Source: Syntrophomonas sp. | GTDB lineage: Bacteria; Bacillota; Syntrophomonadia; Syntrophomonadales; Syntrophomonadaceae | Direction of reading: 5' to 3' | Length of the DNA: 64,000 nucleotides | NCBI GenBank assembly: GCA_016841875.1 | Contig: JAENYG010000001.1 | Coordinates: forward strand, 1-64,000 | In this document: one piece after another, positions 1-64,000 of the stretch | Position numbering within the stretch: the first letter of the stretch is position 1 | Layout of the letters: each line of letters begins with the position of its first letter | Made by a program: the position numbers and the translations under genes | The notes under the pieces: generated by a model | Seen by the model: only the letters and a program-made list of their open reading frames with translations | Database searches by the model: none | Told to the model about the DNA's origin: nothing

Positions 1-47
1 TGTGTTAGGGACTTTCACCCGTTAGACTATGCCCATGCAGGGCGAAC
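1..47 (-). mobile_element. Probable 5' end of a group IIC intron, running off the left edge
   Basis: Read on the minus strand, the DNA beyond the terminator at 53-89 starts with GTTCGCCCTGCATGGGC and continues with a GGGTGAAAGTCCC block. This resembles the start of bacterial group II intron domain I, whose family consensus begins GUGYG. Class C introns typically insert just behind Rho-independent terminator hairpins, which is exactly this position. The third base deviates from the consensus, and the reverse transcriptase and 3' end lie outside the window, so the call rests on a short stretch. Confidence 0.4.
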
Positions 48-52
48 AACAA

Positions 53-89
53 AAAAGCCACCGGTATAATCTTTATACCCGTGGCTTTT
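53..89 (-). terminator. Rho-independent terminator after tatA
   Basis: AAAAGCCAC (53-61) pairs with GTGGCTTTT (81-89), with an inner GGTATAA/TTATACC stem. On the minus strand the stem is followed by a run of T. It lies about 40 bases past the tatA stop and seems to be the insertion target of the adjoining intron-like sequence. Confidence 0.8.
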
Positions 90-131
90 CATCGTTTCGT
101 CTATCTCTATTTTCTTATGAGCTTAATAAGC

Positions 132-302
132 TTAATCCTCAATCACCTTGTCTTCTTCCTCCCGGGCTTTTTTAAAGCTATTCAAAGCTTTACCCACAGA
201 TTCGCCCAGCTGCGGTAGTTTCCCCGGTCCAAATATCACTAATACGATCACTAGAATAAATGCTAATTCCCATGGTCCAAAGTTTCCTATTAAGCCAAAC
301 AT
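132..302 (-). CDS. tatA: Twin-arginine translocase subunit TatA
   Basis: This gene encodes a 56-residue protein with the TatA/E layout: a short N-terminal membrane helix rich in Ile, Val and Leu (residues 10-22), the FGPGKLP hinge, then an amphipathic helix (LGESVGKALNSFKKA) and an acidic tail. TatA oligomers form the channel that exports folded proteins with twin-arginine signals. An AGGAGGTGA ribosome site lies directly before the ATG. No tatC is in the window. The gene follows the malic enzyme on the same strand after a 149-base gap, and the terminator at 53-89 ends the unit. Confidence 0.9.
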   Translation of the reverse strand: MFGLIGNFGPWELAFILVIVLVIFGPGKLPQLGESVGKALNSFKKAREEEDKVIED

Positions 303-451
303 ATGTTCACCTCCTGGCTGCCTGTCTCATTTACAGCTTAATCATACACCTCCGTGACTCAGAAGTCGATAGGCACTTGGGCAGGCTTTTTAAATATTAC
401 TACTTCGCAGTACACGCCACCCCTCAAATCCCAGAAGAATGCCTCCCCGCC

Positions 452-1624
452 CTATATCCGAGCGGCTCCGGTAGCTTGGGCAGCCGTCATGACCGCCTGT
501 GCAACCTGCTCTACGATGCATATATCAAATGGATCAGGTATTATATAGTTCTCATGCAGGTCTTCATCTCTGACTATTCCAGCAATGGCATAAACAGCTG
601 CCATTTTCATAGCTTCATTTATTTCACGGGCTCTAACATTGAGAGCTCCCCGAAAAATACCAGGGAACGCCAGGACATTATTGATCTGATTGGGAAAATC
701 GGAGCGTCCGGTAGCGATGACTTTTGCTCCAGCGGCCCGGGCCAAATCCGGCATGATTTCCGGGGTAGGATTGGCCATCGCAAATACAATGGCATCCCGA
801 TTCATTGATCTTACCATCTCCTGATTCAGAATGCCGGGCACCGATACTCCAATAAATACATCGGCACCCTTTAAGGCCTCCCATAAAGTACCCTTTATAT
901 GTTCTAGGTTAGTAATGCGAGCCAGCTCCTGTTTGTGCACCGGCAACCCGTCCTTCTCACGCGGCAGAATTCCATGCTCATCACAAACTAAAATGTCACC
1001 TGCTCCCAAATTCAACAGCATTTTTACAATAGCAGTACCTGCGGCCCCCGGACCATTGACCACTACTCGTACATTGGACCAGGTTTTTCCTACCAGTTTC
1101 AAAGCATTCACCAGACCAGCCGCAGTAACAATGGCTGTTCCGTGCTGGTCATCATGGAACACCGGTATTTTTAGTTCTTTCTTTAATCTATCTTCTATTT
1201 CAAAGCACCGGGGAGAGGAAATATCCTCTAGATTTATTCCCCCAAAGGTTGGTTCCAGATATTTTATAGTTTTAACAATTTCATCCACATCCTGGGTGGC
1301 TAAACAAACCGGTACCGCATCGATGTCGGCAAATTCTTTGAACAGAATAGCTTTACCTTCCATCACCGGCAGAGATGCTTCGGCTCCAATATTTCCTAAG
1401 CCCAGGACCGCAGAACCGTCCGACACTACCGCAACCAGGTTTGATTTACAGGTGTATTTATATACTTCCAGAGGATTCTGATATATTTTCTCACAGGGAC
1501 CAGCTACTCCAGGTGTATAAACAACACTCAGGTCTTCCTTATTGTTAATTGGTATTTTACTGCCCATGTTTATTTTGCCATGATGCTGCTCGTGTACCAG
1601 CAGCGATTGTGAATAATGATCCAT
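452..1624 (-). CDS. NAD(P)-dependent malic enzyme
   Basis: This is a 390-residue bacterial malic enzyme, which decarboxylates L-malate to pyruvate while reducing NAD(P). Visible signatures are VVYTPGVAGPC (the tyrosine region), SDGSAVLGLGNIG, the metal-binding stretch around VFHDDQHGTA, and a Rossmann site (VVVNGPGAAGTA). I chose the ATG at 1624 because AAAGGAG precedes it; an in-frame ATG 42 bases upstream has no ribosome site. The gene is divergent from a LysR regulator, which suggests control by that protein. In a butyrate-type anaerobe it would link C4 acids to pyruvate and reducing power. The cofactor preference cannot be read from sequence. Confidence 0.9.
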   Translation of the reverse strand: MDHYSQSLLVHEQHHGKINMGSKIPINNKEDLSVVYTPGVAGPCEKIYQNPLEVYKYTCKSNLVAVVSDGSAVLGLGNIGAEASLPVMEGKAILFKEFADIDAVPVCLATQDVDEIVKTIKYLEPTFGGINLEDISSPRCFEIEDRLKKELKIPVFHDDQHGTAIVTAAGLVNALKLVGKTWSNVRVVVNGPGAAGTAIVKMLLNLGAGDILVCDEHGILPREKDGLPVHKQELARITNLEHIKGTLWEALKGADVFIGVSVPGILNQEMVRSMNRDAIVFAMANPTPEIMPDLARAAGAKVIATGRSDFPNQINNVLAFPGIFRGALNVRAREINEAMKMAAVYAIAGIVRDEDLHENYIIPDPFDICIVEQVAQAVMTAAQATGAARI

Positions 1625-1790
1625 ATACAGCAGCTCCTTTCCCCTATTATCCCAAACTCCAATCATTTATTAGACTTCTCCATAACTGCAATGTTATTCT
1701 CTACTGACATGATATTTGATATTATCATAAATAAAAAATATAATATAAGTATGTTTGTATAGTTTGAAGCTATAGTTGGAGGAGTACGAA
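1625..1790. promoter_or_regulatory. Divergent promoter region, malic enzyme / LysR
   Basis: This 166-base AT-rich spacer separates two divergent genes and must hold both promoters. It has dyad-like AT stretches (GATATTTGATATTATC) of the sort LysR proteins bind, but I could not assign exact -35/-10 boxes. Confidence 0.45.
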
Positions 1791-2666
1791 GTGGAACTAA
1801 GGCAGTTGGAATATTTTCAGATGGTATGCCGGGTTGGCAATATTACCCGGGCCGCGGAACACCTTCATGTATCACAGCCTTCGGTATCCAATGCCATCAT
1901 TAAGCTGGAAGATGAATTAGGAGTAACCCTTTTTGACCGGCAGAAAAAGCAGATCAGCCTCACCAGTGCAGGCAGTATCTTTTGGCAGCGGGTTGAGCAG
2001 ATACTCAACCTGGTCAAAGATGCGAAAGCAGAAATGAATGATTGTGGTCAGTTAAAGAAAGGCCTGCTCAGACTGGGCATACCTCCTATGATCGGCACCT
2101 TTTTGTTCCCCCCTATATTTATGAACTTTACAAGACTATACCCGGAAATAGAACTCAATATAATCGAAAGCGGCTCCATGACCCTGCGGCAGATGATTGA
2201 AGAAGGCGAATTGGATCTGGGCATCGTCATTATTTCTGAAGCATCTGAACTGCTTGATACCCGGCCTATATTAGAAAGTGAAATAGTAGTTTGTTTTAAT
2301 AAGGAACATCGCTTGAGCAACAAAAAACAAATCGCTTGGGAAGACTTGGGAGATGAACCGATAATCATGCTGAAGGATGGTTTCTACAGCAGCAGCCAGA
2401 TCATGACGCAGTTCAAAACGCTCAACATCAAACCTGATGTGGTACTATCCTCTAATCAGCTGGAAACAGTCAAAAGTCTTATAAGCAATGGAGTCGGTGT
2501 TTCCTTTTTGTTCAGAGAAATTGTAGAACATGAGCAAAACATAATTAGTCTGCCGCTCAAAGAGCCAATGAAGGAAAATATCGGCCTGGCCTGGAGAAAA
2601 GATAAATACCTTACCAATGTTTCCCGGACCCTGATTGATTTTATAACTAATTTTTATAAAGAATAA
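1791..2666 (+). CDS. LysR-family transcriptional regulator
   Basis: This 291-residue LysR-type regulator has the typical length. The N-terminal winged helix-turn-helix is visible (VELRQLEYFQMV, then ITRAAEHLHVSQPSVSNAI and LGVTLFDR), followed by the periplasmic-binding-like effector domain. I place the start at GTG 1791 because GGAGGAG lies six bases before it; an in-frame TTG at 1776 overlaps that ribosome site. Divergence from the malic enzyme implies that it regulates that gene and itself. The co-inducer is unknown. Confidence 0.88.
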   Translation: MELRQLEYFQMVCRVGNITRAAEHLHVSQPSVSNAIIKLEDELGVTLFDRQKKQISLTSAGSIFWQRVEQILNLVKDAKAEMNDCGQLKKGLLRLGIPPMIGTFLFPPIFMNFTRLYPEIELNIIESGSMTLRQMIEEGELDLGIVIISEASELLDTRPILESEIVVCFNKEHRLSNKKQIAWEDLGDEPIIMLKDGFYSSSQIMTQFKTLNIKPDVVLSSNQLETVKSLISNGVGVSFLFREIVEHEQNIISLPLKEPMKENIGLAWRKDKYLTNVSRTLIDFITNFYKE

Positions 2667-2715
2667 AATAGCGCTGGTGATAATTCATCATTAATTACCG
2701 GATAGCATTACTGAA

Positions 2716-2744
2716 TTGACACCTAGAACAACACTCATTATAAT
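2716..2744 (+). promoter_or_regulatory. Consensus sigma-A promoter for tRNA-Leu
   Basis: TTGACA (2716-2721) and TATAAT (2739-2744) are separated by exactly 17 bases, so both hexamers are perfect. The expected start is about 100 bases before the tRNA. Confidence 0.85.
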
Positions 2745-2853
2745 AGATAAGTACGCAGAGTTTTAGAGTTTACGCATCATACTTCTTAAAACTTACGCGT
2801 TAGATTATTTAAGGTTAAATACCTTATACAATGTCTAAATATCACAATCTCAT

Positions 2854-2938
2854 GCGGATGTGGCGGAATTGGCAGACGCACCAGACTTAGGATCTGGCGC
2901 CGCGAGGTGTGGAGGTTCGAGTCCTCTCATCCGCACCA
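2854..2938 (+). tRNA. tRNA-Leu (anticodon UAG)
   Basis: This is an 85-base class II tRNA. The acceptor arms GCGGATG and CATCCGC pair, the discriminator A and CCA end are encoded, and the anticodon stem CCAGA/TCTGG holds the loop CTTAGGA, which reads UAG. A long variable arm and the GGTTCGAGTCC T-arm are present. It reads the CUA codon. Confidence 0.97.
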
Positions 2939-2947
2939 TAGAAAAAT

Positions 2948-2976
2948 AGAGGGTTTTGACCCTCTTTTGTTTTTTC
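2948..2976 (+). terminator. Terminator of tRNA-Leu
   Basis: AGAGGG, loop TTTTGA, CCCTCT, then TTTTGTTTTTT. It starts ten bases after the tRNA CCA end. Confidence 0.9.
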
Positions 2977-3167
2977 TGCTTAATTGCTATTTTAATTTCA
3001 CTGCCGTTTTCATACACCGGGAGAGGGAGTATCCCCAAATTATTCCAGACTATGGTAAGATTGATATGAATAAACCCCATCCGCTGTGCTGGAGAATACC
3101 ACGAAGAAAACGGCTGCCAAATATTATGTGAATACCTCTGATGCAGGCAATAGAAAGGATTGATGTA

Positions 3168-3353
3168 ATGCAGCATGAATTAATAATAAGTTTACTAATG
3201 CTCATTTTGGGTTCCATAATAAGTTGGTTAATCGTGAAAAAAAATCAATGGTCTCTAAATATTTATAGATATTCAATATTATGTTTGTTTTTTCATTTTT
3301 TAGTCATTAGTATGTGGGCAATAAAATGCCTTTTCGTTACGCAGCTCCGCTAA
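3168..3353 (+). CDS. Small hydrophobic protein of unknown function
   Basis: This open frame of 61 codons starts at ATG 3168, with GAAAGGA about nine bases upstream. The product would have two membrane helices (residues 4-22 and 32-56) separated by a basic segment (VKKNQWSLN). I recognise no family. Further coding-like sequence with another helix lies downstream in a different frame (3391-3528), so this may be the front of a decayed gene. Confidence 0.4.
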   Translation: MQHELIISLLMLILGSIISWLIVKKNQWSLNIYRYSILCLFFHFLVISMWAIKCLFVTQLR

Positions 3354-3390
3354 TAAGCGTAACCATGTTATTACTGATTCCATACAGTAA

Positions 3391-3528
3391 ATTGATAATG
3401 ACAATGGCTCAGAAAATAACAACACAATTTTTGAGCAAAATAGAGTTTCAAAAAAAATTCGTTATGTACTGGGAACTGTCATATTAATTATTTGTGGATA
3501 TCTTCTTTATGTGGATTATACGATGTAA
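3391..3528 (+). pseudogene. Possible decayed 3' part of a membrane protein gene
   Basis: A frame with no start codon gives a polar stretch (SENNNTIFEQNRVSKK) followed by a clear membrane helix (YVLGTVILIICGYLLYV) and a stop. It lies 38 bases after the small hydrophobic ORF and in another frame. The bases from 3529 to 3771 show no gene I can support. Confidence 0.25.
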
Positions 3529-3771
3529 AAGCAAAATAGAAATTAAGCTTGTTGAAGACTAATGTTAATGAAGTCAAGGTGTCCGGATGGCCCCGTGAAT
3601 CCTGTAAACAAATAATTATCGTTCCATAAAAAGCAACTCCATCCACTATACCATTTTCAGAGATTTCCAATCAATAAAGGTTTGATACAATAACATATAT
3701 AACACGGGGGGTACAGATAAAAACAACAATCCGACTTTTCGATTCGCGAGATAGCATATCTGCCGAAACAA

Positions 3772-3980
3772 CGGCTTAACGGAACGCAGTTCCGAGTGAG
3801 TTCGGGATACTTCCCGACAAGCCGCAAGCAGTGGGTATGGACTGCCTCTCCATACCCGGCAAGCACGGAATTTGCTGCCGCAAATCCTCTTACCGCTTGT
3901 CAGGGTGAACCCTGAAACCCTCTCAATCCTATCGGATTGTTAAGCCCGCTTCGCGGTCTGCTGCGTGTTCGTTCTGAACG
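3772..3980. repeat. Array of consecutive short palindromes
   Basis: At least seven perfect stem-loops lie head to tail in about 200 bases. They are GGAAC/GTTCC (3781-3792, inside a CGGCTT/AAGCCG pair at 3772 and 3824), TCGGGA-TACT-TCCCGA (3802-3817), a nine-base stem GGGTATGGA/TCCATACCC (3833-3857), ATTTGC-TGCC-GCAAAT, CAGGG-TGAA-CCCTG (3901-3914), CAATCC-TATC-GGATTG (3924-3939), and CCGC-TTC-GCGG. The array abuts the 3' end of the SLH gene. It could be a structured RNA, a 3' UTR, or attC/REP-like DNA. Confidence 0.6.
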
Positions 3981-5357
3981 CTAACTCGCTAATTTCTCGA
4001 CCATTCGCACGGCGATGGCGAGAGCCTGTTCGCGGGTGGCTTGGGCGTAGCCTTTTGCTTCTTCCTCGCTGGTTGTAGCTTTGGGGGCGAATGTGTTGTT
4101 GCCCACACCGCTGATTATGCCGTTGGCAACCATAAAGTACACGCCCGGCTTCGCCCAGTCGGAAATTTTCGCGTCGTCGGCAAAGGCGGCTAGCTTGGTA
4201 TAATCAAGCGGGAAACTTCCGTCTGCGGAGAGCGTCCAGCCGGGCATTGACACTTTCTTGAATACTCTTGTCAGCATAGTCGCCGCTTGTTCGCGATTCA
4301 GGAGAACGTCAGGGCTGAACTTATCCGCCGCTGTTCCTGCCGTAATGCCGACATTGTAGGCTTTTAAGACTTCCACATCTTTCGTATCGGTGAACGGATT
4401 ATTGACCGCAGGGATTGCTTTCACGCCGGAGAGGGCTTCATAGACTTTGACCGAAACGGCGGCGAACTCGGCGCGGGTAATCGGCTTCGTCAAGTCCTGC
4501 CCTTTCAGGCTATCGGGGATAAGACCGAGCGCGTCGGCCATCGCGATTTCTTCCGAAGCCCAGCCGGACGTGTCCTGTTCATTACGGGAGCTTGTTGACC
4601 AAAGTTCCCATGAACCACTGTTGCCGTATCTCCACCAACCGGTGAAGCCTTTTCCGTCCTCGTTCATAACGAAAACAATCTGCCCAGCATCGCTCGGCGG
4701 CGCGTATGACGGCGATTCAGACCAATAGCCGTATAGAACACCGTCCGTGACAACGCCGTCTATTTTGCCATTCTCCCATTCGGGATATTCGCCAGAAACA
4801 TCCTTTCCTTTTTGGATAAGCGACAGCGTTTCATAATTCGTTTCGTATGTACCTGTCCATGAGTGGTTTCCCGGCGTAAAGGTAACGAGGCTCCAGTCAA
4901 ATTCATCGTGGGTCGGATAACGTTTAGTTGTGTCGTCCTGCTCTGGTTGTGTTGTTGTCACAGGGGGTGTTGTAGTTTCGCTGCCACCCACAGTAAATGG
5001 GACTGATGTCACAAACGCGGGAGCGTAGTCGCTCAAATGGTCGGCGCTGTACAAACGCATTTCATAACTCCCATTTTTCAAAGGAGCTGTAAATGTCAAA
5101 GTATCCGTTCCTGCTTTTGGATGATCATAATCGCCCCATTCATTGTGAGGCGCGCCCGCTTTATAAATGCTGACAAATGCTTCATCTTGCTCCATCTGCG
5201 CAGTAATATTACTTGTTTTTACGGTAATGGTTTCCCCGGCATTGTAATTGCTCTTGTCAAGAGATAAATAGTGATCTGCCGCAAACGCGGTCATGGGGAG
5301 CAGGGAGAGGCACATGATAAGCGCCAACGCGAGGGATAATAATTTCTTGGATTTCAT
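3981..5357 (-). CDS. Secreted protein with C-terminal S-layer homology domains
   Basis: This is a 458-residue exported protein. The N-terminus is a clear signal peptide (MKSKK, hydrophobic core, AFA-AD cleavage near residue 27). A beta-rich region follows (about 28-125), then a Thr/Pro linker (TTTPPVTTTQPEQ), a Trp/Gly-rich domain (about 150-260), and roughly three SLH units (about 265-458; TRAEFAAV, NREQAATML, TREQALAI). SLH domains anchor proteins to the cell-wall secondary polymer. The start has GGAGG upstream. The gene is richer in GC than its surroundings and flanked by palindromes, which hints at transfer. The ligand or enzyme role of the middle part is unknown. Confidence 0.88.
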   Translation of the reverse strand: MKSKKLLSLALALIMCLSLLPMTAFAADHYLSLDKSNYNAGETITVKTSNITAQMEQDEAFVSIYKAGAPHNEWGDYDHPKAGTDTLTFTAPLKNGSYEMRLYSADHLSDYAPAFVTSVPFTVGGSETTTPPVTTTQPEQDDTTKRYPTHDEFDWSLVTFTPGNHSWTGTYETNYETLSLIQKGKDVSGEYPEWENGKIDGVVTDGVLYGYWSESPSYAPPSDAGQIVFVMNEDGKGFTGWWRYGNSGSWELWSTSSRNEQDTSGWASEEIAMADALGLIPDSLKGQDLTKPITRAEFAAVSVKVYEALSGVKAIPAVNNPFTDTKDVEVLKAYNVGITAGTAADKFSPDVLLNREQAATMLTRVFKKVSMPGWTLSADGSFPLDYTKLAAFADDAKISDWAKPGVYFMVANGIISGVGNNTFAPKATTSEEEAKGYAQATREQALAIAVRMVEKLAS

Positions 5358-5663
5358 TTGTAAAACCTCCGTAAATTTAATTTGATTTTGCCGGATTACC
5401 TCCGGCGAGGTTTGCCTGTATTCAGCGACAGGCGGCGCGATATTGTTTTACCGACTGTTAGGGCGGTCTCGCTTTACAACCCGCGTTTTCCATAACGTCC
5501 TCGCTTTCCGGCGCAAACGCAAAAAGGCGCAAGAAGAACGGCAACAAATTTTCCGAAAAAACCGGAAAATTCAGCCGAACATCAAAACAAGCTTACAATA
5601 AAACTAAATATACAGGAAAGGATGTGGATTGATTACCCCCAAAAGTATTAGGCAAAGGAAAAA
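5358..5663. other. Non-coding stretch upstream of the SLH gene
   Basis: I see no gene here. It contains a strong nine-base stem at 5547-5571 (AATTTTCCG/CGGAAAATT, loop AAAAAAC) and short GC-rich inverted pairs near 5392-5440. The leftward SLH promoter must lie here, but I cannot assign its boxes. Confidence 0.4.
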
Positions 5664-5730
5664 CCGCTAATTTATTTTTAGGCGGGGTTCCTCAAAGCGG
5701 CAGGGCTGAAATAAACCCCGACCTTTGAGG
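5664..5730 (+). promoter_or_regulatory. Structured leader with interlocking complementary arms before hicB
   Basis: CGGGGTT (5683-5689) can pair with AACCCCG (5714-5720), and the directly adjoining CCTCAAAG (5690-5697) can pair with CTTTGAGG (5723-5730). The order A-B-A'-B' makes the two helices either mutually exclusive or pseudoknotted. A third option, CCGCTAA (5664-5670) with TTAGGCGG (5678-5685), competes for the same bases. It ends 35 bases before the hicB ATG, so it may regulate that gene, or it may be the end of a transposable element. It matches no riboswitch I can name. Confidence 0.45.
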
Positions 5731-5765
5731 CTTAATATATAACTAATTTAGAAAGGGGAACCACT

Positions 5766-6160
5766 ATGAAATACGTATATCCTGCTATTTTTACCCCGGA
5801 AGATAATAACTACAATGTAATTGTCCCTGACTTACCTGGTTGTTTTACTTTTGGTACCAGTCTCGTAGAAGCCATCGAAATGGCCTGGGATGCTATCTCT
5901 ATGTGGCTGGTTGATGCAGAAGATAAAGATGAACCAATACCAGCACCAGGCAACCACCAAGATAAAGCATTTGAGCCCAATAGCTTTGTCAATTTTATCG
6001 ATGTTGATACTGCTGAATACCGCCGTGAAAATGACAACCGTGCCATAAAAAAACACTTACCGTTCCTAAATGGTTAAATGCTAAGGCTGAAAAGGCTGGT
6101 ATTATTTTTTCCCAAACTCTTCAAAAAGCCTTAAAACAACAATTGGGAATCCAAGATTAA
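5766..6160 (+). pseudogene. HicB-family antitoxin-like gene with a -1 frameshift at an A7 tract
   Basis: The N-terminal half is a HicB fold (YPAIFTPEDNNYNVIVPDLPGCFTFG, then a helix). In the starting frame the protein ends at residue 103, soon after an A7 run (6047-6053). In the -1 frame the reading continues as TLTVPKWLNAKAEKAGIIFSQTLQKAL and stops at 6160; this is the DNA-binding C-terminus expected in HicB. The gene is therefore broken by one base, or read through by slippage at A_AAA_AAA. AAAGGGG precedes the ATG. No hicA toxin gene lies on either side, so it is an orphan. If functional it would be a repressor. Confidence 0.72.
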
Positions 6161-6171
6161 AATATAAAAAT

Positions 6172-6206
6172 AAGCATCCATTTCTGATTAATCAGGCTAG
6201 ATGCTT
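6172..6206 (+). terminator. Hairpin after hicB
   Basis: AAGCATC (6172-6178) pairs with GATGCTT (6200-6206), with an inner CTGATTAATCAG palindrome. The following T tract is short (GTTTG). It lies 11 bases past the extended hicB stop. Confidence 0.55.
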
Positions 6207-6518
6207 GTTTGATAAATTATTCTAATTATTTTTTATATCGATAGTTACACAATAACACATTTGACAAAAATTAAGGCCCCGATCATTCGGAGCCCTACTT
6301 ACACTTCTTCTATCTTAGCAGAGCATATCAGCTAAAAAGGCGTGTAAAGTGCATGATTTTTTCACCTGAAATGTGATCAAACCAAGGGTGATAATGCCAA
6401 ATATGATTACTATGCACAGTGGTTTTTCCCTGGACTAGAAGCTCCGCACCCAAGGCTCGGGGGGAATGATTCCCTTTTCCTGAATCACCCCGGTTACCAG
6501 CCTAATAACCTATCAAAA
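6207..6518. other. Intergenic region with a candidate terminator for the leftward operon
   Basis: No gene is visible. At 6461-6491, GGGG-AAT-GATTC and GAATC-A-CCCC form a long stem just past the ridA stop, the likely 3' end of the operon starting near 18.7 kb, although no clear T tract follows. The rest is AT-rich. Confidence 0.4.
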
Positions 6519-6923
6519 CTATATTCCTGAGCTCCCGACAATTGCATCAATCTCAATCTCAATAAGCTGAGTAGGACGGTTTAAGGCATTTATGCCCACC
6601 AGGGTACATAAGGGTTTTACATCTTTAAAGTATTCGGAGTAAGCCTGGATATACTCTTTGGATCGGCTCATATCAGTAGCATACATTTTGACCCGGATTA
6701 CTTCTTCGCGTTTTCCTCCGGCTTCTGTCAGGTGTTTGATCATTTTCTCAAGAATAAATTTGGTTTGAGCATAGCCGTCATTTTCTCCATATACACTGCC
6801 ATCGGGCTGAACCGAGGTGGTTCCTCCAACATATATAAAAGGTCCTACTTTGACTACCCGGCTGTAGCCGGCTGTTTCTTCCAGGGGCGCTCCAGATGAG
6901 TAATTAGTTCTGCTTAAATCCAT
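6519..6923 (-). CDS. RidA-family (YjgF/YER057c/UK114) imine deaminase
   Basis: This 134-residue protein has the RidA family layout, including GPFIYVGGTT, the Q...KFILEKM helix and the C-terminal LIEIEIDAI strand. RidA proteins hydrolyse reactive enamine/imine intermediates to the keto compound and ammonia. It is the last gene of the long leftward operon and follows the FAD dehydrogenase subunit. An imine produced by amine or amino-acid oxidation would be its natural substrate. The family's active-site Arg is normally upstream of the LxEIE strand; NRPTQ here offers an Arg. The exact substrate is unknown. Confidence 0.88.
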   Translation of the reverse strand: MDLSRTNYSSGAPLEETAGYSRVVKVGPFIYVGGTTSVQPDGSVYGENDGYAQTKFILEKMIKHLTEAGGKREEVIRVKMYATDMSRSKEYIQAYSEYFKDVKPLCTLVGINALNRPTQLIEIEIDAIVGSSGI

Positions 6924-6944
6924 ATTAATAATCTCCTCTCCATA

Positions 6945-8066
6945 TTATGATTTTGGTTGGAAACGATCATAACGGAAGGCATCCAACGACAGGGTTGGAT
7001 TTCCATTTATGACTAACTCGGCAATAGATTGTCCTACTGCAGGCGCTATGCCATAGCCGTGACCGCTGAAGGCACAGGCCAGGGTCAGACCAGGCAGTTC
7101 ATCGACTTTACTTAATATCGGCACATGATCAGCACATACGTCCAGCCATCCTGACCAGGTTCTTACTATATTAGCCTGCCCGATAGCCGGGAAATAGCCC
7201 AGTATTGCTCTGCAGATCGAAGGTGCAGTAATACTCCGGGTAATTGGATTATCTACTTCTGAACCATAGGGCTCCATCCCGGTCATACCGCCAAATACAA
7301 AAGACCCATGTTTAGTCTGATGACCGTAAAAGTCAGAAGCAGCTGTTCCAATCATCTGCGGAAACATATAAGGCTGTTGATCAGTTACCAGTGCTTCAAC
7401 CAGGGTTCTCTGCATGGGGATATCGATCCCTACTGTATTGGCAATTGCTCTTGACTCATATCCAGCCGCCAATATTACCTGATCTGACTCATAAGTACCA
7501 AGGTTAGTTTTTATTCCCCCCACCTTACCTTTACGTATTAAAATTGATTGCACCATTTCACCGGTAATAAATTCGGCACCCATCTCCCGGGCTCTTTTAT
7601 AATAGGCCAGGGTAGTAACCATGGGATTACCATGTCCATCGGTAGGACAATAGCTGGCTGCTATGACTTCGTCCGATACATAAGGACATATTTCCCGCAC
7701 TTCCTGCTGATCAATAAGTCTAAGGTCGAGTCCGAGTGAAATCCCCTGAGCAATAACCCTTTCCAGGATTTTGATATGCTCTTCCGTTTTGGCCAGACGC
7801 AAATTACCTTCCTGGCAGTATTCTACATCTACTCCCAGTTCATCAGAGAGATCAGGCCATATATAGCGAATAGCGTGCATAGCCAACGGCAGTTCACGCG
7901 GATCACGAGCTGATTGCCGTACCCCGCCGCCGTTGCGGCTGGAACCTCCATGACCGATCTCTTCACTTTCTATAACTAAAGCTTTAACATTTAACCTGGC
8001 CAGGTAATAGGCAATAGCACAGCCTATTACCCCACCGCCAACTATAATCACTTCTTTTTTCTGCAT
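6945..8066 (-). CDS. FAD-dependent amine/amino-acid dehydrogenase subunit (DAO family, HcnC/SoxB-like)
   Basis: This is a 373-residue DAO-fold flavoprotein. The N-terminal dinucleotide site is VIIVGGGVIGCAIAYYLAR, followed by GHGGSSRNGGGVRQS, typical of sarcosine-oxidase-beta and hydrogen-cyanide-synthase HcnC relatives. A C-terminal FAD contact (FSGHGYGIAPAVGQSIAELV) is present. I start at ATG 8066 with GAGGTGG upstream; GTG 8078 is the alternative. It should carry the substrate-oxidising FAD of a complex with the next three genes. In the N-methylglutamate pathway the equivalent subunit oxidises the N-methylglutamate C-N bond. Glycine, proline or another amine-derived glutamate conjugate are alternatives. 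Confidence 0.82.
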   Translation of the reverse strand: MQKKEVIIVGGGVIGCAIAYYLARLNVKALVIESEEIGHGGSSRNGGGVRQSARDPRELPLAMHAIRYIWPDLSDELGVDVEYCQEGNLRLAKTEEHIKILERVIAQGISLGLDLRLIDQQEVREICPYVSDEVIAASYCPTDGHGNPMVTTLAYYKRAREMGAEFITGEMVQSILIRKGKVGGIKTNLGTYESDQVILAAGYESRAIANTVGIDIPMQRTLVEALVTDQQPYMFPQMIGTAASDFYGHQTKHGSFVFGGMTGMEPYGSEVDNPITRSITAPSICRAILGYFPAIGQANIVRTWSGWLDVCADHVPILSKVDELPGLTLACAFSGHGYGIAPAVGQSIAELVINGNPTLSLDAFRYDRFQPKS

Positions 8067-8082
8067 ATCGTTTGCCACCTCT

Positions 8083-8409
8083 TTATTTTTTTACCCCATC
8101 CTTGGCCATTTGCTTCATCTGAATAGGACGAGCCGGAGAACGGGAAGTAGATATCTCCACTTCACCCGGGGCAAGCCCAAGTTCTCGGGCAATTATATTT
8201 TGCACCAGCCGGCTGCAGGTTTGTCCCTGGCACAGACCCATTCCTGCCCGCAGGTACCTTTTAACTTCATTCATGGTGAACATTCCATCATAAACAGCTT
8301 TTCTAATTTCTCCCTGGGTAATTTCTTCACAGCGGCAGACAATCAGTTCATCATCTGCCCGGGGAATAAAATCACCCTGTATCAATTTTCTTTCCATTTT
8401 CATCGTCAT
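8083..8409 (-). CDS. BFD-like [2Fe-2S] protein, dehydrogenase subunit
   Basis: This is a 108-residue bacterioferritin-associated-ferredoxin-like domain. Four cysteines in the pattern VCRCEE ... GLCQGQTC would hold a [2Fe-2S] cluster. In HcnB/opine-oxidase A-type proteins this domain is the C-terminus of the second flavoprotein; here it is a separate gene between the two flavoproteins. I place the start at 8409, where AAGGAGG lies eight bases before the ATG, rather than at an upstream codon that adds 24 residues with no ribosome site. Confidence 0.8.
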   Translation of the reverse strand: MTMKMERKLIQGDFIPRADDELIVCRCEEITQGEIRKAVYDGMFTMNEVKRYLRAGMGLCQGQTCSRLVQNIIARELGLAPGEVEISTSRSPARPIQMKQMAKDGVKK

Positions 8410-8508
8410 GGTAGGCCTCCTTAATCTATAAAACAGTAACGGATACTGTTTTCCCATTCGGTGGAGTATTTCTTGCTGCAAGATAATAATCTATAAAGTC
8501 AAAGTTCT

Positions 8509-10101
8509 TCAATAAACCTGAAAAAATCTGGCCTGCATGGACCATTCTACCGGCACCTTCATGGTTAAAACTGCGGTCTCATCCATCGCTTTAGAACTTT
8601 GAACCTTTAATACTTCTGCCTCTCCCAGCGACGTACCTGAGCGATCTAGAGCCAGCCCTTTACTGCCGGGTTCTGGCAAAGGATAAAACTCATACGGTAT
8701 AGCAACCGAAGCATAGCCGGGAGCCAGGGTTTCGTCTACCAGGAATATCGCCTGACCGGGACAGGATACTACACACATGCCGCAGGCAGTACATTCAACC
8801 GAAGTATCCACACTGGGCAGATTGGTTATTTTGCCGCTGACTTTAATACAACCGCGCTTGCATGCATCCTGACAGGGGTTACAGGGGATATTTTGAGAGC
8901 ATTCTATAACGGGAAATACCCCTTTACTCCTGTACTCGGCCGGATAAATGCCGGGATACTCTCCTATTTCTTCAGCCTCCATATAACCTTTGCTTAAGAG
9001 GCTCTGGGAAAGAGTGTACCCTTCCTCAGTATGCTCCGTATCTGCCGAATCTTTGTCTTTATGACCAAACATACCCTCCCGCAGCTGCATTAATGAATTC
9101 TGGTATTCTTCATAGCGAGTCGTAAATTCTGCTTCACTTATATAACCCTTATCAAATGAGATAGCTGCTCCGGCAATTTTACCCTGGATCATAGCCGAAC
9201 TGGCTTCTTCAATACCAGCCACATCTCCCACTGCATAAACACCTGGAGTGGACGTTTCACCATATTTATTGCATATTGAAACCAGCCCGCCTTTCAGCGG
9301 GTTATTCTCCATTTCACAGTGAGCAGTTCGAGCTAATTGGGACATAGGTGACAAACCAACTGCCATACAGATGGTATCTACCTCCAGGTATTTTTCACTG
9401 CCGGGAATCGGCTGCCAGCTGCTGTCTACCGCTAATATGGCAGCTCCCTTGACACAGCTGTCACCATCAGCTTCTTTTATGGTATGGGACATATAAAAAG
9501 GAACTCCGGTCCGGGCTAACTTGGCGGCATGTACTCCATATCCGCCTACCCGGGGAGCAGCATCAATAACTGCTTCCAACTTGCATCCAGCCTGCAGTAG
9601 TTGATAACCAACCACCAATCCTACATTGCCTGATCCCACCATAAGCACCCTGGCACCAGGCTTTAAACCATGCAGATTCATCATAGTTTGAGCCGCACCT
9701 GCACCTATTACACCAGGTAAGGTCCAGCCGGGAAAAGGAAGCATTTTTTCTGAAGCACCGGTAGCAATTACTATATTATTAGCACGATAGTGTTCAACTC
9801 TCCCATCCAGCATTACCGATATTTCTTTATCATCAAAAATACCCATTACAGCAGCCTTTAACTGGACTTCAACTCCCAGGTCTTCAGCTTCCTTAAGCAG
9901 TTTTTCCCCAATTCTAAAGCCTCTTTCCTTGGCTTTATGTTCCTTGGAACCAAAGAACTTGTGGATCTGCTTGAATAATTGGCCTCCAGGTCTTTCATTT
10001 TCATCAAATACGATTACCTGCATGCCATTGGACGCCGCTTCAATAGCTGCAGATAGCCCCGCTGGTCCCGCTCCGATAATAATTAATTCATATCTTTTCA
10101 T
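8509..10101 (-). CDS. FAD/NAD(P)-binding oxidoreductase with fused [4Fe-4S] ferredoxin domain (HcnB-like)
   Basis: This 530-residue protein has two dinucleotide sites (IIGAGPAGLSAA at 8-19; VLMVGSGNVGL about 155) of the pyridine nucleotide-disulfide oxidoreductase fold, as in HcnB and opine/octopine oxidase subunit A. Unlike those, it carries a ferredoxin-like insert at about 400-455: a Cys-rich segment (CNPCQDACKRGC) and a classic CTACGMCVVSCPG. Electrons could thus leave through [4Fe-4S] clusters. The ATG overlaps the stop of the preceding 2Fe-2S gene (ATGA), so the two are translationally coupled. Whether it reduces NAD+, ferredoxin or another acceptor is not visible. Confidence 0.82.
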   Translation of the reverse strand: MKRYELIIIGAGPAGLSAAIEAASNGMQVIVFDENERPGGQLFKQIHKFFGSKEHKAKERGFRIGEKLLKEAEDLGVEVQLKAAVMGIFDDKEISVMLDGRVEHYRANNIVIATGASEKMLPFPGWTLPGVIGAGAAQTMMNLHGLKPGARVLMVGSGNVGLVVGYQLLQAGCKLEAVIDAAPRVGGYGVHAAKLARTGVPFYMSHTIKEADGDSCVKGAAILAVDSSWQPIPGSEKYLEVDTICMAVGLSPMSQLARTAHCEMENNPLKGGLVSICNKYGETSTPGVYAVGDVAGIEEASSAMIQGKIAGAAISFDKGYISEAEFTTRYEEYQNSLMQLREGMFGHKDKDSADTEHTEEGYTLSQSLLSKGYMEAEEIGEYPGIYPAEYRSKGVFPVIECSQNIPCNPCQDACKRGCIKVSGKITNLPSVDTSVECTACGMCVVSCPGQAIFLVDETLAPGYASVAIPYEFYPLPEPGSKGLALDRSGTSLGEAEVLKVQSSKAMDETAVLTMKVPVEWSMQARFFQVY

Positions 10102-10421
10102 ATGCTTTCATCCTCTTTATTATTTGATATTCCGTATTGGGTTTCGATCTTCATGTCTTCCTGCAGCGGCGTTATGCAGGTACGTATATTAGGTTCGCCA
10201 TCGACCACCATTACACAATCAGTACAGCGGCCGATAGCGCAAAACACCCCGCGGGGATCATTATGTTTGGAGGTATAGCGATGAATCATTACTCCATTGG
10301 CTCTTAAAGCAACAGCGATAGGTTCTCCTTCATAACCCTCCATGACTTTGCCGTCATATAGGAATTTAACCAATTTACCTTTTTCAAAGGTTTTCAATAT
10401 CGGATGATGATCTATTCTCAT
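10098..10421 (-). CDS. [2Fe-2S] ferredoxin-like subunit (HcnA/SoxA N-terminal type)
   Basis: This 107-residue protein has the plant-type [2Fe-2S] pattern C-x4-C-x2-C-x11-C (FCAIGRCTDCVMVVDGEPNI, then RTC), as in HcnA and the N-terminus of heterotetrameric sarcosine oxidase alpha. Together with the two flavoproteins and the BFD-like gene it would make a four-part dehydrogenase. A ribosome site (AAGGGAAAGG) is present, and the end overlaps the next gene by four bases. Confidence 0.85.
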   Translation of the reverse strand: MRIDHHPILKTFEKGKLVKFLYDGKVMEGYEGEPIAVALRANGVMIHRYTSKHNDPRGVFCAIGRCTDCVMVVDGEPNIRTCITPLQEDMKIETQYGISNNKEDESI

Positions 10422-10439
10422 TAGTTCACTACCTTTCCC

Positions 10440-11738
10440 TTAGCACTCAAATCCAAAGCGTTCTCCAAACACAAAATTGCTGCCTACCAGTGGAATACCG
10501 GTCATAGCACAGGCCTCCAGAGTAAGCGTTCTAAGATCTTCCCGCTCCAAATTTCTTAATTTGGTTTTTCCGGCAGCTTTAGCCAGAAGAACGGCTTCGG
10601 CAGTCATAGCCTTTATATAATTGGCTACCCTTTCGGCAGCTTCTTCTATATCCAATCTTTGTCTTAATTCCGGGTCCTGAGTGCCGATTCCAAAAGCACA
10701 TTTGCCATTATGACAGCGCAAGCATACCCGGCATCCCATGGCGACCATGGCACCTGTCCCTATGGCTACTGCGTCTGCTCCTATAGCCAGGGCCTTGGCT
10801 AGGTCCGAGCCATCAGTTATACCACCGGAAACAATAATACTGATTTCGTTTTTCATACCCATTTCTTCCAGGGTTCTAACCGCCTGTACCAGGGCTGGCA
10901 TAGTGGGAATCCCAAGGTGGTTGGTAGCCATTACCGGAGCCGCTCCGGTTCCCCCCTGGGCTCCATCCAGAATAATACCATCTGCCCCGACTTTCACCGC
11001 GATTTTAACATCGTCTCTGACTCTTCCTGCGGCAATCTTGGCAAATATGGGTACTTCTCCATTGGTTAGTTCTCTTAGCTGTTCCATTTTAACTACCATA
11101 TCGTCTGCTCCAAAAGCATCGCCGTGACGGGGATGGCTGTGAAGATCAATTCCTACCGGAAGCTGTCTGGTTTCGGCAATTTCTTCGCTGATTTTACTGC
11201 CCATCAAATGCCCGGACAAACCAGGTTTTGCTCCAATACCAACTAGAAATTCCAGCATATCCGCCGCTTCCAGGCTGCGCTTGGAAAATCCAAAGCGACT
11301 GGGAAGAATTTGTATCGACTGCCGGTAAGAATACTGCCTTTCCTCTGGAAGTAATCCGCCTTCCCCATTGCTGATTACTGTCCCGGTGAGAGCGGTAGCT
11401 TTAGCCAGGGCTATTTTAGCTTCTTTGCTCAGGGCACCATAAGACATCCCGGCTATCATAATCGGTGTTTCTATTTCTAAAGGTTTACTGGCACCTCGTT
11501 TCCCTAAAATGGTTTTTGTCTCACAGCTTTCGCGGTAGGTATCTAAAGACAAGCGTGAAAGCTGAGAAGGCAGAATCATAATATCGTTAAAAGTGGGCAT
11601 ATAACGAGTTGCCCCACAGCCTCGAATCCTATGCTGCCCGTACTGCGCTTTGTAGTCTATTTCGGAGATGGTTTCCTTGTTCCAGATACCATGCTGTATA
11701 TCTTTTGGTTCAAAATCTTTTTTCTTTTCATTACTCAT
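10440..11738 (-). CDS. FMN/[3Fe-4S] glutamate-synthase-like domain protein (MgsC/GlxD-like)
   Basis: This is a 432-residue stand-alone FMN-binding TIM-barrel domain of glutamate synthase. The FMN region (AKIAAGRVRDDVKIAVKVGADGI, DGAQGGTGAAP, SGGITDGSDLAKALAIGADAV) and the cluster cysteines CRVCLRCHNGKC are all visible. The size matches MgsC/GlxD, the catalytic subunit of N-methylglutamate synthase, rather than full GltB. It probably transfers an amine or ammonia to 2-oxoglutarate, or moves the alkylamine group onto glutamate. It is followed by the dehydrogenase genes 18 bases on, and preceded by its two partner domains. A three-part glutamate synthase for ammonia assimilation is the main alternative. 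Confidence 0.85.
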   Translation of the reverse strand: MSNEKKKDFEPKDIQHGIWNKETISEIDYKAQYGQHRIRGCGATRYMPTFNDIMILPSQLSRLSLDTYRESCETKTILGKRGASKPLEIETPIMIAGMSYGALSKEAKIALAKATALTGTVISNGEGGLLPEERQYSYRQSIQILPSRFGFSKRSLEAADMLEFLVGIGAKPGLSGHLMGSKISEEIAETRQLPVGIDLHSHPRHGDAFGADDMVVKMEQLRELTNGEVPIFAKIAAGRVRDDVKIAVKVGADGIILDGAQGGTGAAPVMATNHLGIPTMPALVQAVRTLEEMGMKNEISIIVSGGITDGSDLAKALAIGADAVAIGTGAMVAMGCRVCLRCHNGKCAFGIGTQDPELRQRLDIEEAAERVANYIKAMTAEAVLLAKAAGKTKLRNLEREDLRTLTLEACAMTGIPLVGSNFVFGERFGFEC

Positions 11739-11757
11739 AGCGCTCTCTCCTTAAGTT

Positions 11758-12471
11758 TTACACTGGCATTTTTCGAGATAATTCAGGTTTTAAATCCGGA
11801 TCAAATAAGACATAGGTATGCCTGCCAGTTTGCATAGGACGGATAACCTTAAATTCCGCCGGATCAGCGGTTATATCATACCTGGCAAAGAGACTTTTCA
11901 GCTCCTGTTCTTCATCTGCTTTAATGCTGTCCAGGAAAACATTGCTGCCCATTTTATCTCCCGCTTCAGGATCACGAACAAATATGGCTCCTTTATACAT
12001 GGATTCCCCAACCTTGCTGCCCACTTTTCCAAGTATAATAAGCTTGCCCCCCAGGGTCATCTGTCCGGCCCAGGGTCCGGCTGAACCACACACTATAATA
12101 GTTCCGCCTTTCATGCCGTATCCTACCCGGCTGCCGGTATTTCCGTAAACTACGATATTCCCGCCGTATATATAAGTGCCGGCATTGCAGCCAGTATTTT
12201 TACTGATCACGAGTTCCCCATCCATCATGTTGTCACCAGCGTACCAACCCACATTTCCTTCAACCAGCAGAGTAGTCCCTTCCATAAAGCCCCCGGTATA
12301 AAAACCGGTACTGCCCTGGATAATAACCTTACCTGGATCTGGTAATCCCGTGGCAACATTGTGCATGGAGTGTGGGTTTTGGATAGTTACTTCACCACAT
12401 TGCTTAAGTTTATTGATGATTTCTTTATTAAGTTCAATGCTTTTTAAATTGGCAGCATCTATATATTCCAT
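11758..12471 (-). CDS. GXGXG-domain glutamate-synthase-like subunit (MgsB/GlxC-like)
   Basis: This 237-residue protein is the parallel beta-helix GXGXG domain seen at the C-terminus of GltB. Repeated turns are visible (STGFYTGGFMEG, GNVGWYAGDNMMDG, NTGCNAGTYIYGG, NTGSRVGYGMKGG, SAGPWAGQMTLGG). In GltB the domain is structural. As a separate gene of about 230 codons it matches GlxC/MgsB and archaeal-type split glutamate synthases. It overlaps the preceding amidotransferase gene by 13 bases, indicating coupled expression. Confidence 0.87.
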   Translation of the reverse strand: MEYIDAANLKSIELNKEIINKLKQCGEVTIQNPHSMHNVATGLPDPGKVIIQGSTGFYTGGFMEGTTLLVEGNVGWYAGDNMMDGELVISKNTGCNAGTYIYGGNIVVYGNTGSRVGYGMKGGTIIVCGSAGPWAGQMTLGGKLIILGKVGSKVGESMYKGAIFVRDPEAGDKMGSNVFLDSIKADEEQELKSLFARYDITADPAEFKVIRPMQTGRHTYVLFDPDLKPELSRKMPV

Positions 12472-13358
12472 ACCCTCACCTCCCCGGGCTCGATTTCCTC
12501 GGCATATACATCTGGAAAAAGAGCGGTGAATTCTATTTGCTCTGAACCTAACATGGTAAGTCCATCTTTTTCAAAAAGCAAGAGGGGTTTTATACCCAGC
12601 TTGTCCCTCACAAAACCTATCTGCTGGGCAGTAGCTGCTATAATGCAGAAAACACCATCTAATTCCTCACCGGCCATTCTTAGGGCGTCCTCTAAATCCC
12701 CGCCATTTTCTCTCATCGCGTAAGCAATCAGATGGCTGGCAGCTTCAGAATCGTTGAGAGTTTTGAAAATGGCTCCTTTGCTCTCCAGGTATCTCCTTAA
12801 ATTAAAGTAGTTAGTAAACTGACCATTATGCACGATTGAGAGATCCGGGTAAAAGGGAGATACAAAAGGATGAGCGGCATTAATATCTTCAGCACTCTCA
12901 GTTGCCATCCGCACATGACCAAGCCCATGAGTAGCTATATTGTTGATAATTTTATGATTACTATTCAAATCAATTATGGTTCCACCGTCTTTGTATACTC
13001 TCATGCCCTTACCCAGTGAATGCACATATAGACCTTCAATTGAGTTGATAGCTGCATGCAGCAAAGGTATATCATTATCATCAATAGCCAGCTGCAGCTC
13101 GGAAAATATAACATTCTTAATCCACTGGGATACAGGTGGCGATAATACGGTTCCATACTGCCCCACAATATTCAGCAATACTTCTTCCATATCTTTTCTT
13201 TTAACAGATACCCGCAAAGACACTTCATCGGTTGCACTGCCATATATCGATATTCCGCTGGCATCAGGTCCGCGATGCTGTATCAGGGAAAGCATTTCTA
13301 TCAACTTGGATGATATATCCATACCTTGTCGATTAATTAATCCAGCAATTCCACACAT
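12459..13358 (-). CDS. Class II glutamine amidotransferase-like subunit (MgsA/GlxB-like)
   Basis: This is an Ntn-hydrolase amidotransferase of about 299 residues. With the ATG at 13358 (AGGAGG eight bases upstream) the protein begins MCGIAG, so Cys2 becomes the N-terminal nucleophile after Met removal; earlier starts would bury it. GHVRMATES and VHNGQFTNY are the expected glutamine-pocket motifs. It would split glutamine or a gamma-glutamylamide and pass the amine to the FMN domain. The length fits MgsA/GlxB and is shorter than the GltB amidotransferase domain. The gene follows the synthetase-like gene after 161 bases. Confidence 0.86.
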   Translation of the reverse strand: MCGIAGLINRQGMDISSKLIEMLSLIQHRGPDASGISIYGSATDEVSLRVSVKRKDMEEVLLNIVGQYGTVLSPPVSQWIKNVIFSELQLAIDDNDIPLLHAAINSIEGLYVHSLGKGMRVYKDGGTIIDLNSNHKIINNIATHGLGHVRMATESAEDINAAHPFVSPFYPDLSIVHNGQFTNYFNLRRYLESKGAIFKTLNDSEAASHLIAYAMRENGGDLEDALRMAGEELDGVFCIIAATAQQIGFVRDKLGIKPLLLFEKDGLTMLGSEQIEFTALFPDVYAEEIEPGEVRVWNI

Positions 13359-13519
13359 AATCAATTCCTCCTATAAATATGAAAAATGAGCTGTTTTTTA
13401 ATAAAAATCCCCCCTTGTGCTGCAGAACTATCTGCCTTCTGACTTATAAGTAATTGAAGCGCTAATAAATAGCGCTCAAATTCATGAGGGTTAATCAAAC
13501 AGATTCGATTCCCAGCCTC

Positions 13520-14896
13520 CTAAATATGGTAGGAATATTGTTTCCATTCCCAATCGGTAACGGAATTACTGAAATTATTTACTTCCATATTTTTTAAAGC
13601 AATAAAATTATCAATTAAGGCCTGGCCTGCACATTGGCATAACCATTCATCTTGCTCCAGCTCTATTAAAGCGCGATACAGACTCTTGGGTACAATCTCA
13701 CTCTGTTTTTCGGTATCGTGATAGAGGTCAGTCTTGATAATTTCCGGCGGCTGTAAATTATTCTTTATCCCATCCAGACCTGCCGCTAAAATCCCTGCCA
13801 GAGCCAGATAAGGGTTACAGGCTGCACTGCCGGCTCTAACCTCTACTCGAGTCCCCTTTTCACGTTCTTCCGGTATGCGAACATAGGTGGTACGATTATC
13901 ATATCCCCATCCAATATAGTAGGGGGCAAAGGTATCCGGTTGATAACGCTTAAAGCAGTTGACCGTAGGTGCCAAAAATGCTGTCAATGGCCTGGCATGC
14001 TTGAGTACTCCGGCTACAAAGTTTCGCATGAGCGGGGACAGTTGTTCAGGATCATTATCATCATAAAAAACATTCTTTCCGGTTTTAATATCATTTAAAG
14101 AAACATGAAAATGGCAGCCGCTGCCGCCGGTATCATTTCTGGGTTTGGCCATAAAGGTAGCAACTAAATCATTTTGTTCAGCTATGTCTTTGCATATCCC
14201 TTTAAACAGGCTGCCTTCGTCAGCGCTGCGCAGGCTGGGGGTATGACTCCAGTTGTACTCATACTGACCCGGATAAAATTCATGGTTCATATACAAAACC
14301 TTAAAATCCATGTCTCTCAGGGTTTTAGTGAGTTTATTCAGAAAACCCTTGGAATCAATCCGAATATTGCTGGTATAGCAGTTGCCCGTTTGATTAGTGT
14401 AAGGTTCATAGTCGCCGGCCTCAGTTTTATTAAACAGGAAAAATTCAATTTCAGAAGCCGAAATTGGGTTGAACCCCAAATCGTTATATTCTTTTATCAT
14501 ATTTTTCAAGAACCAGCGCGGGGATTGCATCATCGGCTCTTTATGATAATAAATATCACCCAGCAGCATGGCTGTGTTTTCCAGGTAAGGCAATATGGTA
14601 AAGGTAGCTGGATCTCCGATCACCTTCATATCATCATAGTATTCTGACAATCCCTTAACCTCAGCCACACTGTTATCCATACCTATAGCCATAATAGCAG
14701 CAGCAAATGCTATTCCCTCCTTAAAGACCACGTCGATCATATCAGCAGGGAGAAGCTTACCTCGATTGATACCATTCAGATCCACAAATTCTAAGCGAAT
14801 CATTTCTATTCCCTGGTCTTTGATCAAGCTTTTTACTTCTTCTATTTTTGTATGCTTATATTCATTTGCAATTTGGATTACATTACTTTGTTCCAT
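13520..14896 (-). CDS. Glutamine-synthetase-like ligase, candidate gamma-glutamylamide synthetase (GmaS/PuuA-like)
   Basis: This 458-residue GlnA-fold enzyme keeps the metal and ATP motifs (SEIEFFLF; KPRNDTGGSGCHFHVSL; NCFKRYQPDTFAP; RIPEEREKGTRVEVR then NPYLALAG). It differs from classic GlnA: the second metal motif reads NHEFYPGQYEYNW, and E-V-R replaces E-F-R. Such divergent members ligate glutamate to amines (methylamine, putrescine, ethanolamine) instead of ammonia. Placement directly before the MgsABC-like genes argues for an amine substrate. Plain glutamine synthesis remains possible. It starts at an ATG with AAAGGAG. Confidence 0.82.
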   Translation of the reverse strand: MEQSNVIQIANEYKHTKIEEVKSLIKDQGIEMIRLEFVDLNGINRGKLLPADMIDVVFKEGIAFAAAIMAIGMDNSVAEVKGLSEYYDDMKVIGDPATFTILPYLENTAMLLGDIYYHKEPMMQSPRWFLKNMIKEYNDLGFNPISASEIEFFLFNKTEAGDYEPYTNQTGNCYTSNIRIDSKGFLNKLTKTLRDMDFKVLYMNHEFYPGQYEYNWSHTPSLRSADEGSLFKGICKDIAEQNDLVATFMAKPRNDTGGSGCHFHVSLNDIKTGKNVFYDDNDPEQLSPLMRNFVAGVLKHARPLTAFLAPTVNCFKRYQPDTFAPYYIGWGYDNRTTYVRIPEEREKGTRVEVRAGSAACNPYLALAGILAAGLDGIKNNLQPPEIIKTDLYHDTEKQSEIVPKSLYRALIELEQDEWLCQCAGQALIDNFIALKNMEVNNFSNSVTDWEWKQYSYHI

Positions 14897-14935
14897 GGTC
14901 AGGCACTCCTTTCACTTAATGCAGTAATATTACTG

Positions 14936-15655
14936 TCATTCGTTTTCCAGGCTGAGAAATCTCACCGCATTGTTTAACAACTGCCGGAATAATAAATAAG
15001 TGTCCGGTACAGCATCAGTATTTTTATTAAATTCATCTATCGGCAGATCATGCGGCAGTTCCAAATATTCTGTACCGCGGTAAGTTTGATAATAGGTTTT
15101 TACTATTTCCCTGGTATACTCCGGATGAAATTGAAACCCTACCGCCGGCCAACTATTACTGACCAAAACCTGGTTGGCGGCTGTAGATGTATATGCCAGG
15201 GATACACAATTTTCTGGAAGTTCATAGTGATCTCTGTGCCACATAAAGCTTACAAAGCCTTCCTCCAGTCCTTTCAGAACCGCATGTCCCTCGGCCTCCG
15301 GTATGACTATTACTTTAATCCAGCCAAATTCAATTTCTTTATCCTGGTATATCTTTGCCCCCAGGGCATCTGCAATAATTTGACTGCCCAGGCAGAATCC
15401 TATAACAGGTTTATGCTCCATCAGTACTTTTCTTATATAATCTGTTTCTGCATAAAGCCATGGGTCGGCATCCTTGTTCCAGAGGTGCTGCCCCCCGCCA
15501 TGCAGCAGAATAAGATCAAAGGTATCCAGCTCCGGAAAGTTATCACCCTTATAAACCAGCACTTTTTGAGACTGATGATTATATTCCTGAATCCACAAAT
15601 CAATATTGGAAACTTCAGGATGATCTTCATCATGAAAGAATTCCACAATTCTCAT
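14936..15655 (-). CDS. Class I glutamine amidotransferase-like protein
   Basis: This is a 239-residue GMP-synthase-type glutaminase domain with a nucleophile elbow (IGFCLGSQ, Cys) and the His/Glu pair (FQFHPE), so the triad is complete. No synthetase domain is attached. Such stand-alone proteins occur beside GS-like ligases, where some (PuuD-like) hydrolyse gamma-glutamyl amides. In this operon it could release glutamate or the amine from a gamma-glutamyl conjugate. AGGAGAAG lies just before the ATG. Confidence 0.83.
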   Translation of the reverse strand: MRIVEFFHDEDHPEVSNIDLWIQEYNHQSQKVLVYKGDNFPELDTFDLILLHGGGQHLWNKDADPWLYAETDYIRKVLMEHKPVIGFCLGSQIIADALGAKIYQDKEIEFGWIKVIVIPEAEGHAVLKGLEEGFVSFMWHRDHYELPENCVSLAYTSTAANQVLVSNSWPAVGFQFHPEYTREIVKTYYQTYRGTEYLELPHDLPIDEFNKNTDAVPDTYLLFRQLLNNAVRFLSLENE

Positions 15656-15664
15656 TAACTTCTC

Positions 15665-16708
15665 CTAAATCATCCCCATAGCATAGATGGGACCTATAGT
15701 GGTTTCTTTTACAATTTCTCTGCTCTGATAATCCATGCAGAGTATATTTCCAGACATATCTGCTACATATACATACAATCCATTTCCTGAAAACAGAATA
15801 TCAGACACATAAAGATTGTTGGGTAAGTCTACCCTGGCTATCATTTCCCCGCTGGAAGCATCAAAACAGAGCATAGTTTTGTCCCTGCCGGCTGATAAAA
15901 TTGTTTTTCCATCAGGGCTGATGCATAAACTGAGTATTTCACTGTTATGACCCTTCAAAGTATTTAAACATTCCAAGTTTTCAGAATCCCAAATCTTTAT
16001 CAGAGTATCTGAACTAGCCGTATAAAGATGCTTACCATCCGGTGAATAAGAAACCTGATTTACGGCTCTGAAATGACTGTTCTTTTTTTCTTCGATCTTA
16101 TCTCCCGTTTCAACATCCCATACTGCCAGCAGGTTGTCCGAACCAACTGAAGCAAGATATTTACTGTCAGGGCTGAAATCAATATCTAAAACATAGCTGC
16201 CATGCCCCTTCAGGGTCTGTAAGGATGTTAATGAAACAGCATCCCATATTTTAATGGTTCTATCTTTACTGGCAGTGGCAAAATACTTACCGTCAGGTGA
16301 AAAGGCAACACTTAATATATCTCCTAAATGGGCATCGTCAAGAGTACTGGCCTTTTGATTTTTTACATCCCATACCACAACTTTTCCTGTTTCATCACCA
16401 CTCACCAGCAGACTATTATCTGGAGAAACTGCTACCGCATTGCTTTCATTTTCATCTAAAGTTGGAAAGTCCATGATCTTTTCCAGGTCCAGAGAATAAG
16501 CAGACAGGTTGCCATTCTTTCCCGTGAAAAACATCAGTTCTTCATCATTGGCAAGAGCATCATTAAGCTGTCCCAACTCGACGTTAATGCTTGCTTCCTC
16601 CTCGCCAGAAGAAGCCAGGCTGTCCCGGGTCAGGTTAGATGCGATAAGCAATGTACCTAATGCCAGACAAACTGCAATTAATATCCAATATCTCTTAAGT
16701 GCTATCAT
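15665..16708 (-). CDS. Membrane-anchored WD40 repeat protein
   Basis: This 347-residue protein has an N-terminal membrane anchor or signal (RYWILIAVCLALGTLLIAS) and about six or seven WD40 repeats (VSGDETGKVVVWD, ATASKDRTIKIWD, ASVGSDNLLAVWD, TASSDTLIKIWD). The propeller would face outside. It lies nine bases upstream of the amidotransferase and is unusual in an amine or amino-acid operon. It may be a binding or assembly factor at the cell surface. No catalytic residue is evident. Confidence 0.82.
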   Translation of the reverse strand: MIALKRYWILIAVCLALGTLLIASNLTRDSLASSGEEEASINVELGQLNDALANDEELMFFTGKNGNLSAYSLDLEKIMDFPTLDENESNAVAVSPDNSLLVSGDETGKVVVWDVKNQKASTLDDAHLGDILSVAFSPDGKYFATASKDRTIKIWDAVSLTSLQTLKGHGSYVLDIDFSPDSKYLASVGSDNLLAVWDVETGDKIEEKKNSHFRAVNQVSYSPDGKHLYTASSDTLIKIWDSENLECLNTLKGHNSEILSLCISPDGKTILSAGRDKTMLCFDASSGEMIARVDLPNNLYVSDILFSGNGLYVYVADMSGNILCMDYQSREIVKETTIGPIYAMGMI

Positions 16709-16742
16709 TTTTATTTCTCCTCTCTTTCATTGCCGGTCCTTT

Positions 16743-17309
16743 TCATACAGCCACAATACAGCTTTGCAACAGCTCCGATGTCCTAAATAACGAGGTATTA
16801 AGCTGACTTATTTCTTCTTTGGGAAGTGTTCCTGAATAACGCATGGGCGGAAATACCATGTACATAAAAGACCCACTTATCGGAGACATTATTATGGTGT
16901 ATTTCTCATCCTCCAGCCTTATTTCTCCGGTTTCAAGATCTAGACGGCTTAGCATATCTATCAACTTGGAATCATTGTTCAATTGTCTTATAAGTTCATC
17001 ATGCATATCCTGCTGATGTTTGAAGTATGCCTTTCCTTTGCTTACCATCCCCTTATAATGAAGCCGGATAGGGATTCTATCTTCTACCAGGCCTTCTTTA
17101 TTGATCTCACCGATGATTTGCAGGGCATATACTCCACCCAGCAGGGATTTTTTCTTTTTGATATTTATTTTTACTTTCGATAAAGGAGGCGGAGGATCAG
17201 TAAAAACTACTCCATCCCTATGTGTCTCCATTTCACCCCAATAGGGAGCAAATTTGGCTGCTAAAAACTCCAGGTTAGTTTTGGCATCATTATCAATTTT
17301 TTGCTTCAT
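16743..17309 (-). CDS. Uncharacterised 188-residue cytoplasmic protein
   Basis: I do not recognise this protein. It is mixed alpha/beta with no signal peptide or membrane segment. It has a basic strand (VKINIKKKKS) and a C-terminal segment resembling a polar fold (YTIIMSPISGSFMYMVFPPMRY). The start has GAGGTGA upstream. It sits between the permease (12 bases away) and the WD40 gene (34 bases), so it belongs to the operon and may partner one of them. Confidence 0.7.
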   Translation of the reverse strand: MKQKIDNDAKTNLEFLAAKFAPYWGEMETHRDGVVFTDPPPPLSKVKINIKKKKSLLGGVYALQIIGEINKEGLVEDRIPIRLHYKGMVSKGKAYFKHQQDMHDELIRQLNNDSKLIDMLSRLDLETGEIRLEDEKYTIIMSPISGSFMYMVFPPMRYSGTLPKEEISQLNTSLFRTSELLQSCIVAV

Positions 17310-17321
17310 AGCTCATTCACC

Positions 17322-18704
17322 TCAATTCAGAGCTGCTTTTACAAAATCATTGCCCATTTCTTCTTCTAAAGAAACCGGTTTAAATAGTTCTTTTTTCATT
17401 ACAAATTTCACCCAGATCAATGCATAAACTATACAAATTATCAGCGCAACGGCGGCGTATTTGTATATCATCATTTTAGTAACAACATCTCCCCAGATCT
17501 GCCATATGGCATAAAGCATCCCCAGACTGCCTATAATCTGCGGTATCGGGTAAAAGGGAGTTTTGTAGGGTCGTTCCAGAGTAGGATACCGGTTGCGCAT
17601 AACAATCACAATAATGTGCGTTAATATATAAGCTAACAACCAGCAGGTTGCGGCCGACATGATAAGAATAATGATCTGCTCAATTCCGGCAATACCCATC
17701 AAAAGAAGCAGGGCATATACAGCAAACACTAGAACAATACCCACCCAGGGTGTTCTGAATCGGGGGTGAATTTGAGCTAATATTTTTGGTGCTTCCCCCT
17801 CTTTCGCCATGCTGTAGAGCATCCTGGGAATAACCGCCATGAAAGTATTGACCGAACTTGCTGTAGCCAAGATAGACACAATCCCTATCCATATTTCTCC
17901 GGTCCGGCCCAGAATGGCTTGAGCCACCAGAATATGCGGAATATCAGAGAAAGCTAAAGCAGCGGCAGCTACATATTTTATTGAGGCAAAGCCATATAAT
18001 AAGTTGACTACAACAATTACAACTAAACCTATAGTCATGGCCATCGGGATATTTTTTGCCGGTTGATCAATTTCTTCTACCAGGGGGCAAACAAATTCTA
18101 TACCTATGTACAGCCAGATAGCTAATGCCGTAAGACCCAAAACTGAAAATCCCAAAGGATTAAAAGGCATTTCCGGAATGCTGGGAGTCGGCAGTCCCAT
18201 GTTAGCCAGGCCAATTATACCCAGCAGACTCATTGATATAATCATAGTAACCGTTAAGAAAATTTGGAGTTTGGCAAAGACATCAACCCCCATTAAATTC
18301 GCTGCAGCAAAGATAGCCAGTAAAATTATGGCAAAAACAGCTGGAGAAAACTCGGGTGCAAAAACCCCGTTAAATACCGCCCCAGCCACTGCTAACTCAG
18401 CCGGGACAGTCAAGAAACTCATATATACGTAGCCGGCTAAGATACTGATAATTCCTACAACCGGGCCAAACGCCATACGTGCATAAACATTCAAACTGCC
18501 TGACTTGGGTAATGATGTGGTCAACTCTGCAAAACTTTGTGCCGAGAACAACTGCAAGAGCCAGGCAGCAATCATAGCAAATATGAAACCGCCCCCGGCC
18601 ATACCCATTCCCTGACCCAGAGTAACCAGGGTACTGGAGGCTACCACTAATCCTACCGCGACTGAAAATGCGGATAAAAAACCTAGTTTCTTACTTTGTT
18701 CCAT
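17322..18704 (-). CDS. APC-superfamily amino acid/amine permease
   Basis: This 460-residue protein has about 12 membrane helices. The N-terminal GLVVASSTLVTLGQGMG resembles the unwound-helix substrate site of APC transporters, with YVYMSFLTVPAELA and EFVCPLVEE downstream. It is the first gene of the leftward operon and so probably imports the substrate that the ligase and dehydrogenase act on. GGGGAGAAAG precedes the ATG. Specificity cannot be told from sequence. Confidence 0.87.
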   Translation of the reverse strand: MEQSKKLGFLSAFSVAVGLVVASSTLVTLGQGMGMAGGGFIFAMIAAWLLQLFSAQSFAELTTSLPKSGSLNVYARMAFGPVVGIISILAGYVYMSFLTVPAELAVAGAVFNGVFAPEFSPAVFAIILLAIFAAANLMGVDVFAKLQIFLTVTMIISMSLLGIIGLANMGLPTPSIPEMPFNPLGFSVLGLTALAIWLYIGIEFVCPLVEEIDQPAKNIPMAMTIGLVVIVVVNLLYGFASIKYVAAAALAFSDIPHILVAQAILGRTGEIWIGIVSILATASSVNTFMAVIPRMLYSMAKEGEAPKILAQIHPRFRTPWVGIVLVFAVYALLLLMGIAGIEQIIILIMSAATCWLLAYILTHIIVIVMRNRYPTLERPYKTPFYPIPQIIGSLGMLYAIWQIWGDVVTKMMIYKYAAVALIICIVYALIWVKFVMKKELFKPVSLEEEMGNDFVKAALN

Positions 18705-18735
18705 AACGACTTTCTCCCCTCAATAGTTTTACTTC

Positions 18736-18792
18736 CTAAGCTGATGTTAGTTTTTGAAGTTTATCTCCTATGTCATCATTAATATCAATCAC
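18736..18792 (-). CDS. Possible 18-residue leader peptide before the permease
   Basis: GTG 18792 has AAAGGAA directly before it and opens an 18-codon frame (VIDINDDIGDKLQKLTSA) ending 31 bases before the permease ATG. The frame is open upstream for 16 more codons without an ATG. It may be a leader peptide, a remnant of a gene end, or chance. Confidence 0.2.
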   Translation of the reverse strand: MIDINDDIGDKLQKLTSA

Positions 18793-18854
18793 TTCCTTTA
18801 TCCAACTCCAATATTTACAATTACTTGAATTTGGAAATAGCTATGAACTAACTA

Positions 18855-19398
18855 TCCCCTTATTAATAAAAGCCTGCAGTTTGTTATCTGCAGGCTCCTT
18901 TGCCTTCAATAAAAAAACCTGCCGGGAAATCCCCACAGGCCTCACTGCCATTATTTTTTGTTTTTATTTATCTTTCGCAGATTCTCTACAACAAAGTGAT
19001 GTTTCGGGCATCTTTACCTTAAATACAAAATCCGCAGGATCATTTCCTGCGGGCTCCTTTGCCTGCATTAAAAAAGCCTGTCGGGAATCCCCACAGGCTT
19101 CATTGCCGTTATTTTTTTGTTTTTATTTATCTTTCGCAGCAGCAAGATTCTCTACAACAAAGTGATGTTTCAGGGCATCTTCACCTTAAATACAAAATCC
19201 GCAGGATCATTTCCTGCGGGCTCCTTTGCCTGCATTAAAAAAGCCTGTCGGGAATCCCCACAGGCTTCATTGCCGTTATTTTTTTGTTTTTATTTATCTT
19301 TCGCAGCAGCAAGATTCTCTACAACAAAGTGATGTTTCAGGGCATCTTCACCTTAAATACAAAATCCGCAGGATCATTTCCTGCGGGCTCCTTTGCCA
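18855..19398 (-). repeat. 167-bp tandem repeats carrying terminator hairpins (about 3.3 copies)
   Basis: Near-identical units begin at 19021 and 19188 (exact period 167), with a partial copy at 19355-19398 and a diverged copy at about 18857-19020. Each unit has two hairpins that end in T runs on the minus strand: AAGCCTGT/ACAGGCTT followed by TTTTTT, and CCGCAGGA/TCCTGCGG followed by ATTTTG. The unit length is not a multiple of three and the minus-strand frames break, so the units are not coding repeats. They lie upstream of the permease operon and would block transcription from the IS, or form a multi-terminator leader. Confidence 0.85.
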
Positions 19399-19757
19399 AC
19401 CTTAACTCATTAATCAAATACTTGTATTTTGTTCTTGCAATTACCAAGTATTATTATGTTACAATTATTCTCTTACTACAAGTCGATTCTAGTACCAAAA
19501 ATGCCTGGCACAAGTGAATATTATCATTTTTCTTTATATTTCTTTAACATGCTCATTTCTTCATCATACCTACAAGTAAAATCTTCCATTTGCAAACACT
19601 TATAAATTTACCTCTTGTAGGGACATTCTGATATAAAACCCCGTTCTATTCGATTCGAAAGATAGCCGATCTATTTAATATGTATATAAGTAAGGGTCAT
19701 AAGATATGTAAGAAAAATTTATTATCAGTACGAAAACCCTGTATCGGCAAAAGATCT
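19399..19757. other. AT-rich intergenic DNA
   Basis: I see no gene here. It is the likely location of the leftward promoter for the operon at 6.5-18.7 kb if the tandem repeats are a transcribed leader, but I could not fix -35/-10 boxes. A TGGCAC at 19505 lacks the matching TTGC for sigma-54. Confidence 0.3.
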
Positions 19758-19774
19758 GGACAGGAGAACCGTCC
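19758..19774 (+). repeat. Left half of a REP-like palindrome split by the IS
   Basis: GGACAGGAGAACCGTCC ends at the IS. The other half, GAACCGTCCCCTTGTCC, continues at 21477-21493. Joining them restores the same palindrome found at 23780 and 24122. The nine bases GAACCGTCC occur on both sides and are the probable target duplication. Confidence 0.75.
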
Positions 19775-19920
19775 GAGACCACTGAAAAAGTAGCCTTTTT
19801 AAACCGATTGAACGTCAGACCCAATCCAAGCTGGTCGGATAATGAATAACAAACAGTATAAACAGTATAAACAGTGCCGAAAATAAGAGTTTAATCCATC
19901 TAAAGCGGATACCAGCTTGG

Positions 19921-21348
19921 CTATCGCTTTAGATTTACCGCCAGGGCTGTTAGTTTTGCTTGGATGCCAATACTTCGTAGACCGTAGCCTCTGGCTCGGT
20001 CTAACCCATGGAATCTTTTTAATTCTGCATTCTTGGATTCGATTTTCGCTCGCTTACGGTATTCCTCAAGGAATTCCGGGGTTTTTGCTCTTTGACTGTA
20101 TTCGTATAGTTCAGGAGTATTTATACTGATTATAAGAACTCTAGCTATCCTCTTGCTCTTACCTATGCATTCAGCTCGACGAGGGCAATTTCGGCAGTGC
20201 TTACGTTCAAAACTATATTCCAAGAACTGTTTCTTTTTGCCATTTCTTTTACGGGTTCTAGGGACCATTTTTACCGTTTCGTTTCCCATAACACAAAACC
20301 ATTGATCGCTGTCTTTGTTGTAGCTGAACATTTCCTCATTGATTTTGTATGCACTGGCGCTTACCGGTATATAGGCTGAAGCTCCTTTTTCCTTGATCAG
20401 GTTAAGGATGTCGGGACGGAAATAGGCTTTGTCGCCATATACTCCGGTTACGGTCAATCCGGATTTTCGGGTTTCTTCAAGATGCTCTTTAAAATTGCTG
20501 CCATCAACATACGAACCCGGTTCTACAGTAACGCTGGTTATTAAACTACCGTCAGTAGTTTGGCATATTTCCGCCTTGTAGCCGTAAAAATTCTGGGTCT
20601 TGCTTTTATGGCCTACTCGGGCATCTTTGTCTACCAGGGAACGGATGCCTTTTTGTTCTATGAACAAATCACTTTCTAAGATTTCCTGAGCCTCCTGGAC
20701 TGCTTGGCTGACTTCCTCGGAGCTTTCTTTGCCCACTTGTTCTATCAGGTCTTCCAGATAATCCTTCATAACTTGCTTGGCTGCAGCATGGTCTTCTATT
20801 TGAGTGTAATCCGGTATTTCATACTCTTCCTGGTCCATGGCTTTAAATATATTTTTGGCCAACTGCTTCATGATACGTTCAGGTACTTTTTTGATGGTGT
20901 TGGCTTCAATATGGGTGGTATCTATGACAATGCCATTGTTGCTTTTGATTATGCCTTTTTCTACGCATTGTCGGACCACTTCTTTAATAATATCATCCAG
21001 GCGGGTTTCTTTTAGCCGTTTGGTTTTAAACTTAGCAAGCAGACTGGGGTCGGGAAGGTCATCTTCAGGATTGATACCGATAAACCACATATACGCTAAA
21101 TTGACCTGGGTTTCTTTAATAACCCTTTCGTCTGAATAGTTATATAGATACTGCAAAATCAACAGTTTGGCCATCATTTCAGGTTCTTTTGCTGGTCTAC
21201 CGTAATATTTACAGTAGGAGTCTCCCAGAAGCTTATTAATAAAACTGAAATCAACCGCACTATTTATGCTTTTAAGTATATGATTTTCTGGTATTTTGTC
21301 ATACAATATTGAGTATAAACTTAATTGCTTGGGACCAGTCCTGAGCAT
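19921..21348 (-). CDS. IS1182-family DDE transposase
   Basis: This is a 475-residue intact transposase. The N-terminal part (YCKYYGRPAKEPEMMAKLLILQYLYNYSDERV) is the DUF772-type domain of IS1182/IS5-like elements. The DDE core follows (IVIDTTHIEAN; GVYGDKAYF), then a zinc-finger-like HCRNCPRRAECIG and a final KIESKNAELKRFHGLDRARGYGL helix carrying the Glu. It catalyses movement of its own element. Confidence 0.92.
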   Translation of the reverse strand: MLRTGPKQLSLYSILYDKIPENHILKSINSAVDFSFINKLLGDSYCKYYGRPAKEPEMMAKLLILQYLYNYSDERVIKETQVNLAYMWFIGINPEDDLPDPSLLAKFKTKRLKETRLDDIIKEVVRQCVEKGIIKSNNGIVIDTTHIEANTIKKVPERIMKQLAKNIFKAMDQEEYEIPDYTQIEDHAAAKQVMKDYLEDLIEQVGKESSEEVSQAVQEAQEILESDLFIEQKGIRSLVDKDARVGHKSKTQNFYGYKAEICQTTDGSLITSVTVEPGSYVDGSNFKEHLEETRKSGLTVTGVYGDKAYFRPDILNLIKEKGASAYIPVSASAYKINEEMFSYNKDSDQWFCVMGNETVKMVPRTRKRNGKKKQFLEYSFERKHCRNCPRRAECIGKSKRIARVLIISINTPELYEYSQRAKTPEFLEEYRKRAKIESKNAELKRFHGLDRARGYGLRSIGIQAKLTALAVNLKR

Positions 21349-21351
21349 CTT

Positions 21352-21408
21352 AAAACCCCCTTAGATATGGTGTTTGCTTCACATCCATTATATCATAAAG
21401 GGGGTTTT
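21352..21408 (-). promoter_or_regulatory. Hairpin that can hide the transposase ribosome site
   Basis: AAAACCCCCTT (21352-21362) pairs with AAGGGGGTTTT (21398-21408). On the minus strand the second arm is the AAGGGGG ribosome site just before the ATG. A TATAAT-like box lies inside the loop. Transcripts entering from outside would fold and be untranslated, a known safeguard in insertion sequences. Confidence 0.65.
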
Positions 21409-21616
21409 TTGATTCTGCTTTACAGGTATTCATTTGTATTATTGTCATTTTTTATAAGGTGTTTTTCAGTGGTCTCGAACCGTCCCCTTGTCCATCCATT
21501 TCTATAGTTACTTAAAAAGTGTTAAAAACTAAGCCATATACAACTCAAATTGACAAAACTAAGTACTAAAAGTATAATTTGTATTACAAGTTATACTATT
21601 ATTTGGGGGAATTGAT

Positions 21617-21922
21617 ATGAAAAATAAGTCCAAGGATGATGGTAAATATATGGGCTCAGTTAAAGTAGGACCAAAAGGTCAAATAGTGATACCCAAAGAA
21701 GTACGGGATATGTTTGGGATCTAATATGGAGATACCTTGATTTTACTTGCCGATGCCCAGAAAGGTATCGCAATTGAAAGAATGAGTGTTTTTAGCAGAA
21801 TTGCAGATGCAATTTTCAGCGGAAAAGGCAAAGAAATTTATCCCGAACACAGCGAGGAAGACAGCATGATTTTCGCCCAGGAAATAAAAAGAATCAGCGA
21901 TGGTGAGGAGGAAAAGGGATGA
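21617..21922 (+). pseudogene. AbrB/SpoVT-type regulator gene with one in-frame stop
   Basis: The frame of 102 codons gives an AbrB-like DNA-binding motif (GSVKVGPKGQIVIPKEVRDMFGI), then TAA at codon 36 (21722-21724), then in the same frame YGDTLILLADAQKGIAIERM and a helical tail (FAQEIKRISDG). The usual residue at the stop is a Lys or similar, so a single base change explains it. GGGGGA precedes the ATG. The gene's end overlaps the ABC ATPase start (ATGA), the arrangement of a regulator with its exporter. It is either a fresh pseudogene or the tail is restarted internally. Confidence 0.75.
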
Positions 21923-22644
21923 TAGTGATTCAAACCATCAATCTCACCAAAAAATACCAGGGGAAAACGGCTGTTGATTCTCTGAACCTAACTATTGAAC
22001 AGGGAGAGCTATTCGCTTTGCTGGGAATAAATGGCGCCGGAAAAACTACCGCTATAAAAATGCTATCATGTCTGACCAAACCTAGCAGTGGTGATGCGAT
22101 GGTTTTGGGCAATAGTATCTTATCAAATCCAATCAAGATTAAGGAACATATCAATATTTCACCTCAGGAAACAGCAGTAGCTCCTAACCTGACTGTTAGA
22201 GAAAATCTTGAGATTATTGCAGGCATATATGGCAATAACAAGAAACAGTCCAGGCAAAAAGCTGAAGATACCATATCTTCTTTTGGGTTTTTCGACATTG
22301 CACAAAGCAGGGCTAAAATCCTGTCGGGCGGATGGCAAAGAAGACTCAGTATTGCAATGGCGTTAATTTCAGCACCGCAAATTCTATTTCTTGATGAGCC
22401 TACACTCGGCCTTGATGTACTCGCCAGGAGGGATCTCTGGGGCATCATCAACAAACTGAAGGGCAAGGTTACGATTATTTTAACCACTCATTATTTAGAA
22501 GAAGCAGAGTCCTTATCCGATAGAATTGGCATTATGGCGAAGGGTAAGCTAAGCGCAGTCGGCACGGTAGATGAGCTAACGACTAAAACAAATAATGCAA
22601 AATTTGAAGATGCCTTTATCGCACTGGCAGGAGAAGGGGGTTAG
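21919..22644 (+). CDS. ABC-2-type exporter ATP-binding protein
   Basis: This 241-residue ABC ATPase has Walker A (GINGAGKTT, about 36-44), a Q-loop (INISPQET), an LSGGW signature in place of LSGGQ, Walker B (ILFLDEPTLGLD) and the H-loop (TTHYLEEAE). It powers the membrane partner encoded six bases downstream. It starts inside the AbrB-like gene (ATGA overlap). The substrate could be a drug, peptide or lipid; nothing here decides it. Confidence 0.9.
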   Translation: MIVIQTINLTKKYQGKTAVDSLNLTIEQGELFALLGINGAGKTTAIKMLSCLTKPSSGDAMVLGNSILSNPIKIKEHINISPQETAVAPNLTVRENLEIIAGIYGNNKKQSRQKAEDTISSFGFFDIAQSRAKILSGGWQRRLSIAMALISAPQILFLDEPTLGLDVLARRDLWGIINKLKGKVTIILTTHYLEEAESLSDRIGIMAKGKLSAVGTVDELTTKTNNAKFEDAFIALAGEGG

Positions 22645-22649
22645 CAGAT

Positions 22650-23381
22650 ATGAAAACATTTGCCTTTGCTTCACGAAACAGTAAGGAGATTTTAAGAGAT
22701 CAACTCAATTTAGCCTTTGGTATAGGTTTCCCTGTTATTCTGCTCCTGCTTCTATCAGCAATACAGTCAAATATTCCGGTTGAATTATTTGCGATGGACC
22801 AGCTTACTCCTGGGATTGCGGTTTTCGGGCTTTCATTTATTGCACTTTTTTCGGGTATGCTGATCGCAAAGGACCGAAGCAGTTCTTTTGTGCTGCGCTT
22901 ATTTACTTCTCCACTTACATCGAGTGATTTTATTTTCGGGTATACTCTTCCATTGCTGCCGATGGCAGTTTTGCAGATGGCTGTGTGCTTTATCGTGGCA
23001 TTTTTTCTGGGCCTGTCTTTTAATTTAAATGTATTACTTTCTATTACCGTATTAATCCCGACAGCAGTCATGTTTATTGCCATCGGCCTGCTTTGCGGCA
23101 GTTTGCTTAATGATAAGCAGGTGGGCGGTGTATGCGGTGCATTGCTGACAAATTTGAGCGCATGGCTTTCCGGTACCTGGTTTGATCTCGATTTGGTGGG
23201 TGGTGCATTTAAAGAAGTGGCCTATGCACTTCCCTTTGTCCACGCGGTTGAGTCAGGAAGATCTGCTCTTGCCGGAAAATATTCTTCTATTTTTCCGGAT
23301 TTGTGGTGGGTAATCGGATATATGGTTGTCATTATAGTGATTGCTATTCTGGTATTTACGAAAAAAATGACTACCAATTAG
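22650..23381 (+). CDS. ABC-2-type exporter membrane protein
   Basis: This is a 243-residue protein with six predicted membrane helices, typical of the ABC-2 family: LAFGIGFPVILLLLLSAI, AVFGLSFIALFSGMLIA, a pair near residues 105-150, and the last helix VVIIVIAILVF. With the preceding ATPase it forms a minimal exporter. A REP-like palindrome follows the stop at once. Confidence 0.88.
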   Translation: MKTFAFASRNSKEILRDQLNLAFGIGFPVILLLLLSAIQSNIPVELFAMDQLTPGIAVFGLSFIALFSGMLIAKDRSSSFVLRLFTSPLTSSDFIFGYTLPLLPMAVLQMAVCFIVAFFLGLSFNLNVLLSITVLIPTAVMFIAIGLLCGSLLNDKQVGGVCGALLTNLSAWLSGTWFDLDLVGGAFKEVAYALPFVHAVESGRSALAGKYSSIFPDLWWVIGYMVVIIVIAILVFTKKMTTN

Positions 23382-23383
23382 AA

Positions 23384-23408
23384 AGACAAGATAACTGTCC
23401 CCTTGTCT
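23384..23408 (+). repeat. REP-like palindrome
   Basis: AGACAAG...CTTGTCT arms with an ACTGTCCCC core match the palindrome family at 19758/21477, 23780 and 24122. It lies just past the exporter gene. Confidence 0.65.
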
Positions 23409-23505
23409 ACTTTGTCAACCTTTTCTGTTCCTGAATAGTCCATATTTTTAAAGGACTTTTTATATGGTAAGATAAGTAATAGCTTTACAAGAGGGGGGGC
23501 TTAGT

Positions 23506-23727
23506 ATGCGGTACTCGTATTTTTTATATGGAGTTTTGGCCTCCTTAGTTTTTTTAATTTTTATGGGCGTTATTACAGATTTACTAGGTATTTCTGATTT
23601 CACCTGTATTGCTATATGCATTATTTTGGGTACAATTATAACTTGTACACTTTATATTTTGGAATCAATAAATGATTTAAAAAAAGATTTGAATAAAATT
23701 AACGATATCCAAAATAAGAATAACTAA
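23506..23727 (+). CDS. Small membrane protein of unknown function
   Basis: This 73-residue protein has two membrane helices (YFLYGVLASLVFLIFMGVI; FTCIAICIILGTIITCTLYIL) and a charged coiled C-terminus (INDLKKDLNKINDIQNK). An AGAGGGGGGG ribosome site precedes the ATG. I recognise no family. Small proteins of this shape are common near exporters and mobile elements. Confidence 0.5.
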   Translation: MRYSYFLYGVLASLVFLIFMGVITDLLGISDFTCIAICIILGTIITCTLYILESINDLKKDLNKINDIQNKNN

Positions 23728-23779
23728 TTTGATCTCCACAACTGGGATACTGGCACCTCGCGTTTACCCCGGAGTTCTT

Positions 23780-23804
23780 GGACAAGGGGACGGTTCTCTT
23801 GTCC
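23780..23804 (+). repeat. REP-like palindrome, left of the RAYT remnant
   Basis: GGACAAG (23780-23786) and CTTGTCC (23798-23804) flank a GGGACGGTTCT core. It is oriented opposite to the copy at 24122, so the two bracket the RAYT remnant. Confidence 0.8.
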
Positions 23805-23845
23805 ACTTTTCTTTAAGTCTGATATTATTTAAGTGGGTGTTTTCT

Positions 23846-24115
23846 GTGCCAAGAACTATACGGCTCAAGAGTTCTACTGGTGTATACCACGTTATGATAA
23901 GAGGAAATGAAAAAAAGAATATTTTTTCAGATGATGAAGATCGGGAGAAATTCAATGAGGATCCTGGAACAAAAAAATCCTGACAACAACTGGCATATTT
24001 ATGCTTTAACCTAATAAAAACAATCAAGCAATCCTCTAACTTATCAATTAGAGAGATAGCAGATCTTCTTAAATTGAGCAAAAGTACTGTTCATAATGTG
24101 TGTAAAGAACAATAA
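23846..24115 (+). pseudogene. Internally deleted RAYT (REP-associated Y1 transposase)
   Basis: From GTG 23846 the frame reads the typical RAYT N-terminus (TGVYHVMIRGNEKKNIFSDDEDREKF). One extra G near GAGGATCC shifts the frame; in the next frame it continues ILEQKNPDNNWHIYALT and stops. The catalytic Y1/HUH part is missing. The usual C-terminal helix-turn-helix then appears (NLSIREIADLLKLSKSTVHNVCKEQ) and ends at 24113-24115. The remnant is bracketed by two REP-like palindromes. Confidence 0.8.
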
Positions 24116-24121
24116 AAAACT

Positions 24122-24146
24122 GGACAAGAGAACCGTCCCCTTGTCT
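24122..24146 (-). repeat. REP-like palindrome, right of the RAYT remnant
   Basis: GGACAAG (24122-24128) and CTTGTC (24140-24145) with a GAACCGTCCC core. It is the inverted partner of 23780-23804 and starts seven bases past the RAYT stop. Confidence 0.8.
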
Positions 24147-24316
24147 ATCCAAAGATTCTTCTCTGCCTCTTGCCATGCTCGCATTTTTTCCGTATTATCT
24201 GTATATTAATAATATGGAATAATTAACAATACAAAATTATAGGGAAGTGACTCAATATTTTTATTTTCTCGATTGCTGAGACTGGTGCTTTTAATTTCAC
24301 AACCTTCTTCTGGCTC

Positions 24317-25828
24317 ATGGTCATTGCTACGATGGTGGCTATGATCGGACGTTTTATTAGAATACCTTATGCTCTGGCTCTGGTTATTACCGGCTTAATA
24401 ATTGCACCCTTTCATGTTCTGCCGCAAATACAACTGGAGCCGCACATTTTGTTCACCGTTTTTCTTCCTCCTCTATTATTTGAATCAGCCATAAGTATTC
24501 GAGTTCGGCTTCTAAAAGAAAATGCTTTGCCTATTAGCATTTTTGCCCTGGCCGGAACTCTGATCTCCACTCTGGTAGTGGGGTATGCCGTATCCTGGCT
24601 GCTTAACCTCCCACTGGCTGTAGGTCTGGTATTTGGAGCGTTGATATCTCCCACCGATCCAATATCGGTCATTGCAATTTTTAGGGAATTAGGAGTAGGT
24701 AAGCGTTTATCCCTGATTATGGAATCTGAAAGCCTGTTCAACGATGGGGTGGCTATAGTACTATTTACTCTGCTGGTGAATTATGCTTCTGGCCAGGAAA
24801 TCTCCATGTTGGGTGGTATTCAGTCGTTTCTTCTAGTGGTTTTTGGCGGAGTATTGATAGGTGGAGGTCTTGGTTTTGTAGCCTCTCGATTGACTCGGGA
24901 ATTTAACGACCATTTGTTTGAAATCATGCTGACCACCATAGCAGCATTCGGCGCATACTTGAGTGCAGAGACCCTGCATGTATCAGGAGTTATAGCAGTA
25001 GTTGCCGCCGGATTGGTGATGGGTAGTTATGGTATGCGAACCGGCATGTCACCGTCTACCCGGCTGGCGGTCAATTCTTTCTGGGAGTACCTGGCTTTTG
25101 CCGTTAATTCGGTGGTATTTTTATTGGTTGGTTTTGAAGTTGCTCTGGTTGACCTGACTATACGGGGGGCAGATGTAGCGCTGGCCATCCTTGCGGTTCT
25201 GGTCGGGAGAGCGGCAGCTGTATATCTTTTATCCCCGCTGGTTAACAGACTTAAAGGGGATATCCCTTTCAACTGGCAGCATGTGCTGTTCTGGGGTGGA
25301 CTGCGGGGTGCGATTCCTATGGCTCTGGTACTGGGATTGGGAACAAATTTCCCGCATCGTTCCGAACTGCTGTTGATTACCTTTGGTGTAGTCTTATTCT
25401 CCCTGCTGGTACAGGGCCTCAGTATTAAACCTTTGATCAGAAGCCTGGGGCTGGCTAACAAAGGCAGCCTGCTGGCTGAATACGGCCGTCTGGCCAGCCA
25501 GCTTCTAGCCGGAGAAGCAGCGATAAAGGAACTGAAGCGCTTAAGAAATAATAAATCATTATCTTCCGGCACCTATGATGTTCTTTACCAGGAATATAGA
25601 GAACGGCTGGAAGATATCGAACTGCTTCTGGAAACCATGAATCAGAATGAAATTATTTTAAACATGACCCTGGAAAATAAAGCCCGCATCCAGGCTTTGC
25701 AGACGGAGAAAAGCGCACTGCAGGAAGCAATGCGCCGGGGTATGATCGATGATAAAGATCTGCAGGTTTTGAGTGCCAGGATAGATTATGAGCTGGATAC
25801 CTTGCGTCAGAAAACCCGTGATGAATAG
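24317..25828 (+). CDS. CPA1-family Na+/H+ antiporter (NhaP-like)
   Basis: This protein of at least 503 residues has about 12 helices and the CPA1 motifs (PPLLFESAI; GALISPTDPISV; SLFNDGVAIVLF; WGGLRGAIPMALVL). The two acidic residues for cation exchange (SPTDP and FNDG) are present. A cytoplasmic coiled C-terminus follows (residues 390-503). It exchanges Na+ for H+ across the cytoplasmic membrane. The first helix seems truncated at ATG 24317: coding-like sequence (ETGAFNFTTFFWLM) extends upstream to an ATT at 24257, with AGGGAAG before it and no ATG, GTG or TTG in between. An ATT start is possible. Confidence 0.88.
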   Translation: MVIATMVAMIGRFIRIPYALALVITGLIIAPFHVLPQIQLEPHILFTVFLPPLLFESAISIRVRLLKENALPISIFALAGTLISTLVVGYAVSWLLNLPLAVGLVFGALISPTDPISVIAIFRELGVGKRLSLIMESESLFNDGVAIVLFTLLVNYASGQEISMLGGIQSFLLVVFGGVLIGGGLGFVASRLTREFNDHLFEIMLTTIAAFGAYLSAETLHVSGVIAVVAAGLVMGSYGMRTGMSPSTRLAVNSFWEYLAFAVNSVVFLLVGFEVALVDLTIRGADVALAILAVLVGRAAAVYLLSPLVNRLKGDIPFNWQHVLFWGGLRGAIPMALVLGLGTNFPHRSELLLITFGVVLFSLLVQGLSIKPLIRSLGLANKGSLLAEYGRLASQLLAGEAAIKELKRLRNNKSLSSGTYDVLYQEYRERLEDIELLLETMNQNEIILNMTLENKARIQALQTEKSALQEAMRRGMIDDKDLQVLSARIDYELDTLRQKTRDE

Positions 25829-25843
25829 CCATCATCCAGTGAA

Positions 25844-26194
25844 TCAAACTGGAGTTTGGGTTTCCGAATCTGTAGTTATTGAGTTCTCACCAATTATTTC
25901 ACCCCCATTGGAATAGCTGCTGCTATAACTGTAGTTATTAGTCTTATATTTTTCATGGATTATTGCGGCGGTTATCTCATGTCCAAAATATCCGCCCAGT
26001 ATTATTGCCATCAGGTAAGCAATGGTTTTAACCAGTTCTAACGCTTGAGGTTGAGTTAAGGCCTTGTAACAAGCGTAGAAGAACCCCAGGGTAAAGAATA
26101 TGGCTAACAAGTCTTTGAAGCTGAAGGTATACGGACTATTATAGAATTCCGGACTTAATCTGGGTCTTTTTATATATTTCCTTATGGAATTCAT
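25844..26194 (-). CDS. Small membrane protein of unknown function
   Basis: This 116-residue protein starts at ATG 26194 behind an AGGAGTGA ribosome site. One or two membrane helices are predicted (LLAIFFTLGFFYACYKAL; TIAYLMAIILGGYFGHEI), then a Tyr/Ser-rich polar tail. It resembles holin-like or phage-associated small proteins only loosely; I do not assign a family. It converges with the antiporter gene, 15 bases apart. Confidence 0.6.
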   Translation of the reverse strand: MNSIRKYIKRPRLSPEFYNSPYTFSFKDLLAIFFTLGFFYACYKALTQPQALELVKTIAYLMAIILGGYFGHEITAAIIHEKYKTNNYSYSSSYSNGGEIIGENSITTDSETQTPV

Positions 26195-26743
26195 ACTATC
26201 ACTCCTGGTCGGTACCAAGTTTGCTACTTGCAATACATTCCAAACCTACCATTTAGCGGGTAGATGTCTAATATATGTATATCCTTCTGCCCATAGAAAG
26301 GTGACTGTATACCTGCAAATTTGTTGCTGAGAAATAGGGCCAATAATTAATCCAACATTGGATGTTGACATACTGGTAATGCCTTTAGAACACTTGATCA
26401 TAAAGCCTATGCCATTTCATTACCCTTCGGGCAAACTTATACTCCCGCTGGTTGTGATTAATAACTCTTATTAGCCACTCGAGGCATAATATTCAAGCCT
26501 TTAAGGTGCCCTTATATTCAAGCTGATTCTAGTTTCAAATTAATTCCAAACCTGGATGAGTCAAGGATTGGTCCCCTTAACTCATTAAGAAAATTGTTAA
26601 TTATGCCCATAAAATCTGATATTATGAGTACAAGCCTGTAAGCTGGTACATATTAAACCTAGTTATCACTCTAAACATTAAAGGGTAAAATATGCTTATC
26701 CAGCCTCTTAGCCAACTAATTTGACCTGGAAGGATGAAGTTTA
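26195..26743. other. Intergenic DNA with no visible gene
   Basis: This 549-base AT-rich stretch must contain leftward and rightward promoters for the flanking genes. I found no open frame, RNA or repeat I can support. Confidence 0.4.
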
Positions 26744-28066
26744 GTGGAATTATTAATGAGTATAATAAAAATATCAGGAGCCCTCCTCCTGATTCTTTTT
26801 AATGGGGTGTTTGTGGCAGCAGAGTTTGCATTTGTAAAAGTACGGCCTACCCGAATATCGCAGCTGATCGCGGAAGGTAATAAAAAAGCTCTCGCCGTAA
26901 AGGAATGCATAGAAAATATAGATGCTTATCTCTCTGTTAGTCAGCTAGGAATAACCCTGGCCAGCCTGGGCTTAGGATGGCTGGGTGAGCCGGCCGTAGC
27001 GGACCTGATCCGGCCCTTGTTTTTCAGCTGGGGCCTGACATCCACTACCCTGGTGAATTCTATTTCATTTGTGATTGCCTTCAGCGTTATTACTTTTTTG
27101 CATGTGGTCTTCGGGGAACAGGCACCCAAAACGTTTTCCATCCAGAGAGCAGAGTCCATATCTCTTAAGCTAGCCCCCACCATGCGAATTTTTTATCGCA
27201 TCTTTTATCCTGCAGTGGCACTTTTAAATAATTCTGCCAACCGGGTAGTCATGTGGATGGGTTTTCAGCCCAACACCGAAGGGGCCCTAACCCATACCGA
27301 AGAAGAAATAAGTATGATTATTACTGACAGCTACAATGACGGCCAAATCAGACAGGTTGAAAAAGATCTGCTGCAGAATGTTTTCCGCTTTGAAAGGCTG
27401 GTCGCCTATGATATTATGGTGCCCCGCCCGGAAGTGGTATACCTGGATACCACCATCAGTGTTCATGATAATATCCAACGGGCCCGGGAAGCAGGCCATA
27501 CTCGCTTTCCCCTTTGTGAAGGCAACCCGGACCGGATAATAGGAGTAGTAAATATTAAAGACCTGATCTATATGGATATAGAAAAGGTATCTAACATCGG
27601 TGACATTAAACGTGAAGCCCTTTTTATACCGGAAAGCATGACTTTGGATCGTATGCTGACCGAGTTTCAGCGCCATCACCAACACTTAGCCTTAGTTATA
27701 GACGAATACGGGGATATCGCTGGCATAGTGACCCTGGAAAACGTACTGGAAGAACTGGTGGGGGAAATACAAGATGAATTCGATGACGAGGACCCAGATT
27801 TAGAGCTGGAAGAAGATGGGGCCATGCTGGTGAGCGGCCGGATGATTATAGATGATGTGATCGAAAAACTGGGGTTAAATGTCTCAGACAATGAGGAATA
27901 CAACACTCTAGCGGGTCTGGTTTTGGAGAAAATCGGCAAGAAACCCCACGAAGGAGATGTTGTATATGTGGACGGCACCAAGCTAGAAGTAGTGAAAATG
28001 AAAGGTATGCGAATTGACCGTATTCGGGTTCACCCAGCTGAACCGCTTCATAATGATTTAACCTAG
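26744..28066 (+). CDS. CNNM/CorC (HlyC-type) membrane protein with CBS domains
   Basis: This 440-residue protein has the DUF21 membrane domain (about 1-200; GVFVAAEFAFVKVRPTR, QLGITLASLGLGWLGEPAV, HVVFGEQAPK), a CBS pair (about 215-340; DIMVPRPEVVYLD, LVIDEYGDIAGIVTLENVLEELVGEI) and a C-terminal CorC_HlyC domain (EYNTLAGLVLEKIGKKP). Members are linked to Mg2+/Co2+ efflux or Na+-driven transport. The start is a GTG with GGAAGGA upstream; the ATG four codons on is an alternative. Older databases call it a haemolysin, which is unlikely. Confidence 0.88.
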   Translation: MELLMSIIKISGALLLILFNGVFVAAEFAFVKVRPTRISQLIAEGNKKALAVKECIENIDAYLSVSQLGITLASLGLGWLGEPAVADLIRPLFFSWGLTSTTLVNSISFVIAFSVITFLHVVFGEQAPKTFSIQRAESISLKLAPTMRIFYRIFYPAVALLNNSANRVVMWMGFQPNTEGALTHTEEEISMIITDSYNDGQIRQVEKDLLQNVFRFERLVAYDIMVPRPEVVYLDTTISVHDNIQRAREAGHTRFPLCEGNPDRIIGVVNIKDLIYMDIEKVSNIGDIKREALFIPESMTLDRMLTEFQRHHQHLALVIDEYGDIAGIVTLENVLEELVGEIQDEFDDEDPDLELEEDGAMLVSGRMIIDDVIEKLGLNVSDNEEYNTLAGLVLEKIGKKPHEGDVVYVDGTKLEVVKMKGMRIDRIRVHPAEPLHNDLT

Positions 28067-28134
28067 TGGTATGTAATCTGATTAAAGGGGCTTATGCCTG
28101 GTTAAGAGTTATTAGAGTTCCCACTGCCAGCTGA

Positions 28135-28169
28135 CAAAACAAAAAGCCGCCTGCTAATAACTGGCGGCT
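28135..28169 (-). terminator. Terminator of the his operon
   Basis: AGCCGCC (28145-28151) and GGCGGCT (28163-28169) form a stem. On the minus strand it is followed by TTTTTGTTTTG. It starts 16 bases past the hisIE stop. Confidence 0.88.
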
Positions 28170-28184
28170 GCTTCTGAGAACAAT

Positions 28185-28838
28185 TTAGCGACGCGATTTC
28201 AATTCGGCAAAGATCTCACCCAAATCCACTCCCTGTTCCACCAGTAGTACCAGGAGATGATACAGCAAGTCTGAGGTTTCATATATAACTTCTGATTTTT
28301 CTCGGTTCTTGGCAGCTATGATAACTTCCGCATTCTCCTCGCCCACCTTTTTAAGAATCTTGTCCAGTCCCTTCTGGAACAGGTAGGTGGTATAAGATCC
28401 TTCCGGCATCTTAACCTGGCGATCCTTAATAATTTCATACAGCTCATATAATATAGCCGGGCTGCTTTGGGCAGATTCATAAACCCGATTCAAATCAAAA
28501 ACCTGTTCTTCCACTTCCTGGCCATTAATATTTCTAAAAAAGCAGGAGTAATGTCCAGTATGACATGCCACCCCGGTCTGCTCCACTTTTATTAGTACCG
28601 AGTCTTCATCGCAATCATACAGTATCTCTTTAACTTTCTGTACGTGGCCGGAGCTTTCCCCTTTCATCCACAGTTCCTGCCGGCTGCGGGAATAGAACCA
28701 GGTCTTACCTGTTTCTATAGTTTTGGTCAGGGCTTCTTTATTCATGTAAGCCAGCATAAGAACCTGACCGCTGATGCAATCCTGGATAACAGCCGGAATT
28801 AGTCCGGCCTGTTTTTTAAAATCAATTTTTTCTATCAT
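28185..28838 (-). CDS. hisIE: Phosphoribosyl-AMP cyclohydrolase / phosphoribosyl-ATP pyrophosphohydrolase
   Basis: This 217-residue bifunctional enzyme performs steps 2 and 3 of histidine synthesis. The HisI domain (about 1-110) has the zinc/catalytic motifs [24 protein letters not shown] and [12 protein letters not shown]. The HisE domain (about 115-217) has [13 protein letters not shown] and [14 protein letters not shown]. It overlaps hisF by one base. It is the last gene of the array. Confidence 0.95.
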
Positions 28839-29593
28839 TATCTGACTGGTACTCCTTTTTCTTTTAAATAATTTTTGGCTTCATCTATGGTATATTCACG
28901 GTAATGAAAAATGGATGCACACAAAACCGCATCTGCTCGACCATACTCTATCCCCTCATAGAGGTGCTCCAAATTTCCTGCTCCCCCTGAAGCGATAACC
29001 GGTATGCCTACCGAGTCGCTGATGGCATGAGTCAATCTCAAGTCGTAGCCATCTTTGGTGCCATCCTTATCCATACTGGTGAGCAGAATTTCACCCGCCC
29101 CCATCTTTTCCGCTTTTTGTGCCCACTCCACAGCATCCAGTCCCGTCGGAACTCTTCCTCCATTCACATATACTTCCCAGCTGCTTTCGTCCTTCATGCG
29201 GGCATCGATGGCTACCACTATGCACTGGCTGCCGAATTTCCGAGCCCCTTCTCCGATCAGGTCAGGGTTTCTTACGGCGGCAGAGTTAATCGATACTTTA
29301 TCTGCCCCGGCTACCAGTATACTGCGTATATCATCTATATTACCAATTCCACCACCTACTGCAAAAGGTATAAATACCTGCTGGGCAGTCTCTCGGACCA
29401 CCTCGATCATAGTTTTTCTGCCTTCGTGGGATGCGCTGATATCCAGAAAAACCAGTTCATCAGCACCTTCTCTATCATAGAATGCTGCCAATTCAACCGG
29501 GTCTCCTGCGTCCTGCAGGTTAATAAAATTAATTCCTTTAACTACTCTGCCCTCATGAACATCCAGACAGGGAATAATTCTCTTGGCCAGCAT
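28838..29593 (-). CDS. hisF: Imidazole glycerol phosphate synthase, cyclase subunit
   Basis: This 251-residue (beta/alpha)8 barrel has both catalytic aspartates in their usual places ([14 protein letters not shown] and VVAIDARM) and the phosphate sites (GGGIG, ASGGAG). With HisH it makes imidazole glycerol phosphate and releases AICAR, which PurH, encoded upstream in the same array, consumes. Confidence 0.96.
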
Positions 29594-29630
29594 ATGCTCC
29601 CCTCCTCCCAGCTCTTTGCTTCTATCTTGA

Positions 29631-30359
29631 TCAATCTTCTGCAGCTCGTAATGCTTCGGGAAGATTTATTTTACCATCGTATAATGCTTTTCCTATAATT
29701 GCCCCCACAACTCCGAAGGGTTCAATAGCTTTAAGATCTTTTATATTTTGCGGACTGGAAACCCCTCCTGAGGCAATGATTTTTAGACCCGTTTGTTCAG
29801 CCATTTGCCGGGTCGATTCCAGGTTAGGTCCGGTCAAAAGCCCATCTCTGCTTATATCGGTGAAAACGCAGGTGGCAATCCCCATGCTTTTCATACTATG
29901 CCCGAATTCCATGGCACTCAAGGCAGAAGTTTCTACCCATCCTTCCACCGCCACCATACCCTCCCGGGCATCTATACCCAGTACTATTTTTTCAGGTCCA
30001 AAGCGGTCCAGTAATTCTTTGACAAAATCAGGACTTTTAACTGCTCTGGTTCCTACAATAGCCCGGGCAGCGCCAAGTTTCAATACCCTGTGAACATCAT
30101 CTACACTGCGTAATCCTCCCCCTACCTGGAAAGGGATATTGATGCTGGCTGCAATTGCTTCAATTGCGGCTGCATTTTGGGGACTGCCAGTAAAGGCTCC
30201 GTCTAGATCGACAACATGCAGATAGCCAGCTCCCTGCTTTTCAAAGGAGGATGCCATCTGGGCAGGGATATCAGAATATACTGTTTTAGCATCGGCCCGA
30301 CCCTGTACCAATCTAACACACTGGCCGTCCTTAAGGTCAATAGCGGGATATATTATCAT
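29631..30359 (-). CDS. hisA: ProFAR isomerase
   Basis: This 242-residue barrel is homologous to HisF, with [17 protein letters not shown] (catalytic Asp near residue 7) and [14 protein letters not shown]. It performs the Amadori rearrangement of ProFAR to PRFAR. It lies 37 bases before hisF. A 247-base gap to hisH upstream holds no gene I can see. Confidence 0.95.
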
Positions 30360-30606
30360 CGATTATTACACCTCATTATATCTTTACTCGGCCAGCTTAA
30401 AAAGGCCTGTGGAAAATTCTCACCTGCCCAGGGAGGATCGTTTTCAAACAGAATGCAGCCGGGTAAGACGATTCAGTTACTGTACTGCCTGCTTTAAATA
30501 CATAAACACTATAAGACATGCAGTTATCACTTTTTTACATTGGATACCAGCCGCCAACGAGTTTTGAATACCGAGCGTCCCACCCAGAAACTTCATCAGG
30601 GGATCA

Positions 30607-31212
30607 TTAAATGCCGGCGAAGTTCTGCAGCACCTGCAGCCCTACCTGACCTGATTTCTCGGGATGAAACTGGGTAGCAAATATATTATTCTGCTCAACC
30701 GCGCATACGAAATCAATTCCATAATCGCTGTGCGCAGCTATGACTCCATCATCATCGGGAAGCACATAATAAGAATGCACAAAGTAGAAGTGGCTGCCGG
30801 CCGGCAGACCTTTAAACAGCCGGCTGTTATCACGGGGATAGACCTGATTCCAGCCCATGTGCGGAACCTTATATTCTCGCGGCAGCTTAAATTTCACCAC
30901 CCGGCCTTTTATAATATCCAGACCTTGGTGTATACCATGTTCCTCACCTTGAGTAAAAAGCAGGTGCAGACCCAGGCATACACCCAGAAATGGTGTGCCC
31001 TGCCGTACTACTTCCTTTACCGTAACATCAAGTCCATAGTTACGAAGGTTATCCATTGCATCAGCAAAAGCGCCTACCCCCGGCAGTACTACCCGGTCCG
31101 CCTGTAGTATTTGTTCACTGCTGCTGCTTATAACTGCTTCATAACCAAGTTTAATAAAGGCATTCCTGACGCTGGCCAGGTTGCCAACACCATAATCTAT
31201 TATAGCTATCAA
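30607..31212 (-). CDS. hisH: Imidazole glycerol phosphate synthase, glutaminase subunit
   Basis: This 201-residue class I amidotransferase has Cys in GVCLGLHLL and the His/Glu pair in FATQFHPEKS. It supplies ammonia to HisF. No hisC aminotransferase occurs anywhere in the array, so that step must be encoded elsewhere. Confidence 0.95.
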   Translation of the reverse strand: MIAIIDYGVGNLASVRNAFIKLGYEAVISSSSEQILQADRVVLPGVGAFADAMDNLRNYGLDVTVKEVVRQGTPFLGVCLGLHLLFTQGEEHGIHQGLDIIKGRVVKFKLPREYKVPHMGWNQVYPRDNSRLFKGLPAGSHFYFVHSYYVLPDDDGVIAAHSDYGIDFVCAVEQNNIFATQFHPEKSGQVGLQVLQNFAGI

Positions 31213-31260
31213 ATTTACTCCCCCCGGATTTTGAACCTTGTGGCAATTACTGCCGTTCTT

Positions 31261-31857
31261 CTAAAGCTTGCCCTTGGAAGACCATATTCCTTCCATGCGT
31301 GGTTCTATCTCTATGGCTGCTTTTAAAGCGCGGGCAAATGCTTTAAAAATAGATTCCAGTATATGATGAGAGTTGCTTCCCCTTAAAACATCGATATGAA
31401 TTCCCATCCGAGAGCTATTGGCTACTGCTCTGAAGAACTCCTGGGCATTTTCCGTGGCAAAATTACCGATCAAGCTTCTATCTAATTCGGCATTATAAAT
31501 TAGCATGGAGCGGCCGGAAAGATCCAGCACTACCCTGCTCAGGGCCTCATCCATCGGGATAGTGGCTTCCCCATATCTGCGAATACCTCTTTTTTCCCCC
31601 AGAGCCTGGTCCAAGGCCTGCCCCAAACATATCCCAATATCCTCCACGGTGTGGTGATCATCTACTTCAATATCTCCCCGGGCAGTGACCTTCAAATCAC
31701 ACAGACTGTGCAGTGAAAGCAGGGTCAGCATATGGCTTAAGAACGGTATCTCGGTATCGATTTGATGGCTGCCAGTCCCATCCAGGTCCAACTGCAGCAG
31801 AACCTCGGTTTCATTGGTTCTTCTCTGTACTTCCGCTGTTCTTACTCTTTCCATCAA
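31261..31857 (-). CDS. hisB: Imidazoleglycerol-phosphate dehydratase
   Basis: This 198-residue monofunctional HisB has the two metal-binding histidine motifs (DDHHTVEDIGI; GSNSHHILESIFKAFARAL) and no phosphatase domain. It overlaps hisD by four bases. The N-terminus (ERVRTAEVQRRTNET) is typical. Confidence 0.95.
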   Translation of the reverse strand: MMERVRTAEVQRRTNETEVLLQLDLDGTGSHQIDTEIPFLSHMLTLLSLHSLCDLKVTARGDIEVDDHHTVEDIGICLGQALDQALGEKRGIRRYGEATIPMDEALSRVVLDLSGRSMLIYNAELDRSLIGNFATENAQEFFRAVANSSRMGIHIDVLRGSNSHHILESIFKAFARALKAAIEIEPRMEGIWSSKGKL

Positions 31858-33146
31858 TTATCACTATCCTTTCTAACTCTGATCGAATTAGCATGAGCAC
31901 TAAGTCCTTCAACCTGGGCCAGTTTAATAATTTGATCCGCATCCTCTTTTATCCCTTGTTCCGAGAAGTAAACCAGACTGGAAGCCTTGGTAAAAGTATC
32001 AACGCTGACTGGCGAGTAAAACCGGGCGGTCCCCCCGGTGGGCAGGATATGATTGGGTCCGGCAAAGTAGTCTCCGACTGGTTCTGGTGTATAGCGACCC
32101 ATAAAAATTGCTCCGGCGTTTCTTATTTTACTGAGCAGATCAAAAGGATGTTCAACCATTAATTCTAGATGTTCCGGAGCTATCAGGTTGGCAACCTCAC
32201 ATGCCTCTTTCATATTATCCACTAGTATCAAAGCCCCGTAGCTGTTAAGAGCTTGCTCTATAATATCCCGGCGGGAAAGATTCTGGATCTGCCTGTTTAG
32301 TTCCTCTTCCACCCGGTCCAATAATTCCGTATCAGTGCTTACCAGAATACTGCGAGCCAGCACATCGTGTTCGGCCTGGGACATCATATCAGCTGCTGCA
32401 TATATTGGGTCGGCCTTGTCATCTGCAAGGATTAATATTTCACTGGGGCCCGCCAGCATGTCAATATTTACATCTCCATAGACCATTTTCTTAGCCAGGG
32501 TTACATATATATTGCCGGGTCCGCTTATCAAGTCTACTTTTCTAATAGTCTCGGTTCCCCAGGCCAGAGCGAATATTGCGTGCGCACCGCCCATCTTATA
32601 CACTTCCTGCAGACCCAATTCATTAGCTGCTACCAGGGTATAAGGATTCATCTTACCGTCTTGGCCCGGGGGGCTAACCATAACTATCTCTTCTACGCCC
32701 GCTACCTGTGCCGGTATTGCGTTCATCAATACTGAAGAAGGATATGCTGCCGTACCTCCAGGAACATAAACCCCGACTCTTTCCAGGGGGCGAAAAATCT
32801 GGCCCAGGATACAGCCTCTTTCGTCTGGTTCCATCCAGGAATTTTTCAGCTGGCGGGAATGAAAGGCTGCTATGTTATCAATGGCTGCCCGCAGGGCAAA
32901 TATATATTCATCATCCACGGCATCATAGGCTGCTTCAAATTCTGCCTCACTGACCATGAAATTGTCTTCATTTATGGCGGCGCCGTCAAATTTCAAGTTA
33001 AAATCAAATATAGCCTGGTTGCCTCTTTGTTTTACTTCCCGGCTAATCTCTTTTACACTATCTTCATACTTCTTCATATCATCATAGTTGGACTGTAGAA
33101 AACTTCCTAATTCTGGACTTGAGGCTTTGATCCTGCGCAATTTCAT
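31854..33146 (-). CDS. hisD: Histidinol dehydrogenase
   Basis: This 430-residue zinc enzyme performs the last two oxidations to histidine. Visible motifs are YVPGGTAAYPSSVLM, DLISGPGNIYVT, DMLAGPSEIL, DMMSQAEHD and the C-terminal Zn ligand region (GLSAHANSIRVR). It overlaps hisB by four bases, and the hisG stop overlaps its start by four. Confidence 0.96.
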   Translation of the reverse strand: MKLRRIKASSPELGSFLQSNYDDMKKYEDSVKEISREVKQRGNQAIFDFNLKFDGAAINEDNFMVSEAEFEAAYDAVDDEYIFALRAAIDNIAAFHSRQLKNSWMEPDERGCILGQIFRPLERVGVYVPGGTAAYPSSVLMNAIPAQVAGVEEIVMVSPPGQDGKMNPYTLVAANELGLQEVYKMGGAHAIFALAWGTETIRKVDLISGPGNIYVTLAKKMVYGDVNIDMLAGPSEILILADDKADPIYAAADMMSQAEHDVLARSILVSTDTELLDRVEEELNRQIQNLSRRDIIEQALNSYGALILVDNMKEACEVANLIAPEHLELMVEHPFDLLSKIRNAGAIFMGRYTPEPVGDYFAGPNHILPTGGTARFYSPVSVDTFTKASSLVYFSEQGIKEDADQIIKLAQVEGLSAHANSIRVRKDSDN

Positions 33147-33799
33147 GTGCTGTCCCCACCTTTCACTATTTCCTGCATGTTTTCGATTAGAGGCTGAATG
33201 TTCTCGTGTTTAGTCCGGTAACTAACCCGATTGCAAATAAGTCTGGTGGTAGAATCCATTATTTTCACCAACTCTACCAGGTTATTCTCTTTAAGAGTAC
33301 GCCCGGTAGAAACCAGGTCAACAATCATATCCGCCAGCCCCATCAAAGGTGCCAGTTCTACGTTACCATGCAGCTTGATGACATCCACCTGCAGTCCCTG
33401 TTCGCGGAAGAACTTCTCCGCTATCAGAGGGAATTTACTGGCTACTCTACGGTAATTGAGTTCCCGGATATGTTTGTCTTTCATACTAGCCGGTACTGCA
33501 ACCACAAAGCGGCAGTAACCGTACTTTAAGTCCACCATTTCGAAAACATCTTTGGCCTGTTCTACAATTACATCTTTGCCCACTATCCCTAGATCAGCGG
33601 CGCCCTGTTCTACATAGGTAGGAACATCGGTGGGTCTGCACATCAGGTATTTAATACCCTCATCCTCATAAGTAAAAACCATATTGCGACTGTCTTCACT
33701 GAGCCCACTTACAGGCAGGCCCGCTTCCTTGAGCAGTTCAACCGTAGGTTTTAAAAGGGTCCCTTTTGATAAAGCAATAGTTAAATATTCCTGCTGCAT
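33143..33799 (-). CDS. hisG: ATP phosphoribosyltransferase, short form
   Basis: This 218-residue catalytic subunit lacks the C-terminal regulatory domain of long HisG and therefore needs HisZ, encoded just upstream. The PRPP-binding region DLVSTGRTLKENNL is visible. It condenses PRPP with ATP, the first and controlled step. PRPP is also the presumed ligand of the riboswitch at the head of the array. Confidence 0.95.
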   Translation of the reverse strand: MQQEYLTIALSKGTLLKPTVELLKEAGLPVSGLSEDSRNMVFTYEDEGIKYLMCRPTDVPTYVEQGAADLGIVGKDVIVEQAKDVFEMVDLKYGYCRFVVAVPASMKDKHIRELNYRRVASKFPLIAEKFFREQGLQVDVIKLHGNVELAPLMGLADMIVDLVSTGRTLKENNLVELVKIMDSTTRLICNRVSYRTKHENIQPLIENMQEIVKGGDST

Positions 33800-33876
33800 C
33801 TTTCTCCTCCATGTGTATTATTCAATATTTCAATGGACTTTCAACGGACTTCTAATCCGTGGTTTCTCCATAACCC

Positions 33877-33919
33877 GGGACATTCCTGCCACCGAGGGCC
33901 CTAAGGGTAGGTGTGTCCC
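33877..33919. repeat. Interrupted palindrome, GGGACATTCCT / AGGTGTGTCCC family
   Basis: GGGACATTCCTGCC and GGGTAGGTGTGTCCC face each other in the hisZ-hisG gap. The same arms recur several times at 35106-35294. Confidence 0.65.
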
Positions 33920-33933
33920 CTGACCTTAGTCGT

Positions 33934-35085
33934 TTACTCTACATATAATAGGGTCCAATTATTCTTGCCGTTAATTCTCTTCTCCAGCTCGTCTCGACTA
34001 TGTTTTCCCAGATCCATTTCTACAATATATCCCTGTTCCCGAAGCTGTTCTGATTTCTCTATCATAGCTTGATAATTGCTTCCTCCCACTAGATAATGAT
34101 CCGGTTCTTCATCCCGGCATTTTAACACCAGGGCCAGCCTATCCATGTGCAGAGCAAAGCCGGTAGCCGGACAGGTCAAGCCAAATTGTCCGAGCAGATT
34201 ATCGTAGCGCCCTCCTCCCAGAAGACCATACCCCAGATCGGAGGAATACCCCTCGAATACTAGTCCGGTATAATAATCCAGGTTTCTTAATACCCCCATA
34301 TCCACAACGATATTGGAGGTAACCCCATATATTTTCAACGCATCATATATTTTGATAAGCTCTTCCACTGCTGCTGATGCATTGCGATTTTTTTCCACAT
34401 AAGGTATGCGATGAATCACATCCAGTCCCCCGTGTAAAACCGGCAGGGCGGCAATAGTATCTTTTAAATCATCTTCTATATTAAGCCCTTCCAACAGCCG
34501 GTACAATTCAACCAGGTCTTTATCTTCCACCAGTTTGCGCACCAGTGAACGGTCCTCCGCATCCAGACCGCTGTCATCCAGAATACTGTTAAAAATAGGC
34601 AGTTGGTTAATACTGATCTTAAATCTTTCCAAACCCATACTGGCCAGCAGTTTAACCGCTATATTCACAACTTCGGCATCTGCCCATACACCGGCGGCCC
34701 CCAACAGCTCTACCCCGGTCTGCCTGAATTCCCGGTACTGAGCCAGCTGTGGCTGTACATGACGAAATACATTAGCCGTATAAAAAAGCCGCCGAGGAAA
34801 ATCTGCATCGTGCATATGTGTAGATGCCATGCGGGCAATGGATCCGGTAACTTCTGGACGCAGGGACAGGATGCCCCCCTCCCGATCCATAAAGAGAAAT
34901 AGGTCTTCCCGCCTGCTGCCTCTCCCGGCTTCAATCACTTCTAGAAACTCGAAAGTTGGTGTCATAACTTCTTCATAAGCATAACTGGAAAAAAGCCTGG
35001 CGGCCTTTTTTTCCATACTTCTCATCACTTTTACTTCTTCTGGCAGTAAATCACGCAATCCTCTTGGAATTTGCCTGTTTCTCAT
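33934..35085 (-). CDS. hisZ: ATP phosphoribosyltransferase regulatory subunit
   Basis: This 383-residue class II histidyl-tRNA-synthetase paralogue begins MRNRQIPRGLRDLLPEE. Class II motifs are visible (LRPEVTGSIARM; LLGGGRYDNLLGQF), but the C-terminal anticodon-binding domain is reduced, and the position beside short hisG fits HisZ. I start at 35085, where AAGGAG precedes the ATG; the frame is open for 90 more codons, which mostly read repeat DNA. Confidence 0.93.
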   Translation of the reverse strand: MRNRQIPRGLRDLLPEEVKVMRSMEKKAARLFSSYAYEEVMTPTFEFLEVIEAGRGSRREDLFLFMDREGGILSLRPEVTGSIARMASTHMHDADFPRRLFYTANVFRHVQPQLAQYREFRQTGVELLGAAGVWADAEVVNIAVKLLASMGLERFKISINQLPIFNSILDDSGLDAEDRSLVRKLVEDKDLVELYRLLEGLNIEDDLKDTIAALPVLHGGLDVIHRIPYVEKNRNASAAVEELIKIYDALKIYGVTSNIVVDMGVLRNLDYYTGLVFEGYSSDLGYGLLGGGRYDNLLGQFGLTCPATGFALHMDRLALVLKCRDEEPDHYLVGGSNYQAMIEKSEQLREQGYIVEMDLGKHSRDELEKRINGKNNWTLLYVE

Positions 35086-35105
35086 CTTATCCGCTCCTTC
35101 ATAAT

Positions 35106-35294
35106 GGGGACATTCCTTCAAACAAGGTATACCCAGGGACATTCCTTCAAACCATGAACCCCAGGAAGGTGTGTCCCTGTTCCTTAACCTGGTGTGTCCC
35201 CTTTCCTTAGCCCAAGAACTACATCCTGGCACCGACTGATCAAGGAACCTCTCAATATTCTCATTGCTATAAGGCCAGGTGTGTCCCCTGACCT
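35106..35294. repeat. Cluster of GGGACATTCCTTC / AGGTGTGTCCC repeats
   Basis: Forward arms lie at 35107 and 35136, and reverse arms ending in TGTCCC at 35164-35177, 35190-35200 and 35276-35288. The best hairpin pairs 35136-35148 with 35164-35177. The cluster fills the spacer between the HD-domain gene and hisZ and could attenuate transcription into his. Confidence 0.65.
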
Positions 35295-35956
35295 TATAGC
35301 AATCGGTTTTTATTGACCAGCAGTGCAAATTCACAACCCAGGTATTGGGCAGCACGTCTGCACATAAGCATTTTGGTTAAAAATATTTCAAAATATTCCA
35401 TAACCGAACATACTTCAGTATCTATATCAATCTCCAAAAAGATCATTTTATTTTGTACATCAATCAGCAGGTTGGTATCAGTTACTGCGTAGTTTACCCG
35501 ATCCCGGGGGGTGAACGCAGACATCTCATTTTTTCTGACCCGGGAGCGGTGTACATCCGACTTATCAGCGAGTATTAAAGCTGCTCCGATAACATTAATA
35601 CTGTTACCTCCTGCATGTTCCTCATGATTTCCTATAGCTCCCATAATGGCAGCAAGTTCTGCTGGCTCCATTCCCATTTCCATTAGGGTATCAAATGCTA
35701 GCAGGGCTCCTGACATACCGTGTCCATACCGGTTAACCAGATTGCCTATATCATGCAGGTACCCGGCAATGGCTCCCAATTCTGCCTGTCGTTCAGAATA
35801 ACCGAGTTTTTCAAGTATTTCATAACACAGCATGGAAACATATTCTGCATGGTTAAGATTATGTTCAATGGCTCCCATGGTTCCAATGAATTGATTGCCT
35901 AGTCTCATGTAGGCCTGTACCATAGCACTTGCTTTGACCTGTTCCAGTGTAACCAT
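35294..35956 (-). CDS. HD-domain metal-dependent phosphohydrolase
   Basis: This 220-residue protein has the HD signature: HNLNHAEYVSMLC, GYLHDIGNLVNR (the HD pair) and GNHEEHAGG, followed by ADKSDVHRSR. Members cleave nucleotide or cyclic-nucleotide phosphates. The operon position between purine and histidine genes suggests a nucleotide substrate, but none can be assigned. GTAGGAG precedes the ATG. Its stop abuts the repeat cluster. Confidence 0.85.
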   Translation of the reverse strand: MVTLEQVKASAMVQAYMRLGNQFIGTMGAIEHNLNHAEYVSMLCYEILEKLGYSERQAELGAIAGYLHDIGNLVNRYGHGMSGALLAFDTLMEMGMEPAELAAIMGAIGNHEEHAGGNSINVIGAALILADKSDVHRSRVRKNEMSAFTPRDRVNYAVTDTNLLIDVQNKMIFLEIDIDTEVCSVMEYFEIFLTKMLMCRRAAQYLGCEFALLVNKNRLL

Positions 35957-35965
35957 CTTGTTCTC

Positions 35966-36499
35966 CTACTCTTTCAAAGTTTTGATCAGACTGGCTGCCT
36001 CCTTATGGGCTCTGGTATCTGATGGTACAGATTCCAGCAGCACTAAGGCTTCATCCTTTTCTCCGGCATTTATCATCACCTTAGCCTGTTCCAGCAGACG
36101 GACCGCATCTTTCTCCTTTTCTACCAATGCCAATTTTTTCTCCATAGTATTTAGATCACCATACTGCTCAAGTTCACCAAACTTTTCTGCAGCATCATAA
36201 TACTTGCCCTCGCTCAGTAAAACAGTCCCATCAATGACGATCTGATGGGTGGCTATTCGCTCCGGCAAACCGGTCAGCATATATATGTACCCCCCCACAG
36301 TTACTGCAGCTAATACTATGGCTATTATCCAGGGCAGGGAGTATCTGCTTTGCTTCCGCATGAAAGCCAGGATAAAGATAAAAGGTATTCCCAGCATAAA
36401 AGTTGTTTTTAAAAATTCCCGGGTGGGCAAGTATAACAGCATAGCTACCAGGGCTATGAACCCTCCTACCCTTATAAACGGAGCTAGCTTAGGATTCAT
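35966..36499 (-). CDS. Membrane protein with C-terminal TPR-like helices, unknown function
   Basis: This 177-residue protein has three N-terminal membrane helices (FIALVAMLLYL; TFMLGIPFIFILAFM; WIIAIVLAAVTVGGYIYML). A helical soluble part follows (VLLSEGKYYDAAEKFGEL, MINAGEKDEALVLLESV), resembling TPR repeats. It sits ten bases past purD and nine before the HD gene, so all three are one transcript. I know no function for it. Confidence 0.7.
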   Translation of the reverse strand: MNPKLAPFIRVGGFIALVAMLLYLPTREFLKTTFMLGIPFIFILAFMRKQSRYSLPWIIAIVLAAVTVGGYIYMLTGLPERIATHQIVIDGTVLLSEGKYYDAAEKFGELEQYGDLNTMEKKLALVEKEKDAVRLLEQAKVMINAGEKDEALVLLESVPSDTRAHKEAASLIKTLKE

Positions 36500-36509
36500 A
36501 TTACCACTC

Positions 36510-37787
36510 CTATATCAGGGCCTTACTCCCTATGTCGGTTCGATAATGCATATTATCAAAATTGATTTTCCGGACTTCTTTATATACCTTATCAATAGCT
36601 TTTTTAATATTTTCTCCCCGGCTGACCACGGCCAAGACCCTGCCGCCACTGGTGTAATAAGCACCTGCTCTTTTTACGGTCCCGGCATGGAAAATCAGCG
36701 TATCAGGATCTACCTTATCAATACCTTGAATCTCTTTATCTTTTTCATAACTACCAGGATATCCTCCTGAGGCCAGAACCACACATATACAAGTTCCAGT
36801 GTCGATTTCCACCTGGTAATTTTCTAATCGGCCCTGGGCTGCTGCTTCCAGCAGCGGCAGGATATCGCTTTTTATCAAGGGCATTATGGCCTGAGTTTCC
36901 GGATCACCAAATCGGGCATTAAACTCCAACACCTTGGGACCATCTTCAGTAATCATGAGACCGGCATACAATACACCCCGGTAAGGGGTGCCTTCGGCCG
37001 CCATAGCTTCGATTACCGGAGCAATTATGGTATCTAAGACTAGCTGATGCAGCTCCGGGGTATATATGGGAGGATTACAGTATGCACCCATTCCTCCGGT
37101 ATTGGGACCTTCATCATTGTCAAAAACCTGTTTATGGTCTTGGGCTGACACCAGGGGCACAAAACTCTTCCCATCGCTTATGGCAAAAAAGCTGACTTCC
37201 TGCCCGAAAAGACATTCTTCTATAACTACCTGATCCCCTGCTGCACCGAACTCTTTATCTTTCATTATAGAATCAATGGCCTGACTGGCTTCCAGATAAT
37301 CAGCAGCAACAACTACTCCTTTACCAGCGGCCAGCCCATCGGCTTTTATTACCACCGGCTTTTCCAGATCAGTATAGGTTTTAATATGCTCACGGGCCAG
37401 TTCCATATCACTGAAGATATCATATTTAGCGGTTGGAATACTATATTTTTTAAAGAGGTTCTTGGTAAAGACCTTACTTCCTTCTAATCTCGCCGCAGAT
37501 GCGGTAGGTCCAAAGATGGTAAGACCGTTTTCATAAAACCGGTCTACAATCCCTTCCATCAATGGTACCTCCGGCCCCACTACCGTGAGATCGATCTTTT
37601 CTGCCAGTGCAAATTGCAGCAGTTTATCCAAGTCATTAACTTCAATACTAATACACTCGCACAGTTCTGCCATACCCGGGTTTCCAGGAGCGGCGTACAA
37701 TGTTTCCAGTTCCGGGCTCTGCGCAATTTTCCAAGCCAGGGCGTGTTCCCTGCCCCCTTGCCCGATAAGCAGTACTTTCTTACCCAA
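36510..37787 (-). CDS. purD: Phosphoribosylamine-glycine ligase
   Basis: This 425-residue ATP-grasp enzyme performs the second purine step. KVLLIGQGGREHALAWK, the ATP-binding KADGLAAGKGVVVA and EFNARFGDPETQ are diagnostic. It lies 42 bases after purH. Confidence 0.96.
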   Translation of the reverse strand: MGKKVLLIGQGGREHALAWKIAQSPELETLYAAPGNPGMAELCECISIEVNDLDKLLQFALAEKIDLTVVGPEVPLMEGIVDRFYENGLTIFGPTASAARLEGSKVFTKNLFKKYSIPTAKYDIFSDMELAREHIKTYTDLEKPVVIKADGLAAGKGVVVAADYLEASQAIDSIMKDKEFGAAGDQVVIEECLFGQEVSFFAISDGKSFVPLVSAQDHKQVFDNDEGPNTGGMGAYCNPPIYTPELHQLVLDTIIAPVIEAMAAEGTPYRGVLYAGLMITEDGPKVLEFNARFGDPETQAIMPLIKSDILPLLEAAAQGRLENYQVEIDTGTCICVVLASGGYPGSYEKDKEIQGIDKVDPDTLIFHAGTVKRAGAYYTSGGRVLAVVSRGENIKKAIDKVYKEVRKINFDNMHYRTDIGSKALI

Positions 37788-37829
37788 TTTTAAACCTCCC
37801 TGTTCTTCACTCAGCTTTTATTTTATATC

Positions 37830-39350
37830 TTAGTGTTTAAAATGCCTAATATCTGTAAACACCATAGCTATTCCATGGCGATTGCATTCATCGATACTCT
37901 CTTGATCTCGAATCGAACCGCCCGGCTGGATGATCGCCTTAATCCCATAACGAGCCGCCATTTCCACCGTATCTTTAAACGGGAAAAAGGCGTCTGAAGC
38001 CAGGACTGCTCCCTGGCATTTCTCACCGCCCTGCCCCAGGGCAATTAAAGCCGAACCGACCCGGTTCATCTGCCCTGCTCCTACTCCCAGGGTCATATGG
38101 TCTTTGGCTACTACAATGGCATTGGACTTAACATGCTTGACTACTTTCCAGGCAAAGAGCAATTCCTTAACCTGTTCATCAGTAAGGGCAGTATCAGTTA
38201 CTACTCTAAGATCGTCGGGTCCAATCGCATCTGCATCCGGATCCTGCAGCACAAATCCACCTTCTACCGTTCTAAGCTGTAAACCTTCTCCATCATTAAT
38301 GGGCAGTTCCAGTACCCGCAGGTTCTTCTTGGTCTGCAGTACCGATAGAGCTGCTTCATCATATCCAGGCGCTATGATGGCTTCCATGAAAGGACCGGCT
38401 GCTTTTTCTGCTGTTTTTACATCTACCTGTCTATTGAAAGCAATAATGCCACCAAAGGCTGAAACTGGATCACCGGCAAAAGCCCGGTCGTATACTTCAT
38501 TCAGTTCATTTCCTACTGCTGTACCGCAGGGGTTGGTATGTTTTATGATCACACAGGCCGGATCCGAAAACTCTTTAACCAGAGCCCAAGCAGCCTGCAC
38601 GTCAATAATATTGTTATATGATAATTCTTTTCCATTTAACTGTCTGGCATCCGGCAGACCTGTTCCCGGAGTCATATTACGATAAAAACAGGCTTTTTGA
38701 TGAGGGTTTTCCCCATAACGCAGTTCATATACCTTCTCTCCTGCCAGCACAAAATTATCGTTAAAAACGCTGCCCGTAATTTTAGAAAGATAGGCCGTAA
38801 TCATGGCATCATAAGAGGCGGTATGGCTGAAAGCCTCCAGGGCCAGCTTTAGACGCATTTCTTCCCCTATATTTCCCTGTTCCTGTAAGGTCTTTAATAC
38901 TGATACATAAAATTCTGGTTTAACTACCACAATTACATCCTGATAATTCTTGGCTGCTGACCTGACCATGGTAGGGCCACCGATATCTATGTTTTCAATC
39001 GCCTCGGCCAGAGTCACATTTTCTTTACTGACCGTTTCACGGAAAGGATATAGATTGACACATACTATATCTATAGTGCTGATTTCGTTGTCCTGCAGCT
39101 GCTGCAGGTGATCATCCGTACGCCGGGCTAGAATACCACCGTGTACCTTGGGATGCAGGGTTTTAACTCTTCCATCCAGTATTTCCGGAAAACCTGTAAC
39201 CTCAGATACCTGAATAACATTCACTCCTGCATCCTGCAGGGTTTTATAAGTTCCACCAGTAGATATTATCTCATAGCCTAACTCATTAAGGCCTCGGGCA
39301 AAGTCCACAATTCCTTCCTTGTTGGAAACACTGATTAAGGCTCTCTTCAT
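37830..39350 (-). CDS. purH: AICAR transformylase / IMP cyclohydrolase
   Basis: This 506-residue bifunctional enzyme makes the last two steps to IMP. The N-terminal cyclohydrolase domain ([35 protein letters not shown]) and the C-terminal transformylase ([23 protein letters not shown]) are clear. It also recycles AICAR from histidine synthesis, encoded in the same array. Confidence 0.96.
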
Positions 39351-39441
39351 AAGCTAAATCCCCCTTTATGATAACTATTAACGGGTTAGGTAAGAATTAC
39401 TTACATCCAGTCCCTCACTTATTGATAAACCGGTTGACTTA

Positions 39442-40083
39442 TTAGTCCTCCTGGCGGTTTTTTATGACTACTCTTCGGCCCTTGATCCATATCCGGCCTT
39501 CAGCTATCAACTGCAGGGACTGCCAGTAAATCTGGTGTTCTTCCAATAGTATCCGTTCAGAAAGGGTATCCTCATCATCTGTATCATAAACCGGCACTGC
39601 CTTCTGCATTATTATAGGCCCGGTATCCATTCCTTCGTCAACAATATGCACGGTACAACCACTGATTCTGACCCCATAGTCCAGTGCTTGTTGCTGAGCA
39701 TGCAGGCCCTGGAAGGAAGGCAAGAGGGCGGGATGAATATTTAATACCCGGTTTTCAAAAGCGGCCAGGAATACTCCTCCTACCAGCCTCATATAACCAG
39801 CCAGTACCACCAGGTCTACGTTTCTTTCTTTTAATTCATTAACCAGTACCGCCTCATAGGCATCCCGTCCGGGAAACTCCCGGGGGTTGATATGTAAGGT
39901 CTCTATTCCTCTGGCAGCTGCTTTTTGCAGAGCCGGGGCATCCGGTTTGTCACTTATTAGAACAGCTATCTCGGCATCAAGATCCTTTTGGTCTATGGCC
40001 TGACAGATAGCGTCAAAATTGCTTCCTCTTCCAGATGCTAACACTGCCAGCTTAAGGTGCCGGGCTTCCATGATCTGCTTCAT
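39442..40083 (-). CDS. purN: Phosphoribosylglycinamide formyltransferase
   Basis: This 213-residue enzyme is folate-dependent. [10 protein letters not shown], the catalytic [10 protein letters not shown] and [17 protein letters not shown] are present. The start overlaps the purM stop (ATGA). An ATG at codon 5 is an alternative. Confidence 0.95.
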
Positions 40084-41117
40084 TTTACCACGACCCCTCT
40101 TTCCCGAGAGCTAATTCTCCCTATAATTATCGGCTTTTCCCCGTTATTGCGCAAGTGCTTTAGGGCCGCACTGAATTTATCAGGAGATATCACCAGGACG
40201 TAACCGATCCCCATATTGAAGGTCCGATACATTTCTTCTTTTGGTATCTGCCCCAGGGTTTGCAAGAGGTTGAAAATCGGCGGGATCGCTACCTGGGAAG
40301 TCTCAATTACTGCCCCCATTCCGTTCGGAAGAATACGCTGCAGATTTTCTACAATCCCTCCCCCGGTTATATGAGCCATTCCATTTACTTCGACTTCCTC
40401 CAGCAGGGCCAAAACCGTTTTTACATAAATGCGAGTAGGAGTCAAGAGTTCTTCCCCCACTGTTTTGCCCAGTTCCTCTGAATAATCTTCTATTTTTAGA
40501 CCCGCCTTTTCAAAAAGTACTTTCCGCACCAGCGAATACCCGTTGGAGTGTATCCCTGATGAAGGAAGGGCAATTATCACATCTTCGTCATTTATCTTTT
40601 TACCGTCTATTATTTTAGAACGTTCTACAACTCCTACTGCAAAACCAGCCAGATCATACTCGTCTTCGTCATACAGACCTGGCATCTCTGCTGTTTCGCC
40701 GCCGATCAAGGCACATCCTGCCTGCAGGCAGCCCTGACTCACGCCTTTAACCAGGTATTCAATAACTACTGGTTTTAACTGGCCTACAGCTATATAATCT
40801 AAAAAGAATAAGGGTTCCGCCCCATGTACCAGGATGTCATTGACACACATAGCCACCAGGTCTATACCGACCGTATCACTGATCCCGGTCATCTGAGCTA
40901 TTTTTAATTTGGTCCCCACCCCGTCAGTCCCCGAGACTAGAACCGGTTCTTTGTACCGGGCAGTATCTAGAGCAAAAAGCCCGCCAAATGAACCAATTTC
41001 AGTCAGCACCTCTGGTCTGCGGGTCATGCCTACCCATTTCTTGATCATATCCACTGACTGGTTGGCGGCATCTATATCAACCCCGGCATCTTTATAACTA
41101 AGCCCTTCCTTTTCCAT
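40080..41117 (-). CDS. purM: Phosphoribosylformylglycinamidine cyclo-ligase
   Basis: This 345-residue AIR synthetase has [39 protein letters not shown] and [11 protein letters not shown]. It overlaps purN by four bases. Confidence 0.96.
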
Positions 41118-41201
41118 GTTAAACCTCCCAACCCAATGATAAGCGCTTCACCTCTTCAGGTTTCCGGATTCCTGATGTATGAACTACCAATCTTTTATAT
41201 T

Positions 41202-42593
41202 CTAACTTTCCACTCCTACCGGATAAAAACCGCTGAAGCAGGCATCACAGTATTTCTCCGAATTGCCTCCCAAAGCCTTGAACATCCCTTCCCGGCTCAG
41301 GTAATTTAAGCTGTCAGCCCCGATAAACTGCCGTATTTCTTCAACCCCCAGTTTACTGGCGATCAATTCTTCCCGGCGTGAGGTATCTATACCATAATAA
41401 CAGGGGTAGCTGGTAGGTGGTGAAGATACTGCCATATGCACCTCTTTAGCCCCTGCATCCCTGAGCATCTGCACAATCTGTTTACTGGTGGTTCCTCTTA
41501 CTATGGAATCGTCAACCATGATCAACTTCTTACCAGATACGATTTTCCCTACCGCATTTAGTTTCAGGCGAACACTCAACTCCCGCATACTCTGGGTCGG
41601 TTGTATAAAGGTCCGGCCCACATAGCGGTTTTTCATCAGGCCATCCTGAAAGGGCAGTCCTGACTCCTCACCATAGCCTAATGCGGCGGCAGTTCCGGAA
41701 TCAGGCACTGATATAACCATGTCGGCATCGATATTGCATTCCCGGGCCAGCTGTTTACCTAGTTCCCGTCGGGCCTGGTATACATTAATACCGTCCAGCG
41801 TGCTGTCTGGCCGAGCGAAATAAATGTATTCAAAAACACAGTGGGCACAGCGAGGTGAATTAACTACCTGGCTGGACTTCAATCCATTTTTATCTATAAT
41901 TACAATTTCCCCAGGTTTCATATCCCTGATGAATTTCGCCCCTATGGTGTCCAGAGCCGCAGATTCTGAAGCCAGCACATAACTGCCTTCATAGTCCCCC
42001 AGGCACAGTGGTCTGATCCCCATCTGGTCACGCACCCCCACCATGCGGTCCTCAGTTATGATAATCAGAGCAAAGGCACCTTTCAGGTCAATCATGCATT
42101 TAGTAAGACCGTCTTCCAGCTTGTCTTGAGAATAACGGGCCAGCAGGTTGGCGACCAGCTCCGTATCTGTAGTAGTCTGAAATACCGAACCATAGGTAGC
42201 CAGCTGTTTTCTCAATTCAATCGTATTGGTAAGGTTCCCGTTATGAGCTATCCCCAGCATTCCCTGCAGGTAATGAAAAACCATAGGCTGGGCATTGACT
42301 ATGCCGCTTTCCCCGGTAGTGGAATATCGAACATGGGCTACGGCTATATTACCCTTCAGTTGTTTGATAATATCTGGTTTTATTACATCAGTAACTAATC
42401 CCATGCCCTTGTGCAGGTTGATTTTATGGCCATTGGATACTGCGATACCAGCACTCTCTTGTCCCCGGTGCTGCAGAGCATAAAGACCATAAAATGCGGT
42501 ACTGGCTGCATCCGTTTCATCCTCTGGTTCGTTTAAAAACACACCGAACACACCGCACTCATCTTTAAATTTATCCCCTATTTCATATGGCAT
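41202..42593 (-). CDS. purF: Amidophosphoribosyltransferase
   Basis: This 463-residue enzyme uses PRPP and glutamine to make phosphoribosylamine, the committed purine step. A short propeptide precedes the nucleophile (DECGVFGVF, Cys13), as in the Bacillus-type enzyme. The PRPP motif is [15 protein letters not shown]. Cysteines near [11 protein letters not shown] and CDACFSG suit the [4Fe-4S] cluster of this type. It overlaps the purL end by 16 bases. Confidence 0.96.
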
Positions 42594-44779
42594 TCTATTG
42601 CTTCCCCCCAGATCTTTGCAGCATCCTGTACTGCCAGGTTAACAAATTCCATCCCCTGATCATTGATAATCATGTCTTCTCCGCCCACTTTGCCCAGTAC
42701 CCTTATTTCAATTCCCTGCTGAGCTGATACATTTATCACCGCAGCCAGATCTTTTTCATCCAGGCTGATCACCGCCCGGCTGGGGGCTTCAGAAAAGAGT
42801 ATTTTATCCCTCCTGCTCCCCTTGAAATCCAAGTCCACGTTAAAACCAAGACTTCCTTTAATAGATGATTCGGCCAGGGCTGCTGCCAGGCCGCCATCCG
42901 AGATATCATGGCAGGATTTTACCAGGCCGGCCTCGATAATACTTACCAGCAGTTCAATGAGATTTTGCTCTTCTTCTAAGTCAACTGCCGGTACAGCCCC
43001 CTTTTCTATTCCATGACAGACAAATAGATATTCGGAACCTCCCAGTTCCTCTCTAGACCTGCCCAGGAGTACAATCAGATCACCTTCATCTTTGAAAGCC
43101 ATCTGACATCGTTGGTCTATATCCTTTAATATCCCCACCATTCCCACTACCGGAGTAGGGAATATGGCTCCATCTACAGTTTCATTATACAGGCTCACAT
43201 TGCCGCTAACTACTGGTGTGCCCAATACTTTAGCTGCTTCTGACATGCCTTTGATAGCTTCCTGCATCTGCCAGTAAATATGGGGATTCTCGGGACTTCC
43301 AAAATTGAGGCAGTTGGTGAGCGCTAAAGGCCTGGCCCCTACACAGGCTAGGTTTCGAGCACCTTCACATACCGCCATCATGCCGCCCTGATAAGGATCC
43401 AGGTAAACCATGCGGCCATTGCAGTCGGTGGCCAGGGCAATACCTTTTTGGTAGCCTTTAACCCTTAGAACCGCAGCATCTGCATCACCAGGTACTATTG
43501 ACGAGTTGGTCATAACCTGGTGATCGTATTGGGTGTAAACCCACTTTTTACTGGCAATATTAGGTGAAGCCAGCAGTTGACTCAAGGCCTCCCCAGCATC
43601 GCATTCGGACAGGTCATCTATATTATAATCGCGGCATTCTCTGTAGTAAGGCGGCTCCATTCCTTCTCGTACATATACCGGGCAGCCTTCGGTCAAAGCT
43701 TCTACCGGTACCGCACCCACCAGAACATCCCCTTCAAAAACCTTGAACATTCCATCATCGGTAACTTCACCGATGACGGTGGCATCCAGTCCCCATTTAT
43801 CAAAAATCTGACTAATCCTGCCTTCCTTGCCTTCCCGAGGTACGATCAGCATCCTTTCCTGGGATTCTGACAGCATAACTTCATAAGGTATCATGCCGGT
43901 TTCCCGGCGAGGCACCCGGGATACATCAACTATTACCCCGCGTCCCTTTTTACTGGCAGCTTCAGCAATGGAGCTGGTTAAGCCTGCTGCTCCCAGATCC
44001 TGCATTCCTGCCACCAGATCCTCTTTTATCAATTCCAGGCAGGCTTCTATCAGCAGTTTTTCCATGAACGGGTCCCCTACCTGTACTGATGGTCTCTTCT
44101 CCTGGGAGGCTTCGCTCAATTCTTCGGAAGCAAAGGTGGCCCCATGGATACCGTCCCGGCCCGTCCTGGCTCCCACCAGCATGAGGGGACTGCCGGTTTC
44201 GCTGGCGGTTGCATAAGCTATCTCTTGCTTATTTACCAGTCCCACGCACATAGCATTCACCAGTGGATTTCCCTGGTAAGCGGGATTAAAATAGACTTCC
44301 CCTCCTACGGTAGGTATACCCAGACAATTGCCATAGTCTCCTATTCCCGCTACTACACCGGAAAAGAGCTGCTTTACCCGTTCATCATCTATATTCCCGA
44401 AACGCAGGGAGTTTAGAGAAGCTATGGGCCTGGCTCCCATGGTGAAAATATCACGAACGATTCCACCTACCCCGGTGGCTGCACCCTGATATGGTTCTAT
44501 AGCCGATGGATGATTGTGACTCTCAATTTTAAACACCAATGCCTGTCCATCACCAATATCAACTACCCCGGCATTTTCTCCCGGGCCCTGTATAACCTGA
44601 GGTCCTTCCGTAGGGAAATTCTTTAAAAGCGGCCGAGAGTTTTTATAACCGCAGTGCTCCGACCACATCACTGCAAATATGCCCAGTTCCAAATAATTAG
44701 GTTGGCGGCCCAATATCTCTATTATCTGCTCATATTCTTCATCTAGAAGTCCCATCTCTTTATAACTCATTTCTTTCAC
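42578..44779 (-). CDS. purL: FGAM synthase, synthetase subunit
   Basis: This 733-residue small-type PurL acts with separate PurS and PurQ. Visible motifs are [36 protein letters not shown] and [11 protein letters not shown]-like [15 protein letters not shown]. It overlaps purQ by one base. Confidence 0.96.
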
Positions 44780-45480
44780 TATTTCCCCACCTCCTCAAAC
44801 CAATTAATCATCGAATCAAATATATAAAAGCCATCCCGGCCTCCCAGTATCTCTTCCGAGCACCTCTCCGGGTGAGGCATCATTCCCAGTACATTGCCCT
44901 TCTGGTTGCTTATCCCGGCTATATTGGCCAGTGAGCCGTTGGGATTAAATTCTGGACTCTCTTCTCCGTCTGCACCACAGTAGGTGAATAGAATCTGACC
45001 ATTATCTTTCAGGCTCTGCAGGGTATTTTCATCACAAAAATAATTTCCTTCCCCGTGAGCTACCGGTATCCTGGTCACTTGATCAACTTGCAGCCGGTTG
45101 GTAAACGGAGTATCCGCCCGGTTGATCTTCAGGTAAACCGGTTTACAAATAAACTTCAGGCTGCTGTTTCTCAGCATGGCTCCAGGCAATAACCCGGCTT
45201 CCAGCAGTATCTGAAAACCGTTGCAGATACCGATGACCAGTCCACCTCGGGCTGCAAAATCTATTACCGACGGCATTATCGGTGAAAAACGGGCGATGGC
45301 GCCTGTCCGCAGATAATCTCCATAAGAGAATCCCCCCGGCAGGATAAGTGCGTCAAAGCCATCCACGGCGTTTTCCTTGTGCCATATGTATTCAACTTGC
45401 TGGTTCATTACTTCCTTTACCACATGATAACAATCCGCGTCGCAATTGGAACCAGGAAATACTACTACCCCAAATTTCAT
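44779..45480 (-). CDS. purQ: FGAM synthase, glutaminase subunit
   Basis: This 233-residue class I amidotransferase starts [14 protein letters not shown]. The nucleophile is in [10 protein letters not shown], and [11 protein letters not shown] holds the His/Glu pair. It feeds ammonia to PurL. The purS stop lies two bases upstream. Confidence 0.95.
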
Positions 45481-45482
45481 GG

Positions 45483-45734
45483 CTAATTTACCTCCACTAT
45501 TTCGACCCGGTAGTCTTCAATGACCGGATTGGCTAGCAGCTTGTCACTCATCTCTTCCAGTTCCTTCAAAGCTGATTCACGGTCATCGCCTTCCAGCCAT
45601 ACTTCGATAAATTTACCGATACGCACTTCATCAACCTGTCCGTAATCCAGAACCTTTAATGACTTTTTAACCGCTTCTCCCTGGGGATCTAACACACCAT
45701 TTTTCAATGTTACATAAATATTGGCTTTTAACAC
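45483..45734 (-). CDS. purS: FGAM synthase subunit PurS
   Basis: This 83-residue protein ([32 protein letters not shown]) is the small structural subunit that joins PurL and PurQ in Gram-positive-type complexes. Length and position are typical. Confidence 0.93.
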
Positions 45735-45773
45735 CCTGTCTGCCTCCTTATATATAAATAGTAGCTTGCTTGT

Positions 45774-46487
45774 TTATCCCAACACCTTTTCAATCCTTCT
45801 TGCAACTTCCTGGTAGGCTTCTGCTTCCCCTCCCATATTACGGCGGAAACGATCTTTGTCCAGCTTTTCCAGGCTTACTTTATCCCATAACCGGCAGCTA
45901 TCCGGGGATATCTCATCTCCCAGAACTATCCTTCCCTCAAAAACGCCAAATTCCAGTTTGAAATCGACCAGAATTATGCCTATACTATCAAATAATTGAG
46001 ACAGGATTTCATTGATCTTTAGCCCCCGGGCCTGGATGTCCTCCAACTGTTCCCGGGTAGCCCAGCCAAAAACTCGGGCATGATATTCATTGATCATGGG
46101 GTCATGAAGCTCATCATTTTTGTAGAATAATTCTACTATGGGAGAAGGCAGTTCTGTCCCCTCCTCTATCCCCAGACGCTTGGAGAGGCTTCCGGCAGCT
46201 ATATTTCTCACTACCACCTCTACCGGCAGCATATCCAGGCGCTTTACGATCACATTCCGTTCATCTATTTGATTAACAAGATGAGTCTCCACTCCCTTTT
46301 CTTCAAGCATCTTGAAGAGCAAACAGGATATCCGGTTATTGACAATACCCTTATTTTCGATAATTCCCTTTTTAGCGCCATCAAAAGCGGTAGCTTCATC
46401 CTTATAGGTCATTATAAAATAACGCTCATCATCGACGGCATAAATCTGTTTGGCTTTTCCTTCGTAAAGCATTTCTCTTTTTTCCAA
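45774..46487 (-). CDS. purC: SAICAR synthetase
   Basis: This 237-residue enzyme has LYEGKAKQIYAVDD, YKDEATAFDGAKKG, VEVVVRNIAAGS and LVDFKLEFG. It ligates aspartate to CAIR. Confidence 0.96.
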   Translation of the reverse strand: MEKREMLYEGKAKQIYAVDDERYFIMTYKDEATAFDGAKKGIIENKGIVNNRISCLLFKMLEEKGVETHLVNQIDERNVIVKRLDMLPVEVVVRNIAAGSLSKRLGIEEGTELPSPIVELFYKNDELHDPMINEYHARVFGWATREQLEDIQARGLKINEILSQLFDSIGIILVDFKLEFGVFEGRIVLGDEISPDSCRLWDKVSLEKLDKDRFRRNMGGEAEAYQEVARRIEKVLG

Positions 46488-46508
46488 TGCTATTCCCTCC
46501 TTGTACTG

Positions 46509-47804
46509 CTAGTCCAGACCGCAGCGCTCGAATATATAATCAACATTATTTGTATAAATCTTCAGATCAAAAATGATTTCTATTTCTGCCGGGGTCATGT
46601 AATTCATAATCTCATCATCTTGTAATACCAGTGTTTTAAAATCGAGTTTTTCTTCCCAGCTGCGCATGGCATGGTTCTGCACCAGAGGGTAAGCGTCTTC
46701 CCTCAGCATCCCCTTGTTTAGCAGGGTCAGCATCAGTTCCTGGGAGAATATCAGCCCCCGGGTTCGATTGATATTTTCCATCATATTATCTTCATATATA
46801 ACCAGACCAGCTACGATAGCGCAGAATTTTTCCAGCATATAGTCCAACAGTACACAGCTGTCCGGAATAATGACCCTTTCTACTGAGGAGTGCGTTAGAT
46901 CCCGTTCATGCCACAAGGCTACATTTTCCAGCGCCGCCATGGCATTTCCCCTTATGACCCGGGACAGCCCAGCCACTCTTTCACTCATCATAGGGTTTCT
47001 TTTGTGGGGCATGGCTGAGGAACCTTTTTGTCCTTTGCGAAAAGGTTCTTCTGCTTCCAGTATTTCTGTTCGCTGCAGATTTCTGATTTCAGTAGCCATT
47101 TTTTCCAGAGAACTGGCAATGACCGCCAAGATGGTCATAAACTGAGCGTGGCGATCCCTTTGAATGATCTGGGTAGAAACCAGGCAGGGCTGAAGTTCCA
47201 GCTTCTGGCACACGTATTCTTCTACCCGGGGATCTAGATGAGCAAAATTCCCGACGGCACCTGATATGGCGCCGCAGGACACTACTTCGCGGGCTTCCCG
47301 CAGCCTCTTCACATTACGATCTATTTCGGTATACCATAGAGCCATTTTAAGGCCAAAGGTGGTAGGTTCTCCATGGATACCGTGAGTACGTCCAATAGTT
47401 AAGGTGTATCTATATTTCCTGGCCTTTTCTCCCACCAGTTCTTTTAATCTCAACAGTTTTTCCAATATCAGATCGGCAGAATCTCTCATCTGCAAAGCTA
47501 ATCCGGTATCAAGGATATCTGAAGAAGTCATTCCAAAATGTATGTACTTGGACTCGTCCCCCACATATTCAGCAACATTGGTCAAAAAAGCTATCACATC
47601 ATGATGTACTTCATCTTCTATTTCTTTAACTCTTTTAATATCAAAATCAGCCCGTTGGCGAATAACTGCCACTGCTTCTTCAGGAATACGTCCAATAAGA
47701 GCCTGGCCTTCGCAGGCGGCTATTTCTATTTCCAGCCAGTTACGCAGCTTGTTCTCCTCCGACCATATAGCTCCCATGCGGGGCAGTGTATATCTATCTA
47801 TCAT
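46509..47804 (-). CDS. purB: Adenylosuccinate lyase
   Basis: This 431-residue fumarase/aspartase-superfamily enzyme has the catalytic serine loop GSSAMPHKRNPM and TIGRTHGIHGEPTTFG. It acts twice in purine synthesis. I start at ATG 47804, where GGGAGGA precedes; the frame extends 18 codons further into purE. Confidence 0.95.
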   Translation of the reverse strand: MIDRYTLPRMGAIWSEENKLRNWLEIEIAACEGQALIGRIPEEAVAVIRQRADFDIKRVKEIEDEVHHDVIAFLTNVAEYVGDESKYIHFGMTSSDILDTGLALQMRDSADLILEKLLRLKELVGEKARKYRYTLTIGRTHGIHGEPTTFGLKMALWYTEIDRNVKRLREAREVVSCGAISGAVGNFAHLDPRVEEYVCQKLELQPCLVSTQIIQRDRHAQFMTILAVIASSLEKMATEIRNLQRTEILEAEEPFRKGQKGSSAMPHKRNPMMSERVAGLSRVIRGNAMAALENVALWHERDLTHSSVERVIIPDSCVLLDYMLEKFCAIVAGLVIYEDNMMENINRTRGLIFSQELMLTLLNKGMLREDAYPLVQNHAMRSWEEKLDFKTLVLQDDEIMNYMTPAEIEIIFDLKIYTNNVDYIFERCGLD

Positions 47805-47823
47805 TGATGATCCTCCCGAAAAC

Positions 47824-48339
47824 TTATTTCTTATCTTTGAGGTAAGCCTGGACTCCAATTTCTTTAAGTCTTTTATCTTTTTCCAGCACTCCTTCGGCCA
47901 TCTTCTGGCGATAGTCTAGAAGAGCCAGTTTAATGACTTCATCACTTAAGGCCATCACCTGCAGCGCAAGTAAAGCTGCATTGGCACTGCCATTAATAGC
48001 CACTGTAGCTACCGGTATCCCTCTGGGCATCTGCACTATCGAATAGAGCGAATCGATTCCCGATAAAGTGCTGCTTTTTATAGGAACTCCTACTACTGGC
48101 AGGACAGTATATGCGGCGATAACTCCAGGTAAGTGGGCTGCCCCTCCGGCACCGGCTATAATCACCTTGATACCGTTATCAGCAGCATTTTTAGCATACT
48201 CGGCAGTTTCCGCAGGCAGGCGGTGAGCTGAACATATGGTGTATTCATAGCTTATACCAAATTCCCCCAGTATTTCCCCGGCGTCTTTCATTATATCAAG
48301 GTCAGAGTCACTGCCCATAATAATACCTATATCAGGCAT
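47824..48339 (-). CDS. purE: N5-CAIR mutase
   Basis: This 171-residue class I PurE has IIMGSDSDLDIM, SAHRLPAE and GAGGAAHLPGV. No purK is present in the array, so either it lies elsewhere or CO2 is used directly. It is the first gene behind the riboswitch, with AAGGAAGGA upstream of the ATG. Confidence 0.95.
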   Translation of the reverse strand: MPDIGIIMGSDSDLDIMKDAGEILGEFGISYEYTICSAHRLPAETAEYAKNAADNGIKVIIAGAGGAAHLPGVIAAYTVLPVVGVPIKSSTLSGIDSLYSIVQMPRGIPVATVAINGSANAALLALQVMALSDEVIKLALLDYRQKMAEGVLEKDKRLKEIGVQAYLKDKK

Positions 48340-48395
48340 TTATTCACATCCTTCCTTAAATCTAAGAGAAACTAACCTCCCTCTAAAATAGAATA

Positions 48396-48535
48396 CCCAG
48401 GCGGGCTGTTTCGTAACCGAAACCTGTCCGCCTGGGCTTTTATCCCTATACGGTGTAGCACTTACACAAGCGCCTGTGTCACTCGGACCAGTCCATTTCT
48501 ACTTATGCGGAACCCTAGACACACTTTCGCGTTTT
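48396..48535 (-). promoter_or_regulatory. ykkC-type riboswitch, probable PRPP subclass (2b), with terminator
   Basis: On the minus strand the leader has three strongly conserved ykkC blocks in order: CTAGGGTTCCG (48508-48518), CTGGTCCGAG (48482-48491) and GGGATAAAAGCCC (48434-48446). The last block runs into a terminator stem CCCAGGCGG/CCGCCTGGG (48396-48404 with 48428-48436), which shares its CCC. Aptamer closing and terminator formation therefore compete, as in an ON switch. The ykkC subclass found before de novo purine genes is known to bind PRPP; guanidine and ppGpp subclasses control other genes. No guanine aptamer is seen in tandem. Confidence 0.82.
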
Positions 48536-48560
48536 TATCTGTGTATTTAGTTACACTTTG

Positions 48561-48589
48561 ATATTAACAAAGCACGTATCGGGTGTCAA
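48561..48589 (-). promoter_or_regulatory. Sigma-A promoter of the pur operon
   Basis: Minus strand TTGACA (48584-48589), a 17-base spacer, then TAATAT (48561-48566). Transcription would begin near 48553, just before the riboswitch. Confidence 0.85.
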
Positions 48590-48732
48590 CCAAATCCTGG
48601 ACACAAGGGGACGTTCTTCACAGAATTTTATACTTCTTTTATTCGGATTGTTAATGAGGAAATATATGGTATAATAATTGCATCTGTTTAATTACATTAA
48701 ATCACTAAATAATTTAGAAAGAATGATAAATA
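48590..48732. other. Spacer with a partial REP-like sequence and a rightward promoter
   Basis: GGACACAAGGGGACGTTCT at 48599-48617 resembles half of the REP-like palindrome near 23.8 kb. A TATAAT-type box at 48670-48676 could serve the small gene that follows. Confidence 0.35.
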
Positions 48733-48939
48733 ATGAGCAATATTTTTCAAGTTGTAGAAGAATACCATTTTTATGAGGAAAAGCAGGAGAATTCATTTGG
48801 CTTTTATTCAAATTATGAGAAAGCTTTGGAAAGAAAAACATGCCTGTTGATGAACAATGATTTAGATCCTAACCATTTATTTATTCGTAAAATTAGATTA
48901 GATATAGATGATACCGTCACCTATATTACCAGTATTTAA
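48733..48939 (+). CDS. Small protein of unknown function
   Basis: This 68-residue protein (residues such as YHFYEEKQENSFGFYSNYEKA and FIRKIRLDIDDTVTYI) has no membrane segment. AGAAAGAATGA lies upstream and a TATAAT-like box about 60 bases further. I recognise no family. It is the only rightward gene for several kilobases. Confidence 0.5.
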   Translation: MSNIFQVVEEYHFYEEKQENSFGFYSNYEKALERKTCLLMNNDLDPNHLFIRKIRLDIDDTVTYITSI

Positions 48940-48994
48940 TGGATTGCTCCGTTCTTCATTATTTAGTTTGCAGTCTCTATTGCTATGTCCAGGA

Positions 48995-49291
48995 CTAGAT
49001 GCCGGATTTAGGAATCTGCAAAGGTTTTTGTTTTTTTATCCACTTTCTGTATCGTAAGTCTCCCAGGCAGGTTATAACAAATACTCGGCCACATTCTCGA
49101 ATCAATACCACGGAAATGCCCTGGTACCTGACCTCCGTACAATTATCATAATCATTTGGTTTAATACATACCAGCTTTCCTTTAATTGCAACATCTTTTA
49201 AAAATTTAATTACTTCTTGTTCTGATGAGTTAAAATCAAACAATCTTTCTCTATATCGAATGATGGCATGTTTAGTTATAACTATGTCCAT
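48995..49291 (-). CDS. Uncharacterised small basic protein
   Basis: This 98-residue protein starts MDIVITKHAIIRYRERL, with a conserved-looking HA..RYRER and later VVLIRECGRVFVITCLGD. The shape (N-terminal His/Arg helix, central beta sheet) loosely resembles DUF4258/RelE-like toxin folds, but no antitoxin is adjacent, so I do not assign it. Confidence 0.55.
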   Translation of the reverse strand: MDIVITKHAIIRYRERLFDFNSSEQEVIKFLKDVAIKGKLVCIKPNDYDNCTEVRYQGISVVLIRECGRVFVITCLGDLRYRKWIKKQKPLQIPKSGI

Positions 49292-49341
49292 ATATTCATC
49301 CTTAAAATTAGTATTCTATGATCTTTAACCGTTGATCACCT

Positions 49342-50217
49342 TTAATTTGTTGGTCGAAGAGGTTCGGATATATGGGTTAATTTTTGCATATCATCACTTG
49401 TATGAATCCTATTTTGTTTTCGCGACAACAATGGTAATAAACTTAGGTAGCGATTTTCATGGAACTGGATAAATTCAGCTTTGTTTTTTGCTAATTTTAT
49501 ACTGACCATATCTAGATTCGATAGAACAGCTATTTCCTCTCCATCAATAATAAGTCTCCTCATAGTTAAATCATTGCTCATAATATGCAGCACCCGCTGT
49601 GATGATACTACATAAGAACTTATTGAAGGGTTAACAGCACAAATAGGAGTAATAATAATGCTCTCCAATTCTAAATCAACCACCGGCCCTCCGGCAGACA
49701 AGGAATATGCAGTAGATCCCGTAGGGGTAGAGCACAAAATCCCGTCGCCTTCAACTTCCAGGCAAAAATGCCCGTCCACATACAGAGATTGGTGGCAGGG
49801 TTTGGGTTTGTTGGAACGTATGACAACCTCATTTAAGGCATAATAATCCTTCATTAAGCGATTACTCTTAAAATTGGCGACCTGCAGTATAGATCGTTTT
49901 TCGAAGTAGTAATCCTCTCTAACTAGTCTTGGTAAATAGTCAATAAATTCTTCTGGTTCAACACTGCTCAAAAAGCCTACTTTTCCAAAATTAATACAGA
50001 TATAAGGTACATTTAAATCCAGGTATTTTCTAAATGCTCTTAATGTAGTACCGTCACCACCGAGAATGATTATTACATCAGTGCCATCGGTTTGGGTCTC
50101 CTGATCATCTTCCCACCAGACTTCAATGCCTTCTTCCTCCAGCTTTCGAATCAGCAGTTTACTGTATACCTGAACGCATTTTTTATTTCTATTCAGCACT
50201 ATTCCGCAGCGTTTCAT
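49342..50217 (-). CDS. nadK: NAD kinase
   Basis: This 291-residue enzyme phosphorylates NAD+ to NADP+. The diagnostic GGDGT (residues about 53-57), ALNEVVI and GDGILCSTPTGSTAYSLSAGG motifs are intact. It follows the Rossmann-chemoreceptor gene by 33 bases on the same strand, so the two may be co-transcribed. Confidence 0.94.
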   Translation of the reverse strand: MKRCGIVLNRNKKCVQVYSKLLIRKLEEEGIEVWWEDDQETQTDGTDVIIILGGDGTTLRAFRKYLDLNVPYICINFGKVGFLSSVEPEEFIDYLPRLVREDYYFEKRSILQVANFKSNRLMKDYYALNEVVIRSNKPKPCHQSLYVDGHFCLEVEGDGILCSTPTGSTAYSLSAGGPVVDLELESIIITPICAVNPSISSYVVSSQRVLHIMSNDLTMRRLIIDGEEIAVLSNLDMVSIKLAKNKAEFIQFHENRYLSLLPLLSRKQNRIHTSDDMQKLTHISEPLRPTN

Positions 50218-50250
50218 GTACTAATTTCCCCCAGCCATTTTACCTGCCTT

Positions 50251-51738
50251 TTAAAGTGTCAGTGCCACCTGCATTAATTTTTCTGCCATTTCCGACATTT
50301 CCGCTACCGAGGCTGTTATCTCCTGGGTAGCCGCAGCCTGTTCCTGGCTCTGTTGCACCGTTCCCTCAGAAGCCCGGACTGCCTTCTGTATGCTTAAATC
50401 GATTTCCTGAATCAATTGTTCAATCTGTTCAGCAGTCTGCTTTGATTGATCAGATAACTTTTTAATTTCTTCTGCCACCACTCCAAAGCCACGTCCATGT
50501 TCTCCTGCCCGGGCCGCCTCAATTGCCGCGTTCAATCCTAACATCTTGGTTTCCGCAGCTATACTCTTAGTAAAGCCAAGAATATTCCTGATATTGGCTG
50601 CATTACCCTGCACCGCTTCAATATGTTGAGCCAGGTTTCCTTCCGTAATGCAAACTTCGCCTGCTGACCTGGCGATTTCGTGCATTACACTGGCCATTTC
50701 CTGAGTACTGGCGTTCAGCTTACTTGCCATTTGCTGCAAATCATGGGCTAAATTACGGGGTACTGCTATAGCAACGGTTCCTACCAATTTATCGTCTTCC
50801 TCATCAAATAATGGAATTCCCCGCACCCGGATGTGCCCAAATTCTTCTTCTCTATAAATATCAACTTCTGTTGTTTTTTGGTTCTTAATCATTTGGATGG
50901 TACTGTAATCATCCTTTACCGACGTCCCAACTACAAATTTAGGCAGATCGAACTTTTGTGACCCCATGCTGCAAATGAGCCTTTCCAGGTCGCTCACTCC
51001 TACCCAGGCCCCCTGCGACTGGGATTCAATAATGATGGGGGCAAACACGTCAAAGGCCTTCACCACCGGGTGCTTCTTGGGCACTAATACCCCGCAAGTA
51101 CCGACTACGGCCCGGGTTTCATCATCGTATTCATAAATGGGAGAAATCCAGGCGTACATACGTAAGCCATAGACTTGTTGATCCAGGTTTTCCATGATCA
51201 CTTGACGGTTCATTATGCACCGGTCGATTATCCCACCCGGGATTATAGGGGTCCCCACATCAATACTGCCTATTTCGATATTGTGTTTTTCCACAAAATC
51301 ATAGCATTCCGTATCGCTGGTAAAGTAAATAACCCCATCCTTCCCATAAGTTTGAACAAGAAAAGCTGAGGATGACCGGAAGGATTCCTTTTTGCTGCGA
51401 GCCTTTCTCAAAACCTTTTCGTGTCCCTCCGCGAAAGTCATCATTACATTAGCTAAATGGGAATCAATTAATGCGACCTCGTTGGATTTAAGATGCTGTA
51501 TCTGTTCTAATACTCGCTGGTTTCCAGTGGCTTCAATAATCACTTCCACATTGCTCAACTGCATAAATTCAACCAGGTTCTGGAAAGTACTAACGCCCAA
51601 CTCCCTGGCCAATTTGCTTCCGGGTGAATCCGTATTTATATCACATAACCCTATAATTCGGAACTCCTCAAGTCCGTAGAGGGCTTTTAAAATGGTACAC
51701 CCGCCTTTACCACCGCCAACAATTGCTAAATTCATCAT
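50251..51738 (-). CDS. Fusion of an NAD(P)-binding Rossmann domain with a chemoreceptor signalling domain
   Basis: This 495-residue soluble protein has no membrane segment. Residues 1-115 are a Rossmann fold ([31 protein letters not shown]) like that of homoserine or dihydrodipicolinate dehydrogenases. A sensory-like middle follows (about 120-330; [19 protein letters not shown], a C-rich [10 protein letters not shown]). The C-terminal 150 residues are a methyl-accepting chemotaxis signalling hairpin ([33 protein letters not shown]). It probably reports the NAD(H) state or a bound metabolite to CheA. No che gene is nearby. The start has GGAGG upstream. Confidence 0.85.
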
Positions 51739-51755
51739 CCAGTATCCCTCCTTAT

Positions 51756-52112
51756 TTAAGCAAGTCGGTTATTTCTGCTCCAAATATTCATTTTTTCCGC
51801 ATCTCGTATAAGTTCATCCTGCCAATCCGGATGAGCGATACTAATCAAATCTTCAGCCCTTTCCTAGGCTGAATGCCCTTCAAATTGATTATCCCGTATT
51901 CAGTGGCAACACAAAAAGTAATGGTACGGGGTACGGTAACATCGGTTCCGGGAGATAGCACCTCGGTAATGGGCAATACCGGCAGATTTATTAGTGCAGG
52001 GTTGGTAGTACTTTCTACTACAAAATCCACATCTGATATATGTATTCCTTCTCTAAAACCTCCGAGGCAAGTGGGAACCGAAGTAGAATCTATGGCTCCT
52101 CTTTCTTCCTAT
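51756..52112 (-). pseudogene. CoA-transferase gene remnant with internal deletion and frameshift
   Basis: Minus-strand reading gives the middle of a butyryl/4-hydroxybutyryl-CoA transferase (CLGGFREGIHISDVDFVVES, NLPVLPITEV). It then jumps directly to the C-terminal part (LSPGTDVTVPRTITFCVATEYGIINLKG), omitting about 150 residues. After a one-base shift the true end follows ([28 protein letters not shown]) and stops at 51756. It matches the intact gene at 53540-54874. It looks like a decayed paralogue. Confidence 0.85.
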
Positions 52113-52114
52113 CA

Positions 52115-52154
52115 ATAAGCTGCCACTAAAGACGCGGGCACAGTGGCAGCTTAT
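52115..52154 (-). terminator. Strong hairpin after the acyl-CoA dehydrogenase gene
   Basis: A perfect 13-base stem: ATAAGCTGCCACT (52115-52127) with AGTGGCAGCTTAT (52142-52154). There is no T tract, but the position, 14 bases past the stop, suits a terminator or 3' end protector. Confidence 0.6.
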
Positions 52155-52167
52155 CATCTGCAAAAAC

Positions 52168-53325
52168 TTATACGTAGTAGTTGTAACCATTGCTGCTCAG
52201 ATATTTTCCTATAACCATTCTTTGCACTTGAACTGTCCCTTCGAAAATCTGAGTTATTTTTGCATCGCGCATGTACTTTTCTACCGGGTATTCTTTGGTA
52301 TATCCATACCCGCCTAAAACCTGTACCGCATCAACAGTAACTTTCATGGCCGAGTCGGCAGCATACATTTTGGCCATATTAGAAACCATCTTAAAAGGCA
52401 GGTCATTATCCTGTAACCAGGCCGCTTTTTGGTAAAGCAGGCGTGAGGTCTCCGTGGCAGCAGCCATGTCCGCCAGCATGAACTGAATAGCTTGAAAGCT
52501 TGAAATTGCTTTTCCAAACTGCTGTCTTTCAGCCGCATATGCGATGGCGCTATTCAATGCCGCTGTAGCAATTCCGGTAGCCATAGCAGCAATAGCCGTC
52601 CTTGATAGGTCAAGGGTTTCCATAAGAATAGGAGTTGCCTTACCTTCGCCGCCCAACATCATCCAGGCAGGAACTCTTACATCTTCAAAAATAACTTGAG
52701 TAGTACTTGTGCTTCTGATACCCAGCTTGTCTTCTTTAGGCCCGATGGATACCCCGGGGAAGTCTTTATCCACCATAAAAGCACATAGTCCTTTATTGCC
52801 CAGTTTTTTATCCAAAGTAGCAAACACCGTGAAAATCTTGGCAAAACCTCCATTAGTGATGAATTGTTTGGTGCCGTTCAGAATGTATTCATTGCCATCT
52901 TTTACACATTTACAGGACATGCCCAAAGCATCTGAACCTGCACCAGGTTCAGTCAAACAAAAAGCAGCGACGGCTCCATCCAGCATACGTCCATACCACC
53001 ATTTTTTCTGTTCTTCATTAGCACCAACCCAGATTGGATCAGAAGCCAGTAAGGAAGATGCTACTACGGTAGTAGCCAGGCCAGCATCACCCTGAGCTAT
53101 TTCATCAATCACTAAATACTTCGATAACCAATCCAGCCCATCTCCGCCATATTCCGCCGGAATACCGATAGTCATCAAACCTAATTCCTGCATATTAGCA
53201 ATAACATCAAATGGCACTTCATCCGCTTTATCCCATTCACCTGCGTTAGGAGTAATTTCATTAGCTGCAAAATCCGCAGCCATTTTTCTTATCATTTCTT
53301 GTTCTTCAGTTAAACGGAAATTCAT
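52168..53325 (-). CDS. Short-chain acyl-CoA dehydrogenase (butyryl-CoA dehydrogenase type)
   Basis: This 385-residue protein has the standard acyl-CoA dehydrogenase fold: FCLTEPGAGSDA (FAD/substrate), QFITNGG, and the C-terminal catalytic Glu in QIFEGTVQVQR (about residue 362). It oxidises saturated acyl-CoA to the enoyl-CoA and passes electrons to ETF, whose genes are not in the window. AGGAGG lies before the ATG. It follows the CoA-transferase gene after a 214-base gap with a hairpin, so it may have its own promoter. Confidence 0.92.
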   Translation of the reverse strand: MNFRLTEEQEMIRKMAADFAANEITPNAGEWDKADEVPFDVIANMQELGLMTIGIPAEYGGDGLDWLSKYLVIDEIAQGDAGLATTVVASSLLASDPIWVGANEEQKKWWYGRMLDGAVAAFCLTEPGAGSDALGMSCKCVKDGNEYILNGTKQFITNGGFAKIFTVFATLDKKLGNKGLCAFMVDKDFPGVSIGPKEDKLGIRSTSTTQVIFEDVRVPAWMMLGGEGKATPILMETLDLSRTAIAAMATGIATAALNSAIAYAAERQQFGKAISSFQAIQFMLADMAAATETSRLLYQKAAWLQDNDLPFKMVSNMAKMYAADSAMKVTVDAVQVLGGYGYTKEYPVEKYMRDAKITQIFEGTVQVQRMVIGKYLSSNGYNYYV

Positions 53326-53427
53326 TCTTTAACCTCCTGTATATCAGCTATATAATTACTACAAAAATAGTTTATCTAATTGTTATTGATACTGTATCTA
53401 TACCCTCGACCCATTCCAGAGAATTTT

Positions 53428-53467
53428 CTTATGCCCGCCTTCAGCGATTGCTTACAGCGGGCATAAG
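53428..53467 (-). terminator. Hairpin after the CoA-transferase gene
   Basis: An 11-base stem: CTTATGCCCGC (53428-53438) with GCGGGCATAAG (53457-53467). No T tract follows on the minus strand, so termination is probable but not certain. Confidence 0.55.
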
Positions 53468-53539
53468 ATTTAGAGAGGGCATATTTGTCTGGAGGCGGGA
53501 TCAGTAACTTAGTACATCATCCCACAAGCGAATACATTA

Positions 53540-54874
53540 CTACAGCTTATTAGATTTAACCCAAATGTTCATTTTCTCAGCCTCTTTAATCAGTTCATCA
53601 CGCTGATCAGGGTGAGCAATGCCAATAAGCAGTTCTGCCTTCTCCCAGGTCGTCTTGCCCTTAAGATCCACTGCACCGTATTCGGTTGAAACATAATGCG
53701 TAACCGTACGGGGAACGGTTACGATGGTACCAGGCTCCAATGTCGGAACGATGCGGGACTTCTTGGCATCTCCTTTTCCCTGCATTGAGGACAGGCAGAT
53801 GACGCCTACGCCGCCTTTGGAATTGAATGCAGCATAGTGAAAATCAAATTGTCCACCGGTACCGCTGACATGTCTATGTCCAGATGATTCTGATGCCACC
53901 TGCCCAAACAGGTCAACTTCCATTGCGTTATTGATGGAGACCAGCTTATCAATCTGGGATGCCACAAATGGGCTGTTGGTATAATTTACCGGGTAACAGG
54001 CAACAGCCCGGTTCTGGTTCAGGAAGTCATATGATTTATCTGTGCCCAATGCAAATGTGTAGACCATTCTGCCTCTGTTTATGTTTTTGTATTTGTCAGT
54101 CATTACCCCTGATTCATACATATCTACATAGGAATCACAAAACATCTCGGTCCAGCATCCCAGGTCCTTGAGGTCCGATTTAGCGATCATCATACCTACA
54201 GCGTTAGGCATACCGCCAATTCCCAATTGAATTACACATCTATCTTCGATTAATTCCATAATGTGGCCAGCCACCGCCATATCGACCTCAGTGGGAGGCA
54301 CGTCGGGCAATTGGATCAATGGCTTGTTGTCCGACTCCACGATCATGTCTATCTCGGATATATGGATTGCTTCGTCAAATCCACCCAGGGTAATTGGCAT
54401 CTTGTCGTTAACTTCGACAATGATTTTCTTACATTTTTTTGAATTTGTATACATGGTGCTATTGGCGGTACCAAAGTAGAAATATCCATGTTTGTCCATA
54501 GGCGATACCTTGCACAGCATAAAATCAGGATAATGGTAACGATTGAGGAGTTCGGGGATTTCCCAATAAAGTGCCGGAATGTAGTTGCATAAACCCTTAT
54601 CGCTAAGAATTCGGTCTCCACCACCGTAGTGCCAGTTGGCATAAAGGAAGTGTTCACGGGTTGGGTCGCACGCAGCTACCTGAGGCAAACCGGGATAGCA
54701 GGTGGCTACGACTTCAACCCCTTTAAGTTCATCCTTCCTCTTGGCCAGATAGGCATCTAAGAAGGTTGGAGCACAGTTAAACTGTCCGTAGTTTACGTTG
54801 TCACCTGATTTAATAGCATTGACCGCTTCCTCCGGGGAAACCAGCTTTTTCCTATATTCACTCGTGAAGTCCAT
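53540..54874 (-). CDS. Butyryl-CoA / 4-hydroxybutyrate:acetate CoA-transferase
   Basis: This 444-residue class I CoA-transferase is of the acetyl-CoA hydrolase-like family. The glycine-rich [12 protein letters not shown] and the predicted catalytic Glu in CWTEMFCDS (relatives read SEMFSDG) are visible, as are SGTGGQFDF and the end [14 protein letters not shown]. It exchanges CoA between short acids, activating butyrate or 4-hydroxybutyrate with acetyl-CoA. It is the last gene of the sigma-54-led thl cluster. The 4-hydroxybutyryl-CoA dehydratase nearby makes 4-hydroxybutyrate a plausible substrate. Confidence 0.88.
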
Positions 54875-54897
54875 ATAATCCCCTCCATTAATATTTT

Positions 54898-56724
54898 TTA
54901 ATAATCGAAAGTTTCGGTAACTGATTCAATAACCGAAGTATCAGCATCCTGTATAATATCCATAACCAACCATACGTTCGGCACTACGTTCCTTAAGTAG
55001 TAATGCGCGGACAGCAGCTTTCCGTTATAGAAATTGTAGTCATAATGTTCCTTGCCCAGTTCTTCTATTTTCTTCTGGGCTATCAGTGCTTGATCCAGCA
55101 GGCACATTCCGCCGTAAAGCTGGGCAGTGGCCGTGAGAATACGACGAGAGTAGGTTGGAATAATACCGGGGTTCCCCTCGGATACATATTTGCCCACCGC
55201 AGCCATGATAGCCTGGTATGATACCAAAGCCTTCTCCAGGTTGGCAAACTCCTTCGCAAACCCAACAGCAGCCTTGTTCTCACTTATGAATTCCTCGATG
55301 TTCTGCAGGAAGGCCGCAAAAACCTTACCCTTGCCCATTATCCACTTGCGTCCTACCAGGTCTAACGACTGAATGAAGTTAGTCCCTTCCCAGATGGAGT
55401 AGATCTTGCAGTCGCGAGCGGCTTGAGCCACCGGATATTCTTCACAAAAGCCATAGCCACCGTAGGCTTGAATGGATTCACAGATAAGGGTCCAAGCTTC
55501 ATCAGTTGGATATGCTTTGGCAAGCGGGGTCAGGCACTCTGCCATCCCTGCTGCGGCTTTCTTACGCTCCGGGTCTTTTTCCAGGTGGCCTACTTCAATA
55601 TAATAGGCAGCCTTATTTATAATCGCTCGGCAGGCCTCAAGAGTTGCCTTATTAAGCAGCAGCATCCGCCTCACATCTTCATGGTTGATGATTTGGGTCC
55701 GTCCGGCTTTGGGGTTGGTCATAAGGCGGCCTTGAATACGCTCTTTACAGTAATCTGCAGCGTTCCAGTATGCAATAGCAGCTACTCCCAAGGCAGCTGA
55801 ACCAGTCAACAGCCGCTCCTCGTTCATCATCTGGAACATCTGGGCTATGCCCTGGCCTGATCCAGTCTCGGCATCGTAAGTTCCCAGCAGCCATCCGCGA
55901 CAGCCATTGTTATCACCGCAAGCCAGAGCCACAGTGGCCGACCCTTTCATTCCCATCTTGTGTTCTATCCCGGCTGCCTCCACATCATTAGGCTCCAGAC
56001 TGCCATCATCATTTACCCAGTATTTGGGTACAATAAACAGAGATATGCCTCTGGTCCCCGAAGCCGCTCCGTCAATGCGCGCCAGGTAAAGGTGAATCAC
56101 ATTTTCCACATGGTCGCCATCTCCGCCGGTAATAAAAATTTTGCTGCCCTTAATCTTATATATGCGCGGATCATCAGTAGGATAAGCCTTGGAAAGAATA
56201 TCCCCTACATCGGATCCTGCCGTTGCTTCAGTTAAGCACATGGTTCCTGACCAGGTCCCATCATACATCTTGGGCAGAAACATCTCTTGATGGTAATCTT
56301 CACCGAAGGACTTGATCAGACCTGCTGCTCCTGTGGTCAGGGCCACATACGGCATAAAGGCGGGATTGGCTCCGGTCATGAATTCGTTGGTGGCACAGGT
56401 TAAGAGAAAAGGAAGACTACCACCCTCATCATCCACATTGCTGGTTCCCCAACCATTTTCCTGGATGTATTTGAACAGGTTTTTAAAAGAGGCGGGAATG
56501 TAAACCTTTCCGTTTTCAAAATAAACCGGAGTATTTTCACCGTCATCCGCGGTAGGCGCCATTACTTCCCGAGCTATTTTGTCAATTTGATCAATTAAAG
56601 TATCAATATCATCAACGCTGTAATAATCCTGGTATTTTTCATAAGCAAAGACTTCGTCGGTTGGGAGCCATTCTTTGAGTATAAATTTTAAGTCTCTGGT
56701 TTTGTACGAATAATTCGAAGACAT
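54898..56724 (-). CDS. Long (about 600-residue) acyl-CoA dehydrogenase
   Basis: This 608-residue protein belongs to the long acyl-CoA dehydrogenase subfamily with an extended C-terminal helical domain (PF12806-like). [28 protein letters not shown] and the Glu of [17 protein letters not shown] are clear. Members act on various acyl-CoAs, so chain length cannot be stated. It lies 23 bases from the CoA-transferase gene and 82 from hbd. The window's right edge holds a paralogue. Confidence 0.9.
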
Positions 56725-56806
56725 TGGAATAACCTACCTTCCTAATTAGTTCCTTGTATATCGAGAGTTCAGAATTATTTCGAAAAATCATTACGGGGTT
56801 TGCGCT

Positions 56807-57664
56807 TTACTTCTTGGTATAATCGTAAAAGCCTTTACCGGTTTTCATTCCCAGATGGCCAGCTCGTACCTTCTGTTTCAAGGCCAGGGCAGGGCGATAT
56901 TTGGAATCGCCAAACTCCTTCAAGAAGTATTCCCCAACTTTAAGGCATACGTCCAGGCCCACCATATCTGCTAAAGCCAGCGGACCCATAGGCATCCCCG
57001 CCCCATATTTCATGGCCTTATCGATATCCTCAGCGGAAGCAATTCCTTCCTGGTAGGCGATCATAGCTTCTGCCATATAGGGGGTCAGGAGACGGTTGAC
57101 AATGAAACCCGGGGTTTCCTTGGCTTTAACTGGTTCTTTGCCAATCTTCTTGCACAGATCCATAATAATCTCCACTGCTTCTTCGGTGGTGTCAGCAGCG
57201 GGAATGACTTCTACCAGTTTCATAGCCGGGACTGGATTGAAAAAATGCATTCCCAGTACTTTGCTGCTCCGTTTGGTGGAGGCTGCAATCTCAGTGATGC
57301 TCAAGGCAGAAGTATTGGTAGCCAGGATGGCCTCTGCCGAACAAATTTCGTCTAATTGTTTAAATACGGCCTTCTTAATATCAATTTCTTCTAAAACAGC
57401 TTCGATTACTACATCACAGTCCTTCAACATATTCATGTCTGTACCAGCAGTAATTTTCTGCAAATTTTGGGTTTTGCTATCTTCAGTGATTTTGCCCTTC
57501 TCAACTGCTTTCTGCCAGGTTTTGTCAATTCTTTTCATAGCAGCATCAACTATGTTTTGAGCAATATCCACCAGGACTACTGTAAAGCCAGCTTCTGCAC
57601 TGATTTGAACAATACCCTGTCCCATGGTTCCGGCTCCTAATACACCTATTTTATTAATAGCCAT
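56807..57664 (-). CDS. hbd: 3-hydroxybutyryl-CoA dehydrogenase
   Basis: This 285-residue enzyme oxidises 3-hydroxybutyryl-CoA to acetoacetyl-CoA. The NAD site IGVLGAGTMGQGIVQ and the catalytic His in GMHFFNPVPAMKLVEV are present, as is the C-terminal dimer domain (KAMKYGAGMPMGPLALADMVGLD). I start at 57664 (AGGAGG ten bases upstream); a longer frame adds nine residues with no ribosome site. Confidence 0.95.
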   Translation of the reverse strand: MAINKIGVLGAGTMGQGIVQISAEAGFTVVLVDIAQNIVDAAMKRIDKTWQKAVEKGKITEDSKTQNLQKITAGTDMNMLKDCDVVIEAVLEEIDIKKAVFKQLDEICSAEAILATNTSALSITEIAASTKRSSKVLGMHFFNPVPAMKLVEVIPAADTTEEAVEIIMDLCKKIGKEPVKAKETPGFIVNRLLTPYMAEAMIAYQEGIASAEDIDKAMKYGAGMPMGPLALADMVGLDVCLKVGEYFLKEFGDSKYRPALALKQKVRAGHLGMKTGKGFYDYTKK

Positions 57665-57711
57665 TTTATTAATACCTCCTTGATATACCAAAGTTTACTT
57701 GCGATCCCATA

Positions 57712-58893
57712 CTAGATAGATTCAACAATGAAAGCCATTCCGGGGCCTCCGCTGGCGCATAGCGAAGCGCATCCGTAGCGTACACCGCGGCGTTTCATTT
57801 CATTAATAAGGGTGATTATCAGACGGGCTCCGGTTGCTCCTACGGGATGGCCGATAGAAATACCTGAGCCTACACCATTGACCCTATCCAGGTCGATCTT
57901 GAGCTCCCGGTTCACTCCCAGGAATTGAGAGGCAAATGCTTCATTGATTTCCCAGTAATCAATCTGATCCTGGGTCATGCCGGCATATTTTAAGGCCCGT
58001 TGTACGGCCGGGACTACACCCATACCCATAATCTTGGGATCTACCCCGCCAGAAGCAGCAGCTACTACTCGGGCCAACGGCTTAATTCCCATTTCTTTAG
58101 CTTTATCCGCCGACATCATGATCATAGCTGATGCGGCATCATTAAGACCTGATGCATTACCGGCGGTTACAGTTCCGCCCTTTTTAAAGGCAGGTGGGAG
58201 CTTGGACAACGTCTCTACATTGGTGCTTGCCTTAATGTGTTCATCGGTATCAAAAATACGAGTACCCTTTTTAAATTTTACCTCGACCGGAACAATTTCA
58301 TTTTTGAACCAACCTTCCTCGCTGGCTTTGCTGCCTCTCTGATGGCTGAGGGCAGCGTATTCATCCTGCTCCTCACGGCTGATATTATATAATTCTGCTA
58401 TATTTTCCGCGGTAACTCCCATATGATAACCATTCCAGGGGCAGATGAGGCCGCCTACAAACATGGAATCCTGAATTCTCTCTCCATCGCCCAGTCGGTA
58501 GCCCTGCCTTGCTTTCATTAGCAAATAGGGAGTATTGGTCATGCTTTCCATTCCTACAACTCCACCGATTTCTATCTTGCCCAGCATAATCTCCTGGGAG
58601 AGAATATCGGCAGCCCGCATCGAAGCAGGACATTGCTGATGAACGGTGGTGGCATAGGATTCAACCGGGCAGCCTGAGTTTAGTGCTACCAACCGGGCCG
58701 AGTTGCCTGGCGCTGAAGCCATGTTGGTGTGTCCAGCTATAACCGCCTCAATGACCTCTGGTCCGATACCAGCTTTTTCAAGTGCTGCTTTAAAGACGAT
58801 AATTCCCATATCCACCGGGCCAAAATCCTTCAGCGACCCAAAATAATCTCCTACTGCTGTTCTTGCTCCACTAACTATTACTACTTCCTTCAT
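57712..58893 (-). CDS. Acetyl-CoA acetyltransferase (thiolase)
   Basis: This 393-residue thiolase has a nucleophile in HQQCPASMRA (normally N-x-V-C-x-S-G-L), NEAFA, the His of SIGHPVGATGARL and the second Cys in CASGGPGMA (normally CxGGGxG). All catalytic residues are present, but the two Cys contexts differ from the usual consensus. It cleaves acetoacetyl-CoA to two acetyl-CoA. It is the first gene behind the sigma-54 promoter at 58942. Confidence 0.9.
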   Translation of the reverse strand: MKEVVIVSGARTAVGDYFGSLKDFGPVDMGIIVFKAALEKAGIGPEVIEAVIAGHTNMASAPGNSARLVALNSGCPVESYATTVHQQCPASMRAADILSQEIMLGKIEIGGVVGMESMTNTPYLLMKARQGYRLGDGERIQDSMFVGGLICPWNGYHMGVTAENIAELYNISREEQDEYAALSHQRGSKASEEGWFKNEIVPVEVKFKKGTRIFDTDEHIKASTNVETLSKLPPAFKKGGTVTAGNASGLNDAASAMIMMSADKAKEMGIKPLARVVAAASGGVDPKIMGMGVVPAVQRALKYAGMTQDQIDYWEINEAFASQFLGVNRELKIDLDRVNGVGSGISIGHPVGATGARLIITLINEMKRRGVRYGCASLCASGGPGMAFIVESI

Positions 58894-58941
58894 ACTATTA
58901 CTCCTTTCTCAACTTTAAATATCAGATTAATTGACATACTC

Positions 58942-58956
58942 GCAATACTTGTGCCA
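58942..58956 (-). promoter_or_regulatory. Sigma-54 (-24/-12) promoter of the thl-hbd-acd-CoA-transferase cluster
   Basis: Minus strand TGGCACAAGTATTGC fits TGGCAC-N5-TTGC exactly. It lies 49 bases before the thl ATG. Sigma-54 promoters need an enhancer-binding activator, none of which is in the window. Confidence 0.8.
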
Positions 58957-59105
58957 GAGTATTCCTCAGCAATAATTCCCTGAGAATCGGTTTTTTTGAA
59001 TTCTTGGATCTGGGACAGCAATAATATTTTTGTAGTATTACTTAACACTGTTGTCCATTGCTACAAGCCAGAAACGGATAGATTAGATTGAAAATGCCCT
59101 TAAAC

Positions 59106-59129
59106 CTGTATTATCCGAGGATAATACAG
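59106..59129 (-). terminator. Hairpin after the crotonase gene
   Basis: CTGTATTATCC (59106-59116) pairs perfectly with GGATAATACAG (59119-59129), directly past the stop. No T tract is seen. It would end the 4-hydroxybutyryl-CoA dehydratase operon. Confidence 0.55.
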
Positions 59130-59130
59130 C

Positions 59131-59916
59131 TTAACGCGACTTAAACTGGGCCTTGCGTTTTTCTAAAAAGGCCCGCATCCCTTCCTTCTGGTCTTCCGAG
59201 GCAAACAGGGCTGAGAAACATTCCCGTTCAATCATGTTCCCAGTTCCCAGATCACTGTTCATACCATTGTTCATTGCTCTTTTAGCTGCTGCCAGAGCCA
59301 ATCCGGGTTTTACAGTCAGTTTTTGAGCCATCTTTTTAGCTTCGGCCATCAGGGATTCCACCGGGACCACTTTGTTGACCAGGCCATAGCTCAGTGCTTC
59401 TTCCGCATCAATCATACCGCCCATATATATGAGTTCCTTGGCCCTTCCCATACCGATCAACCTGGGCAATCTCTGGGTTCCGCCCCCTCCTGGAATAATT
59501 CCAAGAGTTATTTCCGGTTGGCCAAACTTGGTACCAGTTGCAGCGATCCTGATATCACATGCCTGGGCCAACTCACAGCCTCCTCCTAATGCCATTCCTG
59601 CAATGGCGGCAATAACCGGTTTTGGCAAAGCCTCCACTTTATCCATAACTTCATGGAAGATACCGCAATTGATCAAAGTCGCTGCCACCGTGTCTTCAAC
59701 CATAGAAGCTATATCGGCTCCAGCGGCAAAAGCTCTTTCACTGCCGGTGATAATAACTGCTTTGATTTGGTCGTCACCAGCGATTAAATCAACCGCCTGT
59801 CCAATTTCTTTCATCAATTCCTGGTTTAAAGCATTTAACACTTTAGGTCGGTTCAGAGTTATTACGCCTATCCCGTCTTCAACACTGTAAATAATATTCT
59901 GGAAATCCATTGCCAT
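59131..59916 (-). CDS. Enoyl-CoA hydratase (crotonase)
   Basis: This 261-residue protein has the oxyanion-hole motifs AFAAGADIASM and GMALGGGCELAQACDIR, and both catalytic glutamates (CELAQ; GQPEITLGIIPGGGGTQRL). It hydrates crotonyl-CoA to 3-hydroxybutyryl-CoA, linking the dehydratase product to hbd. It is the last gene of its operon, 49 bases after the SDR gene. Confidence 0.93.
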   Translation of the reverse strand: MAMDFQNIIYSVEDGIGVITLNRPKVLNALNQELMKEIGQAVDLIAGDDQIKAVIITGSERAFAAGADIASMVEDTVAATLINCGIFHEVMDKVEALPKPVIAAIAGMALGGGCELAQACDIRIAATGTKFGQPEITLGIIPGGGGTQRLPRLIGMGRAKELIYMGGMIDAEEALSYGLVNKVVPVESLMAEAKKMAQKLTVKPGLALAAAKRAMNNGMNSDLGTGNMIERECFSALFASEDQKEGMRAFLEKRKAQFKSR

Positions 59917-59965
59917 CTTTCCCTTCCATAATATTTAATGAACTGCTCTTATAACTCACTACCGG

Positions 59966-60745
59966 TTACATCGCGAGATAACCACCGTCAACCGCCAATA
60001 TATGTCCAGTAACATAATTAGAAGCATCCGATGACAGGTAAACGGCTGCCCCCTTGAGGTCTTCATCTCCACCCCAGCGCTTCATAGGTATATGGGTCAT
60101 CAAACGATCTCCCATGGAAGTGCCTATGGTATACTGGGTAATTTCACTGGGGAAATACCCCGGGCAAATTGCGTTAACATTAATGCCATAGCGAGCCCAC
60201 TTTACTGCCAGATCTTTGGTCATGATAGCAATGCCGCCTTTACTGACCGTATACCCCAGTGCATCTGTCGCTTCTGCTTCAGCTCCGACTATCCCGGTGA
60301 CTGAACTAATATTGATTATCTTTCCATAACCTTGTTTAATCATCTCCCGTCCAGCCTCCTGGCAGCCGAAAAAGCAGCCATTCAGATTGATATCCAGGCA
60401 CTTTTTCCATCCTTTTAATTTGTGATCAACAGCCGCTTCTCCCCATACAACTCCGGCATTATTAAACATGATGTCAATCTTTCCAAATTCTTTTATGGTT
60501 GTGGCAATTAAATTGATAACACTTTCCTGACTGCTTACATCACAGGCCACCGGAAGCGCCTTAACCCCCAGTTCCTTGATAATTTTATCCGCAGCCTCTT
60601 CACAGCGCTCCAATCTCCTTGCCGCCAGCACTACATTAGCACCAGCCTCGGCCAGGCCTTCAGCCATTTGTTGTCCTATCCCTACTGATCCTCCAGTTAC
60701 TACTGCTACGCGCCCACTCAAGTCAAACAGTTTTTGAATACTCAT
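59966..60745 (-). CDS. Short-chain dehydrogenase/reductase
   Basis: This 259-residue SDR has the cofactor site GGSVGIGQQMAEGL, NNAGVVWG, the catalytic Ser (NISSVTGIVG) and YTVSK. AARR after the second strand suggests NADP(H). It could reduce or oxidise a hydroxy/oxo acid such as succinic semialdehyde, or a 3-hydroxyacyl-CoA. The operon context alone does not decide. Confidence 0.88.
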   Translation of the reverse strand: MSIQKLFDLSGRVAVVTGGSVGIGQQMAEGLAEAGANVVLAARRLERCEEAADKIIKELGVKALPVACDVSSQESVINLIATTIKEFGKIDIMFNNAGVVWGEAAVDHKLKGWKKCLDINLNGCFFGCQEAGREMIKQGYGKIINISSVTGIVGAEAEATDALGYTVSKGGIAIMTKDLAVKWARYGINVNAICPGYFPSEITQYTIGTSMGDRLMTHIPMKRWGGDEDLKGAAVYLSSDASNYVTGHILAVDGGYLAM

Positions 60746-60775
60746 GCTGCTTATCCTTCCTTTCCTAACTGATTA

Positions 60776-61084
60776 TTAGAACTGAGTAGTTTTCAGTTCA
60801 GATCCGTTTAGTATTTTCCTGGCTACCTCGCTGGCCAGGATTTCTTCCCGGCATGCTTTACCTTCTACTTCCAGGCCGGAAACTGTAATCGTCTTTTTTG
60901 CTGGCGGAGCTTCCGAACAAGCTACATTGCAGCCATTAATAACCAAAACCATATCGCAGTCATCGAAATTGAAATACTTAAACAAATATTGCTCAGAATC
61001 CAGTATCTCTCTTAGTCTTTTAATCAGAAGTTTTCTGTCTATATACGGGTTGCAGCCGCCACAGAATTTAATACCCAGCTTCAT
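60776..61084 (-). CDS. Small CGGC-motif protein of unknown function
   Basis: This 102-residue protein opens MKLGIKFCGGCNPYIDR and has two later cysteines (INGCNVACSEAP), a set that could bind a metal or Fe-S cluster. Similar CGGCNP proteins occur in anaerobes near acyl-CoA genes, but I know no proven function. It sits 20 bases after the dehydratase and 30 before the SDR, clearly in the operon. Confidence 0.75.
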   Translation of the reverse strand: MKLGIKFCGGCNPYIDRKLLIKRLREILDSEQYLFKYFNFDDCDMVLVINGCNVACSEAPPAKKTITVSGLEVEGKACREEILASEVARKILNGSELKTTQF

Positions 61085-61104
61085 TTTGGTTTACAAACCC
61101 GGCC

Positions 61105-62544
61105 TTATTCTTGGGGAATGATTCCGCAGATTCTTTGGGCCAGTTTCTTGCGCTGCTCCAAATTAGCATCCCTCAGCAGGACTACCCTTTGAGCCTGGGG
61201 GGATCCGGCTCCATGCATGGATTCCGTCAACGCGGTGCCGCCTGTCATGTTCTCGATGAGCCGGCCCATCTTAATCCGATTCTCGGTGGGAACTGAAGCT
61301 ACTCCCTTGAAGTATTTCAAGATCATAGGACCTAATTCCGGATCAGCCAGATCCTGTTCGGTGGGCAGGGTGGCAATAAATCCTCCGGTTATATCGTGGG
61401 CTATTCGGCAGATCTCATAGTGGTTACGGGTAATATTCTGCTTGGTGATGTTGGCATAGGTTACATGCGGATAGTAGTTGCCCGCAGGAAGTGGATGTCC
61501 TTCATAACCTGCAGCCAGAGAACTGGTGTGCATGGTCTCACTCAAAAGTACCATTTCTACAAGTTTGTCTTTAATATGGCTGGCCTTGCCTGCTCCGTTA
61601 TAATCGGCGATGGCTGCGCACGCCCCTATCAGAACATCAACCACACCGACTTTGCAAGTACCATAGTTCTGGCGATGATAGGTTGCAAACCGCTCTACCA
61701 ACATACCGGCAAATTCTGTCTCTCCACACATAAAGACCCGTTCCCAGGGTACAAAAACATCATTGAATATTACCAGGGCTTCTCCGCCTACCACCCCATA
61801 AGTAGGATTTCCCTGGTCTAATGTCCCCAGTTTTCTTTCATCATTAGTCTGCCGACCAAAAATTAACACGATTCCAGGAGCATCCATAGGAACCGCAAAG
61901 CTTACTGCAAAGTCTCTATCTTCGGACTTCATGGAAACAGTAGGCATAACCAGTATCTCATGCGAGTTGGCTGCTCCGGTTTGGTGGGCTTTAGCTCCCC
62001 GGACAACAATTCCATCTTCCCTCTTTTCCACAATGTGGACAAAAACATCTGGATCCGCCTGTTTGTGAGGGGGCAGCCCGCGGTCTCCCTTGGGATCGGT
62101 CATACCGCCAACCACCATGAAATCATTCTCCTGGACATATTTCATATAGTCGCACATTCGCTCGTGATATTTACTGCCATATTTTTCATCAATTTCATAG
62201 CTTACACTGTAAACGGCATTCATAGCATCTAATCCCACGCAGCGCTGGAAGCAGGTTCCAGTTCTTTGTCCAATCGCCCTTAGCAGTTTAACTTTTTTTA
62301 CCAGGTCATCATTACTCTGCTGAATGTGCGTAAAGCGGTTGATCTTTTTTCCGGTTAAGTGTGAAGTTGCAGTTCCCAACTCCATATATTCAGGATCAAA
62401 TGCCATATCATAGGTAGCGGCAGCCGAATTTATATGGGGACGTATATAGGGGTTGTCTACCATGTTGTCAATCTTTTTCCCCTGAAAATAGATTTGAGTC
62501 TTCAATTTTCTAAGGCTTTCAGTGTATTCTGCTCCGGTTTTCAT
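61105..62544 (-). CDS. abfD: 4-hydroxybutyryl-CoA dehydratase / vinylacetyl-CoA isomerase
   Basis: This 479-residue FAD and [4Fe-4S] enzyme converts 4-hydroxybutyryl-CoA to crotonyl-CoA by radical chemistry. The cluster ligands known from Clostridium aminobutyricum (Cys99, Cys103, His292, Cys299) align with Cys98, Cys102 (GTCFQRCVG), His290 and Cys297 (YHRQNYGTCKVG). MTDPKGDRGLPP and TESMHGAGSPQAQR are also typical. I start at 62544 (AAGGAG). It is the first gene behind a sigma-54 promoter. Confidence 0.93.
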   Translation of the reverse strand: MKTGAEYTESLRKLKTQIYFQGKKIDNMVDNPYIRPHINSAAATYDMAFDPEYMELGTATSHLTGKKINRFTHIQQSNDDLVKKVKLLRAIGQRTGTCFQRCVGLDAMNAVYSVSYEIDEKYGSKYHERMCDYMKYVQENDFMVVGGMTDPKGDRGLPPHKQADPDVFVHIVEKREDGIVVRGAKAHQTGAANSHEILVMPTVSMKSEDRDFAVSFAVPMDAPGIVLIFGRQTNDERKLGTLDQGNPTYGVVGGEALVIFNDVFVPWERVFMCGETEFAGMLVERFATYHRQNYGTCKVGVVDVLIGACAAIADYNGAGKASHIKDKLVEMVLLSETMHTSSLAAGYEGHPLPAGNYYPHVTYANITKQNITRNHYEICRIAHDITGGFIATLPTEQDLADPELGPMILKYFKGVASVPTENRIKMGRLIENMTGGTALTESMHGAGSPQAQRVVLLRDANLEQRKKLAQRICGIIPQE

Positions 62545-62553
62545 TCTTACCAC

Positions 62554-62734
62554 TCCTTAAAATTAATTACCTATAAGCAATACCTTCCTTATCTGTGCAG
62601 GTAAAGTATCGACTTTATTAACAAGTGCCCAATTCTCCCAGTATTGCTCACCCCCCTAGATAAATGACTACTATGTTGATATAACAATTGAAGGCATATT
62701 ATATAATGTGATGGTCACTTTCATTGCTATAAAC
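62554..62734. other. Leader of the abfD operon
   Basis: This is non-coding leader and spacer between the sigma-54 promoter and the dehydratase ATG, about 190 bases. I saw no clear hairpin switch or open frame. Confidence 0.4.
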
Positions 62735-62749
62735 GCAATAGTCGTGCCA
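62735..62749 (-). promoter_or_regulatory. Sigma-54 (-24/-12) promoter of the abfD operon
   Basis: Minus strand TGGCACGACTATTGC matches TGGCAC-N5-TTGC exactly, like the site at 58942. The two share the -24 and -12 elements but not the spacer. Confidence 0.8.
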
Positions 62750-62888
62750 GCAGTAATACCGACTACAAAATGCCTGTTTATTGGGATTTTTTCATTCTAT
62801 CCGCCAGTAAAAATAGCAATATTTTTATGTAGCATTAACCAACACTGTTGTCTCTCACTACACTTCACTTCGTTTTACCCCAAATAAA

Positions 62889-62910
62889 AAGAGGGCTTTT
62901 CAGCCCTCTT
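62889..62910 (-). terminator. Terminator of the right-hand acyl-CoA dehydrogenase gene
   Basis: AAGAGGGCT (62889-62897) pairs with AGCCCTCTT (62902-62910), followed on the minus strand by TTTATTTG. It lies 28 bases past the stop. Confidence 0.85.
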
Positions 62911-62938
62911 TTAGTCTTTTGTTCCTAGTACCCATTCC

Positions 62939-64000
62939 TTATTCAAAGAAATAAGATTCTTCCATCTCCAAAAATGCTCTATCGTTTTTCTTAATAGCAT
63001 CGAATTTCCCTGTTACGGCTGGCAGCAGCGTTCCCAGGTAGTATTTGGCCGTGACTATTTTACTCACATAAAAAGCCGCCTTGGGATCATCCTTAATAAC
63101 GGCGTCCTGAGCACTTTTCCCATTTGCAGCTCGTTCCTTAAATATGGTATTGAGCTTCTGATATGCTATTTCCGCCTGCCACAGGAACATCCATCCCAGC
63201 ATAATATCTCCCCATATTTCCAGGTAGATGCCGGCCCAGGACTGAGTCAATGCCACTTCGCCACAGGCATTTTGAGTTTTGATCTGTTGGGTTATTTCCT
63301 CCAAAGTTTTCAGGTATTCAGCCAGGTCATTAGCATAGTGAACCAATTCGCTGATTTCAACCGCTGCCTTGATAGTCTCATTGACTTGAGAAATAACCTG
63401 CTGGTATGCCGCCCCGTTCTTCATATTAATTTTGCGGCCAATCAGATCCAGGCTTTGGATGCCATTAGTTCCTTCATAAATCGAAGTTATTTTACAGTCC
63501 CGGGCAAATTGTTCCACCAAATACTCTGAACAGTACCCGTAGCCTCCCAGAACTTGTATTGCTTTCGTACAGACATCATAGCCTTTATCACTTCCATAAG
63601 CCTTGCAAATGGGAGTCAGTACTTCAAGAATGTCACTCCATTTTTTCTTCTCGTCCTTATCTTCACAAATATGCATATTGTCTAAACAGTTTATAGCATA
63701 GAGTATTAGAGCTCTGATCCCTTCAGTATAGTTCTTCATCCATAATAGGTTCCGTCTCACATCCGCATGCAGAATAATTGGATCCTGTCCAACACCATTC
63801 TTGCCCAAACCCAAACCTTGTTTTCTTTCCCGGGCAAAATTAAGTGCATGCAGATAGGCGGTGCTTCCCTGGGCTAGTCCCTGCATTCCAACCAGCAACC
63901 TCTGTTCATTCATCATATTGAACATAGTTACAATCCCATTTTGTTCACTACCTAGCAGTTCTCCTTTACAGTTCCCATTATCGCCAAATGCTAGAACACA
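62939..64000 (-). CDS. Long acyl-CoA dehydrogenase, C-terminal part (5' end beyond window)
   Basis: The frame stays open to the right edge, so only about 354 C-terminal residues are seen, beginning CVLAFGDNGNCKGELLG. It aligns with the same region of the 608-residue protein at 54898 ([16 protein letters not shown]) and shares MMNEQRLLVG, GGYGYCSEY and the Glu of IYEGTNGIQSLDLIGRK. It is a paralogue in the same subfamily. Its own terminator follows. Confidence 0.9.
   Translation of the reverse strand, partial: CVLAFGDNGNCKGELLGSEQNGIVTMFNMMNEQRLLVGMQGLAQGSTAYLHALNFARERKQGLGLGKNGVGQDPIILHADVRRNLLWMKNYTEGIRALILYAINCLDNMHICEDKDEKKKWSDILEVLTPICKAYGSDKGYDVCTKAIQVLGGYGYCSEYLVEQFARDCKITSIYEGTNGIQSLDLIGRKINMKNGAAYQQVISQVNETIKAAVEISELVHYANDLAEYLKTLEEITQQIKTQNACGEVALTQSWAGIYLEIWGDIMLGWMFLWQAEIAYQKLNTIFKERAANGKSAQDAVIKDDPKAAFYVSKIVTAKYYLGTLLPAVTGKFDAIKKNDRAFLEMEESYFFE

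Follow-up and report, generated by a model that had tools for sequence, protein, structure and literature searches.

A GAF-PAS-type enhancer-binding protein (EBP) encoded just beyond the 64,000-nt window (the whole stretch of DNA analysed here) very probably binds a 35-bp tandem-dyad site found at five places around its gene and activates six sigma-54 promoters as a local regulon, as judged from sequence. The evidence consists of the promoters, the five sites, a single rpoN, an intact EBP and the co-conservation of the EBP, the site and the target genes. A likely activator is thereby named, together with the DNA site it is predicted to bind and a complete list of predicted targets, for an anaerobic acid-degradation pathway whose regulation has received little study.

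Two predicted sigma-54 promoters precede thl and abfD

The window corresponds to positions 1-64000 of contig C14 of a 3.97-Mb genome in 90 contigs, so that contig and window numbering coincide. A first-pass annotation had placed exact TGGCAC-N5-TTGC elements at 58942-58956 and 62735-62749, on the coding strand and at workable distances from thl and abfD. Both elements are exact and lie where claimed, on the minus strand, the one that also encodes the downstream genes; read from 58956 to 58942 the thl promoter is TGGCACAAGTATTGC, and from 62749 to 62735 the abfD promoter is TGGCACGACTATTGC. The distances are workable too, with 48 nt separating the -12 box from the thl ATG at 58893, which is preceded by GAAAGGAG, and about 190 nt separating it from the likely abfD ATG at 62544, preceded by AAGGAG; the GTG start at 62553 in the list of open reading frames is probably too early for abfD. 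The -24 GG and -12 GC consensus is present with correct spacing at both promoters, and a search for a sigma-70-like site found none at either. The elements, the transcription units that follow them and the neighbouring features inside the window are as follows.

53540..54874, minus strand: CoA-transferase, nearest to butyryl-CoA:acetate CoA-transferase but below that family's cut-off
54898..56724, minus strand: acdA, 608-aa acyl-CoA dehydrogenase
56807..57691, minus strand: hbd1, 3-hydroxyacyl-CoA dehydrogenase
57712..58893, minus strand: thl1, acetyl-CoA C-acyltransferase (Pfam and NCBIfam)
58942..58956, minus strand: predicted sigma-54 promoter (-24/-12) of thl1-hbd1-acdA-CoA transferase
59031..59065, minus strand: predicted upstream activator site of the thl promoter, 0 mismatches, one of five in the genome
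59103..59132, minus strand: hairpin after ech, between the abfD unit and the thl control region, 14-nt arms, 93% complementary
59131..59916, minus strand: ech, enoyl-CoA hydratase
59966..60745, minus strand: sdr1, short-chain dehydrogenase
60776..61084, minus strand: hyp102, small cysteine-containing protein
61105..62544, minus strand: abfD, 4-hydroxybutyryl-CoA dehydratase family (PDB 1u8v, E 1e-175)
62735..62749, minus strand: predicted sigma-54 promoter (-24/-12) of abfD-hyp102-sdr1-ech
62828..62862, minus strand: predicted upstream activator site of the abfD promoter, 0 mismatches on both strands
62887..62912, no strand assigned: terminator-like hairpin between acdB and the abfD control region, 11-bp stem
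62939..64000, minus strand: acdB, 600-aa-type acyl-CoA dehydrogenase, last gene of hbd2-thl2-acdB, its frame open to C14:64834, past the window

Since a ten-base pattern can arise randomly in 64 kb, the two matches might be put down to chance, but this explanation is barely credible. The window holds these two matches and none besides, whereas dinucleotide-preserving shuffles of it gave a mean of 0.14 matches and reached two in 0/100 cases. Genome-wide, the pattern occurs 35 times against 2 for the reversed pattern, and TGGCAT-N5-TTGCW occurs 53 times against 5 for its reversed control; among the first 30 genomic TGGCAC sites examined, 26 are intergenic. The genome also carries rpoN, on the presence of which the first-pass annotation had staked its reading, in one copy (PF04552 match, E 3e-64), together with 40 matches to the sigma-54 activation domain PF00158, of which 36 are strong, amounting to about 36 full activators. 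The shuffles, the genome-wide excess, rpoN and the activation domains together make the promoter reading sound, and it is strongly supported, at the level of sequence, that the two elements are true sigma-54 promoters belonging to one local regulon. The genome also contains what is probably a broken activator gene, in which an EBP activation domain (C34:52795-53235) is interrupted by an in-frame TAG stop.

A 35-bp tandem-dyad site lies upstream of six promoters

Alignment of the thl and abfD control regions revealed a shared block, lying in each case about 75 nt upstream of the promoter, and the same block was found at a third promoter, 11 kb past the window, with two more copies in the intervening DNA. 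The site is 35 bp long and is made of two tandem 17-bp dyads of the form TGTNG-N7-CNACA, 1 base apart (consensus TGTNG-N7-CNACA, one base, TGTNN-N7-CTACA). At no more than 1 mismatch it occurs at five places only in the 4-Mb genome, all of them within 17 kb around the EBP gene, and four of the five copies match the pattern on both strands. Beside these five sites lie six sigma-54 promoters, those of thl1, abfD, hbd2-thl2-acdB, the EBP gene, nfnAB and adh-SDR, at gaps between site and promoter of 74, 78, 122, 52, 218 and 74 nt, respectively, an arrangement that provides a candidate recognition site for the EBP. Four of these promoters, and the activator gene itself, sit just past the window:

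67245-67260: predicted hbd2 promoter (hbd2-thl2-acdB)
67383-67417: predicted site of the hbd2 promoter
67517-69481, minus strand: EBP gene, likely activator, 3.5 kb past the right end of the window and within the gene group
69524-69539: predicted EBP gene promoter
69592-69626: predicted site common to the EBP-gene and nfnAB promoters
69845-69860, plus strand: predicted nfnAB promoter, divergent from the EBP gene
75108-75123: predicted adh promoter (adh-SDR)
75198-75232: predicted site of the adh promoter

Hairpins separate the units, a third one lying between the hbd2 site and the hbd2 promoter.

Several other matches were set aside. Two-mismatch matches on C5, C19 and C29 were at the level of the control, and a match of the first upstream pattern at C14:112082 falls inside a phage-like structural gene and is absent from the full-dyad matches. 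Large minus-strand genes resembling phage structural genes, along with an amidase-like gene, occupy about 109.5-118 kb of the same contig (L063, 2480-10978), and this run is probably a prophage. Within the window, a perfect dyad, TGTCGGGAATCCCCACA, is present in two identical copies 167 bp apart (19079-19095 and 19246-19262), with no sigma-54 site neighbouring the pair.

The adjoining EBP is the likely activator

The first-pass annotation held that no activator is encoded in the window, and indeed 0/40 of the PF00158 matches fall there; the search for one led to the EBP immediately outside, at C14:67517-69481. Its translation contains GAF, PAS, sigma-54 activation (PF00158), lid and Fis-type helix-turn-helix (PF02954) domains with an intact GAFTGA motif, and thus combines the AAA+ domain with GAFTGA and the DNA-binding helix-turn-helix of an enhancer-binding protein. 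Compared with the PDB, the sensor part gave a match to DhaR (4lrx, E 1.6e-14); by this comparison the sensor is a GAF and PAS region of the DhaR/AcoR type. A short-chain acid or CoA ester, as suggested in the first-pass annotation, is a conjectural ligand for it. The protein shares the GAF-PAS-AAA+-Fis layout of EBPs of that type, but at 409 bits it falls below the DhaR NCBIfam equivalog cut-off of 551 bits, and its predicted targets are different.

The EBP, its site and its target genes are conserved together

To test the arrangement in other genomes, the EBP and the site pattern were searched for independently in 63 genomes of the class. Three EBP orthologs were found (G056-G058), all in a sister family, with 56-59% identity over the sensor part and 66% over the whole protein. 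The class search yielded no ortholog in the window's own genus and family, where the best match reaches 37%; these nearest own-family EBPs (up to 37% identity) were rejected as orthologs by both search and tree. Matches to the site on both strands were confined to the three ortholog genomes and the window's genome, single-strand matches in G009 and G018 being at chance level. The distance between the site and the EBP start is no more than about 300 bp in G056 and G058; in G057 it is about 1.9 kb, and a transporter gene intervenes. After the EBP in G058 come an AMP-dependent ligase and orthologs of acdB (72%) and abfD (74%). Some sigma-54 promoters in G056-G058 are without the site at the usual distance.

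A sample of 399 genomes from across the phylum yielded four more EBP homologs (41-43% identical over the sensor, 50-51% over the whole protein), and in 4/4 of them (G135, G171, G088 and G436) the site directly follows the EBP gene, with a sigma-54-type promoter between the EBP and the next gene (TGGTACGGGGATTGC in G171). That next gene is abfD (63-65%) in G135, G171 and G088; in G436 the next coding sequence is cut by the contig end and reads as the start of a thiolase. The order in G088 is CoA-transferase, EBP, site and promoter, abfD, a hyp102-like gene, two CoA-transferase subunits, SDR, a short-chain fatty acid transporter and thiolase. Taken over all 7/7 other genomes with an EBP ortholog, the site lies no more than 2 kb away and abfD, acyl-CoA dehydrogenase or thiolase genes are adjacent. 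As a control, 0/59 other EBP loci in the window's genome and its relatives carry the site at up to 2 mismatches. All eight EBPs that have the site fall into a single clade (support 100/97) and share a recognition helix.

These results bear on two other readings. In the first, the promoters are sigma-54 promoters but another of the roughly 36 EBPs is their main activator, which would leave the neighbouring EBP in charge of nothing but its own gene and nfnAB. The genome does hold many EBPs, and the TGT/ACA motif class recurs among EBPs; still, this is improbable, given that in three other families or genera the site is found between the EBP and abfD and that the other EBP loci examined in the window's genome are without it. 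The second makes the 35-bp palindromes the target of a different protein, a repressor or a global regulator, with the EBP nearby only by coincidence. Regulators of many sorts might in principle recognise palindromes that lie 52-218 bp from a promoter, yet we regard this second reading as very improbable, because the site tracks the EBP clade across families and has the TGT-N10-12-ACA form known for Fis-type EBPs (PMC6615313). Activation by the neighbouring EBP is therefore the reading we prefer, and the proposal that sigma-54 control runs through a common activator is strongly supported by the presence of rpoN, a 35-bp site common to both promoters and an adjoining EBP co-conserved with that site.

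Both-strand site matches were also found elsewhere in the phylum, in G214, G420, G344, G064 and G378. Those in G214 and G420 stand next to EBPs of another kind (identity 36-39% across the aligned region), whose targets are also different, and were not counted as the same module, that in G344 is near a different sigma-54-like site, and that in G064 has no sigma-54-like site nearby. The occurrence of tandem TGT/ACA beside other EBPs with other targets in G214 and G420 makes it a feature of the class and cross-talk possible; the assignment of the site to the EBP, which rests on position and co-conservation, is to be taken as a prediction.

A predicted switch for the AbfD/crotonyl-CoA pathway

AbfD aligns with 1u8v such that all four [4Fe-4S] ligands, which we take to be Cys99, Cys103, His292 and Cys299 of that structure, are conserved. 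Between abfD and sdr1, hyp102 encodes 102 amino acids with CGGC and several further cysteines; it matched no Pfam or NCBIfam family, a similar protein (32%) also follows abfD in G088, and it may serve AbfD as an accessory or Fe-S protein. The earlier description of the units as acyl-CoA oxidation clusters holds in outline, with the refinement that the conserved core of the regulon is AbfD together with acyl-CoA dehydrogenase and thiolase genes. Taken with ech, the 3-hydroxyacyl-CoA dehydrogenases, the thiolases, the acyl-CoA dehydrogenases, the CoA-transferase and the NfnAB-like subunits, AbfD completes a gene set that fits a route from 4-hydroxybutyryl-CoA (or vinylacetyl-CoA) through crotonyl-CoA to acetyl-CoA. 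The genes examined did not include a recognisable 4-hydroxybutyrate dehydrogenase. The electrons of the pathway may be handled by NfnAB, and this electron-bifurcating enzyme is tied to the same predicted switch.

In the mechanism we propose, the GAF/PAS part of the EBP would perceive a compound of the AbfD/crotonyl-CoA pathway, either a substrate or a CoA intermediate, and the EBP would bind the tandem-dyad site upstream of the promoters and, by ATP hydrolysis, open RNA polymerase-sigma-54 complexes at all six. The targets would be thl1-hbd1-acdA-CoA transferase, abfD-hyp102-sdr1-ech, hbd2-thl2-acdB, nfnAB, adh-SDR and the EBP gene itself, implying positive autoregulation. An EBP gene driven only by its own product would need some basal transcription, and no source of this was found here. 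The conserved module of EBP, site and abfD opens the identity of the inducer to testing and offers a marker for annotating the pathway in other anaerobes.

Relation to known systems and to sigma-54 control elsewhere in the genome

Sigma-54 control of such genes in Clostridia is already reported. One study (PMC6615313) predicts sigma-54 control of butyrate-type operons in Clostridiales by CrbR, whose site is of the TGT/ACA type; as described there for Clostridium, the CrbR regulon comprises a different set of operons, with neither abfD nor nfnAB listed. For XanR, the same study predicts EBP/sigma-54 control of a clostridial abfD operon (abfD-nifU-hyp-ach-golB), but the XanR site is placed there among motifs distinct from the TGT/ACA type seen here. 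A broad survey reports beta-oxidation enzymes and COG2368, the AbfD family, under sigma-54 in Clostridia, and in its accessible text names no activator or binding site for that family (PMC12316311). In the proteome of Syntrophomonas wolfei, a PAS/sigma-54 regulator was detected only on butyrate (PMC4324140). We did not find the EBP clade, its site and its target set described in the literature, CrbR and XanR being compared by published description.

A genome-wide search for the same promoter, proposed in the first-pass annotation for other acd genes, located sigma-54 promoters before further acd genes and also before further thl, hbd, ech, CoA-transferase and nfnA genes. At seven loci (L009, L010, L011, L015, L017, L027 and L028) they lie directly before CoA-transferase, thl, hbd and ech paralogs, and several acyl-CoA pathways running in parallel in this genome seem to be under sigma-54 control. 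We tentatively consider, at somewhat less than even chances, a broader view in which this undescribed EBP clade serves, in several families of the phylum, as the dedicated activator of the AbfD/crotonyl-CoA pathway and sigma-54 is the main switch here for paralogous acyl-CoA oxidation sets, each perhaps with its own EBP. Elsewhere in the genome, a sigma-54 promoter at C2:19805-19819 (L001) lies 30 nt before an nfnA paralog (81% identical), and a second AbfD-family gene (38% identical; C56:1371-2546, L029 and L030) has its own sigma-54 promoter, with a second sigma-54 site at the same locus in the opposite orientation.
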